A stretch of DNA of 64,000 bases from Flavobacterium aestivum. Lineage in GTDB: Bacteria; Bacteroidota; Bacteroidia; Flavobacteriales; Flavobacteriaceae. The position numbers and the translations under genes are program-made. The notes below the pieces were generated by a model, which saw nothing but the letters and a program-made list of their open reading frames with translations, searched no databases and was not told the origin of the DNA. Where the stretch lies: positions 682,001 to 746,000 of the forward strand of contig NZ_CP113977.2 of assembly GCF_026870175.2 (NCBI RefSeq), in the 5' to 3' direction. This document shows, piece after piece, positions 1 to 64,000 of this stretch (positions are counted from its first letter, which is position 1; each line of letters begins with the position of its first letter).

Positions 1-964
1 TCCCTGTAAGTTGGTACATGCGACTATATGGTCTAGGATTTGCCACATCATGCTGAATCTGAATTGTTTTCCCGTTTTGGGTACGAATCATGGTCATGGT
101 ATGGTCTCCATTTTTGAAATCTTTCAAATCTACTCCAGTCTTTTCTTTGATAAATGCTGGAATTCCAACGACTTTAGTATCCATAGAAACCAAATAATTC
201 ATTTTGTCTCCACGATGTATATTTAATGCCAAACAAGCTGGTCCCATACCATGTGTAGCATAAATATCTCCACGGTGTGCTTTGTTGTAATCCAAACGCC
301 AGTTGTTCCAGTAATCTTCCCAATAGGGTTCTAGATTATGAATATACGATCCCTCTGCATGAAGAACTTCTCCAAACAGGCCTTGTTGTGCCATGTTCAA
401 AGAAGTCAACTCGAAGAAATCATACACGCAGTTTTCTAATTGCATACAATGCTTTCTTGTTTTCTCAGATGTATTGATCAATTCCCAGATTTCGTCCATT
501 GTCAATGCACCTGGTACTTCTATTACCACATGTTTTCCATCTTTCATAGCTTGTACACCAATGTTGGCATGATTCTTCCAGTCTGTGGCAATGTAAACTA
601 AATCTACATTTGGAAGCGCTGTCACTTTTTTCCAAGAATCTGCCCCAAAGAATTCTTGAGCTTTAGGAAAACCTCTTTTTACAAGAGTTGCATTTGCTGC
701 TTTGGTACGATCTTCTAACATATCACATACAGCAACTATTTCTACTCCTTTTATGTGAGTCATACGCTCTACAGCACCTGAACCTCTCATTCCTAAACCA
801 ATATAAGCAACACGAACTGTGGACAATGGTGCTGTGGCCAAACGCAATACATCTGTTTGACCTTTAGGACGTTTTGGCGTAACCGTTTTAATCATCTGTG
901 CCGATACATTGGCTATTACCAGCATACATGCTAACAGAACATGCTTAATCATTCTTGTCTTCAT
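1..964 (-). CDS. GH109-type alpha-N-acetylgalactosaminidase (Gfo/Idh/MocA fold), partial
   Basis: The C-terminal part lies beyond the window start; 321 codons are visible from the ATG at 964. I translated the frame by hand. It begins with a signal peptide (MKTRMIKHVLLACMLVIANVSAQ-like), followed by a Rossmann nucleotide-binding start (RVAYIGLGMRGSGAVER) and then EVPGALTMDE and YATHGMGPACLALNIHRGD. These segments match the GH109 branch of the Gfo/Idh/MocA oxidoreductase fold, which uses bound NAD+ to remove terminal alpha-GalNAc from glycoproteins or glycolipids. The export signal fits a periplasmic glycosidase rather than a cytosolic dehydrogenase. It is the last visible gene of a unit with GH35, a sugar kinase and a nucleotidyltransferase. 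A different exported Gfo/Idh/MocA enzyme is the main alternative. Confidence 0.85.
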   Translation of the reverse strand, partial: MKTRMIKHVLLACMLVIANVSAQMIKTVTPKRPKGQTDVLRLATAPLSTVRVAYIGLGMRGSGAVERMTHIKGVEIVAVCDMLEDRTKAANATLVKRGFPKAQEFFGADSWKKVTALPNVDLVYIATDWKNHANIGVQAMKDGKHVVIEVPGALTMDEIWELINTSEKTRKHCMQLENCVYDFFELTSLNMAQQGLFGEVLHAEGSYIHNLEPYWEDYWNNWRLDYNKAHRGDIYATHGMGPACLALNIHRGDKMNYLVSMDTKVVGIPAFIKEKTGVDLKDFKNGDHTMTMIRTQNGKTIQIQHDVANPRPYSRMYQLTG

Positions 965-1118
965 AACGAATTAATTATATTAAAAAAATTGAATTAAATA
1001 GCACCACAATACCTTTCTAATGGGGAATCCTAAACTTAATTTTAAATCCTAAACTTTAAAAAACTCCACTAGGAAAAAGTCTAATGAAGTTTTTCAACTA
1101 ACCAAAATACATTCATTT

Positions 1119-2984
1119 TTACTTTTCCTCTCCTTTTTCAGGTTGCAAACTTTCTAATATGGGTGTTTCTACAGTTCCTACTGACGTTTGTATTTTATCA
1201 TTTTTTTGTTCAAAAATCACAATCTCATTAGCTCCTTCCTTTAACCAGCATCCCGGAACATATAAGGTTTGTTGCGGACCTACACTCCAATAACGACCAA
1301 TATTGATTCCGTTAATAAAAATTATTCCTTTACCCCAATCACGCATGTCGAGAAAAGTATCTCCTGTTGTACTCAGGTTGAAAGTTCCTTGATAGACTGT
1401 GGGAGATCCAACTTTTACCATGTTTTTGGCATCGGTTAGGTTAGGCACTACATCCATCGGTAACGAGTACATGTTCCAATCTCCTGTGATCGTTTGCCCA
1501 TTAATGATTACTGGCGAAATAATTCCTTTTGTGCTGTTTATAATATCGGCTCCATAATTAATACGCCCCATATTTTCTACGATGATATCTAAAGTAGCAT
1601 TAAAAGGCACATCTATCATACAATCGTATTTTTTATAATAGCGATTCAATTCGGCTACTTTCACACCATTTACATATACAATTGCATAATCACGAAGTCC
1701 TTTTAATTCTAATTTTCCGCTAATAGGCTGTTTGAATTTTTTACTGTACCAAACATAACCATGACCTTGATTTAAATCTTCAAAAGTCAAAGGAGAATCT
1801 GCTGTAACTGCTTTTACTTTGCTTTTTAGATATTCTAAACTAACGGCTTTTGTTAATTGAATATTTGGAATTGTAATTACCGGAATTTTTGCAGGAACTG
1901 CTGGTGTTTTAGGGCTCTTCAATATATTGCGCAAAGCATTATATTTTTCTGTTCCCCAACCAGCTTCACTTATAGGGGCATCATAGTCATAAGTAGTTAA
2001 ATCTGGTTGTATATCATGGTTCCCATCGTAATTTGCCCCAGAGGTAAACCCAAAGTTAGTTCCTCCATGTACCATATAATAATTGAAAGAAACACCAGCA
2101 TCAAGATATTTTTGAGTTTGTTTTACTACATTTTCTGTAGCTACTTTAGGAAATTCTTCGACCCAATGATCTAACCAACCCGGATAAAATTCGGCAACCA
2201 TATACGGCCCTTTCCCTCCGTTATACTTATTGACTACTTCCTTTAATTTAGCAACATCATCTTCGCCATTTGCAGTTGGCAAAGCTCCCGGAAGTGCACC
2301 TCCTTCAAACAACCAACTACCATCTGAGGTAAAGAATGGCACATTGAAACCTACATCTTTGAGTTGTTGAAAGACTGCGGCACTGTATTTTTTGTGTTCT
2401 GCCAATGGGATATCTTTTCGCTGAGCGACATAGGAACCAAACTCGTTCTCGCCCTGAACCATAATTATTGGTCCGCCATTAGTAACCAATAATTTTTTTA
2501 CCTGACCATAAAGTGCCGTAAAATATGATTTTGTTGCTGCCAAATATTGTGGATTATTACCCCGTATAACCATTCCCGGAACTTTCTGTAAAAACCACGG
2601 ATAACCTCCAAACTCCCATTCAGCACAAACATAAGGTCCCGGACGTAAAATAACATACAACCCTTCCTCCTGCGCTGTCTTTATGTATTCTGCAATATCT
2701 CTATTACCTGTTTTAAAATCCCAAACCCCTGGTGCTGTTTCATGATAATTCCAAAAAACATAAGTCGCGACTGCATTCAATCCCATGGCTTTCATCATCT
2801 TCAAGCGATGACGCCAATATGGCTTTGGGATACGGGCATAATGCATTTCGCCACTATGAATCTGAACAGGTTTCCCATCTAAAACAAAATTGCCATCAGT
2901 TATAGCAAAAGTATGTTTGGTTTGCCCTGTTGCATTTACAGCTAACAAAAGGAATAAAAACAAGGTAAAAAGACTTTTTTTCAT
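1119..2984 (-). CDS. GH35 beta-galactosidase, exported
   Basis: The 621-residue protein starts with a signal peptide (MKKSLFTLFLFLLLAVNATGQ). The GH35 TIM barrel follows directly, with the family landmarks HSGEMHYARIPKPYWRHRL, LRPGPYVCAEWEFGGYP, the acid/base Glu in QGENEFGSY, and the candidate nucleophile Glu in VAEFYPGW. The C-terminal 200 residues form beta-rich jelly-roll-like domains (RDWGKGIIFINGINIGRYW). GH35 enzymes release terminal beta-linked galactose by a retaining mechanism. The length is normal for bacterial GH35. It sits 21 bp after the kinase gene and 154 bp before the GH109 gene, so co-transcription is likely. Together with GH109 this points to Gal- and GalNAc-capped glycans, for example mucin-type structures; that substrate is inferred. 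Confidence 0.93.
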   Translation of the reverse strand: MKKSLFTLFLFLLLAVNATGQTKHTFAITDGNFVLDGKPVQIHSGEMHYARIPKPYWRHRLKMMKAMGLNAVATYVFWNYHETAPGVWDFKTGNRDIAEYIKTAQEEGLYVILRPGPYVCAEWEFGGYPWFLQKVPGMVIRGNNPQYLAATKSYFTALYGQVKKLLVTNGGPIIMVQGENEFGSYVAQRKDIPLAEHKKYSAAVFQQLKDVGFNVPFFTSDGSWLFEGGALPGALPTANGEDDVAKLKEVVNKYNGGKGPYMVAEFYPGWLDHWVEEFPKVATENVVKQTQKYLDAGVSFNYYMVHGGTNFGFTSGANYDGNHDIQPDLTTYDYDAPISEAGWGTEKYNALRNILKSPKTPAVPAKIPVITIPNIQLTKAVSLEYLKSKVKAVTADSPLTFEDLNQGHGYVWYSKKFKQPISGKLELKGLRDYAIVYVNGVKVAELNRYYKKYDCMIDVPFNATLDIIVENMGRINYGADIINSTKGIISPVIINGQTITGDWNMYSLPMDVVPNLTDAKNMVKVGSPTVYQGTFNLSTTGDTFLDMRDWGKGIIFINGINIGRYWSVGPQQTLYVPGCWLKEGANEIVIFEQKNDKIQTSVGTVETPILESLQPEKGEEK

Positions 2985-3005
2985 CTAAAGATGCTCTTTA
3001 AAAAA

Positions 3006-4037
3006 TTATTTTTTTGTTTTCAAATACAACTGTACACTATCCATAAGCTTAATCTGTGTTTTGGCCCTTACCAAATTTTGATCTTCGTATGTTGTAGCGT
3101 AATAACTGTCGTTATTTAGATAATCTCCTAAGAAGCGACAAGCTTGTTCAAAAAGGATCAATGGCAAACTTAAATGGATGTTTTGCGCTTCTTCTTCTGA
3201 CATGAAACAAGAGGCTTCATTGACATAAGCCTTCATAAAGGCCTCATAAATTTCTATATCGAAACACACTTTTGACAGGTCTTTTTCTTCTTCTGTAGAA
3301 GTGTTGGTAGCCGTTCTTAAAGCATCACCCACATCATGAAAAATACTTCCCGGCATTACCGTATCAAAATCAATAATGCATAGAATATTTCCGTTGTCAT
3401 CAAAAAGCATGTTCCCGATTTTAGTATCATTGTGCACTACTCTCGATGGTATTTTTCCCGTATTTATGGCATTGGCAACGGCTTCTATACTTTTGAAATT
3501 TGATTCTAAAAATGCTATTGATTCTTCTGCTTCCGATAGTCTTTCTGCCGAAGCTTTTTTTATGCTTTCTTCAAAATCATTAAATCTTTTTATCGTATTA
3601 TGAAAATCCGGTATTGTATACTCTAAATCCGAAACCGGAAAATTAAGTAAGGCTGTATGAAACTTGGCCAAATAAGCCCCAACCTGACTTGCTACCATAT
3701 CCGAATCTATCCGATCCAGAACCACCGAAGGAATATAGGTTGAAAGTTGCCAAATCGTTTCATCTTGTTCTGAATAAAACCGACCTTCCCTATTTGCAAT
3801 AAATGTCAAAGTAGAAAACCCGTTTGCATTCAAATAGCAAGTGGTCTTTATCTTATTGTTCAATAAAGCTTTTATGTTCGGAAACACAACTTGATTCATT
3901 TTTTGCAAAATGTAATCCTCATCGGCTGTCTCAATTTTATAAGTGCTATTGATCAAGCCACTATGTATGGTGGTATAGCCAAGTATTGGTTTGTCCGAAT
4001 AAAAATCCTTAAAGACGGTTTGAATTAATTCTTCCAT
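3006..4037 (-). CDS. NahK-like sugar (N-acetylhexosamine 1-) kinase, APH fold
   Basis: This 343-residue cytosolic protein has no signal peptide. It carries the aminoglycoside-phosphotransferase/choline-kinase fold: catalytic loop VVHNDTKIGNMLFD (about 201-213) and metal-binding IIDFDTVMPG (about 221-230), followed by DVGDALR. The HNDTK...DFDTVMPG...GDALR combination resembles bifidobacterial N-acetylhexosamine 1-kinase NahK, which phosphorylates GlcNAc/GalNAc at C1. The gene overlaps the upstream nucleotidyltransferase by 13 bp, which implies translational coupling. Next to an alpha-GalNAcase and a beta-galactosidase, the likely substrate is a released hexosamine, but this is inferred from context. 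A choline or homoserine kinase is less likely given the neighbours. Confidence 0.75.
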   Translation of the reverse strand: MEELIQTVFKDFYSDKPILGYTTIHSGLINSTYKIETADEDYILQKMNQVVFPNIKALLNNKIKTTCYLNANGFSTLTFIANREGRFYSEQDETIWQLSTYIPSVVLDRIDSDMVASQVGAYLAKFHTALLNFPVSDLEYTIPDFHNTIKRFNDFEESIKKASAERLSEAEESIAFLESNFKSIEAVANAINTGKIPSRVVHNDTKIGNMLFDDNGNILCIIDFDTVMPGSIFHDVGDALRTATNTSTEEEKDLSKVCFDIEIYEAFMKAYVNEASCFMSEEEAQNIHLSLPLILFEQACRFLGDYLNNDSYYATTYEDQNLVRAKTQIKLMDSVQLYLKTKK

Positions 4038-4906
4038 ACTTCATTTTTATAAGTCCCTTGATCGTGTAATTTTTGAAGTTTTACTTCGGCCAAATCTTTA
4101 TCGGTTTTATAGGTAATCCCTATCCATTCTTCATTCGTTTTTAAAACCTCAACCTTAATGATATTGTTTTTGATCATATCACCAACTACATTCGGCAATT
4201 GATATTCTATACTATTATCTTCTAACCAGTTCGCAACAAATTTGTGAATATCCGTATCTATGAAATCAAAAATTTGTGTGGTAAACCCAAACATGTTCAT
4301 CGATACAAATGCCTCTTTGCTAATCTCCTGCATAACTGAATTGGCATTCGGATAAACAACTATGCCATTTTCAATCCTAATTTTTTCTCTTTCGATAGAA
4401 TCTACCAAGTAGCCATCTTTCATTTGGATTTCGGCTCTATTTACTGTTCCGTTATCCGATAATGTTTTCAGAATTGGATACACTATTGCGCAAGGATCAT
4501 TAGAGGTTGATAAATGATCGTATGCCAATTTGAAAGAGCTTCGACCATAAAAATCATCGGCATTTATCAATAAGAAATTGTTTTTGACTATATCCTTCGC
4601 ACACCAAACGGCATGTGCTGTTCCCCAAGGCCTTACATTTTTATACGTTAATCCCTCTAGTGTTAACTCCTTAGTTTGAACTACAAATTCGACATCTAAG
4701 TTTTGATCCGTAATGTATCTTTCTGTCAAAATTGAAATCATATCTTCCTGTACGATCAATACTATTTTACCAAATCCTGCTAGTAAGGCATCCGAAATGG
4801 AATAATCCATTATAATTTCACCATTGGGTCCTATGGTATCTAACTGTTTCAATCCCCCATATCGAGTTCCTAAACCCGCGGCTAATACTACTAGTGTTGG
4901 CTTCAT
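4025..4906 (-). CDS. Sugar-1-phosphate nucleotidyltransferase
   Basis: This is a 293-residue cytosolic protein. Its N-terminus (LVVLAAGLGTRYGG, about residues 6-18) is the nucleotide-binding signature of the NTP_transferase family; GTAHAVWCAKD and INADDFYG hold the conserved substrate and Mg-binding residues. It should activate a sugar-1-phosphate to an NDP-sugar. It is the first gene of a four-gene unit and overlaps the NahK-like kinase, so the pair can be read as kinase plus pyrophosphorylase: GalNAc or GlcNAc to its 1-phosphate, then to UDP-sugar. Substrate and nucleotide are inferred. A leader of about 380 nt separates it from the operator/promoter block near 5.3 kb. Confidence 0.8.
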   Translation of the reverse strand: MKPTLVVLAAGLGTRYGGLKQLDTIGPNGEIIMDYSISDALLAGFGKIVLIVQEDMISILTERYITDQNLDVEFVVQTKELTLEGLTYKNVRPWGTAHAVWCAKDIVKNNFLLINADDFYGRSSFKLAYDHLSTSNDPCAIVYPILKTLSDNGTVNRAEIQMKDGYLVDSIEREKIRIENGIVVYPNANSVMQEISKEAFVSMNMFGFTTQIFDFIDTDIHKFVANWLEDNSIEYQLPNVVGDMIKNNIIKVEVLKTNEEWIGITYKTDKDLAEVKLQKLHDQGTYKNEVWKN

Positions 4907-5651
4907 CTTCTTTCTGTTTTAATCCTATTATCCTAAAAGCAAATCTCATTTGTGTTCGATTCTTCTTTTTAGGATTGTTACTTTATAAATTAATATTGTC
5001 TTCTATTTGATCGTTAGGACTACTTTTTCTTTTGTTGTAATCGATTATGGTTTTGGAAGCAATGAATGGTGCTTGTTTTTAGTATTTTTTCATCATTCTT
5101 TTCATTCCTATTTAATCTTTTGAAAAAACGATTTTTTTTATCAAAATGATGGTCTTTTTATGTTATCATTTTATTTTAAAATTGTTTTAAAAAATCCCTT
5201 CTTGCTTCTTTCTTAAAAAAGTTTTAAAACGACACTAAAATCCTCTTTTTAATATCTTTAACTTAAGAATCGAACCGTATTATTCACAATTCTATGACGA
5301 AACTATATATTATTTTTTAATAAAAAAAGGAAAACCCTAAAAAATGTGCTCGAACACATTAAATTTGTGTTATCGAGCACACAAAACACACCCCAAAACT
5401 AATTTCATCCGTTTTTGAAAATTATTTCTCTTCTTTTCAGTAAGAAAAATAAAACATACTTTTATAGTTATCTAATCTTTAAATCAGAATGTTAGTGCAA
5501 ACTTTCAGCAAATAAAAAACACCTTTCAGATTGTAATTTGAAGGGGGTTTTAAATAAAAAAAGGCAAAAAAGCTTCTTTTCTTACTACAAGTACTTCAAT
5601 CTGATTTCTAAATATTATTAATCTGTGATTATTAATAAAAAATGAGGAGTT
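4907..5651. other. Long intergenic leader between the two halves of the glycan locus
   Basis: No coding region is convincing in these 745 bases. The stretch is very AT-rich. It contains the operator/promoter block at 5282-5384, described separately, and then an unusually long untranslated leader for the nucleotidyltransferase unit. Near the gene start there are two competing inverted repeats (TCCTAAAA at 4931-4938 with TTTTAGGA at 4967-4974, or AATCCTA at 4921-4927 with TAGGATT at 4970-4976). A 9-base match to half of the operator (TGTGTTCGA, 4951-4959) also lies there. A role for these leader structures is speculative. No clear terminator for the phosphatase gene was found on the 5.5-5.65 kb side. 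Confidence 0.6.
5282..5384 (-). promoter_or_regulatory. Operator plus promoter block, copy 1 of 2
   Basis: The block is nearly identical to 23162-23264. It holds a 14-bp near-palindrome TGTGCTCGAACACA (5345-5358) with a central CG, typical of LacI-family operators. An inverted partner ending in TCGAGCACA (5373-5381) gives 9-bp outer arms. Toward the gene, read on the minus strand, lie T-rich tracts and TAGTTTCG (5305-5298), one base off the Bacteroidota -7 element TAnnTTTG. The palindromes would then lie about 40-90 bp upstream of the start point, which favours activation over roadblock repression. The cognate regulator is inferred to be the LacI-family protein at 23673-24713. Confidence 0.75.
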
Positions 5652-6878
5652 CTATCTCTTGGAATCTAGATTAAACTGTCCTATTTCGGTACCATCATCT
5701 TTATACATTGTTAAATTCAATTTTTTTGAGCTGGCTTCTATTCGCGTTAATGTCCTTGTTCCGGTAACAGGTCCTCCACCAATGGCAAAATGATAGGTAT
5801 GTTCTGGATTAGGCTCATACAATCCGTATTCATGGGTATGCCCTGCTATAAATAAATCTATTTTATACTTTTCGAATAATGGTCCAAAAAGTCTTCGGCA
5901 ATCTAAGGTACCATGCGCATCATCTGAATGAAAATGCGGAATATGCATCATAACTACTCGGAAAGGTGCTTTTTTGAACGCTTTCGTTTTCATTTGTTTC
6001 TCTAGCCAGACTGATTGCTCTTCTCTGTACTTATCAAAATCGACTGCTCCTCCATACACTGGATGTGTGTCTTTTTTATCCTCTCCTGTGTCTAAAACCA
6101 TTGTAAACACAGGCCCTATTTGAAAAGAGTAATACTCTCTATTGCCATAATTATAGTAGTAATCATAAAGGTTTCTCGAGAATTTTCCTCTGGTTTCATG
6201 ATTACCTCGTACATATAAAAAAGGCTTCTCTGTTGAAAATATGCTACAAGGATCCAGCAAATGATTGACAATCTGGGTTTCATCTATTTGATAATCGAAC
6301 ATATCTCCATTTAAGAAAACAAAATCATACGGTTTATCCTTATTTAGTTGCATTAATTCTCCAAATGATTCCGGGCGGTCATGAAGATCATTTAATACCA
6401 ACCAACTAACTTTATCAGCATCGGGATTCAGTGTTGTAAAAGAATATATTTCGCTACTTATAGTTTCTCCAAAAGTCATTTTATAAGGCTGAAACTCCAC
6501 AATTTGTTTCGAAAAAACTTTATAAAAATATTGGGTATTAGGCTTAAGTCCTTTTAGTGATACACAATTGATTTTAGAATGCGTATTCAGCATTCCGTTT
6601 GTGGTTTGTTGTGCCTTATTGCCTAACTTTTCTGTTTCGCCAAACTCTACCCAATTCAGACACTTTAGATTAGTAAGCCACATTATGGTCATACTATTTA
6701 TGCCTGGTGCTTGTAGATAGGGTTTTGTCAAAAAAGCATGGGAATCATTTATTGAAAGAACTTCCGGGTTTGTGTTTTCTGCAAGCGCAGACAAAGGCAA
6801 TGCGCTTGCAGCCACAACTCCCGTAACACCTGCAATGGATCTTGTTATAAAAGAACGACGTGTATTATTAGCTTTCAT
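5652..6878 (-). CDS. Tat-exported purple-acid-phosphatase-like metallophosphoesterase
   Basis: I place the start at the ATG at 6878, because the twin-arginine signal (NNTRRSFITRSIAGVTGVVAA) then follows immediately; an upstream in-frame start at 6920 would add 14 residues before it. An N-terminal fibronectin-like domain (FLTKPYLQAPGINSMTIMW) is typical of purple acid phosphatases. The calcineurin-like metallophosphoesterase core follows, with metal-binding motifs VLNDLHD, LNGDMFD, RGNHETRG, MMHIPHFH and AGHTHEYG. It would hydrolyse phosphomonoesters outside the cytoplasm, folded with metals before Tat export. The gene follows the M1 aminopeptidase by about 80 bp and looks like the last member of the SusC-led unit. 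The substrate is unknown; a phosphorylated glycan or glycoprotein is a guess. Confidence 0.88.
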   Translation of the reverse strand: MKANNTRRSFITRSIAGVTGVVAASALPLSALAENTNPEVLSINDSHAFLTKPYLQAPGINSMTIMWLTNLKCLNWVEFGETEKLGNKAQQTTNGMLNTHSKINCVSLKGLKPNTQYFYKVFSKQIVEFQPYKMTFGETISSEIYSFTTLNPDADKVSWLVLNDLHDRPESFGELMQLNKDKPYDFVFLNGDMFDYQIDETQIVNHLLDPCSIFSTEKPFLYVRGNHETRGKFSRNLYDYYYNYGNREYYSFQIGPVFTMVLDTGEDKKDTHPVYGGAVDFDKYREEQSVWLEKQMKTKAFKKAPFRVVMMHIPHFHSDDAHGTLDCRRLFGPLFEKYKIDLFIAGHTHEYGLYEPNPEHTYHFAIGGGPVTGTRTLTRIEASSKKLNLTMYKDDGTEIGQFNLDSKR

Positions 6879-6956
6879 AAATTTGATATGATAAAAATTA
6901 TCTAATATGCCTGTCCGCAACTAATTTGAAAATCCTACTGCAAGGCTTTTTGCTAA

Positions 6957-9137
6957 CTATTTTTGATTGTTCAATTTTTTTATCAGCACTGTTACATGAT
7001 TTTTTGTGTCTTCATCTAATGCTGCTAATGCTTTGTTTCCTTCATCTGGTGCTAATTTTAGTAAGCCAGATATACCGGCAGCAATCACCCTATATGACTG
7101 ATCTTTTACACTTTCATCCATTAATCCTTTATAACTAGCATCACCAGTAGCTGCAAGTTTCATAATTGCTGCAGCTCTAACGGTTGTATTTTTGTCGTTT
7201 TTGGCTATGCTAAGTAGACTTTTCAGTGCGGCTTCTTTTATTAGATTATCATTTAAATCCAATCCTTTTATACTAAGTGTTCTTAGATCATCTTGTTGAT
7301 CTCCTAAACCGGCCAATAAGATAAGTTGAGCCGTATTGCTTCTATCTTTTGCTGCAAATTTGATAGCTTCGATTCTGTTGTGGTATGATGGTGCATTTTT
7401 GTACTGATAAAGATAATCTTCGGCTTTCTTGTTGTCTATAATCTGACCTACCAGAATCTTATCAGCATCCATGTCTACAAAATCAGGTTTGGCTGGCACA
7501 TCAAAACTGAAATTTTGCTCACGCTTTTCTATTAAAATATCCTTTCTTATTTTATTTCCGTTTACATAAAAATCAACTTTTAGTGGCAAACTAAACAATT
7601 GTACTGAACTGTCTTGTGTTTGTTTTACCACAATAGTAGCTTTCCCATTAGCATAACCATATTGAATTTCTAAAATTGGACTACCTCCTTGATAGTACCA
7701 TTGGTTAAAATATGGGCTCCAATCTTTTCCTGTTACATCCTCCATTGCCAAACGCAACTGGTGTGTTTCTCCAGAATTATAGGCATTTGTTGTCAGATAA
7801 CGATTTAATGATTTAAAGAATGCTTCATCCCCCATTTGATTTTTTAATGCATACAGGATTATAGACCCTTTTGAGTAACTGATATTGTCAAACATATCTT
7901 CTTTATCATTGTAATGAAAACGTGCCAAAACCGGACTCATTCCGTTTTTGCTGGAACGCAAATAGCTTTGTAATTTTTCATAACGCGATCTGTCTTCTGC
8001 ATCTTGTCCGGCATCATGCCCGTGCCAAAGCACTTCTCCAAAAGTTGCAAATGATTCATTCATTGTTAAATTAGACCAAGACTCTGCTGTTACATAATCT
8101 CCAAACCATTGGTGAAAAAGTTCATGTGCAATAGTGCTTTCTCCATTATCATCCAGTAATTCTCTTTCTGTATTTTGCACATACTCTCCATGCAAAGTAG
8201 CCGATGTATTTTCCATTGCTCCAGAAACATAATCTCTAGCTACAATCTGGGCGTATTTTACCCACGGATATTCAACCCCTAACATTTTGCTGAAGAAATT
8301 CATCATATCTGGTGTTTTACCAAAAATTTGTTTGGCATACGGCGCGTACTTAGGCTCTAAATAGTAACTAACTTCTTTACCGTTATACGAATCTTTATAG
8401 ATTTTAAAATCACCTACCGCCATCATAAACAAGTAAGGAGAATGTGGCACATCCATTTTCCAGGTATCTGTACGGGTTCCGTTTTTGTTGTCTTTTTGAG
8501 CGACTAATTTCCCGTTTGATAAGGTTACGTATTTAGCAGCTACTGTCATCGAAATCTCAGATGTCGTTTTTTGATTTGGCTTATCTATAGTAGGAAACCA
8601 AGCTGATGATGCTTCTGTCTCACCTTGTGTCCAAATTTCAATAGGTTTATCTTCTTTTCCGTCTGGGTTTATAAAATACAATCCTTTTGCATTAGTAATT
8701 GCTGCACTTCCTTTTGCTTTTAACTCATCTGGTTTTGCTGTATAATCAATGTAAATAGTGTATTTCTCCGTTCTTTTATACTTTCTGTTTAAAGTAATGG
8801 AAAGTTGTTCTGAGTCGTAAGTATATTTTAAAGGAGTTTTTTCCTTTCCTACCATGATGGCTATTTCTTTAATATCCATCCCTTTGGCATCCAAAGTAAG
8901 TACATCTGTCTCGTAAAAATGAGGTTTTAAGGTAAGCCATGCTTTTCCGTACAAATATCTCTTGCCGTAATCAAACGATACATCAAGTTTTGTATTTACG
9001 AGATCGTTAACCTTTAGCGAAGTAACTCTATAAACCGCTAACTCATCGGTGTTTTTATCAGCATTCTGTGCTTCCATTTTTACTGATACCAGTGCCATGA
9101 AGCTAAAAACTGTACATTTTAAAAAAAGCTTATTCAT
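6957..9137 (-). CDS. M1-family aminopeptidase with C-terminal HEAT-like repeats
   Basis: The best start is the ATG at 9137, which opens directly into the signal peptide MNKLFLKCTVFSFMALVSVKMEAQ; an in-frame start at 9173 would add 12 residues. The M1 landmarks are the substrate-binding GAMEN motif (VSGAMENTSA), zinc-binding HELFHQWFGD (from about residue 338) and the third ligand in NESFATFGE. The C-terminal 150 residues form short alpha-helical repeats. It removes N-terminal amino acids from peptides, presumably in the periplasm. Its place inside a glycan locus suggests that the target is a glycoprotein whose peptide is also used; this is inference from gene order. Confidence 0.9.
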   Translation of the reverse strand: MNKLFLKCTVFSFMALVSVKMEAQNADKNTDELAVYRVTSLKVNDLVNTKLDVSFDYGKRYLYGKAWLTLKPHFYETDVLTLDAKGMDIKEIAIMVGKEKTPLKYTYDSEQLSITLNRKYKRTEKYTIYIDYTAKPDELKAKGSAAITNAKGLYFINPDGKEDKPIEIWTQGETEASSAWFPTIDKPNQKTTSEISMTVAAKYVTLSNGKLVAQKDNKNGTRTDTWKMDVPHSPYLFMMAVGDFKIYKDSYNGKEVSYYLEPKYAPYAKQIFGKTPDMMNFFSKMLGVEYPWVKYAQIVARDYVSGAMENTSATLHGEYVQNTERELLDDNGESTIAHELFHQWFGDYVTAESWSNLTMNESFATFGEVLWHGHDAGQDAEDRSRYEKLQSYLRSSKNGMSPVLARFHYNDKEDMFDNISYSKGSIILYALKNQMGDEAFFKSLNRYLTTNAYNSGETHQLRLAMEDVTGKDWSPYFNQWYYQGGSPILEIQYGYANGKATIVVKQTQDSSVQLFSLPLKVDFYVNGNKIRKDILIEKREQNFSFDVPAKPDFVDMDADKILVGQIIDNKKAEDYLYQYKNAPSYHNRIEAIKFAAKDRSNTAQLILLAGLGDQQDDLRTLSIKGLDLNDNLIKEAALKSLLSIAKNDKNTTVRAAAIMKLAATGDASYKGLMDESVKDQSYRVIAAGISGLLKLAPDEGNKALAALDEDTKNHVTVLIKKLNNQK

Positions 9138-9262
9138 TTTTATTTTATTTATGATCGTTATTTTATGATGCAATTATACTAAATCAATCCCTTGGGTATA
9201 ATTATTTTTTACTATATATTTCTCGCAAAGACGCAAAGTGCTGAAAGGATAATCTTGAATTT

Positions 9263-12200
9263 TCAAAGTTTTTCCAGAATTCTGACTTCGCCGTCTTTTT
9301 CATCCTCTGTTAAACTAACTGATTGTTTTCTGGTATACGTCTGTAAACACCATTGAATGATTTTGTTAGATGTATACATATTTGCTTGTGCCTGTAACCA
9401 TTCTTCTGCCTTTTTTGTGGTAGATGTTTTTTCTATTGCCCATGCCGCAACCAGTTGATTTGCCGGTAAGAAATTCATAACCATATTGTCTACTTTTGGG
9501 CTAAAGGCAATGATTTTTTGCAATGACTCGTTGGCTGTTGCTTTATCGCCAAGACTTGTGTAGCATAAATAATTCAGCCAGTTCTCCATTCTTTCGTCTA
9601 TGTTTTCATCATACGGTTTTCCGGCACCCAAATTCTCTGGCCATAACTTTGCTTCTGCTATAAACTGCAATGCTTTTTTGTATTGCTTGTTTTTCATTTC
9701 TGTTACCGCCTGCATTAGTTTGGCTTCATGGTACAATTGTCTGCCGGCTGTAGCTCCTTCAAAAGGCAAAATTTGCAATTGGGTTAATAATGCATCTGCT
9801 ACTGCATACTTTTTGGTTAGCAAGAGTGTTTTTGCATATAACATTCCCATGATGTAATTATCCTTATGCACTTTGTAAAAAGGCTCTACTACTGCCTGTG
9901 CTTTATCATATTGCTTTTGCACGATATAATGCTCTGTCAATAATTTAGAATATCGCCATCCTTGTTTATCCAGTTTAACGGCTTGTTGAAGATCTATCAA
10001 TGCCAATCCTGGATTATCTTTCATCAGTGCCGCTCTTGCTGCATAAAAAGCAGGATCCATAGGTTTTGCACCACATTGCTGGAACAACTCTTTTGCTTTT
10101 CCAATATTATTACGGTTCCATTCTATCAATGCCAAATGATATTTTAATTGCCATTGCTCATTTGTTGCAATCAATTTTTCTAGCACATTAGCGGTTTCGG
10201 CACGGAATGGAAAACTAATTCCTGGCTGAATCTGACTTAAATCTACTGCTTTGTTTTCTAAAAATGCTTTCCAGTAAATTAGCTCCGCATTGGGAACTGC
10301 TAGTGAAAACACTTTTAGCGCTTCCTCCTTACGATTTAATCGCTGATACCACATTCCTAATTCCAGGTATGTTTCTTGTGGCATTTCGTTTTGTATCAGC
10401 GAAATAAAACGTTGTTTTGAGGCTTCGGAACCATCCGAAAGAAATTTCTCAAAACGAACAAAGTGATTCAAAGGATCAATTGCATAAATCTTATTTAATA
10501 TTTCTGTTACTTTAGATGTATTGTTTTGCAAGCGGTATACTACTGCCAACAATTGCAGGCCATCCAAATTGTATTGATTGTTTAACAAACTTTTATCAGC
10601 ATATTCAATGGCTTTGGTTGGTTCGTTTTCACAAAAGTAAATTTTACTCAACTCCGTATATGCGGCACTGCGGTATTCAACACTCGATGCGGCAAGATCA
10701 AATCCATCTTTTGCATCGGCTATCTTTCCTAAATGCAAGTTGGCCATGGCATAATAATAATTGGCTGCCGGATCATAGGTATTAATCGCCAAAGCTTTAC
10801 TCACGGTTAAAACTGCCTCTGCATATTGGGCTTTTCTTATTTGCAGAGAGGCCATATCCGATAATGCCGGAGCATAATTGGGATCTTTCTTCAAGCATTC
10901 GGTTAATTTTTCCTCTGCTTTTATATAATCCTTAAAACTGATGTAATTTTTGCCTTGCAGGTATAAACCATATACTGAATTGTTATCAAAATCTTTTGGA
11001 ATTTCTAACGGACGGTTTAGATTGCCGTCTTCTGGTGCCGAGTTCCAAACCAGTTTATTCTCCCCGATTGCTAGTTTTAATTTATTTTCATCAACCGTAA
11101 CGCGGATAGAATCTTTGAATAATTCCATTGGCTTAACCGCAATATCCTTGGAGTACACCACTTTTCCGTTATCAAACACCACTAGTTTTTCGTTTAACTT
11201 TTGCAATGGCGAAAAATAAATCTTTAGCCAGCCGTTCTCGTTTTTCACATTTACGGAACCATAATTATTTGCTTTTACGAAACCTTTGGTTTTTTTAACC
11301 GGAAACCAGTATTCTGTCCATGAATCCGACTGATAAGGCGAAAAAGAACGGTGTTTAAAAGGTGTGTACATACTGTTTTCTGCAGATTGATTGAACAATC
11401 TTCCGCTTTGCACCTCAACGTATTGTCCGTCTGTATCCGTTAGTAATTTTTCCCAAATCATCCCTTGTTGAGACAGACCCCATATCCATATTTTCTTTCC
11501 GGGTTTATCGTCATGATTGCTGTATCTAGCCATTCCGAAATCTTCATCATGCCAGTATCCTCCAAAAAAATCGCTGTACTTACCAAATACATGGTATGAT
11601 TTATAACCTCCAAAATTATTATTGTTGTAAAAGGAAAGATCTTTTCCGTTATCCTTGTTGATCGGCCATGAATGATACTCTCCATCGTGACCTAGATAGT
11701 TCTTGCCTGGATAAATAAATTGTAAATTTCCTGCTGCTTTAATCCCTGTATTCATCCAAGTATAATACGGTTGTTCGTACGCAGTGTCATTAAACCAAAA
11801 GGAATTGGTAGTAAAATAAGCCTTGTCCTTTGGCAAATTGATATCTAATTTCCAAGATGTTCTGGTAAGTAAATCCAATACTCCAATCACACAACTCACA
11901 CTACCGTCTTCTCTGGTAATGGTTGTATAATCTACCGCTGTGGCACAATTGGGCGTATGACCTATTATTCCATAATTTCCCTCGACACCGCCGCTGGTCC
12001 AAGGTCCTCGCATGGCAATATCCCGAAATTTAATCACATGATTGTTATAAATAAAATCCTTTCCTGTTGATTTCTCGATAGCTGACCAAACCTTACCGCC
12101 AACCTCTGGCAATATTGTTAGTTTTATGTAATCGTTCTCTAATTCGACCACTTTCCACTCCTTTTGCACGGGCTTATCTGTAAAACCATCAAATCTATAA

Positions 12201-12361
12201 TACGGATAGATTTTTGAGTCTGGTTTTGGGATAGGATCCGGATCTGAAAAAGGATAGGTTGTAAAAACTTTTTTATACTCTTTGATTGTTGGCACATTAT
12301 TCTGCGCAACAACAAACTGACTTGCAAAATATAAAAGAAATACTGCTGATTTAAATTTCAT
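9263..12361 (-). CDS. DUF5107 protein with TPR repeats, exported
   Basis: This 1032-residue protein has a signal peptide (MKFKSAVFLLYFASQFVVAQ). The N-terminal 400 residues are beta-rich and resemble DUF5107 (TILPEVGGKVWSAIEKSTGKD; GPWTSGGVEGNYGIIGH; YPGKNYLGHDGEYHSWP), a domain I associate with a galactose-mutarotase-like sandwich. The rest is a long array of tetratricopeptide repeats (for example YIKAEEKLTECLKKDPNYAP). No catalytic residues can be assigned from the sequence. Proteins of this architecture occur in Bacteroidota glycan loci, where sugar binding or hydrolysis is plausible. It lies 211 bp after the GH123-like gene and 125 bp before the aminopeptidase start. Confidence 0.7.
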   Translation of the reverse strand: MKFKSAVFLLYFASQFVVAQNNVPTIKEYKKVFTTYPFSDPDPIPKPDSKIYPYYRFDGFTDKPVQKEWKVVELENDYIKLTILPEVGGKVWSAIEKSTGKDFIYNNHVIKFRDIAMRGPWTSGGVEGNYGIIGHTPNCATAVDYTTITREDGSVSCVIGVLDLLTRTSWKLDINLPKDKAYFTTNSFWFNDTAYEQPYYTWMNTGIKAAGNLQFIYPGKNYLGHDGEYHSWPINKDNGKDLSFYNNNNFGGYKSYHVFGKYSDFFGGYWHDEDFGMARYSNHDDKPGKKIWIWGLSQQGMIWEKLLTDTDGQYVEVQSGRLFNQSAENSMYTPFKHRSFSPYQSDSWTEYWFPVKKTKGFVKANNYGSVNVKNENGWLKIYFSPLQKLNEKLVVFDNGKVVYSKDIAVKPMELFKDSIRVTVDENKLKLAIGENKLVWNSAPEDGNLNRPLEIPKDFDNNSVYGLYLQGKNYISFKDYIKAEEKLTECLKKDPNYAPALSDMASLQIRKAQYAEAVLTVSKALAINTYDPAANYYYAMANLHLGKIADAKDGFDLAASSVEYRSAAYTELSKIYFCENEPTKAIEYADKSLLNNQYNLDGLQLLAVVYRLQNNTSKVTEILNKIYAIDPLNHFVRFEKFLSDGSEASKQRFISLIQNEMPQETYLELGMWYQRLNRKEEALKVFSLAVPNAELIYWKAFLENKAVDLSQIQPGISFPFRAETANVLEKLIATNEQWQLKYHLALIEWNRNNIGKAKELFQQCGAKPMDPAFYAARAALMKDNPGLALIDLQQAVKLDKQGWRYSKLLTEHYIVQKQYDKAQAVVEPFYKVHKDNYIMGMLYAKTLLLTKKYAVADALLTQLQILPFEGATAGRQLYHEAKLMQAVTEMKNKQYKKALQFIAEAKLWPENLGAGKPYDENIDERMENWLNYLCYTSLGDKATANESLQKIIAFSPKVDNMVMNFLPANQLVAAWAIEKTSTTKKAEEWLQAQANMYTSNKIIQWCLQTYTRKQSVSLTEDEKDGEVRILEKL

Positions 12362-12572
12362 AGTAGCTATTTGTTATTTTCAACGAATTAGAACGGTAAC
12401 TAACTGGCTAAGTAATATGTTATCGCCACTCTTCCTTTGTGTTTAGAATCATGGCGATTTCATACATTGTGCCTTTTATTCCTTCTCATTGCTCTTCATT
12501 TTATGCTCTAAAACATAAGGTAACCAAACCACAAAAAACAATTGAACTCAAGTTAAAAAGGCTTTAAAAAAC

Positions 12573-15500
12573 TTATTGCTTAACAATCAACAACAGTCCT
12601 TTTGCTTTTGCAACCGGTAATTCTGCATTAATTGAAAATTGTTGTACCGATTGAAAATTCTTTATTTCTGGAATTGTTATTGTAGCCTTAGCAGGATCAA
12701 TACCTAATTTTTTCCAGTCTATATTCAATTTTACTTTTACATCATTATCTGCCCAACTTGCAATAGAAATTAATGCAGAACCTTTCTTTTTATAAACCGT
12801 TGCCAATACTTTGGTATTAGTTGTTTTCACTGGACAATTTTCGCTCCAGTATCCAACCATTTCTGATCCTTTTATGCCAAAGTCATTCCATACTTTCCAG
12901 ATTGGTCTCGGGTCTGCATTATCACTCCAAGGCATTCTGTTCGTCATGCCGTAAATCATACCTCGCCAAGCGTTTCCGCCATCTTGCAACATTTCGCCCA
13001 TAAGCCCGAAAGGGATTCCGCTTACTTCGGTCAAGAAAAAGTCCGGTTGATTTTTTTCATAATCAAAATATTCTCCAAACCATAGTTTATTTAGATATGG
13101 AAAATGCTCCATGTATAAATTGGCACTGTTATTAAACCCATCACTTTTGTTATACTGGTTGGCACTATGCAAATCAATTATTCCAGGATGTCCGTTTTGA
13201 GTCAATACTCTTTTTACTCGCTTCATAGTTACTCTATCAAAAGCAACGTCATCAAGGTAAACTCCATCTATACCTACGTTTTGAACCAACCAATTCATTC
13301 CTTCTACGTAATAATTATGCCAACGGTTCATTCCGCTATTTACTATTGCTGCATCTTTTATCCCAGGTACAAACCATGCTGCTATATAATCATCGCCTAC
13401 ATGTTCCTGTAACCAATTGAAGCCTCCACCTTTTCCTGGAGAATAAATTTCATGTCCCAAACTTCTTAAAGCAAATGTTTCATATGCTTTGTTTGAAAGC
13501 TCTCTGATCGTATTGTAAATTTTTACTTTTAGTCCTTTGCCATGTGCCTCATCTATATAATTTTTCATCTTTTCATGCTCGATAAAAGGATAGTTGATAT
13601 ATGGATTGATAGGAGTAGCATGGTGTATATTCACGATTGTTGCTCCTGTTTTTGCAATGGTATCTAAATTATCATACTTGTGATAGAATTTGCTGTCCCA
13701 TTGGAAATCGGTATTGATTGCATGAAAAGGTGTAATCAACAAATTGAAATTATAGTACAAAACATCTCCTTTTTTCATGCTTCGGCTTCCGCTGTATGCA
13801 TTAACCAAAACTGATTTTCCGCTAGGTACAATGTCAATTCCCCCTTTGTTTCCGTTGCCCCAAGATGCTGGCAAAAGCAATGGTTTTTGTAAATAGAAAT
13901 TAGTATTCAAAGGACGGCTGTATTTTTCATCTCTTAATGAAAATTGCAATCCTGAATTCACGTTCCCGATCCATGCTCCATCCTGATTTTTATTGGCCAC
14001 ATCCCATTTCCATTTAATCGATTCTGGGCGTTCTCCTCCTTTTTGACCTAATCCCATCAGATATTTAGCCGATGTAGGCTGCAATGGCATTTGAAAATTA
14101 ATGTCATTGAAAGTAACATCCTCAAGAGCCGTAATTTTTACAGTGTATGATAAAAACCCATCAAATTCTAGGGTTCCGTTTACCTGCATTTCTACAGCAG
14201 TATCCGTATTGGTACTTTCCCAAGATACTGTTCCTGCTTCTTTTTTGGTAAATTTAAAACTGGTGTTTTTCCAATTATTAATTTCTTTTCCTGTGTTGTC
14301 TACTAAATGAAATTGTGCTGGAGCTGTTAATATATCATTGGCTTTGGTACCAATTGAAGTCATTTCGGGTGTGAAAAAAGTCTGAATTTGAGCCGGTAGT
14401 CCGTTCTTGTTCAAAAGCACTTTTCTTCCTAATAATGAAACCTCTGCTTCTTTTACTTCTAATGGAGTATATGGTGCAATTACCGTGTTTTCTTGTGCCA
14501 TTGTAGAATTCAACCATTTTAATCGGGTCATTTTTTCGGGTTGGTCGATGCCACCGTTATGAGTTACTTCCTCTTTAACCACTAAATGAAGGGTAACCGT
14601 TTGGGCAGCACCTCCCGAACTCACCAAAAACTCACCAAAATAATCTCCAGCGACAGTACTTTCCGGAACATCAATTCCGCACCACATAGCTTGGATTCTA
14701 CCTTTTGAAACATTTACAGTATTCGAAAAAACAGTTCCATCATATTTTGTTCCGTCTGTATTGATACAGCTTATACTTTTTGCTGCAATTGTTTTTCCGT
14801 CTTTACTTTTTAAATCCGAAAATGTAACTTTCAGGTTGTTTAAATCTTGCAAAGCATAAACTCCCAACTGAAATGCCAAATATTCTCCTCTTAATGCAGT
14901 ATCTGTAAAAGTGTTTTGAACTCCCTTATCGATCCAACGCTTTGGTAAATCTTTTTGCATTCGGATAGAGTTCGTTCTGTCTTCCGGGAAAACCAAGAAT
15001 GCTTTTCCTTTGTTCTGTGCAATTATATTTTGGGTTTCGGTAGCCGTTGCAATCACTTCCATAGGATAAAAACTATTGAAAGCATTGATACTTTGAATTT
15101 CCGAAACGCTACAATTTGGTTTTAAATCGGCTTTTACTTTTGACAACCATGCCGCATCAGCAGTATTCTCCGGTTTTACATAAACTCCTTTTGGGTAATT
15201 TGCCTTACCTTCATCTATGTATGGTAGATAATAAACATAGTAAGTTCCTTTACCGGAAACCGGTTCAAAAAGTACTGTTCCGGATTCTCTGTTTATATTT
15301 TCAGACTTAACATTTAGAATGTCTTTTCCTGTTTTTGCATCTTGCACAATGATGCGTTTTTGTTCTGGATTTTCGTCTCTCCTTCTCCAATCAATTGTTG
15401 TTTTGGCAACCGTTCCGCTACCTGTAAACTGTACTATCGCTCGATGATTTCCGAGTAAATCAGGATTCCAACTGTCGTTTCCATCCGTGTACTTTAATTC

Positions 15501-15587
15501 TTGTGCCTGTAAAGCGCCTGTTGTTATAAAAAGACAAAGTGCGAATAAGCTACTTATAAAAAATCTCGGTTTTAAGTTGTTTTGCAT
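12573..15587 (-). CDS. GH123/DUF6067-like glycoside hydrolase
   Basis: This 1004-residue protein begins with a signal peptide (MQNNLKPRFFISSLFALCLFITTGALQAQ). Beta-rich N-terminal domains precede a TIM-barrel-like region of about 350 residues. That region contains IVNIHHATPINPYINYPF, KVKIYNTIRELS and the acidic strand GVYLDDVAFDR (about residues 776-784), whose Asp residues are candidate catalytic groups. A small beta domain closes the chain. The layout resembles Bacteroidota proteins annotated with the GH123 N-terminal domain (formerly DUF6067). GH123 itself is a beta-N-acetylgalactosaminidase with an Asp-Glu pair, which I do not see here, so the specificity is open. A GalNAc-directed role fits the GH109 gene in the same locus. 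Confidence 0.65.
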   Translation of the reverse strand: MQNNLKPRFFISSLFALCLFITTGALQAQELKYTDGNDSWNPDLLGNHRAIVQFTGSGTVAKTTIDWRRRDENPEQKRIIVQDAKTGKDILNVKSENINRESGTVLFEPVSGKGTYYVYYLPYIDEGKANYPKGVYVKPENTADAAWLSKVKADLKPNCSVSEIQSINAFNSFYPMEVIATATETQNIIAQNKGKAFLVFPEDRTNSIRMQKDLPKRWIDKGVQNTFTDTALRGEYLAFQLGVYALQDLNNLKVTFSDLKSKDGKTIAAKSISCINTDGTKYDGTVFSNTVNVSKGRIQAMWCGIDVPESTVAGDYFGEFLVSSGGAAQTVTLHLVVKEEVTHNGGIDQPEKMTRLKWLNSTMAQENTVIAPYTPLEVKEAEVSLLGRKVLLNKNGLPAQIQTFFTPEMTSIGTKANDILTAPAQFHLVDNTGKEINNWKNTSFKFTKKEAGTVSWESTNTDTAVEMQVNGTLEFDGFLSYTVKITALEDVTFNDINFQMPLQPTSAKYLMGLGQKGGERPESIKWKWDVANKNQDGAWIGNVNSGLQFSLRDEKYSRPLNTNFYLQKPLLLPASWGNGNKGGIDIVPSGKSVLVNAYSGSRSMKKGDVLYYNFNLLITPFHAINTDFQWDSKFYHKYDNLDTIAKTGATIVNIHHATPINPYINYPFIEHEKMKNYIDEAHGKGLKVKIYNTIRELSNKAYETFALRSLGHEIYSPGKGGGFNWLQEHVGDDYIAAWFVPGIKDAAIVNSGMNRWHNYYVEGMNWLVQNVGIDGVYLDDVAFDRVTMKRVKRVLTQNGHPGIIDLHSANQYNKSDGFNNSANLYMEHFPYLNKLWFGEYFDYEKNQPDFFLTEVSGIPFGLMGEMLQDGGNAWRGMIYGMTNRMPWSDNADPRPIWKVWNDFGIKGSEMVGYWSENCPVKTTNTKVLATVYKKKGSALISIASWADNDVKVKLNIDWKKLGIDPAKATITIPEIKNFQSVQQFSINAELPVAKAKGLLLIVKQ

Positions 15588-15645
15588 GATTGTATTTTTT
15601 TCAAAAGAGTGTATAGAATAGTAATAATTTGTATTATAGAACCGC

Positions 15646-16635
15646 TTAGTAAATAGCTTCCCAACCTTGTTTTTTCCAATATTCTATAATGGGTTTATAA
15701 GGTCCTAGTCTATGTTGTTTTTCAGAGAAAGGATCGCTAAAAGGTGCATGCGCATAATCTATCGCTTTTGCTTTTGGGTCTGGGTAATCTAATGTTTTTG
15801 GGTTGGGTCTGGTATGAACAGAATCATCATTCACATAAGCTGCAATGTCGAGCGCTTGTGCATCTGTCAAATATGGTTTTCCAACAGTTACTTTATCATA
15901 AGGCATATTTCCTTTTAGCCATTGTGCTTGCTTAATAACTCTATGCATGCTTGAACCGGGTTGGTAGGCATAATTACCCCATAAAGGCGGGTAAACATAG
16001 CCCGATTTATCCTCATTGAATTTCCCCTGTCCGTCATTTCCATGACAACGAGCACAGTTTTCGGTAAAAAGCACTTTTCCTCTCTCTGGACTTGCTGCTA
16101 CTTCCGGAAATTCAATTTTTAGGTTTTTAGAACCTTTAAACAAACTATCTTTTGGTACAAACTTGCTAATCCATTTAAAATAAGATAAGAAAGCAACCAT
16201 TTCATCACTGTCTAATGGCAATGGTTTTCCTGAATGCGGACGCATCACACAGTTGTTTACACGTTCTGCCAATGTGAGTACTTTGTCTTCTCTTCCACGG
16301 TATTGTGGGTAATTATCATGCGATGACATCAAGTTGAAAGCATATGGTTTGGTTCCTGCATCCTGATGGCAATTGGTACAATTCATTTTATTGCCCAAAT
16401 ATTTTCCTTTAATTCCGTTTGGACCAATATAATACGCTGTTCTTAGCATTAATTCTCTTCCATAACGCACTGACTCGCCAAACTTATCATTTGGGATTTT
16501 TGAAGTATCAATGGTAATATAAGATTCATCTTTTGCATCTGTTTTCGCAACAGTATTAGCCGAAGATAAATTACATGAATTAAAAACCATTATTGGCACT
16601 GCAAAAAGGATTCCTATAACAACTATTTTTTTCAT
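15646..16635 (-). CDS. TsdA-like diheme cytochrome c lipoprotein
   Basis: This 329-residue protein has a lipoprotein signal (MKKIVVIGILFAVPIMVFNSC). Two heme c sites are visible: CTNCH (residues 86-90) and CARCH (194-198). The N-terminal half matches the thiosulfate dehydrogenase/tetrathionate reductase TsdA pattern: RYGRELMLRTAYYIGPNG, then NCxNCHQDAGTKP, then RVNNC, where Cys129 would be the unusual cysteine axial ligand of heme 1. Met244 in KGNMPY is a candidate ligand of heme 2. TsdA interconverts thiosulfate and tetrathionate. No other sulfur-oxidation genes are near, and it lies inside a glycan locus, so it may have another redox partner. The gene is 58 bp before the GH123-like gene. 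Confidence 0.8.
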   Translation of the reverse strand: MKKIVVIGILFAVPIMVFNSCNLSSANTVAKTDAKDESYITIDTSKIPNDKFGESVRYGRELMLRTAYYIGPNGIKGKYLGNKMNCTNCHQDAGTKPYAFNLMSSHDNYPQYRGREDKVLTLAERVNNCVMRPHSGKPLPLDSDEMVAFLSYFKWISKFVPKDSLFKGSKNLKIEFPEVAASPERGKVLFTENCARCHGNDGQGKFNEDKSGYVYPPLWGNYAYQPGSSMHRVIKQAQWLKGNMPYDKVTVGKPYLTDAQALDIAAYVNDDSVHTRPNPKTLDYPDPKAKAIDYAHAPFSDPFSEKQHRLGPYKPIIEYWKKQGWEAIY

Positions 16636-16708
16636 TCTAATAAGGTATTAAATCCTGGTATCTAAAAGCTATTTCTTCCAAAAAAGTATTTAAATTTTGG
16701 TTGTCAGG

Positions 16709-16756
16709 AACCCACTTTTTCATTTCATCGGAAGAAAAATATTTTTGATGTGGGTT
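16709..16756 (-). other. Hairpin in the spacer before the cytochrome gene
   Basis: AACCCAC (16709-16715) pairs with GTGGGTT (16750-16756), with further partial pairing of GATG/CATC inside. The hairpin lies in the 156-bp gap between the arylsulfotransferase-like gene and the cytochrome gene. No U-run follows, so it is not a standard terminator. It could be a processing or mRNA-stability structure. Confidence 0.35.
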
Positions 16757-16791
16757 TCTACTGAAACTGCTCTTTTCCCTTTGGTTATTTT

Positions 16792-18201
16792 TTAATTAAA
16801 AAGAAACGGTTTGAGTTTATCTTCCGGGATAAACTTAGTTCGATAAGGTGGAATTTCTGACTCTAAAGCCCATAGTAACACCCCTTGTTTATTGGTCAAA
16901 ACCGTTATATGTCTTTTGGAACAACATGCCAATATGGTTGCTGCATCTATCCTATAGGCACTTCCCATTCTGTCATTATAGATTTCCTTTGGCAATTTTA
17001 CCTGATAATCCAGTTTTATGGCATTGCCTTTTTCGTCTACTTTGAAAGCAAAAATTGAAGATTGTTTTTTATCGACTCCATTATCAAAAAACATCAAGCT
17101 TCCCTCTTCGTTAATGTGTGCCGCATGGGCTTGCGAGAAACTACAATTGACAGGCATTTTCATGGTACCACCTTTTCCTATTTTCCAGATTACTTTTCCG
17201 GTTTTAGCATCTACTTTCCAGATTTGGCCATTGTTATAAAACGAAATAATGAAATTGCCGTCTTTGTCATAATTCAAACTGTTGGCATGCATCCAATCCT
17301 TCTTGGTTTTCAGTAATGCTTTGTCTTTCATTGGATCTAAATCGTCAAAAACGCTCCATTTCCAGAGTTGTTTTCCTTTTTTGTCCAAAATGATAATTCC
17401 GTCACCATTGATGGTATCTTTCTTTTTACCTCCAATAGCGGTTAAATCAGTTATTCTTTCATCAACAAATAGTGTTACGATTTCGTTTGTTGATTTTTTT
17501 ATGATTTCATGATGAATGACTTGTTTAAAATCTCCTTGACCTTTTTTAAGGTGTGTTAGTGTATCGCCTTGCAAATTAATTTCCAAGATTTCGCTGCCAT
17601 AACTTGTTGGTTCATCATTCTTCCCAAGTATAGAAATAATGCTTTGATCATCTGTAAAACAAGAAACTTTAAATCCCGTTCCTTCTACCGTATGATACCA
17701 TCTCAAGTTCCCTTTATAATCTACAATGTAAGCTACTCCGGGTGTTTCTCTTTTGCTTAAGAGCAAAAAACCTTTTTTGAAATTTTCAGGCAATAGTTTT
17801 GGTTTTGGACAATTGGCCTTGAATTGTTTTTGCAACCATTCCGGCAATTGTCTGGATTTGAATGCATAGACTTTACTTGTGTTTTTTACATCATCCTGAA
17901 CTGTCACAACTTGATAGTTGTATTTAGTCTCAGGTCTGATGGAACATAGCACCAATGAATGTTTTTTACCACTTGGACTTATCATAGATGACATTTTATC
18001 TTTACTTCCTATTGCCTCACGCCAATATTCTACATATACTTTTGCATCTGTACTTGTAGTAACATCAATTTGAATCTTCAATTCGTTGTTACTATGAGTT
18101 CCGACGCTGATATTTTTGATACAATTGCTTTTATTAGAGCAACCCATCAGTACTAATAGCGGGAGAACAAAAAGTGTTTTTGATAAAAATCTCTTGATCA
18201 T
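16792..18201 (-). CDS. Arylsulfotransferase-like (ASST family) lipoprotein
   Basis: This 469-residue protein has a lipobox (LLVLMGCSNKS). After a fibronectin-like N-terminal domain it shows the beta-propeller pattern of aryl-sulfate sulfotransferases: GVAYIVDYKGNLRWYHTV, then KDWMHANSLNYDKDGNFIISF and GQIWKVDAKTGKVIWKIG. The MHANS segment is the usual His-containing active-site strand. Family members move sulfate between phenolic compounds without PAPS, in the periplasm. It is the first gene after the hairpin that follows SusD. Whether it moves sulfate here is unproven; some family members may only be structural propellers. A sulfated glycan or glycoprotein target would explain its place in the locus. 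Confidence 0.7.
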   Translation of the reverse strand: MIKRFLSKTLFVLPLLVLMGCSNKSNCIKNISVGTHSNNELKIQIDVTTSTDAKVYVEYWREAIGSKDKMSSMISPSGKKHSLVLCSIRPETKYNYQVVTVQDDVKNTSKVYAFKSRQLPEWLQKQFKANCPKPKLLPENFKKGFLLLSKRETPGVAYIVDYKGNLRWYHTVEGTGFKVSCFTDDQSIISILGKNDEPTSYGSEILEINLQGDTLTHLKKGQGDFKQVIHHEIIKKSTNEIVTLFVDERITDLTAIGGKKKDTINGDGIIILDKKGKQLWKWSVFDDLDPMKDKALLKTKKDWMHANSLNYDKDGNFIISFYNNGQIWKVDAKTGKVIWKIGKGGTMKMPVNCSFSQAHAAHINEEGSLMFFDNGVDKKQSSIFAFKVDEKGNAIKLDYQVKLPKEIYNDRMGSAYRIDAATILACCSKRHITVLTNKQGVLLWALESEIPPYRTKFIPEDKLKPFLFN

Positions 18202-18240
18202 TTTATGTCTGTGTTTAAAAAAATGCTACTGCTTTTTTAT

Positions 18241-18289
18241 AAAAACCAAGAATATAATAGTCTCACAATTTATTATATTCTTGATTTTT
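18241..18289 (-). terminator. Hairpin with U-run directly after susD (partial terminator/attenuator)
   Basis: Arms of 19 bp with one mismatch (18241-18259 with 18271-18289) enclose an 11-base loop. Read on the minus strand, the stem ends in TTTTT. It begins 18 bp past the SusD stop and lies before the arylsulfotransferase-like gene, on the same strand. Such a structure would let SusC/SusD be expressed more strongly than the enzymes behind them. Confidence 0.8.
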
Positions 18290-18306
18290 AAAATACCTAT
18301 TCCTGC

Positions 18307-19818
18307 TTATTGTCTGTCAGCGTTACTTAACTTAGGATTAAGATCAACTTGACTTTGAGGGTAAGTATAAAACTTATTTTGAGGCATCTTGATTTGAGCC
18401 GCTTCACCTACTCTTAGGTGATATGCATTTACAAGAACATCATATTTGTTCATTCTTATTAAATCTGAACGACGTTTTCCTTCAAAGAAAAACTCCCATC
18501 CTCTTTCTTGCAAAATAGCATCTCTTAAAGTAGTTTGATTATGATCTGCCAGAACCAAAAGTTTAGCATGCGATCTTCCCTTAACTTGATTAATAAGATC
18601 TATTGCTTCTGCATTAGGTCCGCTAAGTTCATTTAATGCTTCTGCTCTGCTTAACAACACATCGGCATAACGTAAAATATCTACACTGTGACCATCATAA
18701 TAGGTTGTAGTTTCATCATCTGCATATTTTTTGGTCGCTACATCTTGCATATAGAATTCGCCTTCTGGTGGTTCAGCCCCCAATGTAGGTGCTTGCTTGT
18801 GCAACAAACCATCTACACCCATATATTCTGGGAAGAAACATTGTTTTCTGTCGTCTTCATCTCCAAAAGTATTATAGAAATCCCAGTTTACTGTATAATA
18901 CTGCCATCTGTTTTGAACAACTGGGTGATCTACTGGTCCAAAATGATTTAACAATTCTGTTCCGTTCGTATTAGCATCACTAAGTGAAGAAAAAATATTC
19001 TCATTACACCATTTGTTATTTTCTTTGAATAAGCCCAGGTATGATGGGAAAAGGCTGTATTCATTTAGGTTCATTACCTGTTGGGTAACATTTACCACCT
19101 GTTGCCAGTTGTGACTGCGTAAATACAATTTTGCCAATAACGTTAATGCTGCTCCTTTGGTAGCACGTCCTACATCATTACTATCATAAATGGCATTGTT
19201 TTTATAATTAACCGGTAATACACTTGCCGCATCATTAAGTTCTTTGATCAAGAAAGTATCTATATCCTCAACTGATGTTGGAGGGGTTTGATTTAAATAA
19301 TCAGGATTCTTTAAATCGGCCTCAGTAATTAAAATTACCGGTCCCCAAGAATCCGTTAAGTCCATATAGGCACAAGCTCTTAAAAACTTAGCCTCGGCTA
19401 AAAACTGTGCTTTTTCTGCCTCAGAAATTCCAGTCATTGGTGTGATGTTGAAAATCGCATTGTTTGCATTGGCAATCAATTTATACATTGCATTCCAATC
19501 TTCTTTAAGTAGTCCATTAGCTGCGTTCCAGGTTCCCAAAGACAATTGTCCCGGGTCACCACCAAATTGACAATGTCCTAAATCTGTTGCAAGATCTGTC
19601 AAAGCAAAATGTCGTGTTGCCCAGTATGAAAAGTTATCCCCCACAGCTGGTCCTTTAAGTCTACCATAAATTGAATTAATGGCCGCTACGGCATCCGACT
19701 TGGTTTGATACCCATTGGTATTGGTCAGATTACTGTATACTGTAGGATCAAGATCGTTATTACACGAAAATTGTGCTCCTGCAGTAAGTAAAAGTAATAA
19801 TATTGTATATTTTTTCAT
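18307..19818 (-). CDS. SusD/RagB outer-membrane glycan-binding lipoprotein
   Basis: This 503-residue protein has the lipoprotein signal MKKYTILLLLLTAGAQFSC. The SusD pattern follows: a helical TPR-like N-terminal part (SDAVAAINSIYGRLKG; AQFLAEAKFLRACAYMDLTDSWGPV) and the C-terminal RDAILQERGWEFFFEGKRRSDLIR motif that is nearly diagnostic of SusD/RagB. It caps the SusC barrel on the cell surface and binds the target glycan. Only 37 bp separate it from susC. Ligand specificity cannot be read from the sequence. Confidence 0.96.
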   Translation of the reverse strand: MKKYTILLLLLTAGAQFSCNNDLDPTVYSNLTNTNGYQTKSDAVAAINSIYGRLKGPAVGDNFSYWATRHFALTDLATDLGHCQFGGDPGQLSLGTWNAANGLLKEDWNAMYKLIANANNAIFNITPMTGISEAEKAQFLAEAKFLRACAYMDLTDSWGPVILITEADLKNPDYLNQTPPTSVEDIDTFLIKELNDAASVLPVNYKNNAIYDSNDVGRATKGAALTLLAKLYLRSHNWQQVVNVTQQVMNLNEYSLFPSYLGLFKENNKWCNENIFSSLSDANTNGTELLNHFGPVDHPVVQNRWQYYTVNWDFYNTFGDEDDRKQCFFPEYMGVDGLLHKQAPTLGAEPPEGEFYMQDVATKKYADDETTTYYDGHSVDILRYADVLLSRAEALNELSGPNAEAIDLINQVKGRSHAKLLVLADHNQTTLRDAILQERGWEFFFEGKRRSDLIRMNKYDVLVNAYHLRVGEAAQIKMPQNKFYTYPQSQVDLNPKLSNADRQ

Positions 19819-19855
19819 CTTAATAAATTTAGTGTTAGTTAAAAAGCTTTTTAGA

Positions 19856-22800
19856 CTAGTGAATTGTTACTTTTAAACCTAAAATAAATGTTCTGGAAGC
19901 TGGGAATGAGTTAAAATCGATTCCTCCACCCAAGTTGTTATTTGAATGCCCATTTACTTCAGGATCATTTCCAGAATATTTTGTAAAAGTTGCCAAATTC
20001 TGACCAATAGCATACAACCTGATGTTATCTATAAATTTAACCTGTCTTAATGCACTTTGTGGAATAGAATATCCTAAAGAAACATTTTTCAGACGAATGT
20101 ATGATGCTTCTTCAACAAATCTTGAATTAACATAACTACCATATTTACTTTTGTAATACCCGTCTCTTGGAATATCTGTATTTTCATTTGTACCGGCTAC
20201 CCATCGATTCAAAGCATCCATACTTGTAGATGATTCTCCTACCATTGCGGTCATATTGTATACTGAATAATCAAAAGCTCCTTGAAAAAAGATATTCAAA
20301 TCAAAATCTCCGTATCTAAAATCATTATTAAATCCTGCAATATAATGTGGTATTGAATTTCCTAAATACGTTCTGTCATCTGCTGTAATTTTTCCGTCTC
20401 CATTTACATCTACATATTTTGGATCTCCTGGTTTAGACAATGGTTGTGGTGCATACACTTCTCCTGTTTTTACCACTCCCGCATATTCATAACCAAATAA
20501 TACTCCCATTTCTTTTCCTGGTTCAAGTCTTGTAAACTCTTGACCCGAAACTACTCCACTTGGGTTGGATGTATTTGTACTAATGATTTTAACATTATCA
20601 GCAAGCTCTACTATCTTTTGCTTATTGTATGCAAAGTTTAAAGACGTTCTCCAAGAAAAATTATCTGTTCTAAAGTTTTCGCTACTTATACCAAGCTCAA
20701 TCCCTTTATTTTCAATAATTCCCGAGTTTATTCTTTGTACACCAAAGCCCCACCATCCACCAACTGGAACATTCAAAAGTGCATCAGTAGTAGTTTTTTT
20801 ATAGACATCGATAGTACTGCTAAGTCTTCCGCCAAAGAATCCCATGTCCAAACCTAAATTGGTTTGAGCGGTTTCTTCCCATTTCAAATTAGGATTAGCA
20901 AGGTTAGCCGGTTCTGTACCTCCTACAAAACTATCTGGAGCAATCGTTACACCGTAAGAAGCAAGCCTGCTCATGTATGCATAATCCCCAATACCATCAT
21001 TCCCCGTAATACCATAACTGGCTCTTAATTTTAAATCTGAAAAGGTATTTAGATCTTGTATAAATGATTCGTTAGACATTTTCCATGCAATAGCTCCAGA
21101 TGGGAATATTCCGTATTTATTATTTGGACCAAAACGAGATGAACCATCTTTTCTTATCGTGAAGGAAACTAAATATTTATCTGCAAATGAATAATTCAAC
21201 CTGCTAAAATATGAAGTAAGCTTAGTCTCTGTTTTCTCGGTTTCCGGTTTTGAATAAACAGATGCTCCTTGAAGATTGTAATAAGTTAACAAATCATTGC
21301 TGAAACCTGTACCCGCTGCTCTTACTCGCTCGTAAGTATCTTTTTGATTGGATGTCCCCAACATGGCTGTTATAGCATGTTCTTTTATATTAAACTTGTA
21401 AGTCAAATATTGCTCTGTACTCCATCTAAAAAAGGTTTTGTTTTCTTCTGACCCGGAACCTTTTAAAGCTGCACCTGCAACAAGCGTGCTTGGTGTGTAC
21501 TTCCCTTGTATGTTTTCTTGCCATTCAGCTCCAGCTCCAAAATGATACGTCAGGTTTTTGATAATTTCATAGTCCAGAAACATACTTCCGTTTACTAATC
21601 TATTGATTGTATGATCTGTTGGTTCTAACAAAAGTGCCAATGCATTATCTTTTCCTTGGTATTTATAATAAGACCCATCAGGATTGTATACCGGAAGTGT
21701 TGGAGGTGCAGTTTGGATAGAATACATTGGAGATAAAATGTTGTCCCCAAAATCACTGTTATTACCCTCACCTACAGCACCATAAAAATTGGTACCCATA
21801 TTTAATTTATCATTAAATTTTTTCTCGGCGCCCATTCTAACTGTGTATCTCTCAAAATCGGTATTCTCTAGAGCCCCTTTTTGTTTTAGATAATTTCCAG
21901 AAAGGAAAAACTTAGACACTTTATCGCTTCCGCTAAAAGTAAGACTTCTGTTGATTACGCTTCCTTGGCGGGTTGCTTCGTCAAACCAATTGGTGTTTGC
22001 TATAGGAAAACTAGAAGGAAAAACTGGCGGTTTACCGTTCTCTGCTGCCAGTGCATTTTGAAAATCTGCATATTGCTGCCCGCTCATTAAAGATGGTTCT
22101 TTGATTATATTCTGAAAACCATCCGAGATTTCAGCCTCAACTTGCATCTTACCTGATTTTCCTTTTTTGGTAGTAATCAATATAACCCCATTTCCTCCTC
22201 TGGCTCCATAAATAGCTGTAGATGATGCATCCTTTAAAACCTGAATATTTTCGATATCATTTGGACTAATCGATGCACCAGTGCTGGTAATAAATCCATC
22301 TACCACATACAATGGCGCATTAGAGGTGTTGATTGAGTTCCCCCCTCTAATAATAACTGAAGGTGTACTTCCCGGAGCAAAACTATTTTGTTGTACTTGA
22401 ATCCCTGATGCACGTCCTTGTAAAGCTTGACCAACATTAGAAACAGTACCTCCTAAGTTTAAGTTGTCTTTACCAATAGAACTCACAGAACCGGTAAGGT
22501 CACTTTTCTTTTGTTTACCATACCCTACAACAATTACTTCATTCATTACCTGACCTTCTTCTTTCAAAGTGATTGTCATAAAACCATCAGTCGCTTTTAC
22601 TTCTTTAGATTGCTTTCCGATAAAAGAAATCACTAAAGTAACTGAAGTCTCTGAGGTATTGATTGCAAAAGAACCATCTACATCAGTTTGAACTGATTCT
22701 TTAGTTCCTTTAACGTGAATATTAGCCCCAGATATAGGTTGTCCAGCCTCATCTGTAACCTTTCCTTTAATTTGTTTTTGGATATTAATTTCTATCGGAA

Positions 22801-22942
22801 GATTTGTACTATAACTTTCTGATGCTGAAACTTGCAAAGTCCAGTTGAGCAGTAAAACTGTTGTAATTTTGACCACTCTCCCAGAGATCATGTTAAGCCG
22901 AAAATCTTCGGGCTTATTTTTGGTTTTTACATTCATATTCAT
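19856..22942 (-). CDS. SusC/RagA TonB-dependent outer-membrane transporter
   Basis: This 1028-residue protein has the standard SusC layout. After the signal region (about 20-45) comes a carboxypeptidase-regulatory-like domain (IKGKVTDEAGQPISGANIHVKG). The TonB box/plug start MNEVIVVGYGKQKKSDLTGSVS follows, then the plug with IRGGNSINTSNAPLYVVDG, and a long beta-barrel ending in FPASRTFILGLKVTIH. It imports oligosaccharides using TonB energy, together with the adjacent SusD. It is the first gene of the unit, with a roughly 220-nt leader from the promoter/operator block at 23.2 kb. No anti-sigma-interacting N-terminal extension was recognised, which agrees with control by a LacI-type regulator rather than ECF sigma. 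Confidence 0.96.
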   Translation of the reverse strand: MNMNVKTKNKPEDFRLNMISGRVVKITTVLLLNWTLQVSASESYSTNLPIEINIQKQIKGKVTDEAGQPISGANIHVKGTKESVQTDVDGSFAINTSETSVTLVISFIGKQSKEVKATDGFMTITLKEEGQVMNEVIVVGYGKQKKSDLTGSVSSIGKDNLNLGGTVSNVGQALQGRASGIQVQQNSFAPGSTPSVIIRGGNSINTSNAPLYVVDGFITSTGASISPNDIENIQVLKDASSTAIYGARGGNGVILITTKKGKSGKMQVEAEISDGFQNIIKEPSLMSGQQYADFQNALAAENGKPPVFPSSFPIANTNWFDEATRQGSVINRSLTFSGSDKVSKFFLSGNYLKQKGALENTDFERYTVRMGAEKKFNDKLNMGTNFYGAVGEGNNSDFGDNILSPMYSIQTAPPTLPVYNPDGSYYKYQGKDNALALLLEPTDHTINRLVNGSMFLDYEIIKNLTYHFGAGAEWQENIQGKYTPSTLVAGAALKGSGSEENKTFFRWSTEQYLTYKFNIKEHAITAMLGTSNQKDTYERVRAAGTGFSNDLLTYYNLQGASVYSKPETEKTETKLTSYFSRLNYSFADKYLVSFTIRKDGSSRFGPNNKYGIFPSGAIAWKMSNESFIQDLNTFSDLKLRASYGITGNDGIGDYAYMSRLASYGVTIAPDSFVGGTEPANLANPNLKWEETAQTNLGLDMGFFGGRLSSTIDVYKKTTTDALLNVPVGGWWGFGVQRINSGIIENKGIELGISSENFRTDNFSWRTSLNFAYNKQKIVELADNVKIISTNTSNPSGVVSGQEFTRLEPGKEMGVLFGYEYAGVVKTGEVYAPQPLSKPGDPKYVDVNGDGKITADDRTYLGNSIPHYIAGFNNDFRYGDFDLNIFFQGAFDYSVYNMTAMVGESSTSMDALNRWVAGTNENTDIPRDGYYKSKYGSYVNSRFVEEASYIRLKNVSLGYSIPQSALRQVKFIDNIRLYAIGQNLATFTKYSGNDPEVNGHSNNNLGGGIDFNSFPASRTFILGLKVTIH

Positions 22943-23672
22943 GGTATTTAAGTTAGTTATTTTTTCATTTTCCTAAAAATCTGTTCTTGACACTACAAAC
23001 AATTGAATCTGTCTGTTTTTTCAAAAAAAGAATCTTAACATTCCTGTTGACTTTAAAATTTCAAAACACTCTATTCGATTAAACACATTCTCATTTAAAA
23101 AGCCGGAAATAATATTAGAATCATTTTTTTAGCGCTTTAAAATTGAAAATGGAATAATAAAATTCACAATTACATGACGAAACTATATATTATTTTTTAA
23201 TAAAAAAAGGAAAGTGACAAAAAATGTGCTCGAACACGCTAAATTTGTGTTTTCGAGCACACAATTGCAGGAAAAGTATCGGAATTCTTTTTAAAAGCAT
23301 TAATTCTGAAACGTTTAACCTGTCTGTTTTTATCTAATGCAAAAAATAATCAAGTAAGAAATACAAGGGAGTTTCACCAAAAGGTTTGGAATTTGAAAAA
23401 AGGGAATTTTAAAGAATAACTTTGAGCATCATTTACAACGTCAAAATTTTGCAACAAAAAAGGAAAATTGGCAAATTACCAAAAGAAGAACCTCAGCAAT
23501 AATCATATTACTGCTGTTCTGATTATCTCAAATAAAGAATTGTCCATAACAACACAATGTCATGAAGTTGCAAAGCATAAAATCACTTTTTGGGCATCAT
23601 TGAATCTTTGGGGAGATAGATTCAATAAGAAGCATAACATAAAACCCTTATAAATACTAAGAGTAAAAAGTC
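22943..23672. other. Intergenic region between susC and its regulator
   Basis: These 730 bases carry the operator/promoter block at 23162-23264 and otherwise AT-rich DNA. A right-facing TAACTTTG (23417-23424) with TTTG 21 bp upstream (23392-23395) looks like a Bacteroidota promoter. Only a 61-codon frame with a TTG start (23468-23653) lies after it, which I do not call as a gene. A small or antisense transcript toward the regulator is possible. Confidence 0.5.
23162..23264 (-). promoter_or_regulatory. Operator plus promoter block, copy 2 of 2 (susC side)
   Basis: The block matches 5282-5384 base for base over most of its length, including a 30-base run of complete identity in the promoter part. 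The CG-centred palindrome TGTGCTCGAACAC is at 23225-23237 and its inverted partner TCGAGCACA at 23253-23261. The -7-like TAGTTTCG lies at 23185-23178 on the minus strand. The leader to susC is about 220 nt. It probably binds the LacI-family regulator encoded just to the right. Confidence 0.78.
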
Positions 23673-24713
23673 TTACTCTAAATAGGAATTGATATTTTCA
23701 GAATTGATGATATCTATGGGTAACAATGTAGTGTTTGGAATTTCTTTACCAAAAATAAAGAACTCAGCTAGACCCATTCCGCCCAAATAAGCTTGTCTTT
23801 TAGGATTTTGATGAATTAGAAAATCTATAGCGCCTTGGTTTAAAAAAGTACAGTTTTCGTCTACCAAATCATATCCAATAATACCAATTTTAGATGTATT
23901 TTCATCACCGGCTATTTTGGCAATATGATAGGATTTTGAAGTGGTGACAAAGATTCCGTCTAAGTTGGGATTGAGAGCGAGAAAATCTTTAAAGTCTTTT
24001 TCTATAGTTGGATGATGCAGTTTTAGAGTCTGTATCGTGTAATCTGAATTCTCTTTTTCGCTAAAATACGTTCTAAATCCACGCTCTTTTTCCTGCATGT
24101 GACTGGCATTTTCATACGACTCATCGATATGAATAATAACCAGACTTCCTTTTTTGTAAAGCAAATCCAAGAGTTTTGCTGCAACCCTACCGCTCATAAA
24201 CAAGTCCTGACCAACAAAGCTTTTGATTATAGATGAGTGAATTTGATTGTTGAAAGTAGAAACAATAATTCCTAAATCATTATATTTTTCTACCACATTT
24301 AGTGTTTCTTTATAAAACAATGGCACTAACATAACGGCATCAGGAGCCATTTTCAATATAGATTCATTACAACTTATAAAAGATTCTGTGCTTTCCGGAT
24401 CAAAATAGAATATTTTGATTTGAAGGTTGTATGCTTTAAATTTTTGTACAACATCCTCGATTCCTTTAACACAAGGAAGCCAATAGGAGTCTAACGATGG
24501 ATCTGGAAGGCTAACACAAATGCTATATACTTTATTGTTCTTGAGACTTCTTGCCATAAAATTAGGCTCGTAATTAATCTCACTCAAAACAGCATTCACT
24601 TTCAAAAGAGCATCTTCAGATACTTTGCCTCTTTTATGCAACACTCTATCCACGGTTCCTTTTGAAACCCCGGCTAACTTAGCAATATCCTTAATAGTTA
24701 GTTTTTTATCCAT
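23673..24713 (-). CDS. LacI-family transcriptional regulator of the glycan locus
   Basis: The ATG at 24713 is preferred over an in-frame TTG three codons earlier. The N-terminus is a LacI helix-turn-helix plus hinge helix: LTIKDIAKLAGVSKGTVDRVLHKRGKVS (residues 4-31) and NYEPNFMARSLK. A periplasmic-binding-protein-like sensor domain follows (YSICVSLPDPSLDSYWLPCVKGIEDV; IDESYENASHMQEKERGF; GIIGYDLVD). It ends about 730 bp before susC, in the same direction. It is inferred to bind the palindrome shared by both transcription units and to respond to a sugar released from the imported glycan. The position of the sites upstream of the promoters suggests activation. Confidence 0.9.
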   Translation of the reverse strand: MDKKLTIKDIAKLAGVSKGTVDRVLHKRGKVSEDALLKVNAVLSEINYEPNFMARSLKNNKVYSICVSLPDPSLDSYWLPCVKGIEDVVQKFKAYNLQIKIFYFDPESTESFISCNESILKMAPDAVMLVPLFYKETLNVVEKYNDLGIIVSTFNNQIHSSIIKSFVGQDLFMSGRVAAKLLDLLYKKGSLVIIHIDESYENASHMQEKERGFRTYFSEKENSDYTIQTLKLHHPTIEKDFKDFLALNPNLDGIFVTTSKSYHIAKIAGDENTSKIGIIGYDLVDENCTFLNQGAIDFLIHQNPKRQAYLGGMGLAEFFIFGKEIPNTTLLPIDIINSENINSYLE

Positions 24714-24768
24714 TGGTAGCAAATATATAAAAAAAGTTGAGAGCTTAAACTACAATGCAAATTTGTGC

Positions 24769-24827
24769 TTATAAACAGAGACCACCGTTTCAAAAGCTCT
24801 TGAAACGGTGGTCTCTACAATTTATAA
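24769..24827. repeat. Long perfect palindrome between fumarase and regulator genes
   Basis: Arms of 17 bp without mismatch (24777-24793 and 24800-24816; AGAGACCACCGTTTCAA and its complement) enclose a 6-base loop. Short outer arms TTATAAA/TTTATAA (24769-24775/24821-24827) extend the structure. No U-run follows on the minus strand, so it is not a textbook terminator of the fumarase gene, though it may act as one. Its length and perfection suggest a repeat element. Confidence 0.7.
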
Positions 24828-24840
24828 ATGAATTGTTCTA

Positions 24841-26442
24841 TTAAAGATTTTCGAAGAAATCATTCCCTTTATCATCAGTAATGATAAAAGCTGGGAAGTC
24901 TTTAATGGTGATTTTACGAACGGCTTCCATCCCTAATTCTTCAAAATCCACAACCTCAACTGATAGAATATTCTCTTTGGCCAAGATTGCTGCCGGACCT
25001 CCAATAGATCCCAAATAGAATCCTCCATAGGTTTTACAAGCATTCATTACATCTTTGGTTCTATTTCCTTTGGCTAGCATCACCATACTTCCACCATTTT
25101 TTTGGAACTCTTCTACATAAACGTCCATTCTACCAGCAGTTGTTGGTCCAAAACTTCCCGAAGGCATTCCTTCTGGTGTTTTTGCCGGTCCTGCATAATA
25201 GATCGGATGGTTTTTAAAATACTCTGGCATTGGTTTCCCAGCGTCTAATAATTCCTTGATTTTTGCGTGAGCAATATCACGGGCCACTATCAAAGTTCCG
25301 TTCAGTTTTAGACGAGTTTTGATTGGGTATTTAGACAATTCTGCCAAGATCTCAGACATTGGTCTGTTTAAATCTATTTCTATGGCTGGTTCTAAATGCG
25401 GTGCTGTTTCTGGCAATAATCGTTTTGGATCCTTTTCTAATTGCTCAACGAAAATACCATCTTTAGTAATTTTACCTTTGATGTTTCTATCGGCAGAACA
25501 AGAAACACCTAATCCTACCGGACAAGAAGCAGCGTGGCGTGACAAACGAATCACTCGAACATCGTGGGTGAAATATTTACCTCCAAATTGTGCTCCAATA
25601 TGGCTTTCCTGGCAGATTAACTGTACTCTTTTTTCCCACTCCAAATCTCTGAAAGCCTGACCTGCCATGTTTCCAGAAGTAGGCAAATTATCAAAATAAC
25701 CTGCCGAAGCTTTTTTAACGGCACTTAAGTTCGCTTCTGCAGAAGTTCCTCCAATCACTAAAGCTAAGTGATATGGCGGACAAGCCGAAGTTCCCAAATC
25801 CATTATTTTGGCACGAATAAAAGCATCCAGTGATTTTTCGTTCAATAACGATTTTGTTTGCTGGTATAAATACGTTTTATTGGCAGATCCTCCTCCTTTG
25901 GCTAAAAATAAGAAATCATATGAAGCTCCTTTTTTTGCATAGATATCAATCTGAGCAGGAAGATTAGACCCTGAATTTTTCTCCTCAAACATGCTAATAG
26001 GCACAATTTGAGAATAACGAAGGTTTCTTTCTTGATAAGTATTAAAAATCCCTTTTGATAACCATTCGGCATCATCAGCTCCAGTATATACGTTTTCTCC
26101 TTTTTTGGCCATTACGATAGCCGTTCCGGTATCCTGACAAGAAGGCAACTCTCCATCGATAGCCACTACAGCATTTTGTAATAAATTATAAGCCACAAAA
26201 CGGTCATTATCTGTCGCTTCTGGATCATCCAGAATTGCTTTTAGCTTTTCTAAATGTGAAGTACGCAACATAAAAGAAACATCTTTTAGAGCTTCTTGAG
26301 CCAATAATTCCAATCCTTTTGGATCAACAGTCAAGATTTCTCTATCGCCAAATTTTTCAACATTTACAAAATCAGAAGTGATTTTACGGTATTGGGTATC
26401 GTCTTTTAAGATAGGATAAGGATCCTGGTATATAAAGTCCAT
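24841..26442 (-). CDS. Class I fumarate hydratase (4Fe-4S)
   Basis: This 533-residue cytosolic enzyme of the TCA cycle interconverts fumarate and malate. The class I signature cysteines for the 4Fe-4S cluster are visible in [26 protein letters not shown] and [13 protein letters not shown]. The C-terminal beta half ([31 protein letters not shown]) is fused as in FumA/FumB. The N-terminal [20 protein letters not shown] is typical of this family. It is transcribed alone; the palindrome at 24769-24827 lies behind it. The homologous tartrate dehydratase is less likely because that enzyme is usually split into two subunits. Confidence 0.95.
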
Positions 26443-26765
26443 AATTTATAATTGATTTTTGATGGCGTAAATATAAGAATTGTTCAAAGAACCATAGCTC
26501 ATTTATACCAGCTTCCTCATTTAAATTATCCAAAATCATTAAATAATCATGACAAAAGACCCATTTTGAAATATACAAATAAAATTATAACTCAAAACTC
26601 CATCTTTTTCCTACTTTCATTTCCTACATGATCATTAAAATAAAAATTTTATATCCCAAAATAATCATCATTATTTCATAAAAAACTAAATACCAATTAG
26701 TAACACATTTGTAAAAATATCAAAAAGCGTAACTACAGATTAGACACCTTTACAATGATTTAATG

Positions 26766-26801
26766 TTTTTATAACAAAAACATTACATTTTGTTATAAAA
26801 A
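26766..26801 (+). promoter_or_regulatory. Palindrome A upstream of the M4 protease
   Basis: TTTTTATAACAAAA (26766-26779) pairs perfectly over 14 bp with 26788-26801 around the 8-base centre ACATTACA. The centre and right arm contain TACATTTTG, close to the -7 element. Its sequence is closely related to palindrome B, 185 bp further on. It is a candidate operator or duplicated promoter element. Confidence 0.55.
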
Positions 26802-26950
26802 AATACAATGCTATGCATACCTAGTTTACCCCTCTATATTCCTAAGATTTCCGCTTCTAATCTTTCAAAACTTACTGCAAATAAGCAGTTTACAAACAAA
26901 TTCAACGAAAATAACGACCATAAAACAGGTATTAATACGTGCTATTAGTT

Positions 26951-26985
26951 TTTTCACAACAAATACATTTGCTTTTGTTGTAAAA
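26951..26985 (+). promoter_or_regulatory. Palindrome B with candidate -7 element, M4 protease promoter
   Basis: ACAACAAA (26956-26963) and TTTGTTGT (26974-26981) flank TACATTTG (26964-26971), a full match to the Bacteroidota -7 consensus TAnnTTTG. The gene starts about 50 bp downstream. A protein bound to the palindrome would cover the promoter. No clear -33 TTG is present at the usual spacing, so the promoter call is tentative. Confidence 0.55.
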
Positions 26986-27022
26986 ACAAAAATTATTTAT
27001 TAACCAACCAAAACCAACCAAA

Positions 27023-30000
27023 ATGAAAAAAAAATTACCGAAAATCATTGCACTGACATTTGCGACATCGATATTCTCTTTGTCGGCATTTGCACAAAAA
27101 ACAGACAAGGGAATTAGCCAGAAAAATTTATCTGACAATGGCACTCCGAGTTCAATTACCTTTAATGACAAATCAACCTACAAAGCCTCAGATTCCAAAA
27201 AGGCACTTAAAGAGCAATTGAATCTAAATGAGAATCAATCTTTTTCGAAAATTAAAACCGAAACTGATGCAAAAGGATATACTCATGAAAGATTTCAATT
27301 GTACCAACAAGGTTTAAAAGTCGAATTTGCAACTTATACTTTACACTCTAAGAGCGAAAAATTAGAATCGATGAATGGTGAGTTTTACAATATGAAAAAT
27401 GTAAAAACGACAGCTTCGATCTCTCCTCAAGATGCTCTTAACATAGCGATAAGCCGTACAGGTGCTAAAGAATATCTTTGGGATAATCCTCAAGAGGCTT
27501 CACAAATGGGCTATCAAAAACCGAAAGGAGAGTTAGTTCTTCTCCCATCTATGGAAGAACAAGGAACGAAAAGAACAACAGATGTAGTTCGGTTAGCCTA
27601 TAAATTTGATATTTATGCCACAAATCCTGTGAGTCGTGGTGATATGTATATTGATGCCAATTCCGGAGCGGTTTTATTTTACAATGCAACCATAAAACAT
27701 CTTGGAGAATATGCTCATAGCAGCTCAAAAACTACTGCTGTAGATACTCAAAAAGCTACCCAAAATACAAAAACAGTATTTGTTGCCGCCAATGCTGCAA
27801 CTCGTTATAGCGGGACACAAACTATTCAAACTTTATTGAGTGGTTCCTCTTATATTTTATCAGACAATACCAGAGGAAATGGGGTCTTAACGGTAAATAT
27901 GAAAAAGGGAACCAACTATAGCGCTGCAGTAAATTTTACTGATGCTGACAATAATTGGACCGCAGCTGAATATAACAACACAAACAAGGATAATGGTGCA
28001 CTTGACGCTCATTGGGGAGCCGAAAAAACGTACGATTACTGGTCTACTGTTCACGGCAGAAACAGTTTTGATAATGCTGGTGCAGCCATCAAAAGTTATG
28101 TTCACTATGACAATGCATATGATAACGCCTACTGGAACGGAAGCGTAATGACCTATGGCGACGGAAGCGGTACTTATTTTGACATACTGACCTCAATAGA
28201 TGTTGCTGGTCATGAAATTGGTCATGCCGTATGTGAAAAAACGGCTAATCTGGTATATCAAAAAGAATCTGGTGCCATGAACGAAGGTTTCTCAGATATT
28301 TGGGGAGCTTGTATCGAGTATTATGCCGCTCCAACAAAATCTACCTGGTTAGTTGGAGAAGATATTGAAAGAAGAGCAGGACACGCTTCATTACGATCAA
28401 TGAGTAATCCAAAGTCAGAAGGACAACCTGATACTTATGGAGGAACAAATTGGAAATCTGTAAGCTGTACGCCATCACAAACCAATGACTACTGCGGAGT
28501 ACATACAAATAGTGGGGTACTAAATCACTGGTTTTACATTTTGAGTGTAGGTAAAACAGGAACAAATGACATTGGAAGTTCTTATAGTGTTACTGGTATT
28601 ACAATAGACAAAGCTGCAAAAATTGCATTTCGTTTAGAAAGTGTGTATTTATCGGCAAACTCTACTTATGCTAATGCCAGAACTTATGGAATCCAGTCTG
28701 CAATTGATCTTTACGGAGCAGGTTCTCCAGAAGTAATTGCCACTACTAACGCTTTCTATGCCGTGGGAGTTGGAGCAGCTTATTCTAACGACACAACTGC
28801 ACCAACAGCACCTGCAAATTTAGCAGCAGCAGGAACAACCTCAACTTCTACAAATTTATCTTGGACAGCAGCAACAGACAACGTGGCTGTAACTGGATAT
28901 AATGTTTATAATGGGGCAACTTTAGTAACCACCGCTACTGGATTGACTTATACTGTTACTGGATTAACAGCTAGCACAGCTTATACTTTTACCGTAAAAG
29001 CTAAAGATGCTGCTGGAAATCTATCTCAAAGCAGTAATGCGGTTTCTGTAACAACTGGACCAGCTACAGCAGCTTACTGTGCTTCTAAAGGGAATAGTGT
29101 AACTGATGAATATATCGGAAAAGTACAATTAGGCACTATCAATAATACGTCTACAGGAGGTACAGGTTATAGTGATTATACTTCTATTTCTACTAATCTA
29201 ACAAAAGGTAGCGCTTCAACAATCACTATTACACCAACATGGACTGGAACTTCTTATGCTGAAGGTTATGCAGTTTGGATTGATTTAAACGATGATAAAG
29301 ATTTTGATGATGCAGGTGAATTAGTGTGGAGCAAAGCCGCTTCAACTACAACACCAGCTACTGGTTCTTTCACAGTTCCAACATCTGCAACTGCTAGCAC
29401 AACTAGAATGAGGGTATCTATGAAATATAATGGCGTACCAACTCCTTGTGAAGCTTTTTCTTATGGAGAAGTAGAAGATTACACTGTTAACCTTGCTACT
29501 GGAACAACCGATACCCAAGCGCCAACAGCTCCTACAAGCCTTGCTGCTTCTGGAACTACTGCAACTACAACAAATCTATCTTGGACAGCATCTACAGACA
29601 ATGTAGGTGTAACTGGCTATGACGTATACCAAGGAACAACTTTAAAATCTACCGTTACAGGAACTACATATGCCGTTACAGGTTTGACAGCAAGTACTGC
29701 TTATACTTTTTATGTAGTTGCAAAAGATGCTGCCGGTAATGTTTCTGCATCTAGTAATGTGGCAAATGTAACTACAACTGGAACTGCAGTTACTTACTGT
29801 ACTTCTAAAGGAAATAGTGTAGCCGATGAATTTATTGACTATGTTGCCATTGGTGGTATTGCAAATACAACAGCCGGTAACGGAGGCTATGGAGATTTCA
29901 CAAGCCAAACCGGTAATCTTCCTTATGGTACAAACACAATAGTATTGAGTACTGGATTTTCAGGTTCTGCCTACACAGAATATTGGAGAGTTTGGATTGA

Positions 30001-30499
30001 TTTTAATAAAAATGGAACTTTCGAAACTTCTGAGCAAATGGTAGCTGGATCATCATCTCTTAGTTCTAACCTTTCATATACGTTTACAGTTCCAACAACA
30101 GCATTGGCTGGACCAACAAGAATGAGAGTTTCAATGAAATACGGAGCTGCAGCAACAGCCTGTGAAACTTTCACCTATGGAGAAGTTGAGGATTATACAG
30201 TAAATATTGGTGGTTCACCAATAACAGGGTTTAACATTGCTGGTACTAAAGAATTAGGTGATGAAAATAACATCTTTGATTATTCCGTATATCCTAACCC
30301 TACTATCAATTCCGTTAGCATTAAAATGGCTGACAGCAGAGTAGTTTCATACAGAATCTTTAATTACTTAGGACAGCAGGTTGGTTCAGGTAAATTATCT
30401 GAAAACGACATCAATGTTAGTAAATTAAGTGCCGGTACTTACATTATTGAAGTAAATGATGGTCAAAAAACAATGACTAAGAAATTGGTTAAAGAATAA
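27023..30499 (+). CDS. Secreted M4 (thermolysin-like) metalloprotease with FN3, GEVED and type IX sorting domains
   Basis: The 1158-residue precursor starts with a signal peptide (MKKKLPKIIALTFATSIFSLSAFAQ) and an FTP/PepSY-like propeptide (to about 220). The M4 catalytic domain follows, with zinc ligands H397-E-I-G-H401 and E421 in MNEGFSDIWG. Then come FN3 (about 592-680), GEVED (about 687-825), FN3 (about 830-920) and GEVED (about 925-1065) domains. A C-terminal sorting domain (YPNPTINSVSI... GTYIIEVNDG...KKLVKE) directs export by the type IX system. The substrate is extracellular protein. The FN3-GEVED pair is duplicated in tandem. It is monocistronic, with a strong terminator 21 bp behind the stop. 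Confidence 0.95.
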   Translation: MKKKLPKIIALTFATSIFSLSAFAQKTDKGISQKNLSDNGTPSSITFNDKSTYKASDSKKALKEQLNLNENQSFSKIKTETDAKGYTHERFQLYQQGLKVEFATYTLHSKSEKLESMNGEFYNMKNVKTTASISPQDALNIAISRTGAKEYLWDNPQEASQMGYQKPKGELVLLPSMEEQGTKRTTDVVRLAYKFDIYATNPVSRGDMYIDANSGAVLFYNATIKHLGEYAHSSSKTTAVDTQKATQNTKTVFVAANAATRYSGTQTIQTLLSGSSYILSDNTRGNGVLTVNMKKGTNYSAAVNFTDADNNWTAAEYNNTNKDNGALDAHWGAEKTYDYWSTVHGRNSFDNAGAAIKSYVHYDNAYDNAYWNGSVMTYGDGSGTYFDILTSIDVAGHEIGHAVCEKTANLVYQKESGAMNEGFSDIWGACIEYYAAPTKSTWLVGEDIERRAGHASLRSMSNPKSEGQPDTYGGTNWKSVSCTPSQTNDYCGVHTNSGVLNHWFYILSVGKTGTNDIGSSYSVTGITIDKAAKIAFRLESVYLSANSTYANARTYGIQSAIDLYGAGSPEVIATTNAFYAVGVGAAYSNDTTAPTAPANLAAAGTTSTSTNLSWTAATDNVAVTGYNVYNGATLVTTATGLTYTVTGLTASTAYTFTVKAKDAAGNLSQSSNAVSVTTGPATAAYCASKGNSVTDEYIGKVQLGTINNTSTGGTGYSDYTSISTNLTKGSASTITITPTWTGTSYAEGYAVWIDLNDDKDFDDAGELVWSKAASTTTPATGSFTVPTSATASTTRMRVSMKYNGVPTPCEAFSYGEVEDYTVNLATGTTDTQAPTAPTSLAASGTTATTTNLSWTASTDNVGVTGYDVYQGTTLKSTVTGTTYAVTGLTASTAYTFYVVAKDAAGNVSASSNVANVTTTGTAVTYCTSKGNSVADEFIDYVAIGGIANTTAGNGGYGDFTSQTGNLPYGTNTIVLSTGFSGSAYTEYWRVWIDFNKNGTFETSEQMVAGSSSLSSNLSYTFTVPTTALAGPTRMRVSMKYGAAATACETFTYGEVEDYTVNIGGSPITGFNIAGTKELGDENNIFDYSVYPNPTINSVSIKMADSRVVSYRIFNYLGQQVGSGKLSENDINVSKLSAGTYIIEVNDGQKTMTKKLVKE

Positions 30500-30520
30500 T
30501 CTCCCTTACTAACCAAATGA

Positions 30521-30547
30521 AAAGCCTCGCAAATTGCGAGGCTTTTT
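30521..30547 (+). terminator. Intrinsic terminator of the M4 protease gene
   Basis: AAAGCCTCGC, loop AAATT, GCGAGGC and then a T-run form a GC-rich hairpin ending in TTTTTT, placed right after the stop codon. This is the clearest rho-independent terminator in the window. Confidence 0.92.
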
Positions 30548-30612
30548 TATAATACTATATCGCTTCCGAACAAATCGATACAAAATAAGCTTACTTCAAA
30601 ATGGGTCTTGTT

Positions 30613-32052
30613 TTAAAAAAACCAACTCGCCACAAAAATAGCGGTAATCACACAGATTAAATCCACCAAAAGCATAGTTCCTAAAGCGTAACGGGTATTT
30701 TTTATATTAACTGAACCAAAGTAAACGGCAATCACATAAAAAGTACTTTCTGCACTACATTGAAAAATACTACTCAATCTTCCCGTCAAAGAATCGGCTC
30801 CAAAAGTATTCATCGAATCGATCAAAAATCCTCTTGATCCCGCTGAACTAAAAGGTCTAAGCATTGCCACTGGTAAGGCATCGGTAATTTCTTTGTTTAC
30901 TCCCATATTAGAGAAAGCATAAGCAATCCAGTTACTGATAATTTCAAATAAACCGCTGTTTCTAAATAAAGAAATGGCAACTAACATTCCCAAAACATAT
31001 GGAAAAATAGTTACTCCGGTTTTTACACCATTATTGGCTCCCGACACGAAAGCTTCAAAAACGGTAGTCTTTGCCTCTGCAAATTTCTTTTCTTTTACAA
31101 AGGATAAGATTAAAGTAGCAACAATAATCACTACCAATATCAAAGCCGATAGATTCGAAGTAAAATAATTTTTACCTATTAAATCCAAATGGTTTACATA
31201 CATCAACAAACCAACTATCGCTGCAATCAGTGCCATCAAGGATACAACCAAAGAAGCGCTTTTGAAATTAATTTTTTGTTTGATTCCAACAATAAGGAAA
31301 GCGGCAATTGTGCCAATAAACGAAGTGATTATACAAGGCAACATTACATCGGCAGGATTGGTGGCATTAGCCGCTGCACGATAACCAATAATAGAAGTTG
31401 CGATTAATGTTAGCCCAGATGCGTGCAAACACATAAACATAATTTGGGCATCACTCGCCTTGTCTTTTTCGGGATTTATTTCTTGTAAACTCTCCATCGC
31501 TTTTAACCCAAATGGTGTTGCGGCTGAATCCAATCCCAAGAAATTGGCAGCAAAGTTTAAGGTCATATAAGAAATCGAAGGGTGATTTTTGGGAATGCTT
31601 GGAAACACTTTCACAAATACCGGACTTAATACTTTGGCTAATCTTTCAGAAGCTCCGGATATGATTAATAACTCCATCAAGCCGCAGAAAAATGCCAGAT
31701 AAGCAATAAGTGGTAAAATCAAATCTACCAAAGTGCTTTTGCAGGTTGGCAACAAACCATCTGATTTTTGAACTCCACTGAAAATTTTTACGGTTTTGTT
31801 TTTATAAACGTAAGTCGTGTCAGCATTTAGCGTATCACGATTGATAATCATGGTTTGATCTGGTGCTTTCTTGATACTATCCTTGATAAAAGCAGGAACC
31901 TGATGAATATATTTTTCGGACAGTAAAATTGGATCGTCTTTTTTCCCATTCAAGGTATAATCAATGGTGTAACTGTTTCCCGTAAATAAACTGACAACAA
32001 CAAATACAATTGAAGAAATGAAAATAACCAACCAAAATCTACTTAATACCAT
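30613..32052 (-). CDS. Fused SpmA/SpmB-like nucleoside-recognition (Gate) membrane protein
   Basis: This 479-residue polytopic membrane protein has an N-terminal TM segment (WLVIFISSIVFVVVSLF), an extracytoplasmic stretch (about 30-100), and then two Gate-domain halves. The first contains LIAYLAFFCGLMELLIISGASERLAK and LNFAANFLGLDSAATPFGLKAM (SpmA-like). The second contains GANNGVKTGVTIFPYVLGMLVAI and AMLRPFSSAGSRGFLIDSM (SpmB-like). In spore formers SpmA and SpmB are separate and act in spore dehydration; Bacteroidota do not sporulate, so the function here is unknown, perhaps transport. The family assignment is good and the role is open. Confidence 0.82.
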   Translation of the reverse strand: MVLSRFWLVIFISSIVFVVVSLFTGNSYTIDYTLNGKKDDPILLSEKYIHQVPAFIKDSIKKAPDQTMIINRDTLNADTTYVYKNKTVKIFSGVQKSDGLLPTCKSTLVDLILPLIAYLAFFCGLMELLIISGASERLAKVLSPVFVKVFPSIPKNHPSISYMTLNFAANFLGLDSAATPFGLKAMESLQEINPEKDKASDAQIMFMCLHASGLTLIATSIIGYRAAANATNPADVMLPCIITSFIGTIAAFLIVGIKQKINFKSASLVVSLMALIAAIVGLLMYVNHLDLIGKNYFTSNLSALILVVIIVATLILSFVKEKKFAEAKTTVFEAFVSGANNGVKTGVTIFPYVLGMLVAISLFRNSGLFEIISNWIAYAFSNMGVNKEITDALPVAMLRPFSSAGSRGFLIDSMNTFGADSLTGRLSSIFQCSAESTFYVIAVYFGSVNIKNTRYALGTMLLVDLICVITAIFVASWFF

Positions 32053-32089
32053 AATTTATAATTTTTGTAAATATAATTATTTAAAAGAA

Positions 32090-32124
32090 AAGACCTAACA
32101 GGTTTTAAAAACCTGTTAGGTCTT
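32090..32124 (-). repeat. REP-like palindrome, also terminator of the exonuclease gene
   Basis: AAGACCTAACAGGTTTT (32090-32106) is the exact complement of 32108-32124, a 35-bp near-perfect palindrome. On the minus strand it follows the exonuclease stop by 8 bp and runs into TTTTCTTTT, so it can act as an intrinsic terminator. Its core AGGTTTTTAAAAACCT and 28-base frame are shared with the two palindromes that flank the RAYT gene at 37.7-38.4 kb. Confidence 0.8.
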
Positions 32125-32131
32125 ATAAAGT

Positions 32132-32845
32132 CTAAACATGAATAATCTCTTCCTCTATCAATAAATCTTCCCGTCTGAGGCGGAGGAAAATTTGCGCTAC
32201 GGCGATGGTATCTTTCTCGCAATAGGTGATGATACGATCAATATTTTTTTCTACATAAAAAACGTGCCCCACCTGACTACCATCAATATCGCCTTTTGAC
32301 GATGGGATCCCGAGTACTTTACACATTAGCTTCAGCGATGTGAAGTGTTTGTAGTCACCAAATTTCCATAACTCTAAAGTATCCAAATGTGGAATCTCCC
32401 ATGGCTTTTTGCCAAATAAATTCAGCTTGTTAGGAATTGCTATTTGATTGATAATCATTCGACGGGCTAGAAACGGAATATCAAATTCTTTGGCATTATG
32501 CCCACACAAAACATGTTGTGGTTGATTGAAATGATTGTTCAGCAAATTATTAAAATCATTTAGGATTTTCTTTTCCTCTCCAAAAAAGGAAGTCACCCTA
32601 AAATTTCGGATATCTCCCTTAATGGTAAAATACCCAACTGATATACAAATGATTTTTCCGAACTCAGCCCAAATTCCGGCACGATCGTAAAATTCCTCTC
32701 CTGAAAACTCGTCTTTGCGTTGGTATAACGTTTTTTGCTCCCAAAGCGATTGCATTTCAGTATCAAGTGAATTGTAGTTTTCTTCTTCCGGAACGGTTTC
32801 TATATCGAGGAATAGTATATTATTGAGGTTTATTTTTTCAATCAT
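32132..32845 (-). CDS. PolB-like 3'-5' exonuclease
   Basis: This 237-residue protein has the DEDD exonuclease fold. Exo I is ILFLDIETVPEE (about 12-23), exo II is in LCGHNAKEFDIPFLARRM, and exo III is in ITYCEKDTIAVAQIF, where the D-E...D...Y-x3-D pattern is complete. It belongs to the stand-alone group related to the proofreading domain of family B polymerases. It probably trims DNA or RNA 3' ends in the cytoplasm. No polymerase is nearby. It stands alone, with a palindromic terminator behind it. Confidence 0.85.
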   Translation of the reverse strand: MIEKINLNNILFLDIETVPEEENYNSLDTEMQSLWEQKTLYQRKDEFSGEEFYDRAGIWAEFGKIICISVGYFTIKGDIRNFRVTSFFGEEKKILNDFNNLLNNHFNQPQHVLCGHNAKEFDIPFLARRMIINQIAIPNKLNLFGKKPWEIPHLDTLELWKFGDYKHFTSLKLMCKVLGIPSSKGDIDGSQVGHVFYVEKNIDRIITYCEKDTIAVAQIFLRLRREDLLIEEEIIHV

Positions 32846-32867
32846 CAGATAGATTTTGGATTATTGG

Positions 32868-33006
32868 ATTGTTAGATTTTTCGAACAGTTTAGAAATTGC
32901 TAACTAATTCAAAAAACTAATTTATCTAAAAAATCTAAGATAATCCCGTTTTAAGAAAGTAGACTTGTAAATAATTCTAATCTAAGAAGTCCAAAAATCT
33001 AACAAT
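32868..33006. repeat. Widely spaced inverted repeat in the exonuclease-ogt spacer
   Basis: ATTGTTAGATTTTT (32868-32881) is the exact complement of AAAAATCTAACAAT (32993-33006), 14 bp with 111 bases between. The inner sequence has further ATCTAA-type motifs. It fills the gap between two minus-strand genes and is probably a dispersed intergenic repeat rather than a regulatory site. Confidence 0.5.
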
Positions 33007-33021
33007 CTAAATAAGTCTAAA

Positions 33022-33492
33022 CTAAAATAAACTTTGTTGTGTGGTGGGATTTTCATGTTCGAGCAACCATTTTTTTCGCCATAATCCTCCTGCGTAGCCC
33101 GTGAGTGAACCATTTGTTCCAATGACTCTATGACAAGGGACAACTATCCAAAGCGGATTTTTCCCATTCGCAGAAGCTACAGCACGAATGGCTTTTACAT
33201 CTCCTAAAATTTTTGACTGTTCTAAATATGATCTGGTTTTCCCATACGGAATCTCTAGTAATGTTTTCCATACTTTTTGTTGAAATTCTGTTCCTTTAGG
33301 ATTGAGTTTGAAATCAAAATGAGTTCTTTTCTTTTCGAAATAATCATTGAGTTGCAAAACTGCTTCTTGTAAAACAATTGGAATTTCTACCGAAACTGTT
33401 CCTTCATCTAAAACAGAAATTTCAGATATTCCATTTTCATCGCCTGTAATTGCGGCAATTCCCAAAGGTGTTTTGATGTAAGCTGTTTCCAT
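33022..33492 (-). CDS. ogt: Methylated-DNA--protein-cysteine S-methyltransferase
   Basis: This 156-residue suicide DNA-repair protein accepts the alkyl group from O6-alkylguanine on a cysteine. The active-site motif [10 protein letters not shown] is present and is followed by [16 protein letters not shown]. The helix-turn-helix DNA-binding part starts at [23 protein letters not shown]. Its length matches Ogt/MGMT without an Ada-like N-terminal domain. A 12-base direct repeat (AAGTTCTCAAAG at 33515-33526 and 33535-33546) lies just upstream, and the hem terminator faces its 5' side. Confidence 0.95.
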
Positions 33493-33563
33493 GATTTTAA
33501 GTAGATTTGACTATAAGTTCTCAAAGTTATTGCAAAGTTCTCAAAGAATTTAGAAAGGATGAA

Positions 33564-33597
33564 AATAAAAAAACCATTCGCTTACACAAATGGTTTT
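33564..33597 (-). terminator. Intrinsic terminator of the hem gene row
   Basis: On the minus strand AAAACCATT (33597-33589) pairs with AATGGTTTT (33578-33570) and runs into a seven-T tract. It lies about 90 bp beyond the hemB stop, after the structured element at 33604-33682. Confidence 0.8.
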
Positions 33598-33603
33598 GTT
33601 TTT

Positions 33604-33682
33604 TAGCCCCGGTAGTAGCGGCATCCTTTATGTTTTTCCTTTAAAAACATAAAGATATAGCGGATAACGGGATTAGCTCCTG
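33604..33682. repeat. Structured dispersed intergenic element of flavobacteria
   Basis: The 79-bp element starts TAGCCCCGGTAGTAGCGGCATCC and ends AGCGGATAACGGGATTAGCTCC. A central hairpin has 12-bp perfect arms (CTTTATGTTTTT, 33626-33637; AAAAACATAAAG, 33643-33654), and the ends AGCCCCG/CGGGATTAGCT can pair. From memory, closely similar elements (AGCCCCGAT...GCGGCATCC...hairpin...AGCGGATAGCGGGA) recur between genes in Flavobacterium genomes; the function is unknown. Here it sits in the 3' untranslated end of hemB. Confidence 0.65.
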
Positions 33683-33686
33683 AAAA

Positions 33687-34682
33687 TTATTTATTTAAAA
33701 GTATAGCGGCTTCTTTGGCAAAATAAGTCGAAATCAAGCTTGCACCCGCTCTTTTGATACACATTAATTGCTCCATCATAATTTTGTCATTATCCAACCA
33801 ACCTCTTTCGGCTGCGGCTTTGATCATGGCGTATTCACCAGATACATGAAAAACCGTTACTGGAACATTTACTGCATTTTTTACTTCGCGAACGATATCT
33901 AAATAGGCAATTCCTGGTTTTACCATTACCATATCCGCTCCTTCTTCTACATCAGATAAGGCTTCTTTGATGGCTTCGATACGGTTGGCATAATCCATTT
34001 GATATGTTTTTTTGTCTTTAGGAACGGCAACATCAGCCTCTCTTGGTGCACTGTCTAGAGCATCTCGGAAAGGTCCGTAAAATGCTGATGCATACTTAGC
34101 AGAATAGCTCATAATCCCTACATGGTGAAATCCTGCAGCGTCTAATCCTTCACGCAAACGTAGCACACGTCCGTCCATCATGTCAGATGGTGCTACAAAA
34201 TCGGCCCCAGCCTCGGCATGTGAAACTGCCATTTTTACCAAAGCTTCTACTGTAGAATCATTTTCTACATCGCCATTGGCAATAATTCCATCGTGACCAT
34301 AAATAGAATATGGGTCTAAAGCCACATCCGGCATTACAACCATCTCTGGACAAGCTGTTTTGATAGCTCGAATAGCTTGTTGCATCAATCCGTTTGGATT
34401 CCAAGCTTCTGCACCTGTATTGTCTTTTAGGTCTTCGCTTACTTTTACGTAAATATTGACTGCACGTATTCCTAAAGCATATATTTCTTTGACCTCAGCT
34501 ACCGTTAAATCAATCGAACGGCGAAAGATTCCCGGCATAGATGGTATTTCAACCTTTACGTTTTCTCCCTCTGCAATAAACATTGGAAACATAAAATCAG
34601 TTGGACTCAAAGTCGTTTCACGAACCAAACTACGAATCGATTCGTTAACTCTTAAACGGCGGTTTCTGTGTAATGGGAACAT
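33687..34682 (-). CDS. hemB: Delta-aminolevulinic acid dehydratase (porphobilinogen synthase)
   Basis: The start at ATG 34682 gives 331 residues (MFPLHRNRRLRVNESIRSLV), the normal HemB length; an in-frame start further upstream would run into the preceding gene. It condenses two 5-aminolevulinate molecules to porphobilinogen. Active-site landmarks are DFVAPSDMMDGRV, the Schiff-base lysine region SYSAKYASAFYGPFRDA, and the second lysine in MVMVKPGIAYLDIV. It is the last gene of the minus-strand hem row, 40 bp behind the beta-barrel gene. Confidence 0.97.
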   Translation of the reverse strand: MFPLHRNRRLRVNESIRSLVRETTLSPTDFMFPMFIAEGENVKVEIPSMPGIFRRSIDLTVAEVKEIYALGIRAVNIYVKVSEDLKDNTGAEAWNPNGLMQQAIRAIKTACPEMVVMPDVALDPYSIYGHDGIIANGDVENDSTVEALVKMAVSHAEAGADFVAPSDMMDGRVLRLREGLDAAGFHHVGIMSYSAKYASAFYGPFRDALDSAPREADVAVPKDKKTYQMDYANRIEAIKEALSDVEEGADMVMVKPGIAYLDIVREVKNAVNVPVTVFHVSGEYAMIKAAAERGWLDNDKIMMEQLMCIKRAGASLISTYFAKEAAILLNK

Positions 34683-34722
34683 ATAATTTTTTATTTTAGA
34701 TTTCAGATTTATATTTAAGCTA

Positions 34723-35667
34723 TTAAAATCCCGTTTTTTGATGAACGGTTTCAAATACTTCTTTTACTTTTTGGGGAGGATCAAAACGATAGCCTACCGT
34801 AAAATTTAAAGTGCCAACAGCATCATTCAATTGTACTCTAGTGTCACTGTCTTGCACAAATGCAATGTAATTTACGTTAACAAATGAAAAGAACGAATTG
34901 GTATTATAACCCAGCTTTAAACTCCCGCTAGAATTATAAATACCCGAAACTTCTCCATCCATATCACTAATTCCTCCTCCTATCCCTAATCCTGCCGATA
35001 GCAAAATCCTGTTGTTAATTACAAAATTATAATAATATGACGGAGATAATGTCATTTCAAAGAAATCACTTTCTGGGTTTTGACTTCCGTCATTCAGATC
35101 AAGATTGGTGTAAAAAAATGAAAAACTTGGAATAAAACTACCCGAACTTTTAGTTTGCCATTCTTTTTGATTTGCTATTGTTTTAAACGAAAAATTGGGA
35201 TTGAAAATATAGGAAGTAACACCTCCTATTTTGGTAGATCTCAGATTTGGCAAAGGAACTGTTACTGGTCCATCATTGACATAAAATCCTTTTTGATTAA
35301 TAAAACTAAGTGTTTGCATCCATTTTTTATGAATAAACCGTGTGCTCAAATTAAATAATTTTGAATCTCCATTGTCTTTGTTAGCATCAAAAAAACGAGG
35401 TGAAAATCCAAATGAAAAATCAGCCATTTTAAATGAAACACTTGCTCCTATTTGCTCTCTTCGGTTAGGAATCAGATCAAGTACTCTTTTTGTCCCATCT
35501 GTATTCGAACCAACAATCTGAAAAGCATTAGAAACATCCAAATAATACAAGCTGGCTATTACTTTGTCATCATACGTTTTGAAATACGAATTGGGGGTTG
35601 TCTTTTCTTGGGCAAAACAGCCAAGAATCCCACCAATCAAAATCAAACAAAACGTTTTTACAACCAT
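34723..35667 (-). CDS. Exported outer-membrane beta-barrel protein, DUF4421-like
   Basis: This 314-residue protein has a signal peptide (MVVKTFCLILIGGILGCFAQ). The rest alternates aromatic and polar residues in short strands (FFEMTLSPSYYYNFVINNRI; LNFTVGYRFDPP), as in outer-membrane barrels. The first strand region SYFKTYDDKVIASLYYLDVSN resembles DUF4421 proteins. Its role is unknown. It overlaps hemF by 10 bp and precedes hemB by 40 bp, so it is probably co-expressed with heme synthesis genes. Confidence 0.6.
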   Translation of the reverse strand: MVVKTFCLILIGGILGCFAQEKTTPNSYFKTYDDKVIASLYYLDVSNAFQIVGSNTDGTKRVLDLIPNRREQIGASVSFKMADFSFGFSPRFFDANKDNGDSKLFNLSTRFIHKKWMQTLSFINQKGFYVNDGPVTVPLPNLRSTKIGGVTSYIFNPNFSFKTIANQKEWQTKSSGSFIPSFSFFYTNLDLNDGSQNPESDFFEMTLSPSYYYNFVINNRILLSAGLGIGGGISDMDGEVSGIYNSSGSLKLGYNTNSFFSFVNVNYIAFVQDSDTRVQLNDAVGTLNFTVGYRFDPPQKVKEVFETVHQKTGF

Positions 35668-36560
35668 TCTTTCTGATTTTCTAATACTTTCAATAACTTT
35701 TCTTCTTGGCTTCCTGCCTCTGGATGATGATCATATACCCACTGTACATGCGGCGGTAAGCTCATCAGGATACTTTCTATCCTTCCGTTGGTTTTTAGCC
35801 CAAATAAAGTGCCTTTATCGTGTACTAAGTTGAATTCTACATAACGTCCTCGACGAATTTCCTGCCAAGTTCTGTTCTCAGGTGTGTAAGTCAAGTTTTT
35901 TCTTCTTTCGACTATTGGAACGTAGGCTTCCAGAAAACTATTTCCCACTTCAGTAACAAAATTATACCAATCTTGCATACTCATAGCGTCATTTGCTTTG
36001 CAATAATCAAAGAATAATCCGCCAATTCCTCTAGCTTCATTACGATGCGCGTTCCAAAAATAGGCATCGCATTGTTTTTTATACTTTGGGTAAAACTCCT
36101 GATTGTGTTTGTCACAAGCCGTTTTACAGGTTTGATGAAAATGAACGGCATCTTCTTCAAATAGATAATAAGGCGTTAAATCCTGTCCGCCTCCAAACCA
36201 TTGCTGAATCACTTTTCCGTTATCATCGTACATTTCGAAATAACGCCAATTGGCATGAACTGTTGGTACCATTGGACTTTTGGGATGCAAAACCAAACTC
36301 AAACCGCAGGCAAAAAAATCTGCTTCGCCTACATTGAACATTTTTTGCATCGTTTCAGGCAATTTCCCGTGTACTGCCGAAATATTAACACCACCTTTTT
36401 CAAAAACGGCCCCATTTTCAATAACACGGGTACGCCCTCCTCCTCCTTCTGGACGATCCCAAAGGTCTTCACGAAATTTGGCTTGACCATCCACGTTTTC
36501 TAATCCTTTACAGATTTGGTCTTGAAGGTTTTGTATATAAGAGAAAAATTGTTCTTTCAT
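35658..36560 (-). CDS. hemF: Oxygen-dependent coproporphyrinogen III oxidase
   Basis: This 300-residue cytosolic enzyme decarboxylates two propionates of coproporphyrinogen III using O2. Family motifs seen are REDLWDRPEGGGGRTRVIENG, FEKGGVNISAVHG, the GGGQDLTPYYLFEEDA segment, and GRYVEFNLVHDKGTLFGLKT. The length is normal. Use of the O2-dependent form, together with HemJ in the same cluster, points to an aerobic route. It overlaps the next gene by 10 bp. Confidence 0.97.
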   Translation of the reverse strand: MKEQFFSYIQNLQDQICKGLENVDGQAKFREDLWDRPEGGGGRTRVIENGAVFEKGGVNISAVHGKLPETMQKMFNVGEADFFACGLSLVLHPKSPMVPTVHANWRYFEMYDDNGKVIQQWFGGGQDLTPYYLFEEDAVHFHQTCKTACDKHNQEFYPKYKKQCDAYFWNAHRNEARGIGGLFFDYCKANDAMSMQDWYNFVTEVGNSFLEAYVPIVERRKNLTYTPENRTWQEIRRGRYVEFNLVHDKGTLFGLKTNGRIESILMSLPPHVQWVYDHHPEAGSQEEKLLKVLENQKEWL

Positions 36561-36611
36561 AAGGAGATAATATTATTTTTCATTGGTCATATGTAATTGC
36601 TTCACCTATTC

Positions 36612-36631
36612 GTCCCGATAATTATCGGGAC
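36612..36631. repeat. Perfect 20-bp palindrome GTCCCGATAATTATCGGGAC
   Basis: The palindrome lies in the spacer between the GNAT gene and hemF. The same arms (GTCCCGATA/TATCGGGAC) form the terminator-like hairpin at 52114-52141, so this is a second dispersed palindrome family in the window. Confidence 0.7.
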
Positions 36632-36679
36632 TCGAGTCGCATAACTACATTAATGCTTAGGACTGATTTTAGGCAATGC

Positions 36680-37210
36680 TCATTTCGTTAGTTCATATAA
36701 TTCCATATCTATTGGAAGTTCATCCGTTGGCGTAAACTCATTTGGCAAGGTTCTTTGCCAAACAAACCCAGATTTTACGGCCACCTTTACACTCCCCAAA
36801 TTCGTTTTATGCGATATAATTTGAAGGGTGTTCAAATTCAGCTCATTGAATGCAAAGTTTGAAACTTCTTTGACAGCAAAAGTAACTAAACCCTTCCCTT
36901 CATATTCAGCACCAATACCATAAGCCAATTCTGCTTGTCGCGTTTCAAAATCAACTTTTTTGATAGCAATCAGACCCGCTATGTTTTCAGTTTCTTTTTC
37001 TTTTATGGCAAACGTATAACAAATGTTAGATTGCAGCTCTGATGTTTTAATATTAATATAGTTTGCTGAATCTTCTAAAGTCAGATTACTAGATAATGTT
37101 TGAGGAAAATATCTTTTGAATCTTTCGGCATTTGAAACCATTAATTCATTCAGATTTTTTGCGTCGTTGTCATCCAGTAGGGCAATATGGAATGAGTTTA
37201 TATAATGCAT
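36680..37210 (-). CDS. GNAT acetyltransferase, RimJ/RimL type
   Basis: This 176-residue protein has a GNAT fold. The acetyl-CoA-binding region is around ELAYGIGAEYEGKGLVTFAVKEV, and the LNTLQIISHKTNLGSVKVAVKSGFVWQRTL segment is typical of the RimJ/RimL group that acetylates N-terminal amino groups. The actual substrate is unknown. It lies within the hem gene row between hemF and hemE with no obvious link to heme. Confidence 0.82.
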   Translation of the reverse strand: MHYINSFHIALLDDNDAKNLNELMVSNAERFKRYFPQTLSSNLTLEDSANYINIKTSELQSNICYTFAIKEKETENIAGLIAIKKVDFETRQAELAYGIGAEYEGKGLVTFAVKEVSNFAFNELNLNTLQIISHKTNLGSVKVAVKSGFVWQRTLPNEFTPTDELPIDMELYELTK

Positions 37211-37284
37211 TATGTTTTTTATTCTCCCTTTAACTCTCCTGCAAACCAGATAAATTACCTAGAGAGCTGAGCTGAGGATTTGTT

Positions 37285-37662
37285 TTAATTTATTTTTGCA
37301 TTGGCAATTTTTGCACTTATTCCAAACGAAAACGTCTTGCTTTCCTGTTGAATATAATTGTAAATGGCAATGGCTTTTTGTGAAAAATCAAATTGACTTC
37401 CTTTTGAAAAAGCGACTAAAAAATCGGCAAATAATTCGAACTGATTCCAATCAAAATGTAGGCGTTCCAAATGGGTAATCAATTCATCTTCTTTAAATTC
37501 CCCTAGACTCTCGACATTCATCGCCAAATCTTTTAACTCATTTTCTAGGTAAAGAAGATCTTCTAAATTCCAAAACTTAGGCACATAAACCAATGACATC
37601 AGCTTTTTGAGCATGTTGTCAATCCGAATACTTTCTTGGTCTCTTAAGCCTTTGTTTAGCAT
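37285..37662 (-). CDS. Uncharacterised small alpha-helical protein
   Basis: I do not recognise this 125-residue protein. It has no signal peptide or membrane segment and is rich in Leu, Glu, Lys and Phe, with a likely all-helical fold (LEDLLYLENELKDLAMNVESLGEFKEDELITHLERL). It sits between the GNAT gene and the RAYT gene inside the hem row and has normal base composition, so it is probably a real gene conserved in relatives. Confidence 0.6.
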   Translation of the reverse strand: MLNKGLRDQESIRIDNMLKKLMSLVYVPKFWNLEDLLYLENELKDLAMNVESLGEFKEDELITHLERLHFDWNQFELFADFLVAFSKGSQFDFSQKAIAIYNYIQQESKTFSFGISAKIANAKIN

Positions 37663-37689
37663 ATTTTATTATTACTGTTATTTATTTAT

Positions 37690-37717
37690 CCTGCAAGGTT
37701 TTAAAAAACCTTGTAGG
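37690..37717 (-). repeat. REP-like palindrome downstream of the RAYT gene
   Basis: CCTGCAAGGTTTT (37690-37702) pairs with AAAACCTTGTAGG (37705-37717) with a single mismatch. It lies about 80 bp behind the RAYT stop. It is the inverted counterpart of the copy at 38385-38411: read in opposite directions, both begin CCTGCAAGG and end CCTTGTAGG. Confidence 0.82.
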
Positions 37718-37795
37718 TATCACTTTTGTGCTATCCTTTTATATCATAACTTCAAGATTTGAAAAAATCTGGGAGAGATACATACTCCCAATAAT

Positions 37796-38347
37796 TTATT
37801 CAAAAGTATATTTTTCCGTCAAAAAATCATTTCTTTGAATGTGGCAAAAAATGAAATTTTCTAGACCTCCAAATAATTTTAAAACTTCTTCTCTTTCAAT
37901 TTTTGTTTCTTTATTTGAGATGAAAGCCGGATAGGATGAATACTTATAATTCTCAAATTTTAAATCCAAATGATGCTTCGGATTCAAATGCACATACTGT
38001 ATCAATTGCTTCAAATACTCTTCATCATTGAGTCTTATTCTCTTGAAATGCTTTTCAAATAAACTCCCTGTCCTATCACTTTCTTTATTAAAAGCTTTCG
38101 CATAAGAATTAAAAAAATTAGAAAATGCCTGTGTTACTATTTTTTCCTCTTCATTCAATCGAATAACCAAATGAAAATGATTATCCATTAAACAATATGC
38201 AAATATTGAGATTTTACCTGATAAATATTTTGAAAGTTGTTTCAAAAAGAAGTTTTTGTTTTCATCATTTTCGAAAATTAAACACTTATTTATACCTCTG
38301 TTATAAATATGATAATAACCCTCTTTTTCTAAAACTTCTAATTTCAT
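37796..38347 (-). CDS. REP-associated tyrosine transposase (RAYT, Y1_Tnp/TnpA_REP)
   Basis: The ATG at 38347 is taken as start; a GTG two codons earlier is possible. The 183-residue protein is an IS200-like single-strand DNA transposase: the N-terminal GYYHIYNRGINK, the metal-binding HUH motif in CLMDNHFHLVI (H57-F-H59) and the catalytic Tyr82 in FFNSYAKAFNK, followed by GSLFEKHFKRI. The C-terminal part (LIQYVHLNPKHH; YKYSSYPAF) is typical of RAYTs. Such enzymes cut and join REP palindromes. REP-like palindromes lie on both sides in inverted orientation, and a third relative is at 32090-32124. All key residues are intact, so it may be active. It interrupts the hem row between hemE and hemF. 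Confidence 0.92.
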   Translation of the reverse strand: MKLEVLEKEGYYHIYNRGINKCLIFENDENKNFFLKQLSKYLSGKISIFAYCLMDNHFHLVIRLNEEEKIVTQAFSNFFNSYAKAFNKESDRTGSLFEKHFKRIRLNDEEYLKQLIQYVHLNPKHHLDLKFENYKYSSYPAFISNKETKIEREEVLKLFGGLENFIFCHIQRNDFLTEKYTFE

Positions 38348-38384
38348 AAACACTCATTCTTTTGAAATAACGTTTTCTAACACA

Positions 38385-38411
38385 CCTACAAGGTTCAAAA
38401 AACCTTGCAGG
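38385..38411 (-). repeat. REP-like palindrome upstream of the RAYT gene
   Basis: CCTACAAGGTT (38385-38395) pairs with AACCTTGCAGG (38401-38411) with one mismatch. It lies 37 bp upstream of the RAYT start and in opposite orientation to the copy at 37690-37717. The gene-flanking inverted pair is the usual arrangement of RAYT with its REP substrate. Confidence 0.82.
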
Positions 38412-38438
38412 ATATACAATACAAACCGAAATTGCTTA

Positions 38439-39464
38439 TTAGTTTCCGTATTCCTTCACCGCATCAATAAATGCTTTGGCGTGATCTACTGGAATATTTG
38501 GTAAAATTCCGTGACCTAAATTTACTATGTATTTGTCTTTTCCAAATTCGTCAATCATTTCGTGTACCATTTTCTTGATGGTCGGAATTGGCGAAAGCAA
38601 TCTTGAAGGATCAAAATTTCCTTGTAAAGTTACGTTCCCTCCAGACAAATAACGAGCATTTCTAGGTGTACATGTCCAATCTACACCCAAAGCTGATGCC
38701 TTGCTTTTTCCCATTTCGTTAAGAGCAAACCAACATCCTTTTCCGAAAACAATTACCGGTGTAATTTCCGCTAATGCTTCAATGATTTGGTTAATGTATT
38801 TCCATGAGAATTCCTGATAATCTGTTGGTGAAAGCATTCCTCCCCAAGAATCAAAAATCTGAACTGCATTTACTCCTGCTTTTACTTTTTCTTTTAAATA
38901 TAAAATCGTTGTGTCGGTAATTTTTTGCAATAAAGTGTGTGCAGCTACTGGGTTTGAAAAACAAAACCCTTTGGCAGTATCAAAACTTTTCGATCCTTTT
39001 CCTTCTACTGCATAACAGAAAATAGTCCAAGGTGAACCTGCAAAACCAATTAATGGCACCTCATCATTCAGCATTTCTTTGGTCAATTTTACCGCATCCA
39101 TTACATAACCCAAGGTTTCCTGAATATTTGGAACAAAAACCTGATTTACTTGTTCCATGGTACGTATTGGATTTGGAATTATTGGTCCCAAATTATCTTT
39201 CAATTCTACGTGAATTCCCATTGCTCTTGGCACTACTAAAATATCCGAGAACAAAATAGCTGCATCCGGAGCAATTCTACGAATAGGTTGCACGGTAATT
39301 TCGGCAGCCAATTCTGGAGTTTCGCAACGGGTAAAAAAATCGTATTTGTCACGCAAAGCTCTAAATTCAGGCAAATATCTTCCGGCTTGACGCATCATCC
39401 AAACCGGTGGGCGTTGTACTGTTTCTCCTTTTAAAGCTTTTAAAAATAAATCGTTCTTTAGCAT
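38439..39464 (-). CDS. hemE: Uroporphyrinogen decarboxylase
   Basis: This 341-residue enzyme converts uroporphyrinogen III to coproporphyrinogen III by removing four carboxyl groups. The N-terminal signature [21 protein letters not shown] is complete, including the conserved Arg residues and the catalytic Asp region [33 protein letters not shown] and [15 protein letters not shown] are also present. It follows hemD by about 90 bp in the hem row. Confidence 0.97.
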
Positions 39465-39479
39465 TGTTTTCTTTCTTTA

Positions 39480-39549
39480 GGCTTTAAGCATTGGGCTTTA
39501 AGCGTTTTGTTTATCTATAATTCTTTTGCTTAGGCTTACTGCCTAAAGC
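39480..39549. repeat. Short repeats in the hemD-hemE spacer
   Basis: GGCTTTAAGC occurs twice (from 39480 and 39494), and GCTTAGGC (39528-39535) pairs with GCCTAAAGC (39541-39549) with one bulge. On the minus strand the hairpin lies just after hemD. It could be a minor intercistronic structure or a remnant of a dispersed repeat. Confidence 0.4.
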
Positions 39550-39555
39550 TTTTTT

Positions 39556-40218
39556 CTATTTATATTCTGCTATTACATCATCAATCACTTCTTCAACACT
39601 GGGTTGGTCTGCCACGATGATGTTTTTTGTTATTTTATCTAATGCACTTGCGGTTGTTTCTCCTATGCAAAAACAGTTCTCGTTCTTGATTGTATTCTCT
39701 TTTAGATAACTTTTTACTCCAGATGGGCTAAAAAACAAGATTGCATCGGTTTTAGTCTTCATCTTATGTGGAGTCAAAGTCGTTTCATAAGCTTTGATTT
39801 CATTAAACTTCACTCCTGCTTCTTTTAGCGCAACGGGTAAAGTCTCACGGCGTAAATTACCACTAAAAAAGGTAAAACTTTCAGAACCGTAAATCAGCGT
39901 GATTATTTCTGCCAAATCTGATGCATATCCGGTATAAGCTACCACATTGAATCCTGCTTCAGACAATAATATTTTGGTTTTGAGACCTACACAAAAAACG
40001 TTTTTAGACTTTAATTTCTCTAAATCTGTGTGCTGAAAAACACTGTGAACGGCATTTTGACTGGTAAAGATCAAATTCTCATTGACTTCTTTAAGCTCAA
40101 TTTTCTTGCTTTCAGTTTTGATGAAATCGGCTTCTGTTACTTCAAAATCCGCTTTTATCAATTCTTGCTTTTGAATAGGAGAAAGAATCTTGGTGGATAA
40201 TATGTGGATTTTGCTCAT
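39556..40218 (-). CDS. hemD: Uroporphyrinogen-III synthase
   Basis: This 220-residue protein has the weakly conserved HemD pattern: the N-terminal ILSTKILSPIQKQELIKADFEV, then LIFTSQNAVHSVF, and the second domain with ILFFSPSGVKSYLKE and NCFCIGETTASAL. HemD closes and inverts ring D of hydroxymethylbilane. The position between hemC and hemE supports the call strongly, as HemD sequences diverge fast. Confidence 0.92.
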   Translation of the reverse strand: MSKIHILSTKILSPIQKQELIKADFEVTEADFIKTESKKIELKEVNENLIFTSQNAVHSVFQHTDLEKLKSKNVFCVGLKTKILLSEAGFNVVAYTGYASDLAEIITLIYGSESFTFFSGNLRRETLPVALKEAGVKFNEIKAYETTLTPHKMKTKTDAILFFSPSGVKSYLKENTIKNENCFCIGETTASALDKITKNIIVADQPSVEEVIDDVIAEYK

Positions 40219-40427
40219 TTGCTATTTTGTTTTTTAAATCATTCTGAAAAAGCCAATTATTTTTGTTTTAGCCCCGATTACTTCGCTGTATCTTTATTTT
40301 CATCAAAGTCCAGTGAATTTCATTCGAAAAGAAAATCTTTCTTCATCTCGTTTCTATAAATGAGCTTAGAAAGATTTGTAATGATATCGGAAATCTATTT
40401 TACCAAAAATACCAATTTCTTCGCTTC
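40219..40427. other. Spacer between hemC and hemD with a degenerate dispersed element
   Basis: No gene is present. The segment from about 40269 (TAGCCCCGAT...CGCTGTATCTTT) recalls the ends of the element at 33604-33682 but lacks the central hairpin, so it may be a decayed or rearranged copy. The rest is AT-rich. If hemA to hemB is one transcript, this is its longest untranslated internal gap. Confidence 0.4.
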
Positions 40428-41354
40428 TTATTTTTTTAAACTCTCTTTTATTGTTGCCATCAATTGAGTTCCTCCGTTTTCGAATATTTCTTGAGCCGAA
40501 TTATAACCTAACTTTTTCCAATCTTCAATAGGAACGACTTTGTTTACTTCAATTTTCTGTTTTCCGTCAATAGAAAATAAAACTCCCTTGAACTCAATAG
40601 TATCTTCGATTTCGTTATACTTTGCCAAAGCTCCAATTGGTGCCGTGCAACCGCCCTCTAAGGTTCTTAGGAATTGTCTTTCGATATGAGTGCACACTTC
40701 GGTTTCTATATCATTTAATTGTCCAACTGCGTCTCTACAAAAATCATCATCTGCCATAGCCACAACAACCATTGCTCCTTGTGCAGGTGCTGGTATCATC
40801 CAATCTAAGTCTATATAATTTTCGGGTTTTAGGTTGATGCGTTCTAGTCCCGCTGCAGCAAATACGGCTCCATTCCAATCATTTTCTTGTAGTTTTTGCA
40901 TTCTGGTATTTACGTTTCCGCGCAAATCGACTACAGTATGATTGGGGTATTTATTCCACCATTGAGCCTGACGACGCAAACTTCCTGTTGCAATGGTTCC
41001 GGATTCATTTAGAAAATCAAGATTTCCTTTATGCACTAAAATATCTAAGGTATTGGCTCTTTCCAAAACGGCTGCCTGAACAATTCCTATTGGCAAAGCC
41101 GTTGGAACATCTTTCATAGAATGCACAGCAATATCTACTTGACCATTAATCATGGCAATGTCGAGCGTTTTTGTAAAAATTCCTGTAATTCCCAGTTCAT
41201 AAAGGGGTTTGTTGAGAATAATGTCGCCTTGTGATTTTACAGCAATGATTTCGGTTTTATACCCTAAATCGTTTAGTTTTTTTTCTACCGTGTGGGCTTG
41301 CCATAGTGCGAGTTCGCTATCACGGGTTCCTATTCTTATTGTTTTTTCTACCAT
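40428..41354 (-). CDS. hemC: Porphobilinogen deaminase (hydroxymethylbilane synthase)
   Basis: The start at ATG 41354 gives MVEKTIRIGTRDSELALWQA, the normal N-terminus; an in-frame start five codons upstream lies in the adjacent repeat. The 308-residue enzyme joins four porphobilinogens. SLRRQAQWW and DLRGNVNTRMQKL bind cofactor and substrate, and the dipyrromethane-bearing cysteine is in LEGGCTAPIGALAKY. The gene follows the repeat-bordered GxxExxY gene, which separates it from hemA. Confidence 0.97.
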   Translation of the reverse strand: MVEKTIRIGTRDSELALWQAHTVEKKLNDLGYKTEIIAVKSQGDIILNKPLYELGITGIFTKTLDIAMINGQVDIAVHSMKDVPTALPIGIVQAAVLERANTLDILVHKGNLDFLNESGTIATGSLRRQAQWWNKYPNHTVVDLRGNVNTRMQKLQENDWNGAVFAAAGLERINLKPENYIDLDWMIPAPAQGAMVVVAMADDDFCRDAVGQLNDIETEVCTHIERQFLRTLEGGCTAPIGALAKYNEIEDTIEFKGVLFSIDGKQKIEVNKVVPIEDWKKLGYNSAQEIFENGGTQLMATIKESLKK

Positions 41355-41365
41355 TTTTGTTTTCA

Positions 41366-41452
41366 CCATTAAGGCATTAAGAGAATTAAGCTTCGTGTTG
41401 AATATTTAGGTTCATTAAGTATAAAACTTAATTTTCTTAATCTCTTAATGGT
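41366..41452. repeat. Inverted ATTAAG-type repeat between hemC and the GxxExxY gene
   Basis: Arms of 25 bases, 41366-41390 (CCATTAAG..ATTAAG...ATTAAG) and 41428-41452, are complementary with 3 mismatches; the loop is 37 bases. The same CCATTAAGA-type arms occur on the other side of the GxxExxY gene (41886-42023). Confidence 0.75.
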
Positions 41453-41460
41453 TTAATTCT

Positions 41461-41865
41461 TTAATCAATTAACCTTGAAAAAAATTCATTTACAAGTGGT
41501 TTCATTGATTTTGTTATGTTTAAAGTGTTAAAATTAATCAATAATCCTTGAGGTCTTTGTAACAATTTCATATATGTTAGTAATTGTGCTTCGTGAATTG
41601 GCAAAAGGTTTTCTATCGCTTTCAATTCAACAACTACACAGTCATTCACAAGTAAATCAATTCTTAAATCAGATTCTAATTCAAGGTTGTAATAGTCTAT
41701 TTTAACAACTAATTGTTGTTTAACATCGTATCCGTTTTGTTCTAATTCATATTTAAGGCATTGCTCATAAATGCTTTCTAAAAGTCCAGGTCCTAAAGCT
41801 TTATGCACTTTTATAGCAAAACCTGTAATTTCATAAGCTAATTGTGTAACCTCTTTTTTTGTCAT
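41461..41865 (-). CDS. GxxExxY-family protein, PD-(D/E)xK nuclease-like
   Basis: This 134-residue protein carries the family signature G27-L-L-E30-S-I-Y33. Its PD-(D/E)xK-like core has Asp70 (DLRIDLLV), Glu80-Leu-Lys82 (VVVELKAIE) and Gln94 (HEAQLLTY), all apparently intact. The family is common in Bacteroidota; its function is not established, but the fold suggests DNA or RNA cleavage. It lies between hemA and hemC and has nothing to do with heme by sequence. On both sides are inverted CCATTAAG repeats, so the whole 41366-42023 segment looks like an inserted unit. Confidence 0.88.
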   Translation of the reverse strand: MTKKEVTQLAYEITGFAIKVHKALGPGLLESIYEQCLKYELEQNGYDVKQQLVVKIDYYNLELESDLRIDLLVNDCVVVELKAIENLLPIHEAQLLTYMKLLQRPQGLLINFNTLNITKSMKPLVNEFFSRLID

Positions 41866-41885
41866 AGAACATTTTTTGTTTTTCT

Positions 41886-42023
41886 ACCATTAAGATAATT
41901 TTTACCATTAAGATATTAAGATTATTAAGCCTACTTTTATAAATACAAAAGTTAATTTATCTCAATCTCTTAATAGTTCATTTTTTTGGCCATCAAAACT
42001 TAACTTTCTTAATATCTTAATGG
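41886..42023. repeat. Inverted ATTAAG-type repeats between the GxxExxY gene and hemA
   Basis: CCATTAAGAT occurs at 41886-41895 and again at 41905. CCATTAAGATATTAAG (41905-41920) is the exact complement of 42008-42023, and a weaker relative (TCTCAATCTCTTAATAG) lies near 41960. Together with 41366-41452 these repeats bracket the GxxExxY gene. Confidence 0.75.
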
Positions 42024-42057
42024 TTCAATTTTTTTAATTAAATGTCTAATGGTTAAA

Positions 42058-43314
42058 CTACTTTGTAACCGTTTCTATTTGAAAAACTTTTTCTATCCAA
42101 TCAATACTTTCATCTACCATAGTATCTTCATTTTTTAGATGATTGGCAAAATGGGTTGTAATTTTTTGGATGATTCTAGAGCTGATAATTTCGGCTTGTT
42201 CTTCATTGAAGTTGGAAATTTTTTTGCTTTGAAAATCCAATTCCGAAGTTTTAATCGCGTTTAGCTTATCTTTCAAGGCATTGATTGTAGGGGCAAACTT
42301 CCTTACTTTGGTCCAAGCTATGAATTCATCTTTTATTTCTTCGATGATAGCCTCGGCAGCAGGAATATGTGTTTTTCTGTTTTCTAATGTTTCATCTGTC
42401 ATTTGCGACAAATGATCCATGTGAATTAAGGTAACTCCCTCTAAATCTTTTACGTTTTCATTGACATTTTTTGGAATTGACAAATCCAAAATCAACATTG
42501 GCTTTTTCAAATTCAGGATAGCTTTGTCTATCGTTGGATTTTGAGCTCCAGTAGCCACTACAACCACATCAGCTTTTTGCAATTCAAGATGCAATTCTGA
42601 GTAATCTTTAACAATCAGATTCAACTTTCCAGCCAATTTCTCAGCTTTGTCTTTGGTTCTGTTAATTAAAGTGATGTGCTCGTTTTTGGTGTGTTTTACT
42701 AAATTCTCACAGGTATTTCTTCCGATTTTACCTGTTCCAAAAAGTAAAATATTCTTGTTTCCTATATCTGGAACGTTCTTGATAATGTATTGAACCGATG
42801 CAAAAGATACCGAAGTGGCTCCTGAACTAATTTCGGTTTCATTTTTGATTTTTTTGCTGGATTGTATTACCGCATTCACCAATCGCTCCATGAATGCATT
42901 CGCTAATCCCATTGCTTTGGCCTCAGCAAAACCATTTCTTATTTGGCTGATGATTTCAAAATCACCCAAGATTTGACTGTCTAAACCAGTTCCTACTCGA
43001 AATAAATGAGAAATTGCTTCTTGATTTTTATAAACGTAAGCTACCTTCTGAAAATCTTCAACAGTACCATTACTGTTCTCACAAAGTAGTTTTATTAATT
43101 GAAAAGGGTGCTCTGCATAGCCATAAATCTCTGTTCTATTACAGGTAGAAGTAACGAACAAACTTTGTATTCCTTCGCTTTTAGCTTGTTCAAGCAAACG
43201 CGTTTTTGCTAGAGTATCTAAACTAAACTTCCCCCTAATCTCGGCATCTGCTTTTTTATAACTGAGCCCAATTGAATAGAAATAATGTTGTTTTGAAACG
43301 CTGTGATTTTCCAT
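42058..43314 (-). CDS. hemA: Glutamyl-tRNA reductase
   Basis: This 418-residue enzyme makes glutamate-1-semialdehyde from Glu-tRNA, the first committed step of the C5 pathway. The catalytic Cys58 is in SLFVTSTCNRTEIYGYA. GSGLDSQ-like LGTGLDSQILGDFEI, the NADPH-binding ILLFGTGKIGRNTCENL and the ADVVVVATGAQNP region follow, then a C-terminal dimerisation helix. It heads the minus-strand hem row, with a TAAGTTTG -7 element about 26 bp upstream. Confidence 0.97.
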   Translation of the reverse strand: MENHSVSKQHYFYSIGLSYKKADAEIRGKFSLDTLAKTRLLEQAKSEGIQSLFVTSTCNRTEIYGYAEHPFQLIKLLCENSNGTVEDFQKVAYVYKNQEAISHLFRVGTGLDSQILGDFEIISQIRNGFAEAKAMGLANAFMERLVNAVIQSSKKIKNETEISSGATSVSFASVQYIIKNVPDIGNKNILLFGTGKIGRNTCENLVKHTKNEHITLINRTKDKAEKLAGKLNLIVKDYSELHLELQKADVVVVATGAQNPTIDKAILNLKKPMLILDLSIPKNVNENVKDLEGVTLIHMDHLSQMTDETLENRKTHIPAAEAIIEEIKDEFIAWTKVRKFAPTINALKDKLNAIKTSELDFQSKKISNFNEEQAEIISSRIIQKITTHFANHLKNEDTMVDESIDWIEKVFQIETVTK

Positions 43315-43339
43315 AATTACACTTTAACTTAAAGTTAGA

Positions 43340-43347
43340 CAAACTTA
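43340..43347 (-). promoter_or_regulatory. Candidate hemA promoter (-7 TAAGTTTG)
   Basis: On the minus strand TAAGTTTG matches TAnnTTTG exactly, and the expected start point is about 20 nt before the hemA ATG. A clear -33 TTG at the usual spacing is not obvious. Confidence 0.6.
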
Positions 43348-43420
43348 TTACTATCCTCTTTATAAAAATAACGCTAGAAGTACTTTTTGTGTCGTTGTAT
43401 GTTTTTTTGAATTTAAATCG

Positions 43421-43449
43421 TTGTTTTAGAATAAAAACCTCTATTTTTG
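43421..43449 (+). promoter_or_regulatory. Candidate promoter of the AraC-type regulator
   Basis: TTG (43421-43423) and TATTTTTG (43442-43449) are separated by 18 bp, fitting the Bacteroidota -33/-7 pattern. It would start transcription about 90 nt upstream of the regulator ATG and diverges from the hemA promoter about 100 bp away. Confidence 0.65.
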
Positions 43450-43542
43450 CGGTGTTATCAAGGGTTGAAACTTGTTTTATCAAGAATCATTCTAAATAAA
43501 ACAATCTGACAATTATCATATTTTAACAAAAAAAACATCGCT

Positions 43543-44415
43543 ATGGGGTCTCAAGAAATTATAATTATTGAAGATGATTTTACACTCATTCGTTTTCAGA
43601 ATGACACCGAAACCGCTTTTCAGGCACAGCATGAAGTCAGTAGCGGATTGATACAATTTCATTTTGGGCTAAAAGGAAGTGCTAAATTTATTTTCAATCA
43701 AGGCAATTATACTTTGGAGTTAAAAGAAGAGAAATCATTGCTTTTATACAATCCGCAAAAGGAATTACCCTTAAATTTAGAATTAGCTCCAAATTCCTGG
43801 GTAATCTCAGTGATTATTTCAATCAAAAAATTCCATGCCTTATTTTCGACCGAAGCCAATTACATCACTTTTTTGAGTGCCGACAATAAGGATAAAAAAT
43901 ATTATAAGGAGGACGACATAAGTCCGTCTATGGCAATTGTCTTGAGTCAATTATTTCATTACAATCTGCATCCTTCCATCAAAAACCTTTATTACAAAGG
44001 AAAAGGATACGAATTATTGAGTCTCTATTTTAACCGAACAGAAGATCCAAATGCAGAACAATGTCCGTTCTTGATTGACGAAGACAATGTTTTTAAAATC
44101 AAAAAAGCCAAAGACATTATTATCGCCAACATGGCCGAACCTCCTGGTTTACAAGAATTGGCAGATGAGATTGGTTTGAATCTAAAGAAACTCAAAATGG
44201 GCTTTAAGCAAATTTATGGCGATACGGTCTATGGTTTCTTATTTGATTACAAGATGGAATATGCCCGAAAATTATTAGACAGCGGCTCTTATAATGTAAA
44301 TGAAGTTGGATTGAAAATTGGCTACAGCACCGGAAGTCACTTTATAGCGGCATTCAAAAAGAAATTTGCCACAACTCCTAAGAAATATTTGATGTCTATT
44401 AATTCAAATCTCTAA
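43543..44415 (+). CDS. AraC-family transcriptional regulator next to heme genes
   Basis: This 290-residue protein has a double helix-turn-helix at the C-terminus: GLQELADEIGLNLKKLKMGFKQIYGDTVYGF (about 203-233) and YNVNEVGLKIGYSTGSHFIAAFKKKFATTPKKYL (about 250-284). The N-terminal part is a beta-rich sensor (SSGLIQFHFGLKGSAKFIFNQGNY), as in PchR-like regulators of iron and siderophore genes. It diverges from hemA and precedes hemH by about 120 bp. Control of heme synthesis in response to iron or heme is an inference from location and relatives. Confidence 0.85.
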   Translation: MGSQEIIIIEDDFTLIRFQNDTETAFQAQHEVSSGLIQFHFGLKGSAKFIFNQGNYTLELKEEKSLLLYNPQKELPLNLELAPNSWVISVIISIKKFHALFSTEANYITFLSADNKDKKYYKEDDISPSMAIVLSQLFHYNLHPSIKNLYYKGKGYELLSLYFNRTEDPNAEQCPFLIDEDNVFKIKKAKDIIIANMAEPPGLQELADEIGLNLKKLKMGFKQIYGDTVYGFLFDYKMEYARKLLDSGSYNVNEVGLKIGYSTGSHFIAAFKKKFATTPKKYLMSINSNL

Positions 44416-44496
44416 AACTTGTATTAGGGATTATTCAAGGCTATCAAATTTCTATATCCAACAATAATTAAAAAATAATAAACATCAATTTATCCA

Positions 44497-44518
44497 AAAG
44501 TACATTTAGCTACTTTTG
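44497..44518 (+). promoter_or_regulatory. Candidate hemH promoter with overlapping palindrome
   Basis: TACTTTTG (44511-44518) matches the -7 element and lies 22 bp before the hemH ATG. AAAAGTA (44497-44503) and TACTTTT (44511-44517) form an inverted repeat whose right arm is the -7 element itself, so a protein bound there could block it. Confidence 0.6.
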
Positions 44519-44539
44519 AAACATCAAAAAAAATAAAAA

Positions 44540-45556
44540 ATGAAAGGCGTATTATTAATCAATTTAGGTTCTCCTGAAAGTCCAACTCCCAAAGATGTAA
44601 AACCCTATTTAGATGAATTTTTAATGGACAAATACGTGATTGATGTTCCGTATTTATTGAGAGCATTATTGGTTCGTGGTATTATTCTAAGAAAAAGACC
44701 TGAAAAAGCGGCTTCGGCTTACTCAAAAATATGGTGGGAGGAAGGTTCTCCTCTAGTGGTTCTTTCTAAAAGAATGCACGAAAAAGTTAAACCTCAAGCT
44801 AATGTTCCTGTTGCTTTAGCCATGCGTTATGGAAATCCTTCCTTACAAGCAGGTCTTCAGGAATTACAGGACAAAGGCGTTACCGAAGTATTGCTTTTTC
44901 CTTTGTACCCACACCACGCAATGTCGTCTACAGTTACCGTTATCGATAAGGCAGAAGAAGTTAGAAAAAAGCATTTCCCTAACATGAAATTCTCTTCTGT
45001 TCCCGCATTTTATAACAAACCTGATTACATCAAGAACTTATCTGATTCTATTCAAAAACATTTGAACGGATTTAATTACGATCATCTTTTGTTCTCTTAT
45101 CATGGACTTCCGGAGCGTCATATTCGCAAAACCGATATAACCAAATCGCACTGCAAAATTGATGGTTCTTGTTGCAACACTCCATCTCCAGCACACGAAT
45201 TTTGCTACCGTCACCAATGCTATGAAACCACGAGATTAGTAGTAAAGGCGTTAGGAATTCCAGAAGGCAAATACAGCCAAACTTTTCAATCGCGCTTGGC
45301 GGGAGACAAATGGCTTGAACCATATACAGATGTCGAAGTGAATAAAATGCCAGAACAAGGAATTAAGAATTTGGCTGTGGTAACTCCTGCATTTGTTGCT
45401 GATTGTTTAGAAACCCTGGAAGAAATTGCTATGGAAGCCAACCATCAATTCAAAGAACACGGAGGCGAGAATTTCTTGGCCGTTCCATGTTTGAATGATG
45501 ATGACGAATGGTGTGCCACAGTAAGCAAGTGGATTAACAATTGGGCAAAAGGATAA
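44540..45556 (+). CDS. hemH: Ferrochelatase
   Basis: This 338-residue enzyme inserts Fe2+ into protoporphyrin IX, the last step of protoheme synthesis. MKGVLLINLGSPESPTPKDVKPYLDEFL is the typical N-terminus. The catalytic His lies in LLFSYHGLPERHI, and the signature ends with FVADCLETLEEIAMEA. The Cys-rich stretch CKIDGSCCNTPSPAHEFCYRHQC is common in Bacteroidota ferrochelatases; whether it binds a metal centre here cannot be told. It is on the opposite strand from the other hem genes. Confidence 0.97.
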   Translation: MKGVLLINLGSPESPTPKDVKPYLDEFLMDKYVIDVPYLLRALLVRGIILRKRPEKAASAYSKIWWEEGSPLVVLSKRMHEKVKPQANVPVALAMRYGNPSLQAGLQELQDKGVTEVLLFPLYPHHAMSSTVTVIDKAEEVRKKHFPNMKFSSVPAFYNKPDYIKNLSDSIQKHLNGFNYDHLLFSYHGLPERHIRKTDITKSHCKIDGSCCNTPSPAHEFCYRHQCYETTRLVVKALGIPEGKYSQTFQSRLAGDKWLEPYTDVEVNKMPEQGIKNLAVVTPAFVADCLETLEEIAMEANHQFKEHGGENFLAVPCLNDDDEWCATVSKWINNWAKG

Positions 45557-45696
45557 TTGATTTATGATTTTAGAATGCCGATTTATATTATATCTTAGAT
45601 CAATAAATAGTAACGATTCTCTTTTTTAATTCTATTTAAAAAGAATCATCTGTTTATTCACATTCAATTCGAAAATCTTAAATCAAACAAATCAAA

Positions 45697-47052
45697 ATGG
45701 CCGTAACCTCAGTAGAATTAGGCACACAGGATATAAAGAAACTCTTGATCAAACAAGCGATTCCTTCTTCAATAGGTATATTATTCATGTCGATCAACAT
45801 TTTGGTCGACACCATATTTGTAGGACAATGGATTGGCTCTCTTGCCATTGCGGCGTTAACTGTTGTTTTGCCAATTACCTTCTTAATTTCATCATTAGGA
45901 ATGGCAATTGGTGTGGGTGGAGGATCTGTACTTTCTAGGGCTTTGGGCGCAAATGACAAAGAGAAAGCCAAACAAGTGTTTGGAAACCAAATCATGATGA
46001 CGTTCTTATTGTCTACCCTTTTTTCTGTTTTAGGACTTGTTTTTAGCGATCAGATATTGTTGCTTTTTGGAGCCAAAGGCACAATTATGGGACCCGCCAA
46101 AGAATTCTTTATCCCAATCATAATCAGTGTTCCTTTTTTGGCACTTTGCATGATGGGGAATAACATTATCCGAGCTGAAGGAAAAGCAAAATTTGCCATG
46201 GTCGCCATGATTATTCCTGCAATTGCAAATATTCTTTTAGACATTATTTTTATAAAGTTCTTGAATTTAGGTATTTTGGGAGCGGCGCTAGCTACATCCA
46301 TTTCTTATTTTTTGTGTTTTTTGTTTGTCTTTTGGTTTTTTATAACCGAAAGTGAATTGAAACTACAAGCTCGACATTTTAAATTTCAACTACCTATACT
46401 AAAAGAAATAGTAGAACTAAGTTTTGTTACTTTCTCCAGGCAAGGTGTTGTGAGTATATTAGCCATTATATTAAATCACACTTTATATAACTATGGAGGT
46501 GAACATTCTATAGCCATTTACGGAATAATCAGCAGAATGCTAATGTTTGCTTTATTCCCTATACTTGGAATCACACAGGGCTTTTTACCAATTGCTGGTT
46601 ATAATTATGGTGCAAAAAATACTGAAAGAGTACACGAAAGTGTTACTCTTTCTATAAAATATTCAGCCATTCTAGCCACCATTATTTTTATAATTATACT
46701 ATTCTTTGCCCGCTCCATAGTCTCTGTCTTCACTACTGACCCCAAAGTCATTGCCGAAACGCCAGCAGCCTTGCGCTGGGTTTTTGCAGCATCACCCATT
46801 ATTGCCATTCAACTTATCGGGGCTGCTTATTTTCAAGCTGCCGGCAAAGCCAAAAAAGCATTACTCCTAACGTTAAGCAAACAAGGCTTTTTCTTAATTC
46901 CTTTAGTGCTTTTATTACCAAATTTTTTAGGTATTTTTGGAGTATGGATTGCTTTTCCAATTGCCGATGTTTTATCAACACTCGTTACCGGTTATTTCCT
47001 AAAAAAAGAAATGAATTTCAAACAAAAGACAACAACCCATGGAGTATTATAA
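45697..47052 (+). CDS. MATE-family efflux transporter
   Basis: This 451-residue polytopic membrane protein has about 12 helices in two MATE halves: SINILVDTIFVGQWIGSLAIAALTVVLPI and GVGGGSVLSRALGANDKEKAKQVFGNQ in the first, and GITQGFLPIAGYNYGAKNTERVHESV in the second. It is a Na+- or H+-coupled exporter. Its stop overlaps the hemJ start by 14 bp, so the two are translated together; export of a porphyrin-related compound is conceivable but unproven. Confidence 0.9.
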   Translation: MAVTSVELGTQDIKKLLIKQAIPSSIGILFMSINILVDTIFVGQWIGSLAIAALTVVLPITFLISSLGMAIGVGGGSVLSRALGANDKEKAKQVFGNQIMMTFLLSTLFSVLGLVFSDQILLLFGAKGTIMGPAKEFFIPIIISVPFLALCMMGNNIIRAEGKAKFAMVAMIIPAIANILLDIIFIKFLNLGILGAALATSISYFLCFLFVFWFFITESELKLQARHFKFQLPILKEIVELSFVTFSRQGVVSILAIILNHTLYNYGGEHSIAIYGIISRMLMFALFPILGITQGFLPIAGYNYGAKNTERVHESVTLSIKYSAILATIIFIIILFFARSIVSVFTTDPKVIAETPAALRWVFAASPIIAIQLIGAAYFQAAGKAKKALLLTLSKQGFFLIPLVLLLPNFLGIFGVWIAFPIADVLSTLVTGYFLKKEMNFKQKTTTHGVL

Positions 47053-47593
47053 TTACTTAAAATCATTACACCTCATCTTTGTAATTACTTGGTTTGCTGG
47101 TTTATTCTATATCGTTCGATTATTTGTGTACCAAATAGAAGCTGCCGATAAGCCTTCTCCAGAAAAAGAGATTCTTCAAAAACAATATAAAATTATGACG
47201 TACCGTTTGTGGTACATTATCACATGGCCATCAGCTATATTGGCCAGTTTTTTTGCTTTTTGGATGTTGTTTTTTACAGAAATTGGCAATGCTTGGTTAC
47301 AAATGCCCTGGATGCATGTAAAACTTTGTTTTGTTTTTTTACTGTATTTATACCATTTAAAATGCCAGCAAATATTCAATCAATTGCAAAGAGACGAAGT
47401 AAAGTACACCACAAATTACATGAGATTGTGGAATGAAGGAGCAACCATCATTCTATTTGCCGTTGTCTTTTTAGTAATTTTAAAAAATGCCGTGAATTGG
47501 ATTTATGGAGTCGTGGGTATCTTTTTGTTTTCGATTACCATCATGCTTGGTTTTAAATTTTATAAGAGAATAAGAGAGCGAAATAAATCGTAG
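47039..47593 (+). CDS. hemJ: Protoporphyrinogen IX oxidase, HemJ type
   Basis: This 184-residue membrane protein has four to five helices. The HemJ pattern is clear: YLKSLHLIFVITWFAGLFYIVRLFVYQIEA with the conserved His, then MTYRLWYIITWPSAILA and WMHVKLCFVFLLYLYHLKCQ. HemJ oxidises protoporphyrinogen IX to protoporphyrin IX. It complements the other hem genes of the cluster and supplies the ferrochelatase substrate. Start ATG 47039 lies inside the MATE gene, and the histidine kinase begins 3 bp after its stop. Confidence 0.92.
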   Translation: MEYYNYLKSLHLIFVITWFAGLFYIVRLFVYQIEAADKPSPEKEILQKQYKIMTYRLWYIITWPSAILASFFAFWMLFFTEIGNAWLQMPWMHVKLCFVFLLYLYHLKCQQIFNQLQRDEVKYTTNYMRLWNEGATIILFAVVFLVILKNAVNWIYGVVGIFLFSITIMLGFKFYKRIRERNKS

Positions 47594-47595
47594 TT

Positions 47596-49068
47596 ATGTT
47601 TAAAAATTTTAAGATTCCCTTAATTTCATTACGTGTTAGAATCTTTCTGTCGATGATTGTTTTAATCATCGCAACCTCAATATTGCTCATAACTATCTCT
47701 ATAATACAATACAAAAGTGTAGCTAAAGAATACAATCAAAGACGGATAGAAGGCATAGAATTTTATGTAAAAAAGCACATCAATTATATCCTTTCAAACA
47801 CAACCTATCCTCTGATTGATGAAAATATAAAACTAATTTTTAAGGATAAAATCCACGAAATGTCGGACATCCAAAATGTGGAAATCCGAATTTATTCCCT
47901 GGAGGGAAAATTGCTTCAATCGTCTAAAGAATCTTTCTCTGTAGAGTCGCAATCCCCTACAGTTTCGAAATTCATACTTCGATTAGTACAATCCTCTATC
48001 AACAAAAGATATGTTGACGTCAAAACGATTAATGGCATTAAGTATCGCTCTTCCTATAGTCTGATAAAGAACAAAAAATTCAAACCTATTGGCATTCTCA
48101 ATTTACCCAACATACCCGATGATGGTTATTATGAAAAAGAATTAAACAATTTCCTGATTCACTTGGCACAAGTGTACACCTTTATGATTATTGTGGCTTT
48201 TGCATTTGCTTATTTTTTATCCTCTTTTGTAACCAAGCCCATCAATGATTTTGCAAAAAAATTGAGCGGTACCAGATTGAATCGAAAAAACGAAAAAATC
48301 CCGTTTTCGGCCAAGATTAAAGAAATAAACATGTTATTGATTGCCTACAATAGGATGATTGAAGAACTCGAAAGAAACGCCGTAAAACTGGCCCAAAACG
48401 AAAGAGACTTAGCTTGGAGAGAAATGGCAAAACAAGTGGCACACGAAATCAAGAATCCGCTTACGCCTATGCGACTCACGGTACAAAGTTTCCAACGAAA
48501 ATTTAGTCCTGAAGACCCTAATATTAAACAAAAATTGAATGATTTTGCCGAATCATTAATTCAGCAAATAGATACAATGAGTTCAGTAGCTTCAGCATTT
48601 TCTAATTTTGCTTCTATGCCTGCGCAACAAAACGAGGTCCTGAACGTTGTTGAAGTTGTAGAACTTACCTTAGATATATTTAATGAAGATTATATTGTTT
48701 TTGAATGTTCCGAAAATGAGATCATTTCAAAAATAGACCGTACGCAACTTATTAGAATCATTACCAATTTGGTTAAGAATGCTATACAGTCCATTCCGGA
48801 AGATCAGGAGACCAAAATGGTATTGGTTACCATAAAAAAAATAGCAAACGAAGTCGTAATTGCCATAAAAGATAACGGAACCGGAATTGATCCTCACCAT
48901 GTAGCTAATATATTTGAACCAAAATTTACCACCAAAAACAGCGGAATGGGTTTAGGTCTTGGAATTATAAAAAACATTATCGAAAACTACAAAGGAACGA
49001 TTACCTTTGAAACTAAATTTGGAAGCGGAACCATTTTTACGGTTACTCTACCCATCATTAACACTTAA
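47596..49068 (+). CDS. NtrY-like membrane sensor histidine kinase, orphan
   Basis: This 490-residue protein has a TM helix at about 13-35, an extracytoplasmic sensor region to about 195, a second TM (YTFMIIVAFAFAYFLSSF) and a HAMP-like linker (TKPINDFAKKLSG). The dimerisation domain carries phospho-accepting His283 in QVAHEIKNPLTPMRLT. The ATPase domain shows NLVKNAIQSI (N box), IKDNGTGID (G1) and GMGLGLGIIKNI (G2). No response regulator gene lies near, so the partner is unknown. It follows hemJ by 3 bp and is probably in the same transcript. Confidence 0.9.
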   Translation: MFKNFKIPLISLRVRIFLSMIVLIIATSILLITISIIQYKSVAKEYNQRRIEGIEFYVKKHINYILSNTTYPLIDENIKLIFKDKIHEMSDIQNVEIRIYSLEGKLLQSSKESFSVESQSPTVSKFILRLVQSSINKRYVDVKTINGIKYRSSYSLIKNKKFKPIGILNLPNIPDDGYYEKELNNFLIHLAQVYTFMIIVAFAFAYFLSSFVTKPINDFAKKLSGTRLNRKNEKIPFSAKIKEINMLLIAYNRMIEELERNAVKLAQNERDLAWREMAKQVAHEIKNPLTPMRLTVQSFQRKFSPEDPNIKQKLNDFAESLIQQIDTMSSVASAFSNFASMPAQQNEVLNVVEVVELTLDIFNEDYIVFECSENEIISKIDRTQLIRIITNLVKNAIQSIPEDQETKMVLVTIKKIANEVVIAIKDNGTGIDPHHVANIFEPKFTTKNSGMGLGLGIIKNIIENYKGTITFETKFGSGTIFTVTLPIINT

Positions 49069-49077
49069 AACAGCAAA

Positions 49078-49860
49078 ATGAACTACGAAAACTTATTAAT
49101 TACAATAGAAAACAACATCGCAACCGTTGTGATCAATAGACCAACCAAACTAAATGCTTTGAATATTGCAACGATAAATGACTTGCATAAAGCCATTAAA
49201 GTATTGGGTAAAAACAAAGAAATTCAAGCTATCATACTTACAGGTAGCGGAGAAAAAGCGTTTGTTGCTGGAGCAGACATCTCAGAGTTTGCTCATTTTA
49301 CTATTGAAGAAGGTGTACAACTGGCTTTTCAAGGGCAAGAGCTTCTATTTAATTTCATAGAAAATCTAAAAACTCCAGTTATAGCGGCTGTTAATGGTTT
49401 TGCTTTGGGTGGTGGACTAGAATTAGCTATGGCTTGCCATTTTAGAGTAGCTTCAGACAATGCCAAAATGGGGCTTCCGGAAGTATCTCTTGGAGTTATC
49501 CCAGGTTATGGAGGAACACAACGTTTACCTCAATTGATTGGTAAGGGTCGTGCAATGGAATTGATAATGACTGCAGGAATGATTACTGCCGATGAAGCCA
49601 AGCAATACGGTTTGGTAAATCACGTAGTACCACAAGCTGAGTTAATAGAATTTTGTACTGGTATTGCCCAAAAAATCATAAAAAACTCTCCTTTTGCCAT
49701 TGGTAGAGCCATCAAAGCGATTAATGCTAATTTTGTAGATGGTAAAAATGGTTATGAAACCGAAATCAAAAACTTTGGAAAATGTTTTGGAACCCAAGAT
49801 TTTAGTGAAGGTACCAAAGCGTTTTTAGAAAAAAGAAAAGCTGTTTTTACTGGGAAATAA
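49078..49860 (+). CDS. Enoyl-CoA hydratase (crotonase family)
   Basis: This 260-residue cytosolic protein hydrates trans-2-enoyl-CoA in fatty-acid or amino-acid degradation. Both catalytic glutamates are in place: GGGLELAMACHFRVAS and LPEVSLGVIPGYGGTQRLP. The oxyanion-hole segment FVAGADISEF is normal. Having both Glu residues favours hydratase over isomerase or decarboxylase members of the family. It lies 9 bp behind the kinase gene. Confidence 0.92.
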   Translation: MNYENLLITIENNIATVVINRPTKLNALNIATINDLHKAIKVLGKNKEIQAIILTGSGEKAFVAGADISEFAHFTIEEGVQLAFQGQELLFNFIENLKTPVIAAVNGFALGGGLELAMACHFRVASDNAKMGLPEVSLGVIPGYGGTQRLPQLIGKGRAMELIMTAGMITADEAKQYGLVNHVVPQAELIEFCTGIAQKIIKNSPFAIGRAIKAINANFVDGKNGYETEIKNFGKCFGTQDFSEGTKAFLEKRKAVFTGK

Positions 49861-49870
49861 TATTAATTAC

Positions 49871-51556
49871 ATGAATAAAATAATTGTTGTACTCGGAATT
49901 ATAATGATTTCCATTTCAACTTTTGCGCAAACTATTCCTTTTAAAATTCAAAAAAGCGAGCTTTTTAAAGATGAGTATAAAGAATCTCACATAGTACTTT
50001 CCGAAGAAGATGGAAATGGAGGAGTTTTAATAGTAAGATCCTATGAAAGAAGTTTTTCAGGAAAAAGAGGATACTATATTGAGCATTATGATTCAAATTT
50101 AAAACTTATAAAAGAGTTTGATTATGAATTAAAACATACTGGAACACAAAAATATAAATTTGAATTAGGTGTCTTTACAATGTTAGACAACTTAAATATC
50201 ATTCAAGTTTTTTATGATATAAATGAGAGAGCCTACATATGTCTTGCACACTGTATTAACAAAAATGATCTTAATACCACTCAAAAAGAGCTATTTAGAT
50301 TTACTCGTGAAGAAATAAAACAATATGGAAATTTTGATCTATCGGAGAGTTTTTTTAAAAGCTTTCGAAACGACTCCTTTTTAAATGGTGATTTTTCTTC
50401 TAAAGGAAATAGAAATACATTCTCATTAAATCCTTTTAATTCAAAACACGATACTAGTTCATCTTTTGGAAATAATTCAGGAATTGCAATAGTAATTAAT
50501 AAAGATAAAAATGCGTTTTCAATAGGAATTGATTTTAACGGCAAAAAAGCTGAAACATTAAAACTGTACTTATTTGATGATAAACTAAATAAAAAAAATG
50601 ACCTTACTTATTCCAAAGAAATCAAAGACAGTAAATATATATTTCAAAATATTAATTTGTCAAAAGATGGAAATTCAATTTATCTCTTAAGTAAATCTTT
50701 TACACCAAATCAAAAAAGTAAAGAAAAAGGGGGTAAATACCAATTCGAAATAACAAAATTTAATCAAGATAAAGAGGTCACAAACACTTTTGAAACTGAA
50801 GAACATTTCATAGGTTCTTTAAAAACTATCACAGAGGAAGACAGACTAATTTGCTGTGGATTTTATTCTGACATTAATGATTCTAAATACAAAGGGATAT
50901 GCTATTTTAAATTAGATGCAAATTCTCTAACGCTTTTAAAAACAAAATACAATCCGTTTTCTGAGCAATTTATGATTGATAAATATGGGGAGGAAAAAGA
51001 TAAAGAATTAAAATATTTAACTTTTAAAAATTATCTTTTTACTAAAGACAATGAATTATTATTTAATGCCCAGGAAGAATATTCAGTTACTTCAAATAAC
51101 ACGGCAATTGGCGTGAATAGCATGTTTATTAATAATGGTAGTCGAACTTATTTTAACTATGGTGATATTGTAACCGTAAAATTGAGTATTGATGGTGATT
51201 TAGTTTGGGCAAGAAATATTAACAAAAAGCAAGCTTACCAGTATGATGAAGATGAGAGCTACGTTTCCTATACAGCATCAATTGTAGAAGATATGCCTTA
51301 TTACTTTATTAATGGTGGAAAAAAAATAAAACAATTAGACAATAATAGAATAGAATTTGAAGATTCAAACAAAAATAAATCAAATCTTTATCTGATCAGA
51401 ATAAAAAATAATGGTGAATTTGAATTTGAAAAAGTCCTAGATGATGAAAAAAATGAAGTACCCTTTATGGTCTCAAAAGGTGTTCAATTAGATAATTCTG
51501 TTTTTTTTCTAGGATCCAACGGGAGTAAGAAACAACTCTTAAAAGTAACTTTATAA
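49871..51556 (+). CDS. Uncharacterised exported protein
   Basis: This 561-residue protein has a signal peptide (MNKIIVVLGIIMISISTFAQ). I do not recognise the rest: it is rich in Lys, Asn, Asp and Phe and looks beta-repetitive (blade-like strands such as KLYLFDDKLNKKNDLTYSK; NINLSKDGNSIYLLSKSF), so a beta-propeller is possible. The coding DNA seems more AT-rich than its neighbours. It starts 10 bp after the hydratase stop. No sorting domain for type IX export is seen, so it is probably periplasmic or outer-membrane associated. Confidence 0.65.
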   Translation: MNKIIVVLGIIMISISTFAQTIPFKIQKSELFKDEYKESHIVLSEEDGNGGVLIVRSYERSFSGKRGYYIEHYDSNLKLIKEFDYELKHTGTQKYKFELGVFTMLDNLNIIQVFYDINERAYICLAHCINKNDLNTTQKELFRFTREEIKQYGNFDLSESFFKSFRNDSFLNGDFSSKGNRNTFSLNPFNSKHDTSSSFGNNSGIAIVINKDKNAFSIGIDFNGKKAETLKLYLFDDKLNKKNDLTYSKEIKDSKYIFQNINLSKDGNSIYLLSKSFTPNQKSKEKGGKYQFEITKFNQDKEVTNTFETEEHFIGSLKTITEEDRLICCGFYSDINDSKYKGICYFKLDANSLTLLKTKYNPFSEQFMIDKYGEEKDKELKYLTFKNYLFTKDNELLFNAQEEYSVTSNNTAIGVNSMFINNGSRTYFNYGDIVTVKLSIDGDLVWARNINKKQAYQYDEDESYVSYTASIVEDMPYYFINGGKKIKQLDNNRIEFEDSNKNKSNLYLIRIKNNGEFEFEKVLDDEKNEVPFMVSKGVQLDNSVFFLGSNGSKKQLLKVTL

Positions 51557-51705
51557 ACTCGAATTAACTACATCATAAAATTACTTTTTGAGAATAGAAT
51601 ATTCCATTGAAAAATAAATATTTCAGATATCAGGAAGTTCTTTAATTCACAAGCCCTAATTTTGTGCTTTCCATTTATAAATTTCATTACCTAAAAATAA
51701 AATCT

Positions 51706-52101
51706 ATGTTATTCCTACCTGTATTTGCTGAATTCTGGGAAAAAGTAAAAGAAAGCATCGAGAATAAAACGTATGCCAAATTAACCCTTGCCAAAACCAT
51801 AGGCGATACTGAATTGAAAAACATTTATGTTCGCCCTGTTTTGAATGATGATGTCTTTAGTCTTTCGGTTATAGCCCGTTATAAAACTGAAGAAATTGAA
51901 AGTTTTCACACCCTTGATGAAGCCTACCATTTTCTGGCTTCATACATGAATAATCCATTTTTGACAGCTCTTTTATTCACTACCGAAAATGACATCACCT
52001 TTAAAATCAACAAAAAAAGAGCAGGAAGCATTATTGAACAAGCTCCTACTTTTAAGAATGCATCTGATGTGATTTTGGAAATGAAAGAAAAGGGTCTTTA
52101 G
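51706..52101 (+). CDS. Uncharacterised small cytosolic protein
   Basis: The ATG at 51706 (MLFLPVFAEFWEKVKESIEN) is preferred over a GTG 14 codons upstream that would add an odd basic stretch. The resulting 131-residue protein has no signal or membrane segment. It has mixed alpha/beta character (TYAKLTLAKTIGDTELKNIYVRPV; SLSVIARYKTEEIESFHTLDEA). I cannot assign a family. It is followed by a strong bidirectional hairpin. Confidence 0.6.
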   Translation: MLFLPVFAEFWEKVKESIENKTYAKLTLAKTIGDTELKNIYVRPVLNDDVFSLSVIARYKTEEIESFHTLDEAYHFLASYMNNPFLTALLFTTENDITFKINKKRAGSIIEQAPTFKNASDVILEMKEKGL

Positions 52102-52113
52102 ATTGTAAATAAC

Positions 52114-52141
52114 AAGTCCCGATAGCAAACTATCGGGACTT
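52114..52141. terminator. Bidirectional hairpin between convergent genes
   Basis: AAGTCCCGATAG (52114-52125) and CTATCGGGACTT (52130-52141) form a perfect 12-bp stem with loop CAAA. It separates a plus-strand and a minus-strand gene and can end both transcripts. It shares arms with the palindrome at 36612-36631. Confidence 0.85.
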
Positions 52142-52147
52142 ATTATT

Positions 52148-52630
52148 TTATTTATTTCCGTGTTGCATGATTTCTTTTGGGAATTTGTCTAAAATAAGAT
52201 TCAAATTGATGTTGTGCTCCAAATAAGCTTTAAGTCCTGCCAGAACAATGGTAAAACCACCGGTTGAATCCTTGATTGTTTCTAATAATTCGTCTCCCGT
52301 TTTATCAAAACCATAATGTGTAATACTCACAAAAGTATTACCGTCACTTAGTGTTTTAAACTCAAAATCTACATTTGTTGGTTTTTCCGAAGTAAACCAT
52401 TCAATGGCTATTTTTTGATTTACCACAATTTCTTTGACTACCACTTTGGTCGAGAAATTATACATTTCCCATTCCCAAGTTACAGTTTTACCAACTTCTA
52501 ATTTATCACTCCCTTTGGTAAACCAAAAGTGTTTTGTCAATTCGGGATCAATAAATGCTTGGAAAACTTCTGAAACTGGCTTTCTAATTAGCATTTGGGC
52601 TTCTGAACATTTTAGATTATTCTCTGACAT
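52148..52630 (-). CDS. SRPBCC/AHSA1-domain protein
   Basis: This 160-residue protein has the START-like AHSA1 fold: AQMLIRKPVSEVFQAFIDPELTKHFWFTKGSDKLEVGKTVTWEW at the N-terminus and GFTIVLAGLKAYLEHNINLNLI at the end. Such proteins bind hydrophobic ligands or chaperones; the ligand here is unknown. Its stop is 7 bp from the shared hairpin. Confidence 0.85.
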   Translation of the reverse strand: MSENNLKCSEAQMLIRKPVSEVFQAFIDPELTKHFWFTKGSDKLEVGKTVTWEWEMYNFSTKVVVKEIVVNQKIAIEWFTSEKPTNVDFEFKTLSDGNTFVSITHYGFDKTGDELLETIKDSTGGFTIVLAGLKAYLEHNINLNLILDKFPKEIMQHGNK

Positions 52631-52708
52631 ATTTTATACTTTTATTAGTGATTCTTTATTAAAACACGAAAAAATTATTCCGTCAAAAAATATCTGAAAC
52701 TCTGAAAC

Positions 52709-53362
52709 CTACAATTCTCCATCCCACTCAGCGTAAAACTGAGCCAAAAAGCCCATCATGTATTGATGTCTTCCCTGGGCTATTTGCTTACCTGTTTCAG
52801 TATTCATTTTATCTTTTAACAACAATAATTTTTCATAAAAATGATTAATTGTTGGTGTCTGACTGTTTTTATATTCTTCCTTGGTCATGTTCAAATTTGG
52901 CGTAATTTGAGGGTTATACAGCGCTCTGTTTTTAAAACCTCCATAATTAAACGCTCTTGCGATTCCAATGGCTCCTATAGCATCCAAACGGTCTGCGTCC
53001 TGAACGATATCCAATTCTATAGACGAGAATACCTTTTCAGTATTTCCGCCCTTAAAAGAGACATTATTTATGATTTGAATCACATGCTCTATTACTGATT
53101 CCGGAACTGATTCGCTTTCTAAAAATTCACGAGCCATTTTTGGACCAATCGTTTCATCTCCGTTATGAAATTTACTGTCTGCAATATCATGGAGCAATGC
53201 CCCAAGTTTTACTACGGTTTCATCACAAATTTCGCCATTTGCAATCAAGAGTGCGTTCTTATATACCCTTTGAATATGGAACCAATCGTGTCCCCCTTCG
53301 GCATTAGCTAATTTTTCTTTTACAAAAAGGATTGTTTTATTTATTAAATCTAAATTACTCAT
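52709..53362 (-). CDS. HD-domain phosphohydrolase
   Basis: This 217-residue protein has the HD motif: AEGGHDWFHIQRVYKNA (first His), LGALLHDIADSKFHNGD (HD pair) and IVQDADRLDAIGAIGIARAF (last Asp). These metal-ligand positions are complete, as in YedJ-like proteins that hydrolyse nucleotides or other phosphoesters. The substrate is unknown. A terminator from the upstream desaturase gene separates it from the lipid pair. Confidence 0.88.
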   Translation of the reverse strand: MSNLDLINKTILFVKEKLANAEGGHDWFHIQRVYKNALLIANGEICDETVVKLGALLHDIADSKFHNGDETIGPKMAREFLESESVPESVIEHVIQIINNVSFKGGNTEKVFSSIELDIVQDADRLDAIGAIGIARAFNYGGFKNRALYNPQITPNLNMTKEEYKNSQTPTINHFYEKLLLLKDKMNTETGKQIAQGRHQYMMGFLAQFYAEWDGEL

Positions 53363-53378
53363 CTATACTTTTGCTTAT

Positions 53379-53419
53379 AAAAAAAGCTGACTTTCAAAGT
53401 ATAAACCTCAAAAATCAGC
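53379..53419 (-). terminator. Intrinsic terminator of the desaturase gene
   Basis: On the minus strand GCTGA (53419-53415) pairs with TCAGC (53390-53386), with partial pairing inside, and the stem is followed by seven T. It lies 34 bp beyond the desaturase stop. Confidence 0.7.
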
Positions 53420-53452
53420 CCTATTAATTTTAAAAAATCTGAATTCTAAAAT

Positions 53453-54439
53453 TTACAATCTCGCCGGTTCTACCCATTTAAACTGAAATGACTCAGTAGG
53501 AATAACCAATCTTTCAGAAATTTTAGCCATTCTAGCAGGCAATTTCATTAAATAGTCACGGGCTTTTTCTGCCTCATCTGTTAAACTACCTATTTTATCG
53601 ATTTCCCATTTATTAATTAATTTTTGCATAATTTCAACATAATCATTGGCAGTATAAACTCCAATTCTTTGTGCTGAATCAGAAAAATGTTCGAAAGCAG
53701 TGCTAATTCTATTTCCTGATTCTCTCAAGAAATGCGCAGGCATAACGATTTTGGCTTTCATCATGTATTGAAACGCAAGCATCATTTCACTTGGATCTAT
53801 TTTGAAAATTTCAGAAACAAAATGACTATAGGCATGATGATGACGCATTTCGTCACCTGCAATCATTTTACACATTTTAGACAATTTCTTATCTCCATAA
53901 CTTTTAGCTAGTTGAGAAACTCTGTTATGCGAAACATAAGTTGCTAACTCTTGAAAACTCGTATAGATAAAGTTCTTATATGGATCTCTTCCTGTTCCAA
54001 TGTCAAAACCATCGTTGATTAAGTGTTGCGTTGTCATTTCGATTTCGCGCATATTCACACGACCTGACAGATAAAGATACTTATTTAGTAAATCGCCATG
54101 ACGATTCTCTTCACCAGTCCATTCACGTACCCATTTTGCCCAACCATTTCTTTCTAAGTTATCAACTCCTTCTACTTCCATCAACCAATTTTCGTAGGTT
54201 GGCAAAGCTTCTTCAGTAATCATATCCCCTACCATAGCAACCCAAAAATCGTATGGTAAATCTTTTGAAATCTCTCTAAGTTCTTTTACTTCTTCAAGAA
54301 AGTTATCACTTTCTGAATTTGGTAAAAAATCAGATGGCTGCCAAATTTGCTCCACTGGTATCAAGTATTGATCAACAAAACTGTCAACCTTTTTTTCTAG
54401 AAATTGCATAACCTCTAGACGAATGTTCTTTATAGACAT
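53453..54439 (-). CDS. Acyl-ACP desaturase (soluble diiron)
   Basis: This 328-residue soluble ferritin-like protein introduces a double bond into acyl-ACP. The two iron-binding motifs are WTGEENRHGDLLNKYLYLSG and AGDEMRHHHAYSHF. The length and the GRDPYKNFIYTSFQELAT segment fit the plant-type stearoyl-ACP desaturase family. It follows plsC by 12 bp, so unsaturated fatty-acid formation and phospholipid assembly are coupled here. Confidence 0.93.
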   Translation of the reverse strand: MSIKNIRLEVMQFLEKKVDSFVDQYLIPVEQIWQPSDFLPNSESDNFLEEVKELREISKDLPYDFWVAMVGDMITEEALPTYENWLMEVEGVDNLERNGWAKWVREWTGEENRHGDLLNKYLYLSGRVNMREIEMTTQHLINDGFDIGTGRDPYKNFIYTSFQELATYVSHNRVSQLAKSYGDKKLSKMCKMIAGDEMRHHHAYSHFVSEIFKIDPSEMMLAFQYMMKAKIVMPAHFLRESGNRISTAFEHFSDSAQRIGVYTANDYVEIMQKLINKWEIDKIGSLTDEAEKARDYLMKLPARMAKISERLVIPTESFQFKWVEPARL

Positions 54440-54451
54440 CTTATATAAATA

Positions 54452-55186
54452 TTAAATTTTTATTCCTTTTACAACTGCCGTTTCGGCCATTTTTACTATT
54501 TCATCAGAACCATAATCCTTAACCGCGATTGCTTCGTGTACTACAAAGGTAATACGATTTCCTAAACCATATGGAAAAGTTCCATATTTTACCAATTTCC
54601 ATGAATTATTGATACTTACCGGAACTACATATGCCGATGGTGCATACTTGCATAAAATTTTCAATCCGCTTTGAGCAAACTCTTTTGGTTTCCCGTTTTT
54701 GCTACGTGTTCCTTCTGGAAAAATAACTGCTGATCTTTTTTCTTTTTCTATATATTCAGATAATTTTTTAATAGATGGTATCGCTTGTTTTGGATCTTTA
54801 CGGTCAATAAGTACAGAACCTCCATGTCTCAAATTAAACGAAACACTTGGAACTCCCTTCCCTAATTCTTTCTTACTCACAAATTTTGGATGAGATCGTC
54901 GCAAGAACCAAATCATAGCAATAATATCATACAAACTCTGATGATTAGCAACAAATATAACTGGTACCCCTTTTGGTATATTTTCTCTTCCTTCAAAACT
55001 GAAAGTAGTACCCAACAAAAGAACTATTTTCAATAAAATAAAATTAAGATAATCGACACTTTTCTTATGCGCCTGATATCCAAAAGCATTTAAACAAATC
55101 CATTGAATCGGGTGAAAAACCACCAATGTCAAAAGAACTAACATTAAAACAACAAAAGATAAGGGATACGAAATAATTTTTTGCAT
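54452..55186 (-). CDS. plsC: 1-acyl-sn-glycerol-3-phosphate acyltransferase
   Basis: This 244-residue membrane-associated acyltransferase makes phosphatidic acid. It has an N-terminal TM helix (LSFVVLMLVLLTLVVFHPIQW), the catalytic HX4D motif in FVANHQSLYDIIAM, the KKELGKGVP motif and FPEGTRSKNGKP. A TACTTTTG element lies 17 bp upstream. It leads a two-gene operon with the desaturase. Confidence 0.92.
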   Translation of the reverse strand: MQKIISYPLSFVVLMLVLLTLVVFHPIQWICLNAFGYQAHKKSVDYLNFILLKIVLLLGTTFSFEGRENIPKGVPVIFVANHQSLYDIIAMIWFLRRSHPKFVSKKELGKGVPSVSFNLRHGGSVLIDRKDPKQAIPSIKKLSEYIEKEKRSAVIFPEGTRSKNGKPKEFAQSGLKILCKYAPSAYVVPVSINNSWKLVKYGTFPYGLGNRITFVVHEAIAVKDYGSDEIVKMAETAVVKGIKI

Positions 55187-55202
55187 ACTATTAAATTTGG
55201 CA

Positions 55203-55210
55203 CAAAAGTA
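55203..55210 (-). promoter_or_regulatory. Candidate plsC promoter (-7 TACTTTTG)
   Basis: This is an exact TAnnTTTG match on the minus strand, 17 bp from the plsC start. The -33 element is not clear. Confidence 0.55.
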
Positions 55211-55360
55211 AGAAATATATTTTTAGGAGTATTTATATCACTTACAACAAAATAAATATTACCATTTTACTAACATTCAATTACTTACAATTAAAATCTC
55301 ATTTGCCAAGCAAAATTAAAAAATTAAAAAATAGTTAAAAAAGGGCGCTAAAACAACCTA

Positions 55361-55390
55361 TTGTATCGCCGTACATTAATTGTACCTTTG
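55361..55390 (+). promoter_or_regulatory. Promoter of rnpA
   Basis: TTG (55361-55363), a 19-bp spacer and TACCTTTG (55383-55390) fit the Bacteroidota -33/-7 consensus fully. The start point would be near 55396, about 20 nt before the rnpA ATG. It is the best promoter in the window. Confidence 0.8.
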
Positions 55391-55417
55391 CATTCTCATA
55401 ACTTTGCTTTGTACAAA

Positions 55418-55807
55418 ATGAATTTTACCTATCCCAAAACAGAAAAACTAAAAAGTAAAATCACTATCGGTTTATTATTTACCGAAGGAAAATCTGTTTC
55501 TAAATATCCTCTACGATTGGTTTATAATACCGGGACTTTTGGCGAAGGTGAAAAAATAAAAATTGGTGTCTCGGTTTCTAAAAAATATTTTAAAAAAGCC
55601 GTAGATCGCAATTATTTCAAACGTGTGCTTCGCGAAACTTATAGACTCAACAAACATTTACTACTTGACAATCTGGATCAGCCTTATTCATTTATGTTTT
55701 TCTATCAAAGCAAAGACCGATTGAGTTATGATGAAATCAACACAAAAACTATACAGCTTTTCGAGAAATTTATTCAACAAATAAAAAAAGAAGAAACGAC
55801 TCCATAA
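55418..55807 (+). CDS. rnpA: Ribonuclease P protein component
   Basis: The ATG at 55418 gives a 129-residue protein; an in-frame TTG at 55361 lies inside the promoter and is rejected. RnpA assists the RNase P RNA in tRNA 5' processing. The basic RNA-binding motif KKAVDRNYFKRVLRETYRL corresponds to the conserved RNR motif, and the N-terminal KTEKLKSKITIGLLFTEGKS is typical. It is followed by a periplasmic protease gene after 228 bp. Confidence 0.94.
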   Translation: MNFTYPKTEKLKSKITIGLLFTEGKSVSKYPLRLVYNTGTFGEGEKIKIGVSVSKKYFKKAVDRNYFKRVLRETYRLNKHLLLDNLDQPYSFMFFYQSKDRLSYDEINTKTIQLFEKFIQQIKKEETTP

Positions 55808-56035
55808 ATTTTGATTAAAAAAATGAGTACAACTACTGTCTAAGCTTTAATCTAAATTAATTTTGTATTTTTAAAAATAAATTAAGCCTATTTATAAAAT
55901 CAAAATATGGAACGCCTTCAAATCTGGATTTTATGAAATTTCAAACTTCTTTTTGACATTATTTAGAGATTTGACCTTATTTATAGTAACAATTTTATTT
56001 TATAAGAAAACGTTTTAAGAAAAAAACATATAATC

Positions 56036-57673
56036 ATGCATACTCTTTTTCAAAAAAAATTCATCATTCCAGTTATTGCATCAGCATTTTTATATGTAGG
56101 TGTTAGTTTTAAAGACGACTATTTTGAGATTGCAAAACAGATAGAGATTTTCACCACACTATTCAAGGAATTGAACAAGAATTATGTAGATGAAACTACT
56201 CCTGCAGATTTGATGAACAACGCTATAAAAGGGATGTTGAGTTCCCTTGATCCTTATACAGTTTATTTTAATGAACAGGAAGTACTTAAATTCAAGATCA
56301 ATAATACTGGTGAATATACCGGAATTGGAGCTTTGATAACCCGAAAAGACGATAAATTAATTATAAAAGAGCCTTACAAAAACTTCCCGGCAGATAAAGC
56401 GGGACTCAAGGCCGGAGACGAAATTATCCAAATTGGTGATACACCATTGACCGACTTCAAAGATGACGCTTCACAACTTTTGAAAGGTTCAAAAAACACT
56501 AAAATCGACATTAAATACATTCGTCAGGGAAAAACACTTTCAACTGTAATTGTATTGGATGAAGTCGAGATCAAATCGGTTCCTTATTTCGGAAAAATAG
56601 ATGCAAAAACTGGGTATATAGTATTGGCCCGCTTTAACAACAAAGCTTCAAATGAAACCAAAGAGGCTCTAGAACAACTAAAAAGAGAAGGAGCCGAAAG
56701 AATCGTTCTGGATTTAAGGGGCAATCCTGGAGGGTTATTGAACGAAGCTGTAAATATCTGCAATCTTTTCGTACCCAAAAATGAAACTATTGTTACCACT
56801 AAATCAAAAATAGAAAAACACAACAACACCTATAAAACTACCAAGGAGCCTGTAGACACAAACATACCGCTAGTTATTTTAGTAAATGGACGAAGTGCAT
56901 CTGCCTCCGAAATTGTTTCTGGAGCATTACAGGATTTGGATCGTGCTGTAATTTTGGGCAGTCGTAGCTTTGGAAAAGGATTAGTACAAAGACCTGTAGA
57001 ATTAACATATGGAACACAGCTCAAAGTAACTATTTCGCGTTACTATACTCCTTCAGGCAGATGCATTCAAGCATTAGATTATGCTCATAAAGATAAAAAT
57101 GGTGTTGCTACTAGAACCGATGCCAAAAACTACAACACCTTTAAAACCAGAAAAGGAAGAACAGTTTATGATGGAGGCGGTGTTTTACCAGATATAGAAA
57201 TGGAAGAAACCAAAACTAGCCCTATAACTAATGCATTGCTAAAAAACGATGGGATTTTTCAGTATGCAACATACTACTATTACAAAAATCCTAATTTAGG
57301 AACTAAGATTCCAACGCTTACAGATGCTGATTACTCAGATTTCAAACAATTTTTGAAAACACAAAAACTAACTTTTGATACCGAGACTGAAATCGCTTTA
57401 AAAAATACTTTGGCTACTGCCAAAAAAGAAAATCTAGACGAATCTATTTCTACTGAATATCAACAATTGCTTACAGCTCTTCAAAAATCCGAAAACAATC
57501 AATTAGATAAAAACCAAAAAGAAATCAAAGGTTTACTGCTAGACGAAATCATCAAACGTTATCAATATCAAGAAGGATTGTACGATTATTATATAAAAAA
57601 TAATGCCGAAATCAAGAAAGCTGTTGCTATTTTGAATAACCCTGTAGAATATAATGGTATTTTGAAAAACTAA
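56036..57673 (+). CDS. S41 C-terminal processing peptidase with PDZ domain
   Basis: This 545-residue protein has an N-terminal signal or anchor (KFIIPVIASAFLYVGVSF). A PDZ domain (IGALITRKDDKLIIKEPYKNFPADKAGLKAGDEI, about 97-130 and on) is followed by the tail-specific protease core. The catalytic Ser289 is in GRSASASEIVSG and Lys314 in RSFGKGLVQ, with the 25-residue spacing seen in Prc. It trims periplasmic proteins. The extended C-terminus is usual for Bacteroidota members. Confidence 0.93.
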   Translation: MHTLFQKKFIIPVIASAFLYVGVSFKDDYFEIAKQIEIFTTLFKELNKNYVDETTPADLMNNAIKGMLSSLDPYTVYFNEQEVLKFKINNTGEYTGIGALITRKDDKLIIKEPYKNFPADKAGLKAGDEIIQIGDTPLTDFKDDASQLLKGSKNTKIDIKYIRQGKTLSTVIVLDEVEIKSVPYFGKIDAKTGYIVLARFNNKASNETKEALEQLKREGAERIVLDLRGNPGGLLNEAVNICNLFVPKNETIVTTKSKIEKHNNTYKTTKEPVDTNIPLVILVNGRSASASEIVSGALQDLDRAVILGSRSFGKGLVQRPVELTYGTQLKVTISRYYTPSGRCIQALDYAHKDKNGVATRTDAKNYNTFKTRKGRTVYDGGGVLPDIEMEETKTSPITNALLKNDGIFQYATYYYYKNPNLGTKIPTLTDADYSDFKQFLKTQKLTFDTETEIALKNTLATAKKENLDESISTEYQQLLTALQKSENNQLDKNQKEIKGLLLDEIIKRYQYQEGLYDYYIKNNAEIKKAVAILNNPVEYNGILKN

Positions 57674-57714
57674 CCGCGTAATGAGGTGCAGTTAATAATT
57701 AGCATAAAATTAAA

Positions 57715-58161
57715 CTAATTCCTCACCATCTCGATATGCGGAATATCATCTTCTAGATACATTTCGCTGGTTTGAACAAATCCATGGCTTTCGTAGAATT
57801 TTTTAAGATACAATTGCGCTCCAATAGTAATTTGGCTTTCGCCAAAATAAATCTGTATACCCGAAATGGCTTCGTTCATTAAATCGTGTCCCCATTTTCT
57901 ATCTCTATAGTCAGGATCTACAGTTACTCTCCCAATTGAAGCGTTATCAAAACTGATTCCAGCTTTGAAAAGTCGAGCGTGAGCCACAATTTTGCCATCA
58001 AAAATCCCAAAAAGATGTAAAGCCACTTTATCCTTGCCATCAAGATCAAGATAGACACAGTTTTGCTCCACTACAAAGATTCTACTTCGTAATTGGAGTA
58101 TATCATATAGTTCATTAACCGTTAATGCCTCAAAAGGCTTTATTTTCCATTCTATAGTCAT
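57715..58161 (-). CDS. ElaA-like GNAT acetyltransferase
   Basis: This 148-residue protein has the ElaA pattern: ALTVNELYDILQLRSRIFVVEQNCVYLDLDGKD at the N-terminus, the acetyl-CoA-binding IGRVTVDPDYRDRKWGHDLM, and YESHGFVQTSEMYLEDDIPHIEM at the end. The family is widespread; its acceptor is not known. It converges with the S41 gene. Confidence 0.9.
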   Translation of the reverse strand: MTIEWKIKPFEALTVNELYDILQLRSRIFVVEQNCVYLDLDGKDKVALHLFGIFDGKIVAHARLFKAGISFDNASIGRVTVDPDYRDRKWGHDLMNEAISGIQIYFGESQITIGAQLYLKKFYESHGFVQTSEMYLEDDIPHIEMVRN

Positions 58162-58220
58162 TATTCCTTTTTTTAAATATTTTTAGATACAGATAAGCAC
58201 TATGAAATCTAAAAACGCTA

Positions 58221-59195
58221 CTACATCTTTGCTCCTTGTATGACTGACTCTAATTCATGCATAAAATCACGCTTGTCTCTTGAAGGGGAATAACTAAATC
58301 CTTCTAAAAACAAAATCCTATTTTTATCAGCATCCAAAATCATATAATTCACGAAAGGCCCAAACATAAAACTATCTTTTAATCGCCAAGTCCCTTTTGT
58401 TACATAAGCAACTTTCCCTCCTACTTTGGTTTTAAAAAAGTAAATGGGGTAGGATTGATCGATATACATTGTTGATTCCGGCTCAGTTCCTTTTACATAT
58501 AACCCTCCTATAGAATCTTGAAGCTTTAAAATTCTTGAAAATACATTCAAATTGCTTTTTATCGAGCTCAAAGGCAGTTTAGAGATTAGCAAACTATTAC
58601 TACCGCTAATGCACTCTTTTTTTAGCCATACAAAATCAGTCTTTTTAATAGTATAAGAATAACTATTGGGAACTTTCAGAACAACTTGAAATTGTTTCTG
58701 AATAACCTTAGGATTAAGGATAGAATCACTTAACAGTCTTTGGTGCTCAATGATTTCCCCTTTTTCTATAATTTGGATTATTTGTGGAGCGTGTGTTTCT
58801 AAAATTTCAAGAATTGCCGAAACTGATTTTCCTGAGATATGAAACACATTTTGTGGCGTAGCATACTGATCTTTCTTAATCTCAAAAACATTTTGATCGG
58901 TTTTCTTGATTACAATAATCGTCCTGCTTTTGGTCATAAATCCTTCCATCAAATGGGTAGGATATTGATTTATGTCAAATAATGGTTCTTCTTTTGGTAA
59001 ACCTTCAACTGGACGGGCAAATTTATTTCTAATACTGTCTCCAATAACGCCATACCAAAGGTTATCATCTATAACTACCGATATAGAATTGATTTTCCCT
59101 GAAGAATGTCGTACCAAATTATCATTTTTCTTGGAGCAAGAAAGAAAAAAGAGTAAGGACAGAAATACAAATAAAATAGGCTTTTTATTCATCAT
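58221..59195 (-). CDS. DUF4837-family lipoprotein
   Basis: This 324-residue protein has a lipobox (LFVFLSLLFFLSCSKKN). The text that follows (SISVVIDDNLWYGVIGDSIRNKFARPVEGLPKEEPLFDINQYP) matches DUF4837, a Bacteroidota-specific family of unknown function. A TACTTTTG element lies 23 bp upstream. It is adjacent to the lytic transglycosylase gene on the same strand, an arrangement that suggests envelope work. Confidence 0.85.
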   Translation of the reverse strand: MMNKKPILFVFLSLLFFLSCSKKNDNLVRHSSGKINSISVVIDDNLWYGVIGDSIRNKFARPVEGLPKEEPLFDINQYPTHLMEGFMTKSRTIIVIKKTDQNVFEIKKDQYATPQNVFHISGKSVSAILEILETHAPQIIQIIEKGEIIEHQRLLSDSILNPKVIQKQFQVVLKVPNSYSYTIKKTDFVWLKKECISGSNSLLISKLPLSSIKSNLNVFSRILKLQDSIGGLYVKGTEPESTMYIDQSYPIYFFKTKVGGKVAYVTKGTWRLKDSFMFGPFVNYMILDADKNRILFLEGFSYSPSRDKRDFMHELESVIQGAKM

Positions 59196-59217
59196 AAACC
59201 GATTATAAAATAGACCT

Positions 59218-59225
59218 CAAAAGTA
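59218..59225 (-). promoter_or_regulatory. Candidate promoter of the DUF4837 gene
   Basis: TACTTTTG on the minus strand matches the -7 consensus and lies just before the gene start. Confidence 0.5.
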
Positions 59226-59240
59226 CAGCAGTTTATTGTA

Positions 59241-61283
59241 TTATCCTTTTATTTTTAATCCCATACCTGGTTTAAGATTGTCACCAGTAATATTGTTCCA
59301 TTTTTTTAAGTCGGATACAGTTACTCCTGGGTATTGTTTGGATATGCTAAATAAAGAATCTCCTTTCTTAACCAAATAATCAATATCGGCATTTTTAGAA
59401 GAAGATGGTAAAATATCTTTTTTCTTAAATGAATCTACCGTTGCGTTATTTGTAATAATAGCCACTTCATTTTTTGCCACTATTAATACATTCCCAACTG
59501 CAAGATTATTGTTTTGTAAATTATTCCATTGCTTCAAATCAGCTAAAGAAGTTCCGAATTTTTTAGCGATGTTTCCAAGATTATCTCCTTTTTTAACTTC
59601 GTATTGAATGTCTTTAAGCTCTGGAGTGTTTACAGCAACAGCTTCTTTATTTTCGACTACTGGACTGGCAACTTGTAAAGACGCTCCCAATTTAAGATTA
59701 GTAGAAGTAAGGTGATTCCATTCTTTAATCTCCGCAACAGTTGTATTGTATTTTTTGGCAATCGTGTTAAGATTGTCACCTTTTTGAACGATATAAAGAT
59801 TCACAGCATCAGAAACTAACGTGTCCGTCTTCTCAATAGAATTTGCTTTAGTTTCTGCATTAGCCAACTTTGGTGCATCGGCTACGATCAAAGCTTTATT
59901 TTTACTGGCATTTGAAGCTAAGCTGGTTCTTGAATCTGTATTATCCTCAAGAATAATTTTTAATGATTTACCCGAAGCAACAGAATTTCCTCTGAGGTGA
60001 TTCCATTTTTTCAAATCAGAAACTGCAACATCATTCTTCTTGGCAATATCTCCCAGATTATCGCCTCGTCTCACTCTATAGTATTTAACTTTACTGTTAG
60101 AAGCGATTGCTGTAGCAGAAGAGTCTTTGAAACTATTAAACTTTCTACCAGTATTAACTTTTTCTCTTTTATCTAATTCGTATTGAACATAGGCATAGAT
60201 TTTATCTTCATTTGAAGTAAAAACCGCCACTTTTGAAGAAGGTAGTGTCAAATAATGGCTTTTTCCAACATAACTTGGGATAACATTTCGTTTGTACGAA
60301 GGATTTAAAGCTTGAAGTTGCTCAACCGGTACGTCTAACAATTTTGAAATTTGAGCAAAGGACATCTCTTTTTTGACCATTACGGTATCTGTCGCAAAAT
60401 GTTTTACTAAAGCTTTCTTAGGAATAATCCCGTGTGCAGTATGATATTCATAAATATACATCGTTGCTAGAAAAGCAGGAACATAACCTTGGGTTTCCTG
60501 AGGAAGGTGTTTTTTGATGTTCCAGAAATTTTGTTGACCACCTGATCTACGAATCGCTTTGGTTACATTTCCCGGACCTGAATTATAAGAGGCTAAAACC
60601 AAATCCCAGTCGTTAAAAATGGCAAACATATTGGTCATGTATTGCGCTGCTGCTTCAGAAGATTTTAAAGGATCACTACGCTCATCAACATAAGAATCAA
60701 TATTCAAATTGTATTGTTTTCCCGTTTGATACATAAATTGCCACAAACCTGTAGCTCCTACTCTAGAAACAGCTTTAGGATTTAAAGCTGATTCTACAAC
60801 CGCTAAATATTTAATTTCTAAAGGAACATTTTGTTTAGCCAATGCTTCTTCGAAAATAGGAAAATAATACTCGGCTATCGCCATTTGATTGGCAAATGCT
60901 TTTCTTCTGTTCTTAAGAAATGATTTTATTAAATTTTCAAGACCTTGGTTGTATTCGATATTAAAAGGTGATTTAGCATCCATAGCTGCTAATCTTTCTT
61001 TTAGTAATTCAGTTGGTAATTCTTTATCGATATCCTTATCAACATTTACAGTATTGATTTCGGTTTCTATATTATTATAAATATCAAAACTGGATACCTG
61101 ATTCATCCATAAACTATCCGTTTTTGTTGTTCTATCGTATTTAACAAAAGAGTTTTTGATGGAGTCTAAATAAGAAACAGGCTTTTCTGTACTTGTCATT
61201 TCACTCTTCTCAACAAGATTTTGAGAAAAGGCTGAAAAAGTTAGCAAAAGAAAAAACGATAATGTGGTATTTTTTAAAGTCAT
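59241..61283 (-). CDS. MltD-like lytic transglycosylase with four LysM domains
   Basis: This 680-residue protein has a signal peptide (MTLKNTTLSFFLLLTFSAFSQ). The SLT domain holds catalytic Glu164 in LAVVESALNPKAVSRVGATGLWQFM, plus DWDLVLASYNSGPGNVTKAIRR. Four LysM repeats follow, at about 402-447, 496-541, 560-606 and 636-680, each with KGDNL..IAKK and LKKWN motifs. It cleaves peptidoglycan to 1,6-anhydromuropeptides in the periplasm and binds glycan by LysM. Four repeats is at the high end for MltD-like proteins. Confidence 0.95.
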   Translation of the reverse strand: MTLKNTTLSFFLLLTFSAFSQNLVEKSEMTSTEKPVSYLDSIKNSFVKYDRTTKTDSLWMNQVSSFDIYNNIETEINTVNVDKDIDKELPTELLKERLAAMDAKSPFNIEYNQGLENLIKSFLKNRRKAFANQMAIAEYYFPIFEEALAKQNVPLEIKYLAVVESALNPKAVSRVGATGLWQFMYQTGKQYNLNIDSYVDERSDPLKSSEAAAQYMTNMFAIFNDWDLVLASYNSGPGNVTKAIRRSGGQQNFWNIKKHLPQETQGYVPAFLATMYIYEYHTAHGIIPKKALVKHFATDTVMVKKEMSFAQISKLLDVPVEQLQALNPSYKRNVIPSYVGKSHYLTLPSSKVAVFTSNEDKIYAYVQYELDKREKVNTGRKFNSFKDSSATAIASNSKVKYYRVRRGDNLGDIAKKNDVAVSDLKKWNHLRGNSVASGKSLKIILEDNTDSRTSLASNASKNKALIVADAPKLANAETKANSIEKTDTLVSDAVNLYIVQKGDNLNTIAKKYNTTVAEIKEWNHLTSTNLKLGASLQVASPVVENKEAVAVNTPELKDIQYEVKKGDNLGNIAKKFGTSLADLKQWNNLQNNNLAVGNVLIVAKNEVAIITNNATVDSFKKKDILPSSSKNADIDYLVKKGDSLFSISKQYPGVTVSDLKKWNNITGDNLKPGMGLKIKG

Positions 61284-61765
61284 AAATATATTTTCAAAGT
61301 GCTATTATTCAAATAATTACAAATTAAGGATTACAAACTTAAGAGGTAAAATTTTAAAAAAGCTATAAATAATGTTAAAAATACAAAAAAACTCGATATT
61401 TGGCCTAATTTTTAATCATTTGTGAGTTAAATTTTTCAAAAACCTAATTTTTATCATTTGCCTATTATTCAAATATTAGGAAATTAGCTCTAAAAAAATT
61501 GCTTAAGGCTCAAAACAAAGTTCAAAAAACAGTAAGTATCGTAAATTCATTAGAAAGAAAACACCATTCAATACTGTATTTCAGCTTATTACGAATTTAT
61601 ACAACGCTTTTTTTTATTATTTATTTTAAATGTTCAGTAAAATAAATTGAACTGAATGATTCTAAAACCAAACTACACCATAAAAAAAACTAGCAGTAAA
61701 ATAAATCACTACTAGTTTTCTTGATCGTCCAAAATAGATTTCAGGAATATTTTATAAGATGTGTC
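61284..61765. other. AT-rich intergenic region behind pgk
   Basis: These 482 bases hold no supportable gene. They contain the pgk terminator (61682-61719) and the untranslated start of the transglycosylase gene. The remainder is very AT-rich with runs of A and T. Confidence 0.6.
61682..61719 (-). terminator. Intrinsic terminator of pgk
   Basis: AAAACTAG (61686-61693) and CTAGTTTT (61712-61719) plus AGT/ACT across one mismatch form the stem. On the minus strand it runs into eight T. It lies 46 bp beyond the pgk stop. Confidence 0.85.
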
Positions 61766-62953
61766 TTAGTCTAAAATAGCAGCTATTCCAGGTAATACTC
61801 TACCCTCAAGCATTTCTAACATAGCACCTCCACCAGTAGAAACGTAACTCATTTTGTCTTCAAGACCAAATTGTTTTACTGCAGCTACTGAATCTCCTCC
61901 ACCTACAAGTGAAAAAGCACCATTTGCAGTTGATGCAGCGATATAATTACCTAAATCGATAGTTCCTTTAGCAAAATTTTCCATTTCAAAAACGCCTAAT
62001 GGACCATTCCAAAGAATTGTTTTAGACTCCATAATCACTTTTTCGAAGTTTTCCAATGATTTTGGTCCCGCATCAAGACCTTGCCATCCTTCAGGAATTT
62101 TGTCAACATCGACTATTTGTGTATCTGCTGTATTAGAGAAGCTATTGGCAGCAACAACATCAACCGGAATATGAACCTGAACTCCTTTTTCTTTGGCTAC
62201 TCTTAAAATTTCGAGTGCCAACTCTTGTTTGTCATCTTCACAAATAGAATTTCCTATTTGTCCACCTAAAGCTTTTACAAAAGTAAATGTCATTCCACCT
62301 CCAATAATCATGTGATCTACTTTGTCCAAAATATTTTCTATAACAGTAATTTTAGATGAAACTTTTGATCCTCCAAGAACAGCCGTTACTGGTTTTTCAC
62401 TATTTTTCAATACCTTATTTAAGCTCTCTATTTCTTTTGCCAATAATGTTCCAAAACATTTGCTTGTTGGAAAAAATTGAGCAATTATAGTAGTTGAAGC
62501 GTGTGCTCTGTGTGCCGTTCCAAATGCATCATTTACATAGATATCTCCTAATGAAGCCAACTCTTTAGCAAAAGCAACATCTCCTGCTTCCTCTTCATTA
62601 TGAAAACGCAAATTTTCTAATAATAAAACTTGACCCGGTAATAAATTTTTAGCAGCATTTTGAGCCTCTTCACCTATACAGTTAGATGCAAATTGAACTG
62701 GAACTCCTAGAATCTCAGAAGTAGTTTTCAAAATATGTCTCAATGAATATTTATCTTCAGCTCCTTTTGGTCTACCTAAGTGAGACATTAAAATTACACT
62801 CCCGCCATGAGCTAAAATAGCATCAATAGTGGGCTTTGCAGCTTCAATTCGAGTAGCATCAGTAACATTAAAGTTCTCATCAAGAGGAACGTTAAAATCT
62901 ACACGGATTATTGCCTTTTTAGCATTAAAATCAAAATTATTTAAAGTCTTCAT
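61766..62953 (-). CDS. pgk: Phosphoglycerate kinase
   Basis: This 395-residue glycolytic enzyme transfers phosphate between 1,3-bisphosphoglycerate and ADP. The N-terminal [20 protein letters not shown], the substrate-binding MSHLGRPKG, the [11 protein letters not shown] lysine region and the ATP-binding [13 protein letters not shown]...[13 protein letters not shown] are all present. The length is standard. It is transcribed alone between a TATCTTTG promoter and a terminator. Confidence 0.97.
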
Positions 62954-62985
62954 GGTTCTTTTTTTAGTTGTTTTTGAAAGAAAAG

Positions 62986-62993
62986 CAAAGATA
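62986..62993 (-). promoter_or_regulatory. Candidate pgk promoter (-7 TATCTTTG)
   Basis: This is an exact TAnnTTTG match on the minus strand; the start point would be about 25 nt before the pgk ATG. Confidence 0.6.
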
Positions 62994-63120
62994 TAATTTT
63001 TAAACCACTATTAAATTTGAAAATTCTAAAAAAGAAGTCATTTTACTAACGAAATCGATATAAACACAAAAAGAAACTGATTACAATAAGAAATCCTATT
63101 TTACTACTTGGGGAAATGAA

Positions 63121-63163
63121 AAAACACAAACTTATTCTAGTAAATAGAACAAATTTGTGTTTT
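63121..63163 (-). terminator. Terminator of the PorP/SprF gene
   Basis: On the minus strand AAAACACAAA (63163-63154) pairs with TTTGTGTTTT (63130-63121), with TTCTA/TAGAA pairing inside, and two more T follow. It lies about 23 bp beyond the stop of the rightmost gene. Confidence 0.7.
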
Positions 63164-63185
63164 TGAGATTTTAAAATACTTGTGT

Positions 63186-64000
63186 TTAATCGTGTATTGG
63201 GCTCTCTGTACAAGGACAGTTACTAACACCTTGCAGGAATCTAAATCCTATTGTCAGAGAATGTGTTCCTGAATTATGAGGAGCCAAATTATTGTCTAGT
63301 GTCACTTGATAAGAATAACCTACTGAGATATATCCTTTTGTAAATCCCGCCATTGGACCTATACCTAGTGGCTGACCTATTTGATCATTTAAGAAACGAT
63401 AAGAAGCTCCTACCCAATAGTAATCTTCGTATTTATTGAATTTTCTATACTTTATATTCAAATCCGTATTAGAACGGCCATCACTTTGAAATACTTGAAA
63501 ATAAGCAGATGGTTCTAATTCTGCTCTATTTCCTATATTTAAAACATACCCAGAATAGAGTTGATAATTTGCAAGTAAATTTGGTTCAATCTTAGTTGTA
63601 CTAAAATCAATATTTTTTTGCAAAATATTGGTAGCAGTACCACTCACATAAAAACCTTTATTACGATACAACAATCCTACTTCAAAGTTATTGTTTGTAG
63701 TGGAACGATTGTCAGTAATTGCAGCATCAGGTGGGACATTGGTTAAATCTGGAACATCGATACGAAACGCATTATATATATACGAAAGACCAAACGAAAG
63801 GTATTGCTTGGAATAATAATCCAAAATAATATGATGCGCAAAGGTAAGCTTACCCCCACTTTGTTTAGTGTTTCCATTTGAATCATTATACAATGTTAAA
63901 CCAACACCAGATTGGCTTAATACCCTAAAATCTGCATAAAGTGCCTGACTTTGAGGAGCATCTTGAACGCCTACCCATTGTTTATAACCATTTAGGTTGA
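63186..64000 (-). CDS. PorP/SprF-family type IX secretion membrane protein, partial
   Basis: The frame stays open to the window edge; the first visible residues (NLNGYKQWVGVQDAPQSQALYADFRVLSQSGVGLTLYND) show that the true start lies beyond it, and a TTG at 63893 is internal. About 271 residues are visible. The pattern HHIILDYYSKQYLSFGLSYIYNAFRID and VGASYRFLNDQIGQPLGIGPMAGFTKGYISVGYSYQV fits PorP/SprF outer-membrane barrel proteins that work with type IX secretion and gliding motility. The C-terminal CPCTESPIHD tail is short. Paralogues are common, so this need not be the SprF of the gliding locus. Confidence 0.85.
   Translation of the reverse strand, partial: NLNGYKQWVGVQDAPQSQALYADFRVLSQSGVGLTLYNDSNGNTKQSGGKLTFAHHIILDYYSKQYLSFGLSYIYNAFRIDVPDLTNVPPDAAITDNRSTTNNNFEVGLLYRNKGFYVSGTATNILQKNIDFSTTKIEPNLLANYQLYSGYVLNIGNRAELEPSAYFQVFQSDGRSNTDLNIKYRKFNKYEDYYWVGASYRFLNDQIGQPLGIGPMAGFTKGYISVGYSYQVTLDNNLAPHNSGTHSLTIGFRFLQGVSNCPCTESPIHD

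Follow-up and report, generated by a model that had tools for sequence, protein, structure and literature searches.

A single-copy RAYT-like transposase gene and its palindromes in the heme neighbourhood of Flavobacterium aestivum

Introduction

In Flavobacterium aestivum, a gene for a small Y1/HUH transposase, here called RAYT1, lies among heme genes with a palindrome on each side. Is this a system of the REP/RAYT kind, an insertion sequence caught in a gene cluster, or a gene that is merely framed by two hairpins? We analysed a window of 64,000 nucleotides, corresponding to bases 682001-746000 of the single-contig genome (4.58 Mb). An original prediction, made from the letters of the window, had proposed a live REP/RAYT system between hemE and hemF. 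Our analysis indicated that RAYT1 and its palindromes are a REP/RAYT-like system, real and well supported, that is small in this genome and seems to be old and maintained by vertical descent.

Results

The RAYT1 gene and its protein

The gene and its motifs were located as follows.
37796..38347, minus strand: RAYT1, Y1/HUH transposase of 183 aa, reading frame intact from ATG
38171..38179, minus strand: HUH motif H57-F58-H59 (HFH), both H invariant among 54 aligned RAYTs
37994..37996, minus strand: putative catalytic Tyr118 within YVHLNP, in at least 90% of 54 aligned RAYTs

A 183-residue Y1/HUH protein with HUH motif, catalytic tyrosine and a palindrome on each side had been predicted; the motifs, the Pfam match and the coordinates all agreed with this. 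RAYT1 passed the Pfam Y1_Tnp model (25 bits, cut-off 23), and it joins a Y1 domain, an HUH motif and Y...NP, the combination that marks a RAYT (TnpA-REP). It scored 54.4 bits against the NCBIfam RAYT equivalog NF047646, under the 80-bit cut-off of that model, and a PDB sequence search with RAYT1 matched nothing at E 0.01. The genome encodes three RAYTs (183, 196 and 203 aa), in which Y1_Tnp was the sole Pfam domain. Among 28 distant homologues (L251-L278), 27 had NHFH and YIHLNP was common, and therefore these motifs are widespread.

Our genus sample comprised 199 genomes, 84 of them with a RAYT match. RAYT1 was found in 30, as full genes (at least 56% identity) in 28, always one full-length gene per genome, and as fragments in G003 and G149. 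Nei-Gojobori dN/dS had a median of 0.08 and a maximum of 0.14 over 36 pairs among the nine closest RAYT1 genes, and was 0.07 among eight other RAYT1 genes; all of these values are rough because dS was about 1 or higher. RAYT1 is under strong purifying selection (dN/dS about 0.08, a rough figure).

Two inverted palindromes flank RAYT1

The palindromes on the two sides of the gene were the following.
37690..37717, plus strand: RCA-type palindrome CCTGCAAGG..CCTTGTAGG, 3' of RAYT1, GCA arm outwards
38385..38411, plus strand: RCA-type palindrome CCTACAAGG..CCTTGCAGG, 5' of RAYT1, inverted, GCA arm outwards

They are 27-28 bp long, belong to the type CCT-RCA-AGG..CCT-TGY-AGG (RCA type) and are mutually inverted. 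The GTA arm points inwards at both, and the asymmetry and opposite orientation described previously were thus confirmed. Folded as single-stranded DNA, the left and right palindromes were 5.9 and 4.5 sd more stable than dinucleotide shuffles, and they exceed chance. When each was folded in the plus direction of the window, the left one contained a G.T pair (-9.8 kcal/mol) and the right one an A.C mismatch (-7.7 kcal/mol), the latter being the opposite strand of the G.T unit.

RCA-type palindromes were present within 400 bp of the gene at all 28 full-length RAYT1 loci of the genus sample, and on both sides at 26. The outermost copy had the GT orientation upstream of the gene at 22 of 27 loci, and the AC orientation downstream of it at 21 of 27. 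Using a regular expression open to all four combinations, we found that 201 of the 223 distinct RCA palindromes of the fetched loci kept the asymmetric pair.

The arms of the palindromes were often inverted repeats themselves. For 12 automatically chosen arms, which were partly redundant and included one artefact, the mean internal stem was 4.0 bp, compared with 2.4 bp in shuffles (0 of 2000 reached the observed value). In 16 hand-picked arms, self-complementarity amounted to 63 of 69 paired, compared with a null of 18.9. A single long hairpin is one possible fold of the element; in the other, two small hairpins would expose the variable triplet in a loop. In folding, whole palindromes gave the long hairpin and excised halves gave weak small hairpins.

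Other palindromes and RAYTs of the genome

The original prediction depended on the palindromes recurring elsewhere in the genome, and they do: the pattern CCTNNNAGGT N4-12 ACCTNNNAGG was found at 12 places and the same pattern read backwards at none. Four places were of the RCA type, namely the two beside RAYT1 and two that form a gene-less inverted doublet. The other eight were of a second type (AAC), four around RAYT2 as two doublets and four single, with the one at 32094-32120 of the window among the single ones. A fixed-spacing rescan of this genome with up to 3 mismatches revealed no further RCA-type palindromes. The elements concerned, with C1 denoting the contig of this genome, were:
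C1:1470298-1470377: gene-less inverted RCA doublet, the arrangement of a REPIN
32090..32124 of the window, no strand assigned: 35-bp perfect palindrome of the AAC type, core CCTAACAGG..CCTGTTAGG at 32094-32120
C1:1307555-1308145: RAYT2 (L014), with AAC palindromes, between two palindrome doublets
C1:3690262-3690873: RAYT3 (L082), a more distant RAYT, beside a third-type palindrome CCTGTCGGG..CCCGACAGG

The 35-bp palindrome of the window had been noted as a third one with the same frame. It is real and perfect. The core, however, is AGGTTTTAAAAACCT, which has one T less than in the description, and the palindrome carries the mark of another RAYT, because the AAC type flanks RAYT2. The proposal of a live REP/RAYT system was right as to a RAYT with cognate palindromes, which is supported by the copy numbers, the agreement of palindrome types with the tree and the inverted doublets, whereas "live" goes beyond the evidence because this genome has just four RAYT1-type palindromes, with one doublet away from the gene.

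The other two RAYTs also had characteristic neighbours. In all 16 fetched relatives, RAYT2 had an alpha-2-macroglobulin-like gene on one side and a transglycosylase gene on the other. A CorA-like and/or Hsp70 neighbour was retained in all nine near relatives of RAYT3 (the CCCGACAGG clade), and was not seen among its wider relatives, which have other palindromes.

The gene-less doublet of this genome resembled a segment of G177 (C12, about 417.4 kb; L294), with 86% identity over 176 bp that covered the doublet and mainly its downstream flank. From this similarity, the doublet common to the two genomes would be inherited or transferred.

The heme neighbourhood

The genes around RAYT1 in the window were:
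38439..39464, minus strand: hemE (URO-D), upstream neighbour of RAYT1
37285..37662, minus strand: orf125, 125 aa, no Pfam match, downstream neighbour of RAYT1
36680..37210, minus strand: GNAT acetyltransferase
35658..36560, minus strand: hemF (coproporphyrinogen oxidase)
30613..32052, minus strand: 479-aa Gate-domain protein of the same gene block, adjoined by another RAYT1 slot in some relatives

RAYT1 thus lies between hemE and hemF as proposed, but not directly, orf125 and the GNAT gene also being there. In the 28 genus loci, the upstream block gene was hemE in 21, the 479-aa Gate protein in five (with fumarase downstream in four of these) and the hemA/hemB side in two. In a catalogued set of 52 loci (L199-L250), which partly overlaps the 28 and includes Paenimyroides, Aquimarina, Aequorivita, Algibacter and Flavivirga, a heme-block gene adjoined the RAYT1 relative in 50, the exceptions being L228 (contig edge) and L235. 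Eight of the 50 were tied through the 479-aa gene alone, mostly with fumarase. hemE was 5-17 kb off in the four of these that could be measured (G141, G155, G092 and G032); the remaining four, L223, L224, L227 and L232, gave no hemE distance. Among 45 loci with full flanks, both hemE and hemF were within 2.5 kb in 31, one of the two in four and neither in 10.

RAYT distances correlated with hemE distances (r = 0.68, 32 loci, leaving out L203 as a near-duplicate of L202; 0 of 5000 permutations). RAYT1 therefore combines the low copy number and the vertical inheritance typical of RAYTs.

Five slots of RAYT1 were distinguished: A, after hemE; B, before hemF; C, between hemD and hemE; D, on the side of the 479-aa protein; and E, past a divergent hemA. 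In slots A-D, RAYT1 runs in the same direction as the listed block genes. The slot changed seven times on a quick tree of 61 rows, from which 14 identical rows, L229 and L250 were left out. Slots A and B may differ by gain or loss of intervening genes; for slots C, D and E, either RAYT1 or its neighbours must have moved.

Gene presence and palindrome copy number

RCA palindromes were found in all 30 RAYT1 genomes (median 16), compared with 68 of the 169 genomes without RAYT1 (median 0). A Mann-Whitney test, which ignores kinship, gave p = 3.6e-15. Thus, equal abundance in relatives lacking the gene, which would have spoken against the original prediction, was not observed overall, but 13 RAYT1-less genomes had at least 10 copies. 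RCA-type copies ranged from 0 to 81 per genome. When copies within 500 bp of RAYT1 were subtracted, the median was still 14 in the 28 genomes with a full gene, and four had none elsewhere. With flanking palindromes at 28 of 28 loci and copies elsewhere in 24 of 28 genomes, the flanks of RAYT1 are repeated in the genome as those of RAYTs are.

The second pair behaved similarly. AAC palindromes occurred in all 17 RAYT2 genomes (median 19), compared with 46 of 182 without RAYT2, kinship again being ignored; seven RAYT2-less genomes had at least 10 copies. Some genomes of the genus carry RAYT1 and RAYT2 together. In tests that likewise ignore kinship, RAYT2 genomes had more RCA copies (p = 6e-5), and RAYT1 genomes had slightly more AAC copies (p = 0.019). 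The cross-pairs are weaker than the own pairs, though not nil.

The 13 RCA-rich genomes without RAYT1 include G008, with 66 palindromes and no RAYT match, and G102, with 79 and a RAYT2-type gene only. We read them as cases of later gene loss. Among 30 fetched hemE loci, five came from RAYT1 genomes, and an RCA palindrome followed hemE in four of 24 readable RAYT1-less loci (G112, G046, G005 and G102). Gene-less palindromes occupy the hemE-orf125 gap in G112 and G046; their inner flanks, by eye, resemble the RAYT1 leader and end, which fits gene loss at that gap. A search of the hemE spacers of RAYT1-less genomes for RAYT1 remnants gave no convincing match (best E 0.048). Imperfect copies made up a larger part of the RCA palindromes in RAYT1-less genomes (median ratio 1.21 versus 1.0; p = 0.012, one-sided, post hoc) in a test that is weak, as its fixed spacing misses longer palindromes in several RAYT1 genomes.

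Two other palindromic repeat families seemed, by eye, to occupy the spot after hemE in RAYT1-less relatives, one at L056, L068, L081, L194 and L197, and the other at L053, L073, L074 and L195.

Inverted doublets with the GTA arms inside, the orientation that was searched, occurred in 59 of the 199 genomes, some of them beside RAYT1. By eye, many had the inner edges GGTWT..AWACC. In the REP-rich genome G079 the interiors were almost all distinct, save one tandem pair (also by eye), and therefore give no clear sign that whole doublets were copied recently. A doublet with similar interior was located directly before hemE in G054, G079, G121 and G178, and one in G102 had an interior that differed more. 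A single doublet can therefore be inherited at one site, as in those four genomes.

Palindrome type follows the RAYT clade

We examined 106 RAYT loci: 30 from the RAYT search of the genus genomes (that of RAYT1 in the window included), the two further RAYTs of this genome and 74 around other matches. Some short, weak or fragmentary matches, among them those in G003, G009, G034, G116 and G162, were left out. A sequence-agnostic finder detected a palindrome no more than 250 bp from the gene at 91 of the 106 loci, compared with one of 318 mononucleotide shuffles. Of the 15 loci where it found none, six were RAYT1 loci that it missed and four had the most distant proteins (27-28% identity).

The RAYT tree comprised 102 proteins of at least 170 aa, the four shorter ones being dropped; 92 were typed, six RAYT1 loci by regular expression. 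Eleven palindrome types changed 12 times on this tree, whereas 200 label shuffles required at least 50 changes (mean 57.7). The tree is a quick one with many weak deep forks, and one of the 11 types lumps, by our own choice, every CCCT-NNN-AGGG word, such as CCCT-AAC-AGGG at L156. Each RAYT thus has its own REP family, as is characteristic of RAYTs, the exceptions being copy-rich genomes without a matching gene.

Within the heme block the palindromes were RCA in Flavobacterium and Aquimarina, GCG/ACA in Algibacter, and GTC/GAC in Flavivirga and L245. The sequence comparisons suggest that RAYT1 has been kept in the heme neighbourhood for long, and that gene and palindrome changed together.

Discussion

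Comparison with known systems

According to the portions of PMC8049555, PMC8266576 and PMC6006769 that describe them, REP/RAYT systems (TnpA-REP, REPtron) of E. coli, Pseudomonas and Stenotrophomonas (subclasses 2.2 and 2.5; Bertels groups 2 and 3) resemble the RAYT1 system in several respects: a single-copy Y1/HUH gene, flanking palindromes, cognate specificity, gene-less inverted pairs (REPINs) and REPINs that survive in RAYT-less genomes. In E. coli, REPINs are commoner with a RAYT, yet present without one (PMC8049555, in part). Copy numbers differ, with 0 to 81 RCA-type copies per genome compared with 91-323 REPINs in the systems treated in that portion of PMC8049555. Two structural features also differ. 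The arms are themselves inverted repeats, and GT[AG]G, which canonical REPs have at the 5' foot of the hairpin (subclasses 2.2, 2.4, 2.5, 2.7 and 2.8), is absent there; GTAG occurs inside the 3' arm alone in the RCA type and nowhere in the AAC and CCCGACAGG palindromes.

Two other subclasses have to be considered, both as summarised in part of PMC6006769. TnpA-Y1 subclass 2.6 (Bertels group 5) is found mostly in Bacteroidetes and has "atypical secondary structures" without GT[AG]G and with genomic copies elsewhere. The RAYT1 system shares the phylum, palindromes without GT[AG]G and the copies elsewhere, but the subclass motifs NH[LIV]H, WQ and YIH[QN]NP (Table 1) differ from NHFH, FE and YVHLNP of RAYT1, and the 2.6 palindromes are called weaker, a comparison of descriptions and not of sequences. 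Subclass 2.1 (Bertels group 1; TIRYT) has similar motifs, NH[YF]H, FQ and Y[IV]HLNP (same table); however, it is credited there with a C-terminal HTH domain, a median of 238 aa and no REP-like sequences found, while the RAYTs of this genome have Y1_Tnp only and do have palindromes. By their motifs, these RAYTs look nearer to subclass 2.1 than to 2.6, and none of the subclasses as summarised there seems to fit cleanly. With subclass 2.6 described in PMC6006769, RAYTs that lie between palindromes already have an outline precedent in this phylum. PMC3733652 describes RAYTs with inverted repeats of other kinds at their sides. In searches of open-licence papers, none of the listed titles or abstract openings dealt with Flavobacterium REPs, a heme address, or palindrome types tracking RAYT clades there. 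The points of interest are the palindrome series and the heme address.

Alternative explanations

IS200/IS605 insertion sequences have a Y1 transposase domain and hairpin ends. RAYT1 resembles them in both, and it occupies several intergenic slots in relatives, as an element hopping whole and caught in the heme cluster might. Such an element should leave several near-identical gene copies, and these were absent: each of 28 genomes had one full-length RAYT1, inherited in step with hemE as the distances showed. Moreover, the ends are mutually inverted, palindrome pairs exist without a gene, and RAYT2 and the near relatives of RAYT3 likewise hold fixed neighbours. We consider an ordinary insertion sequence very improbable. 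It is also improbable, though some signs point that way, that the palindromes serve mainly to end transcription or to form hairpins at mRNA ends, that they were spread or retained for this use, and that two of them merely frame RAYT1. Some copies begin right past a gene end (31 bp after hemE; after a 443-aa ORF in L014), the left palindrome was called terminator-like on the plus strand, and the other repeats seen by eye after hemE in several relatives would suit such a function. However, the terminator scan gave 2 compared with 1.4 in shuffles, and this explanation does not account for the match of type to RAYT clade, the inverted doublets and the asymmetry kept in 201 of 223 palindromes. A secondary terminator role of RCA palindromes is possible.

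RAYT1 might also have lost its activity on the palindromes and serve instead in regulation or in some other process on single-stranded DNA, while the palindromes persist passively. The few RCA copies in this genome, the REP-rich genomes without RAYT1 and the nearly all distinct doublet interiors of G079 (by eye) are consistent with such a loss. On the other hand, palindrome type and protein stayed matched across deep divergence, also where the type changes within the heme block, and passive relics are disfavoured because they would hardly change type along with the protein. The excess of imperfect copies in RAYT1-less genomes (the post hoc, fixed-spacing comparison above) also speaks against it. 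On balance we regard this loss of activity as unlikely.

A model for RAYT1 and its palindromes

We think it very probable that RAYT1 is a domesticated Y1/HUH transposase, present in one copy and passed on vertically, which recognises, nicks and joins palindromes of its own type and multiplied them, now or formerly. By analogy with the systems treated in part of PMC8266576, we infer the following steps. RAYT1 would bind its own-type 27-28 bp palindrome folded as single-stranded DNA. The two strands would be marked by the conserved G.T pair on one and the A.C mismatch on the other, and RAYT1 may pick the strand by the mismatch. It would then cut and rejoin the palindromes and, at present or formerly, would have multiplied them as gene-less inverted doublets (REPIN-like). 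Binding, cleavage, copying and strand choice are thus presumed activities, as would be any benefit to the host.

A bolder idea, which we hold only tentatively and think rather doubtful, is that RAYT1 itself moves, only among palindrome-marked gaps of one heme neighbourhood, and that the protein reads the three-base word in CCT-NNN-AGG as an address code. A marked old gap has so far been seen in a single genome, G092: its RAYT1 is in slot D, about 5 kb off, and an RCA doublet (L300:8400-8474) lies in the hemE-hemF gap. If the idea is true, REPs would guide a RAYT gene over short distances, and its recognition word could be exchanged.

A single genus thus holds many RAYT/palindrome pairs that change together, with palindrome words differing in a few bases and with RAYT-less genomes that retain palindromes. 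Through this genus, it should be possible to test how RAYTs read hairpins and why bacteria retain single-copy transposases for so long.
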